Shown here piece by piece: positions 1-6,918 of a stretch of 6,918 nt of DNA. Made by a program: the position numbers and the translations under genes. The number at the start of each line of letters is the position of its first letter. Within the stretch, counting starts at the first letter, position 1. Below the pieces are notes generated by a model. That model was not told the DNA's origin and searched no databases. It saw nothing but the letters and a program-made list of their open reading frames with translations. This stretch comes from an uncultured Collinsella sp. (GTDB lineage: Bacteria; Actinomycetota; Coriobacteriia; Coriobacteriales; Coriobacteriaceae): NCBI GenBank assembly GCA_900764955.1, contig CAAFPY010000063.1, forward strand, positions 1 to 6,918, given 5' to 3'.

Positions 1-62
1 GAACGAACGGCGGAGCCCACACTCACTTTCTTTTTCAGCCCTAGTCATCGCGCAAAGCCCCT

Positions 63-191
63 TCGGCAGCACACGGTGCAGCCGAGTCACCGTAGGCCGG
101 GGCGGGAGGCGGTCCTTTCTCTCGGATAACTTCGCGAAGCCCAGTTTCCGAGAGAAAGTGTCCGGCTGCCGCCCCGACCGACCAGGTCACA

Positions 192-207
<16 letters not shown>
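63..207 (-). repeat. Nested inverted repeats after carB (structured 3' region)
   Basis: Three pairs of arms are nested around one centre. The inner arms, 115-125 and 148-158, are a perfect 11-bp match (CTTTCTCTCGG / CCGAGAGAAAG). Their loop contains the 10-base palindrome CTTCGCGAAG at 130-139. The middle arms, 95-105 and 169-179, match over 11 bp except for one pair that becomes G-U when read as minus-strand RNA. The outer arms, 66-78 and 195-207, are a perfect 13-bp match (GCAGCACACGGTG / CACCGTGTGCTGC), and the right outer arm covers the last carB codons and part of the stop. Positions 63-85 can instead fold alone as a 5 bp + 4 bp hairpin with one mismatch and a 3-base loop, which would compete with the outer pairing. 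No T-run follows on either strand, so this is not a standard intrinsic terminator. It could protect the mRNA 3' end, cause Rho-dependent or unusual termination, or be a dispersed intergenic repeat. Confidence 0.7.
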
Positions 208-3506
<3,299 letters not shown>

Positions 3507-3507
3507 G

Positions 3508-4947
3508 TTAGTTCTCCTCGGTCGCAGCGTTCTCGGACTCGGCGAAATTCCAGCCGGCGAGGCGGTCCTTCGCGGTGTCGATGTCCAGGTAGTTCTCCTC
3601 GCCGTCCATGAGTCGCGTAAAGGCGGTAAAGAGATAGTGGGCATCGGTGGGGCCGGGCGAAGCCTCGGGGTGGTACTGGACCGAGAAACACGGGGCGTCG
3701 AGCAGCTGGATGCCCTCGGCGGTGCCGTCGTTGAGGTTCACATGTGTCAGGCAAATGCGACCAAAGCGCTCGTTCATCACGACCGGCGCGACGCCGCGAC
3801 GCACCCAGGCGCGCAGGTCGCCATCGGCCGCATGCTCGGTTTCGCCGCCGGAAAGCTCCGGAATCAGTTTGCCCAGACTGGGGAACAGCAGGCCAAAGCC
3901 GTGGTTTTGCGCGGTGATCTCCACGCGACGGCTCACCAGATTCATAACCGGCTGGTTACCGCCACGGTGACCGAATTTAAGCTTTTCCATTTGGGCGCCG
4001 CAGGCCAAGCTGATCATCTGGTGACCCAGGCAAATACCAAAGACCGGCACCTTGCCGATCAGCTGCTGCACCTGCTCGTAGGTCTCCACCACGGCATCGG
4101 GGTCGCCGGGGCCGTTGGACAAAAAGACGCCATCAGGATTCATGTCGAGCACCTGCCGGGCGGGCGTATCCCACGGCACGACGGTGAGGTCGCAGCCGGC
4201 ACGGACCAGGCCCTCCAGAATACCGCGCTTCACACCGCAGTCGTAGGCGACCACTTTGTGACGGGCAGGAGCGGCAGCCACAAGCGCCAAGCCATGCGTG
4301 GCAGGCAGGTCGGCGGCCACAAACTCGTGAGGCGCGGGACAGCTCACGGTCTTGACCAGGTTCTCGCCCACCAGCGTGGGCGCTGCGTCCAGACGCTCGG
4401 CGAGCTCGTCGACGTCGAAGATCTCTGTCGAGATAATGCCCATCTTGGAACCATTGTCGCGCAGATGGCGCACCAGAGCGCGGGTGTCGACACCCTCGAT
4501 AGCGACGATGCCGTGAGCGCGCAGGTACTCCGGCACGCTGACGGCCGAGCGCCAGTTAGAAGGCGTGGCGCACATGTCGCGAACGATCATGCCGCACATA
4601 GCCGGAGCGCTCGCAGGGCGCACGGCGTCGCCGGGGAAGGCCGACTGGACATCGGTCTCGTCGATACCGTAATTGCCGATCTGCGGATAGGTCATGGTTA
4701 CAATTTGGCCGGCATAACTCGGGTCGGTCATGACCTCAAAGTAGCCCTCAAGCGAGGTGTTGAAGCAGACTTCGCCGGTCGCGGTGCCCTCGGCGCCGCA
4801 TGCACGTCCATAAAAAATGGTCCCATCCTCAAGATACAGGATACAGGGACCGCAGGCGCCCTTGCTGGTTTTGGCCAGCATACGCTGGCAAAGCTCGCTG
4901 GGCGCGAAGGTGCGGGCGGCAGCGCCCGCGGTATGGTTGTTCGCCAT
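3508..4947 (-). CDS. carA: Carbamoyl phosphate synthetase small subunit (glutaminase)
   Basis: CarA hydrolyses glutamine and passes ammonia to CarB. The protein is 479 residues against about 382 in E. coli. The CPSase small-chain domain begins near residue 33 ([10 protein letters not shown] at 39-48, [17 protein letters not shown] at 62-78, YPQIGNYG at 87-94). A class I glutamine amidotransferase domain follows from about residue 230 (SNGPGDP at 277-283). The catalytic triad is complete: C306 in GICLGHQ, H426 and E428 in YHPEASPGP. The extra length has three parts: about 30 residues at the N terminus, about 36 inserted between QNHGF (347-351) and LTH (400-402), and about 31 at the C terminus. 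The start is the ATG at 4945-4947, which has AAGGAGA just upstream. An in-frame GTG at 4966-4968 would add seven residues but falls in the loop of the leader hairpin. It is first in the operon with carB, and its translation is probably repressed by PyrR. Confidence 0.97.
3514..3519 (-). promoter_or_regulatory. carB ribosome binding site inside carA
   Basis: GAGGAG lies seven bases upstream of the carB ATG and is formed by the adjacent Glu-Glu codons near the CarA C terminus (ATEEN). The carA stop TAA and the carB ATG are separated by one base. This arrangement supports translational coupling, which would help keep the two subunits at equal levels and would carry any repression of carA translation over to carB. 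It also fixes the carB start. Confidence 0.85.
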
Positions 4948-4950
4948 AAT

Positions 4951-4957
4951 TCTCCTT
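4951..4957 (-). promoter_or_regulatory. carA ribosome binding site, within leader hairpin
   Basis: The minus strand reads AAGGAGA and then three bases to the ATG at 4947, a strong Shine-Dalgarno match that decides the carA start. Its first four bases (AAGG, 4957-4954) are also most of the 3' arm of the lower stem of the PyrR-type hairpin, so ribosome access and hairpin formation should compete. Confidence 0.85.
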
Positions 4958-4984
4958 CCCGGTCTCACAGGACCGGCTTAAAGG
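4954..4984 (-). promoter_or_regulatory. PyrR-binding RNA hairpin in carA 5' leader
   Basis: Read as minus-strand RNA, the element has these parts. The lower stem is CCUUU (4984-4980) with GAAGG (4958-4954), five pairs including one U-G. A purine bulge AAG (4979-4977) sits on the 5' side only. The upper stem is CCGGUC (4976-4971) with GACCGG (4964-4959), six perfect pairs. The hexaloop is CUGUGA (4970-4965). Known PyrR-binding loops of Bacillus pyr leaders have a CNGNGA hexaloop, a UCC...GAG core, a purine-rich 5' bulge and a lower stem; all are present here. PyrR binds such loops when UMP is plentiful. In Bacillus this favours transcription termination; in Mycobacterium, PyrR represses translation through a loop near the ribosome binding site. 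Here no terminator lies between hairpin and gene and the Shine-Dalgarno sequence is in the lower stem, so translational repression is the natural reading. The pyrR gene itself is not in this window. Confidence 0.82.
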
Positions 4985-5000
4985 TGTGTAGTTAGGCCTC

Positions 5001-5016
5001 GCGGTATTGTAACCGC
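5001..5016 (-). promoter_or_regulatory. Possible carA promoter -10 box within a small palindrome
   Basis: The minus strand has TACAAT at 5011-5006, five of six matches to the sigma-A -10 consensus. Transcription would start around 4999, giving a leader of about 50 bases that contains the whole hairpin at 4984-4954. The hexamer is flanked by GCGGT and ACCGC, a perfect 5-bp inverted repeat that could be an operator. I see no good -35 box at the usual spacing (positions 5029-5034 read ACGCCA), so the promoter is either weak, activator-dependent or misplaced by me. Confidence 0.4.
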
Positions 5017-5036
5017 AAGCATGCCTCATGGCGTTA

Positions 5037-5061
5037 ATTTCATCGAAATGTTTACGAAATG
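5037..5061. repeat. AT-rich inverted and direct repeats upstream of carA
   Basis: Positions 5037-5049 form the inverted repeat ATTTC-ATC-GAAAT. CGAAATG occurs at 5044-5050 and again at 5055-5061, a perfect 7-base direct repeat with an 11-base period, close to one helical turn. That spacing suits a protein contacting one face of the DNA, so this is a candidate operator or activator site for carAB. The protein cannot be named from the sequence. Confidence 0.45.
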
Positions 5062-5086
5062 ATAATTATGACTTTCTATGCATAAT
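5062..5086. repeat. AT-rich palindrome cluster, candidate regulator site
   Basis: Two perfect 8-base palindromes lie close together: ATAATTAT at 5062-5069 and TATGCATA at 5077-5084. A longer inverted repeat, ATTATG (5065-5070) with CATAAT (5081-5086), links them. The stretch lies between the terminator of the upstream genes and the likely carA promoter. ArgR sites are AT-rich palindromes and regulate carAB in several bacteria, but the match to an ARG box is partial, so the identity stays open. An UP-element-like role for RNA polymerase is another option. Confidence 0.35.
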
Positions 5087-5104
5087 GATTTTTCTGGGAC
5101 GGGG

Positions 5105-5147
5105 ATTAAAAATCATCCCGCGGGGCTTGTGGCTCACACGGGATGAT
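5105..5147 (-). terminator. Intrinsic terminator of the ABC transporter/membrane protein unit
   Basis: On the minus strand a perfect 9-bp stem, ATCATCCCG (5147-5139) with CGGGATGAT (5120-5112), encloses an 18-base loop that can form a small inner stem (TGTG/CACA). A run of five T (5112-5108, the first being the last stem base) and then AAT follow. The stem begins six bases after the stop codon of the 321-residue protein. The T-run is modest, so some read-through into carAB is possible. Confidence 0.72.
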
Positions 5148-5153
5148 GGCGTC

Positions 5154-6119
5154 TTATTTTTTCTTGTCCTGTTCCAGCAGATCGGACGGCGTTCGGTCGG
5201 GCTTGCCGCCGCGGAAAATCTCGCGGCCATGCAGACGATGCTCCAGGTCACGTTCGGCCTTTTCCTCGTCAATCTTGGTCTGGCTCACCACCGGGTCCTC
5301 GATCAGCGACGAAACCGAGTTCACCTGTTTTTGAATGCGCTCGGCAATGGTGTCGTCCATGCTTACGATGCGCATCTTCCAGTCGATGCTCGTGGCGTTG
5401 GATGAGCTCTTGGTCCACACAAACGTCAAAATGGCGCTCTGATGACCCCGCGCGGGGAACATGCCAAAAAAGGAATCGTGCTGAATGTTGCTATCCTCGT
5501 CGATATAGGCGTGCACGTTATACACCACGCGGTCGATCTTATCGTTGAGCAGCGCGTTGGTCGCAAGCGCCGCGGCCTGAATCTGCCCGTTGGACAGCAG
5601 CTCGAGCTCGTTGGCAGACGATGTGTCCAACACCGTCACCTCGACCGTGCCCGTACGCTCATCAGCTTCATCGACAGAAAAATCGAGCGGGAACTGCGTA
5701 AAGCCGTTGCCCCATTCGAGTCCACCCTTGAGCGCGGTCGAGACGGTATCCACCGAAACGCTCTCGGACAGGTTGGCGGTATTCAGACGGCGCATCACGC
5801 CGTAGCCGATCTGCATGCCCACGATCAGCACCAGAATACCGATGACCACGGCCATCGCGGTCTTCGTAATGGTATGGCTCACCTGCGAGCCCGAAGGATC
5901 GTCCTCGGACAGCGGGTCGATATGTTTTGCCTGGCTCGCGCGGTCCTCGCTGCGCAGCTGCGCTAGCGCCGCTTTGTCACCGCGCTTGGCCGCAGCCTCC
6001 TTCTCACGCATGCGCTCGGTTCGCTTTTTGGCAAGCGTGGGATCCAAGACACCGGACGCATCGATTTCGGAGAATAACTCCGTCACTTCTTCCGGAGTCA
6101 AAGGGTTCTTGTCAGCCAT
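5154..6119 (-). CDS. Single-pass membrane protein of unknown function
   Basis: I do not recognise a family for this 321-residue protein. Residues 1-86 are hydrophilic and rich in K, R, E and A, with a probable helical stretch at about 30-66. One strong membrane segment spans about 87-109 (TAMAVVIGILVLIVGMQIGYGVM). Residues 112-280 look like a folded alpha/beta domain with alternating hydrophobic strands (TVEVTVLD at 158-165, RVVYNVHAYID at 197-207, SAILTFVWT at 228-236). The last 40 residues are very charged and end in KKK. There is no signal peptide or lipobox. The N-terminal charge suggests an inside N terminus and an outside C-terminal domain, although RR directly after the segment argues weakly the other way. 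The ATG at 6117-6119 is preceded by AGGAAG at suitable spacing. The gene starts 22 bases after the ABC transporter stop codon begins to be read out (19 untranslated bases between them), so the two are probably co-transcribed, and it is followed directly by a terminator. Confidence 0.9.
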   Translation of the reverse strand: MADKNPLTPEEVTELFSEIDASGVLDPTLAKKRTERMREKEAAAKRGDKAALAQLRSEDRASQAKHIDPLSEDDPSGSQVSHTITKTAMAVVIGILVLIVGMQIGYGVMRRLNTANLSESVSVDTVSTALKGGLEWGNGFTQFPLDFSVDEADERTGTVEVTVLDTSSANELELLSNGQIQAAALATNALLNDKIDRVVYNVHAYIDEDSNIQHDSFFGMFPARGHQSAILTFVWTKSSSNATSIDWKMRIVSMDDTIAERIQKQVNSVSSLIEDPVVSQTKIDEEKAERDLEHRLHGREIFRGGKPDRTPSDLLEQDKKK

Positions 6120-6122
6120 AAA

Positions 6123-6128
6123 CTTCCT
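6123..6128 (-). promoter_or_regulatory. Ribosome binding site of the membrane protein gene
   Basis: AGGAAG lies three bases upstream of the ATG at 6119 (five if only AGGA is counted), in the 19-base gap after the ABC transporter stop. It supports the chosen start and co-translation from one message. Confidence 0.65.
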
Positions 6129-6138
6129 GTCATATCAA

Positions 6139-6918
6139 TCAGTCGAGCTCGTGCGCACGCACACCTTCGAACTGCATTCGATAGTAACGGGCATAGGTGC
6201 CGCCACGGGCGAGAAGCTCCTCGTGCGTGCCACGCTCCACAACGCGACCATGCTCAACGGTCGCAATCTCATCGGCATGCTTAATGGTCGAAAGACGGTG
6301 GGCAATGATGATTGTGGTACGGCCGCGTGCCAGCTCCTCGAGTGACTCCTGCACCGCCTCCTCGCTCTCGTTATCCAAAGCACTCGTCGCCTCGTCCAAA
6401 ATCAGGATCTTGGGGTTCTTGAGAAACACGCGCGCGATGGCAACGCGCTGCTTCTGTCCGCCCGAAAGACGGCTGCCGCGCTCGCCCACCACGGTGTCAT
6501 AACCCTGTGGAAGCGACTCGATAAAGGCATCGATGTTGGCACGACGGGCGGCTCCGGCGATCTCTTCTGCCGTGGCGCCCGGCTTGCCGTAGGCGATGTT
6601 CTCGCCGATTGTTCCGTCAAACAGATAGACATCCTGCTGTACCAGGCCGATGGCGCGGCGCAGGCTCTGCTGCGTCACATCGCGCACGTCCTGACCGTCG
6701 ATGCTAATGGATCCGGCAGCAACGTCATAAAAGCGCGGCAGCAGCGAACAGGTCGTGGACTTGCCACCGCCCGAAGGGCCAACCAAAGCGATGGTCTGCC
6801 CGGGCTTGATGGACAGATCCATATGGTCGATAACGGGACGCTCGTCGGCGTCGCCCTCTCCCAGCTCAAGATCCTCGTGGTTAAAGCACCCGTGCTGATA
6901 GTCCACTCCATCGGCGTC
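6139..6918 (-). CDS. ABC exporter, C-terminal ATP-binding domain (5' end outside window)
   Basis: The frame is open to the window edge, so only the last 259 residues are seen; numbering here starts at the edge. The ATP-binding domain is complete in its motifs: Walker A GPSGGGKST at 47-55, Q-loop Q95 in QQDVYLF, signature LSGGQ at 151-155, Walker B ILILDEA at 171-177, D-loop SALD at 179-182, and switch histidine H207 in AHRLST. The VxQDxxLF and LSGGQ contexts and the C-terminal ending YYRMQFEG fit the exporter type with fused membrane and ATPase parts (MsbA/MdlB-like), where the missing upstream part would hold six membrane helices. The substrate cannot be told. The usual A-loop tyrosine appears to be replaced by H14, followed by an acidic stretch that lengthens the segment to Walker A by about eight residues. 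It heads the gene pair with the downstream membrane protein. The GTG at 6904-6906 is not the start, because conserved domain sequence continues upstream of it. Confidence 0.95.
   Translation of the reverse strand, partial: DADGVDYQHGCFNHEDLELGEGDADERPVIDHMDLSIKPGQTIALVGPSGGGKSTTCSLLPRFYDVAAGSISIDGQDVRDVTQQSLRRAIGLVQQDVYLFDGTIGENIAYGKPGATAEEIAGAARRANIDAFIESLPQGYDTVVGERGSRLSGGQKQRVAIARVFLKNPKILILDEATSALDNESEEAVQESLEELARGRTTIIIAHRLSTIKHADEIATVEHGRVVERGTHEELLARGGTYARYYRMQFEGVRAHELD

Follow-up and report, generated by a model that had tools for sequence, protein, structure and literature searches.

How is carbamoyl-phosphate synthase controlled in Collinsella when the ribosome-binding site of its first gene, carA, is folded into an RNA hairpin? 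The question is raised by the 6,918-nt stretch of DNA analyzed here (the window), for which an initial annotation had proposed a very compact regulator, a PyrR-type loop on the carA Shine-Dalgarno (SD) sequence with no attenuator. The window is assigned to the Collinsella aerofaciens group judging by its CarA, which shares 93–99% identity over the best segment with loci L001–L018, L021, and L024, all from Collinsella (L and G numbers denote loci and genomes). Comparisons within the family cover 65 genomes; the family is the one to which GTDB assigns the C. intestinalis genome G006, taken here as Coriobacteriaceae. The features needed first are as follows:

6918–6139, minus strand: ABC transporter, end of gene
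6119–5154, minus strand: gene without an NCBIfam match, membrane-protein-like by eye
5108..5147, minus strand: intergenic terminator-like structure behind the upstream gene, stem of −19.4 kcal/mol and then U5
5006..5011, minus strand: −10-like box TACAAT of the carA promoter, read directly
4954..4984, minus strand: hairpin resembling a PyrR-binding loop
4957–4952, minus strand: SD sequence AAGGAG of carA, read directly from the sequence
3508..4947, minus strand: carA, glutamine-hydrolysing carbamoyl-phosphate synthase small subunit, 479 aa
192..3506, minus strand: carB, carbamoyl-phosphate synthase large subunit (NF003671, 1609.6 bits; cut-off, 599)

The carA product scored 436.5 bits with TIGR01368 (cut-off, 307.35), and its ATG occupies 4947–4945 of the minus strand. 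The terminator-like structure at 5108..5147 sets off the carA promoter from the upstream gene. Because carB begins one base past the carA stop, it is presumably co-transcribed with carA and subject to both controls discussed below. Genes argG and argH were each above cut-off in 14 of 15 genomes, so that carbamoyl phosphate probably serves the arginine pathway as well as the pyrimidine pathway, as the initial annotation had assumed. Just past the carB stop (105–180), a strong inverted repeat without a U-tract was observed (CTTTCTCTCGGA...TCCGAGAGAAAG within G+C-rich outer arms; −63 kcal/mol over 107 nt), the core of which was found in one of eight relatives searched (G002), on the same contig as carA.

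Positions 4984–4954 of the minus strand (CCUUUAAGCCGGUCCUGUGAGACCGGGAAGG) comprise a 6-bp upper stem (CCGGUC/GACCGG), the hexaloop CUGUGA, a 3-nt AAG bulge on the 5′ side, and a 5-bp lower stem (CCUUU/GAAGG) with one U-G wobble. All of the elements that the initial annotation had described are thus present in the sequence, including the overlap with the SD sequence, four bases of which (AAGG) lie within the lower stem; the hairpin ends at 4954. The minimum free energy structure of 4984–4954 in RNAfold was exactly this hairpin, at −13.1 kcal/mol. This energy was matched by 4 of 200 dinucleotide shuffles and that of a longer piece (4930–5000) by 19 of 200; since some shuffles fold equally well (4/200), folding energy alone is only moderate evidence.

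The hexaloop fits CNGNGA, which we take to be the PyrR loop consensus and with which the consensus of Rfam RF00515 agrees. The Rfam PyrR consensus matches the hairpin at bulge, loop, and lower stem, in keeping with the earlier reading of the loop as PyrR-type. The full layout of a PyrR site was found (upper stem, CNGNGA loop, 5′ bulge, and lower stem CCUU/AAGG), and so was the mark of the Mycobacterium type, a loop that overlaps the SD sequence of the controlled gene. RF00515 was also the best Rfam match of the window, with 34.8 bits (E value, 0.055) and a gathering score of 54. The model run that had been suggested placed the first hairpin exactly at 4984–4954 and the terminator of the model inside carA, but the score stayed below gathering. 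Two of 14 named control genomes exceeded the gathering score, and none of 13 relatives did. A terminator is part of the model, and the carA 5′ leader here is without one. The carA hairpin is regarded as working like a PyrR site and is not filed as an RF00515 member because the gathering score was not attained.

A search pattern consisting of the upper stem, the loop, and AAGGAG, with up to two mismatches, matched 58 of the 65 family genomes at one site each, and the reversed pattern matched 0 of 65; chance is ruled out by this conservation together with the reversed control. Among the seven misses, CarA was not found in three genomes; the other four do have carA, preceded by a diverged hairpin that in two cases carries a double change, GGU/ACC to GAU/AUC. 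The hairpin precedes carA in all 62 family genomes with carA among the 65, a count made up of 59 scored genomes and L135, L140, and L145, whose layout matched when inspected by eye. An in-frame CarA start codon followed the hairpin by no more than 10 nt in all 60 rows scored (the 59 genomes and the window). Conservation among relatives, on which the initial annotation had staked its reading, was accordingly seen wherever carA was found in the family. The genomes in which CarA was not found (G030, G035, and G043) may draw carbamoyl phosphate from elsewhere or may be incomplete assemblies; G030 and G035 keep the pyrR attenuator described below with frames reading as pyrB and pyrC.

Among 28 distinct 31-nt hairpins, AAGG and the loop positions C, G, G, and A were invariant (28/28 each), most positions never varied, and 90.9% of cells pair. 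Such invariance is as expected for a protein site, and it is also the reason for the weak covariation within the family. Both-side changes affected two pairs, which 110 of 500 shuffles reached, and four cells (1 of 500 shuffles), and the covariation score of 0.116 exceeded all 500 shuffles but not the same structure slid by one column (0.121). A check for compensatory changes in both stems had been suggested; these were found as GGU/ACC to GAU/AUC, the main covariation within the family, and as a U-A to A-U change that the pyrR-leader copies add in the lower stem, but covariation was weak overall. When the carA loops were turned into a covariance model, 18 of 21 genomes gave a single strong site each (E value, 1.4e-6 or better), located at carA; the model scored only 150 of the 546–1864 candidates per genome and missed the loop type of the pyrR leader.

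In 45 of 46 distinct upstream regions, a TANNNT box matching TATAAT at five or more of its six positions sits 13–21 nt ahead of the hairpin, and the whole hairpin is therefore very likely part of the mRNA. No clear −35 was seen upstream of the −10-like box of the carA promoter. Transcription would start near 4999, giving a leader of approximately 52 nt with about 15 nt before the hairpin. The position of the predicted −10 argues against a start below 4984, inside the hairpin.

A pyrR gene, whose absence would have spoken against PyrR control, was sought in relatives. PyrR was above the NCBIfam cut-off in 12 of 13, including all 10 Collinsella tested; the cut-off was also passed by 6 of 14 named control genomes. 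The solved chains closest to the PyrR of the relatives were PyrR proteins, including 1a3c and 1w30/5iao, which we take to be PyrR of Bacillus subtilis and Mycobacterium tuberculosis, respectively. In the loci viewed, pyrR was followed by frames that read by eye as pyrB and pyrC. The pyrR leader carries a second PyrR-like loop, which reads GGGUA-CGAGA-UACCC in L047 and its nearest relatives; a terminator-like stem with a U-tract comes after it, and the 3′ arm of this hairpin pairs, at −25.8 to −27.7 kcal/mol, with sequence that precedes the terminator. This pairing beat all 200 shuffles in the five closest pyrR leaders (L047–L051) and reached p 0.05 in 9 of 11, the exceptions being L056 (0.085) and L057 (0.9). 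The pyrR-pyrB-pyrC leader looks like a classic attenuator, and a similar loop before other pyr genes, which the initial annotation had suggested looking for, was thus found there.

The loop in the pyrR leaders of L047–L051 and L053–L057 consists of five nucleotides, CGAGA, closed by A-U. It is one base shorter than the carA hexaloop, and one PyrR may therefore recognise two loop sizes. A loose loop pattern picked up some further pyrR leaders as well as a look-alike ahead of a gene for a P-type ATPase; because its reversed control gave similar totals, the loose pattern is not evidence by itself. The look-alike, TTAAAACGGGTACGAGATACCC, lies upstream of a P-type ATPase-like frame in L213, L214, and L215 (G001, G002, and G003), reads TTAAAAAGGGG... 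in L215, and was judged probably not to be a PyrR site in these three C. aerofaciens-group genomes. At carA, a PyrR-type clamp on the SD sequence is well supported at the sequence level, and PyrR control of carA translation is likely.

The statement that the regulator has no attenuator is doubtful, as carA contains, at 4851–4812, a terminator structure that bears signs of selection. Its two parts are as follows:

4819..4851, minus strand: terminator stem-loop GGUCCC...GGGACC, from codon 33 of carA
4812..4817, minus strand: U6 tract, in the codons Ile ATT, Phe TTT, and Tyr TAT

The arms GGUCCC and GGGACC enclose an inner stem and are followed by A and U6; the whole spans carA codons 33–46 and overlaps the protein motif LEDGTIFYG. 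The structure was noticed first, from the Rfam hint, and tested afterwards. The stem alone was calculated at −15.7 kcal/mol and the terminator with its tail at −17.4 kcal/mol (z −3.7), which 1 of 200 shuffles matched; some relatives have stronger versions, for example L108 (GCGGUCCCGCUAUCCUCAUGCUUGAGGACGGGACCGU-UUUUU, −25.5). The only sites in the window at or below −14 kcal/mol before a T5 run were this terminator and the one at 5112. A generic promoter and terminator scan of the window, with terminator loops restricted to 3–8, missed both the carA −10 and the in-gene terminator; the six other terminator-like sites that it listed compare with 3.8 expected from shuffles.

The in-gene terminator was present in 38 of the 62 family genomes with carA. 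It was absent from 22 that keep the hairpin (three by eye), which indicates that the clamp does not need the terminator, and two more have one mismatched pair. These counts were scored on 60 of 63 rows, L135, L140, and L145 being left out where the protein-motif pattern failed; by eye, these three show no U5 tract. The rows are related, many closely, and the counts are not independent. The stem begins 97 nt into carA (median near 90 and range 42–102 in terminator rows). The N-terminal stretch of CarA before LEDGT (4947–4831) comprises 39 codons in the window and 23–66 in relatives, a length that gives room for the terminator; apart from a T(S/T)K motif noted by eye, the stretch varies.

Random synonymous recoding, with the carA codon use of each row and scored for U5 plus an equal stem, gave structures as strong in 0–3 of 4000 cases in 13 rows hand-chosen for diversity (2 of 4000 for the window). 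The carA coding DNA of 60 rows, 40,091 nt in total, held 39 strong sites with a stem followed by U5; every one lies at this position, and no other turned up on either strand. The glycine codon in the terminator is GGG in every one of the 39 terminator rows. It is GGG in 3 of the 21 other rows too, the near-terminators L086 and L088 being two of these three; in the rest of the carA stretch examined, GGG accounts for 79 of 1123 glycine codons, and in carA plus carB of the window for 2 of 146, that of the terminator included. Stem and U-tract occurred together in 39 rows and were both missing from 19; two rows had the tract with one mismatched pair, and none had the stem alone. On the tree, nine changes are needed, at least four of them on well supported branches, and an independent-pairs sign test gave three same, zero opposite, and one no difference (p 0.25); the co-occurrence thus rests on few independent events. 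Stem variants were GCUCCC/GGGAGC with Thr to Ser (L132, L143, and L144) and CGGCCC/GGGGCCG with Thr to Ala (L087), and the stem covaries through these amino-acid changes. The in-gene terminator is probably a real feature maintained by selection.

CarA was found in 203 of 247 genomes of the order, family included. Among 40 carA 5′ regions hand-picked from the matches listed outside the family, 24 carry the loop; 13 of these are laid out like an ordinary attenuator, the loop and the start being separated by a terminator-like structure, for which a stem of −8 kcal/mol or lower and a run of at least four T residues were required. The carA clamp may therefore be a remodelled attenuator. The loop lies clearly on the SD sequence in L152, L153, and L155, as in Collinsella, and no in-gene terminator was seen by eye in these three; L181 and L184 are ambiguous in this respect.

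How the hairpin and the terminator might be linked was examined with duplex energies set against shuffles and with pair probabilities computed while the hairpin was forced. Classic PyrR attenuation would have GACCG of the hairpin pair with CGGUC in the 5′ arm of the terminator, with PyrR preventing the pairing. This 5-bp match occurs in the window and in other GGUCCC-type relatives but is broken in L087, L143, and L144. Pairing of the hairpin 3′ arm with the terminator 5′ arm had p >0.05 in 39 of 40 carA rows (exception, L144 at 0.045), whereas 9 of 11 pyrR leaders passed, the target being about 67 nt in pyrR leaders and 21 nt at carA, each compared with its own shuffles. Forcing the hairpin lowered arm pairing in L103 (0.75 to 0.37) and L074 (0.49 to 0.16), which fits such a switch; however, of 29 rows so examined, just three showed a shift above 0.1 in how the terminator 5′ arm pairs, and 26 stayed within 0.1. 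Despite the attenuator layout of the 13 leaders outside the family, classic attenuation at carA is improbable, and a Bacillus-type antiterminator was rejected on these tests, which were negative in most rows. The terminator arm paired with the 5′ end of the leader in 18 of 29 folds, hairpin forced or not, but among 21 distinct rows this complementarity exceeded that of shuffles in one alone; a different type of antiterminator, acting through the leader 5′ end, may exist. With no antiterminator found, the ribosome remains as the candidate link between hairpin and terminator.

The best reading is a PyrR gate combined with a ribosome-linked terminator inside carA; its coupling is plausible, and we consider the whole somewhat more probable than its opposite. 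The carA mRNA would start about 15 nt before the PyrR-type hairpin, whose lower stem holds the SD sequence. When UMP is plentiful, UMP-loaded PyrR would keep the hairpin closed and ribosomes off carA, and in the lineage of the window the RNA without a close ribosome would fold the terminator at codons 33–46, ending carAB transcription. When UMP is scarce, PyrR would leave, ribosomes would load on carA, and a leading ribosome near the RNA polymerase would keep the terminator from folding. The stability of the hairpin alone (−13.1 kcal/mol) counts against this two-tier model.

Pure translational repression of the Mycobacterium kind, with the in-gene terminator as a constitutive partial stop that sets the carAB level, is a possible though distinctly less probable account. 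It would suit the distribution of the two elements, a clamp in 62 of 62 genomes and a terminator in 38, and translational repression by the PyrR of M. smegmatis has been reported (Fields and Switzer 2007). In E. coli, moreover, terminators in the first 100 bp of coding regions are described as acting despite translation (PMC4824070), a distance within which the carA stem, at 97 nt, begins, and in B. subtilis, RNA polymerase is described as outrunning ribosomes (PMC7858274); these results are why the ribosome link is set at little better than even. On the other side, the terminator appears to be kept by unusual codons across several species, and a constitutive strong terminator would be costly where a weaker promoter would do, the latter being an argument only. 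Very improbable, by comparison, is a generic 5′ structure or a site of another regulator whose likeness to PyrR loops is coincidental: the Rfam score under the gathering cut-off would allow it, PyrR binding being a prediction, yet the bulge, loop, and lower stem follow the PyrR consensus, the loop bases C, G, G, and A are invariant, all 10 Collinsella tested have pyrR, and a similar loop heads pyrR-pyrB-pyrC in an attenuator layout. A further step beyond the gate-and-ribosome reading is offered tentatively, as a doubtful proposition: carA might be its own attenuator that reads pyrimidines twice, UMP through PyrR and UTP through the spacing of polymerase and ribosome, a PyrR attenuator having been rebuilt as gate plus terminator while the classic one was kept at pyrR-pyrB-pyrC.

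The proposed arrangement shares parts with several known systems. In M. smegmatis, also an actinobacterium, PyrR reportedly represses the translation of pyr genes, and the carA locus resembles it in having a PyrR loop at the ribosome-binding site. To our knowledge, the M. smegmatis pyr genes have no leader attenuator; the Collinsella target differs in being carAB, with a selected-looking terminator inside the first gene. The B. subtilis pyr attenuators and RF00515 share the layout of loop, bulge, and upper stem with the carA hairpin, as well as PyrR as the sensor, and the Collinsella pyrR-pyrB-pyrC leader looks to be of that kind. At carA, in contrast, the loop closes over the SD sequence, an antiterminator was not found, and the terminator lies inside the coding sequence. 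In E. coli pyrBI, the translated frame is a separate leader peptide, and we know of no PyrR in that system, whereas here carA itself is the frame, with proposed PyrR control of ribosome entry. The likeness to pyrBI lies in an intrinsic-terminator structure, seen as a sequence feature, inside a translated frame of a pyrimidine operon: the stretch that begins with the carA ATG and closes with the U-tract measures 136 nt, and the pyrBI terminator lies within a 135-bp leader peptide gene (PMC4824070). By eye, no marked U-rich tract precedes the carA terminator stem, and no pause site was identified there. B. subtilis bmrB likewise has an intrinsic terminator in a translated frame that is read by the ribosome; the sensor is an antibiotic-slowed ribosome, an antiterminator is present, and bmrB acts as a leader peptide (PMC4191407), whereas the carA frame encodes an enzyme. 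Among the titles and beginnings of abstracts listed by searches of open-licence literature, none described a PyrR site at carA in Collinsella or an in-gene terminator under PyrR, although other papers could.

The in-gene terminator may be a later addition that was repeatedly gained or lost, given its presence in 38 of 62 genomes on a tree whose direction is unrooted. These results suggest that one RNA-binding regulator drives two different output devices in one cell and that the coding sequence of an enzyme has been selected to carry a transcription stop. The family offers a natural comparative series, in which the terminator is present or absent in close species and the loop is constant where carA was found, and this series lets transcription-translation coupling be asked about in a gut actinobacterium. 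Runaway transcription of the B. subtilis kind is a possibility in Collinsella, and early in carA even a change between synonymous codons may have an effect there.
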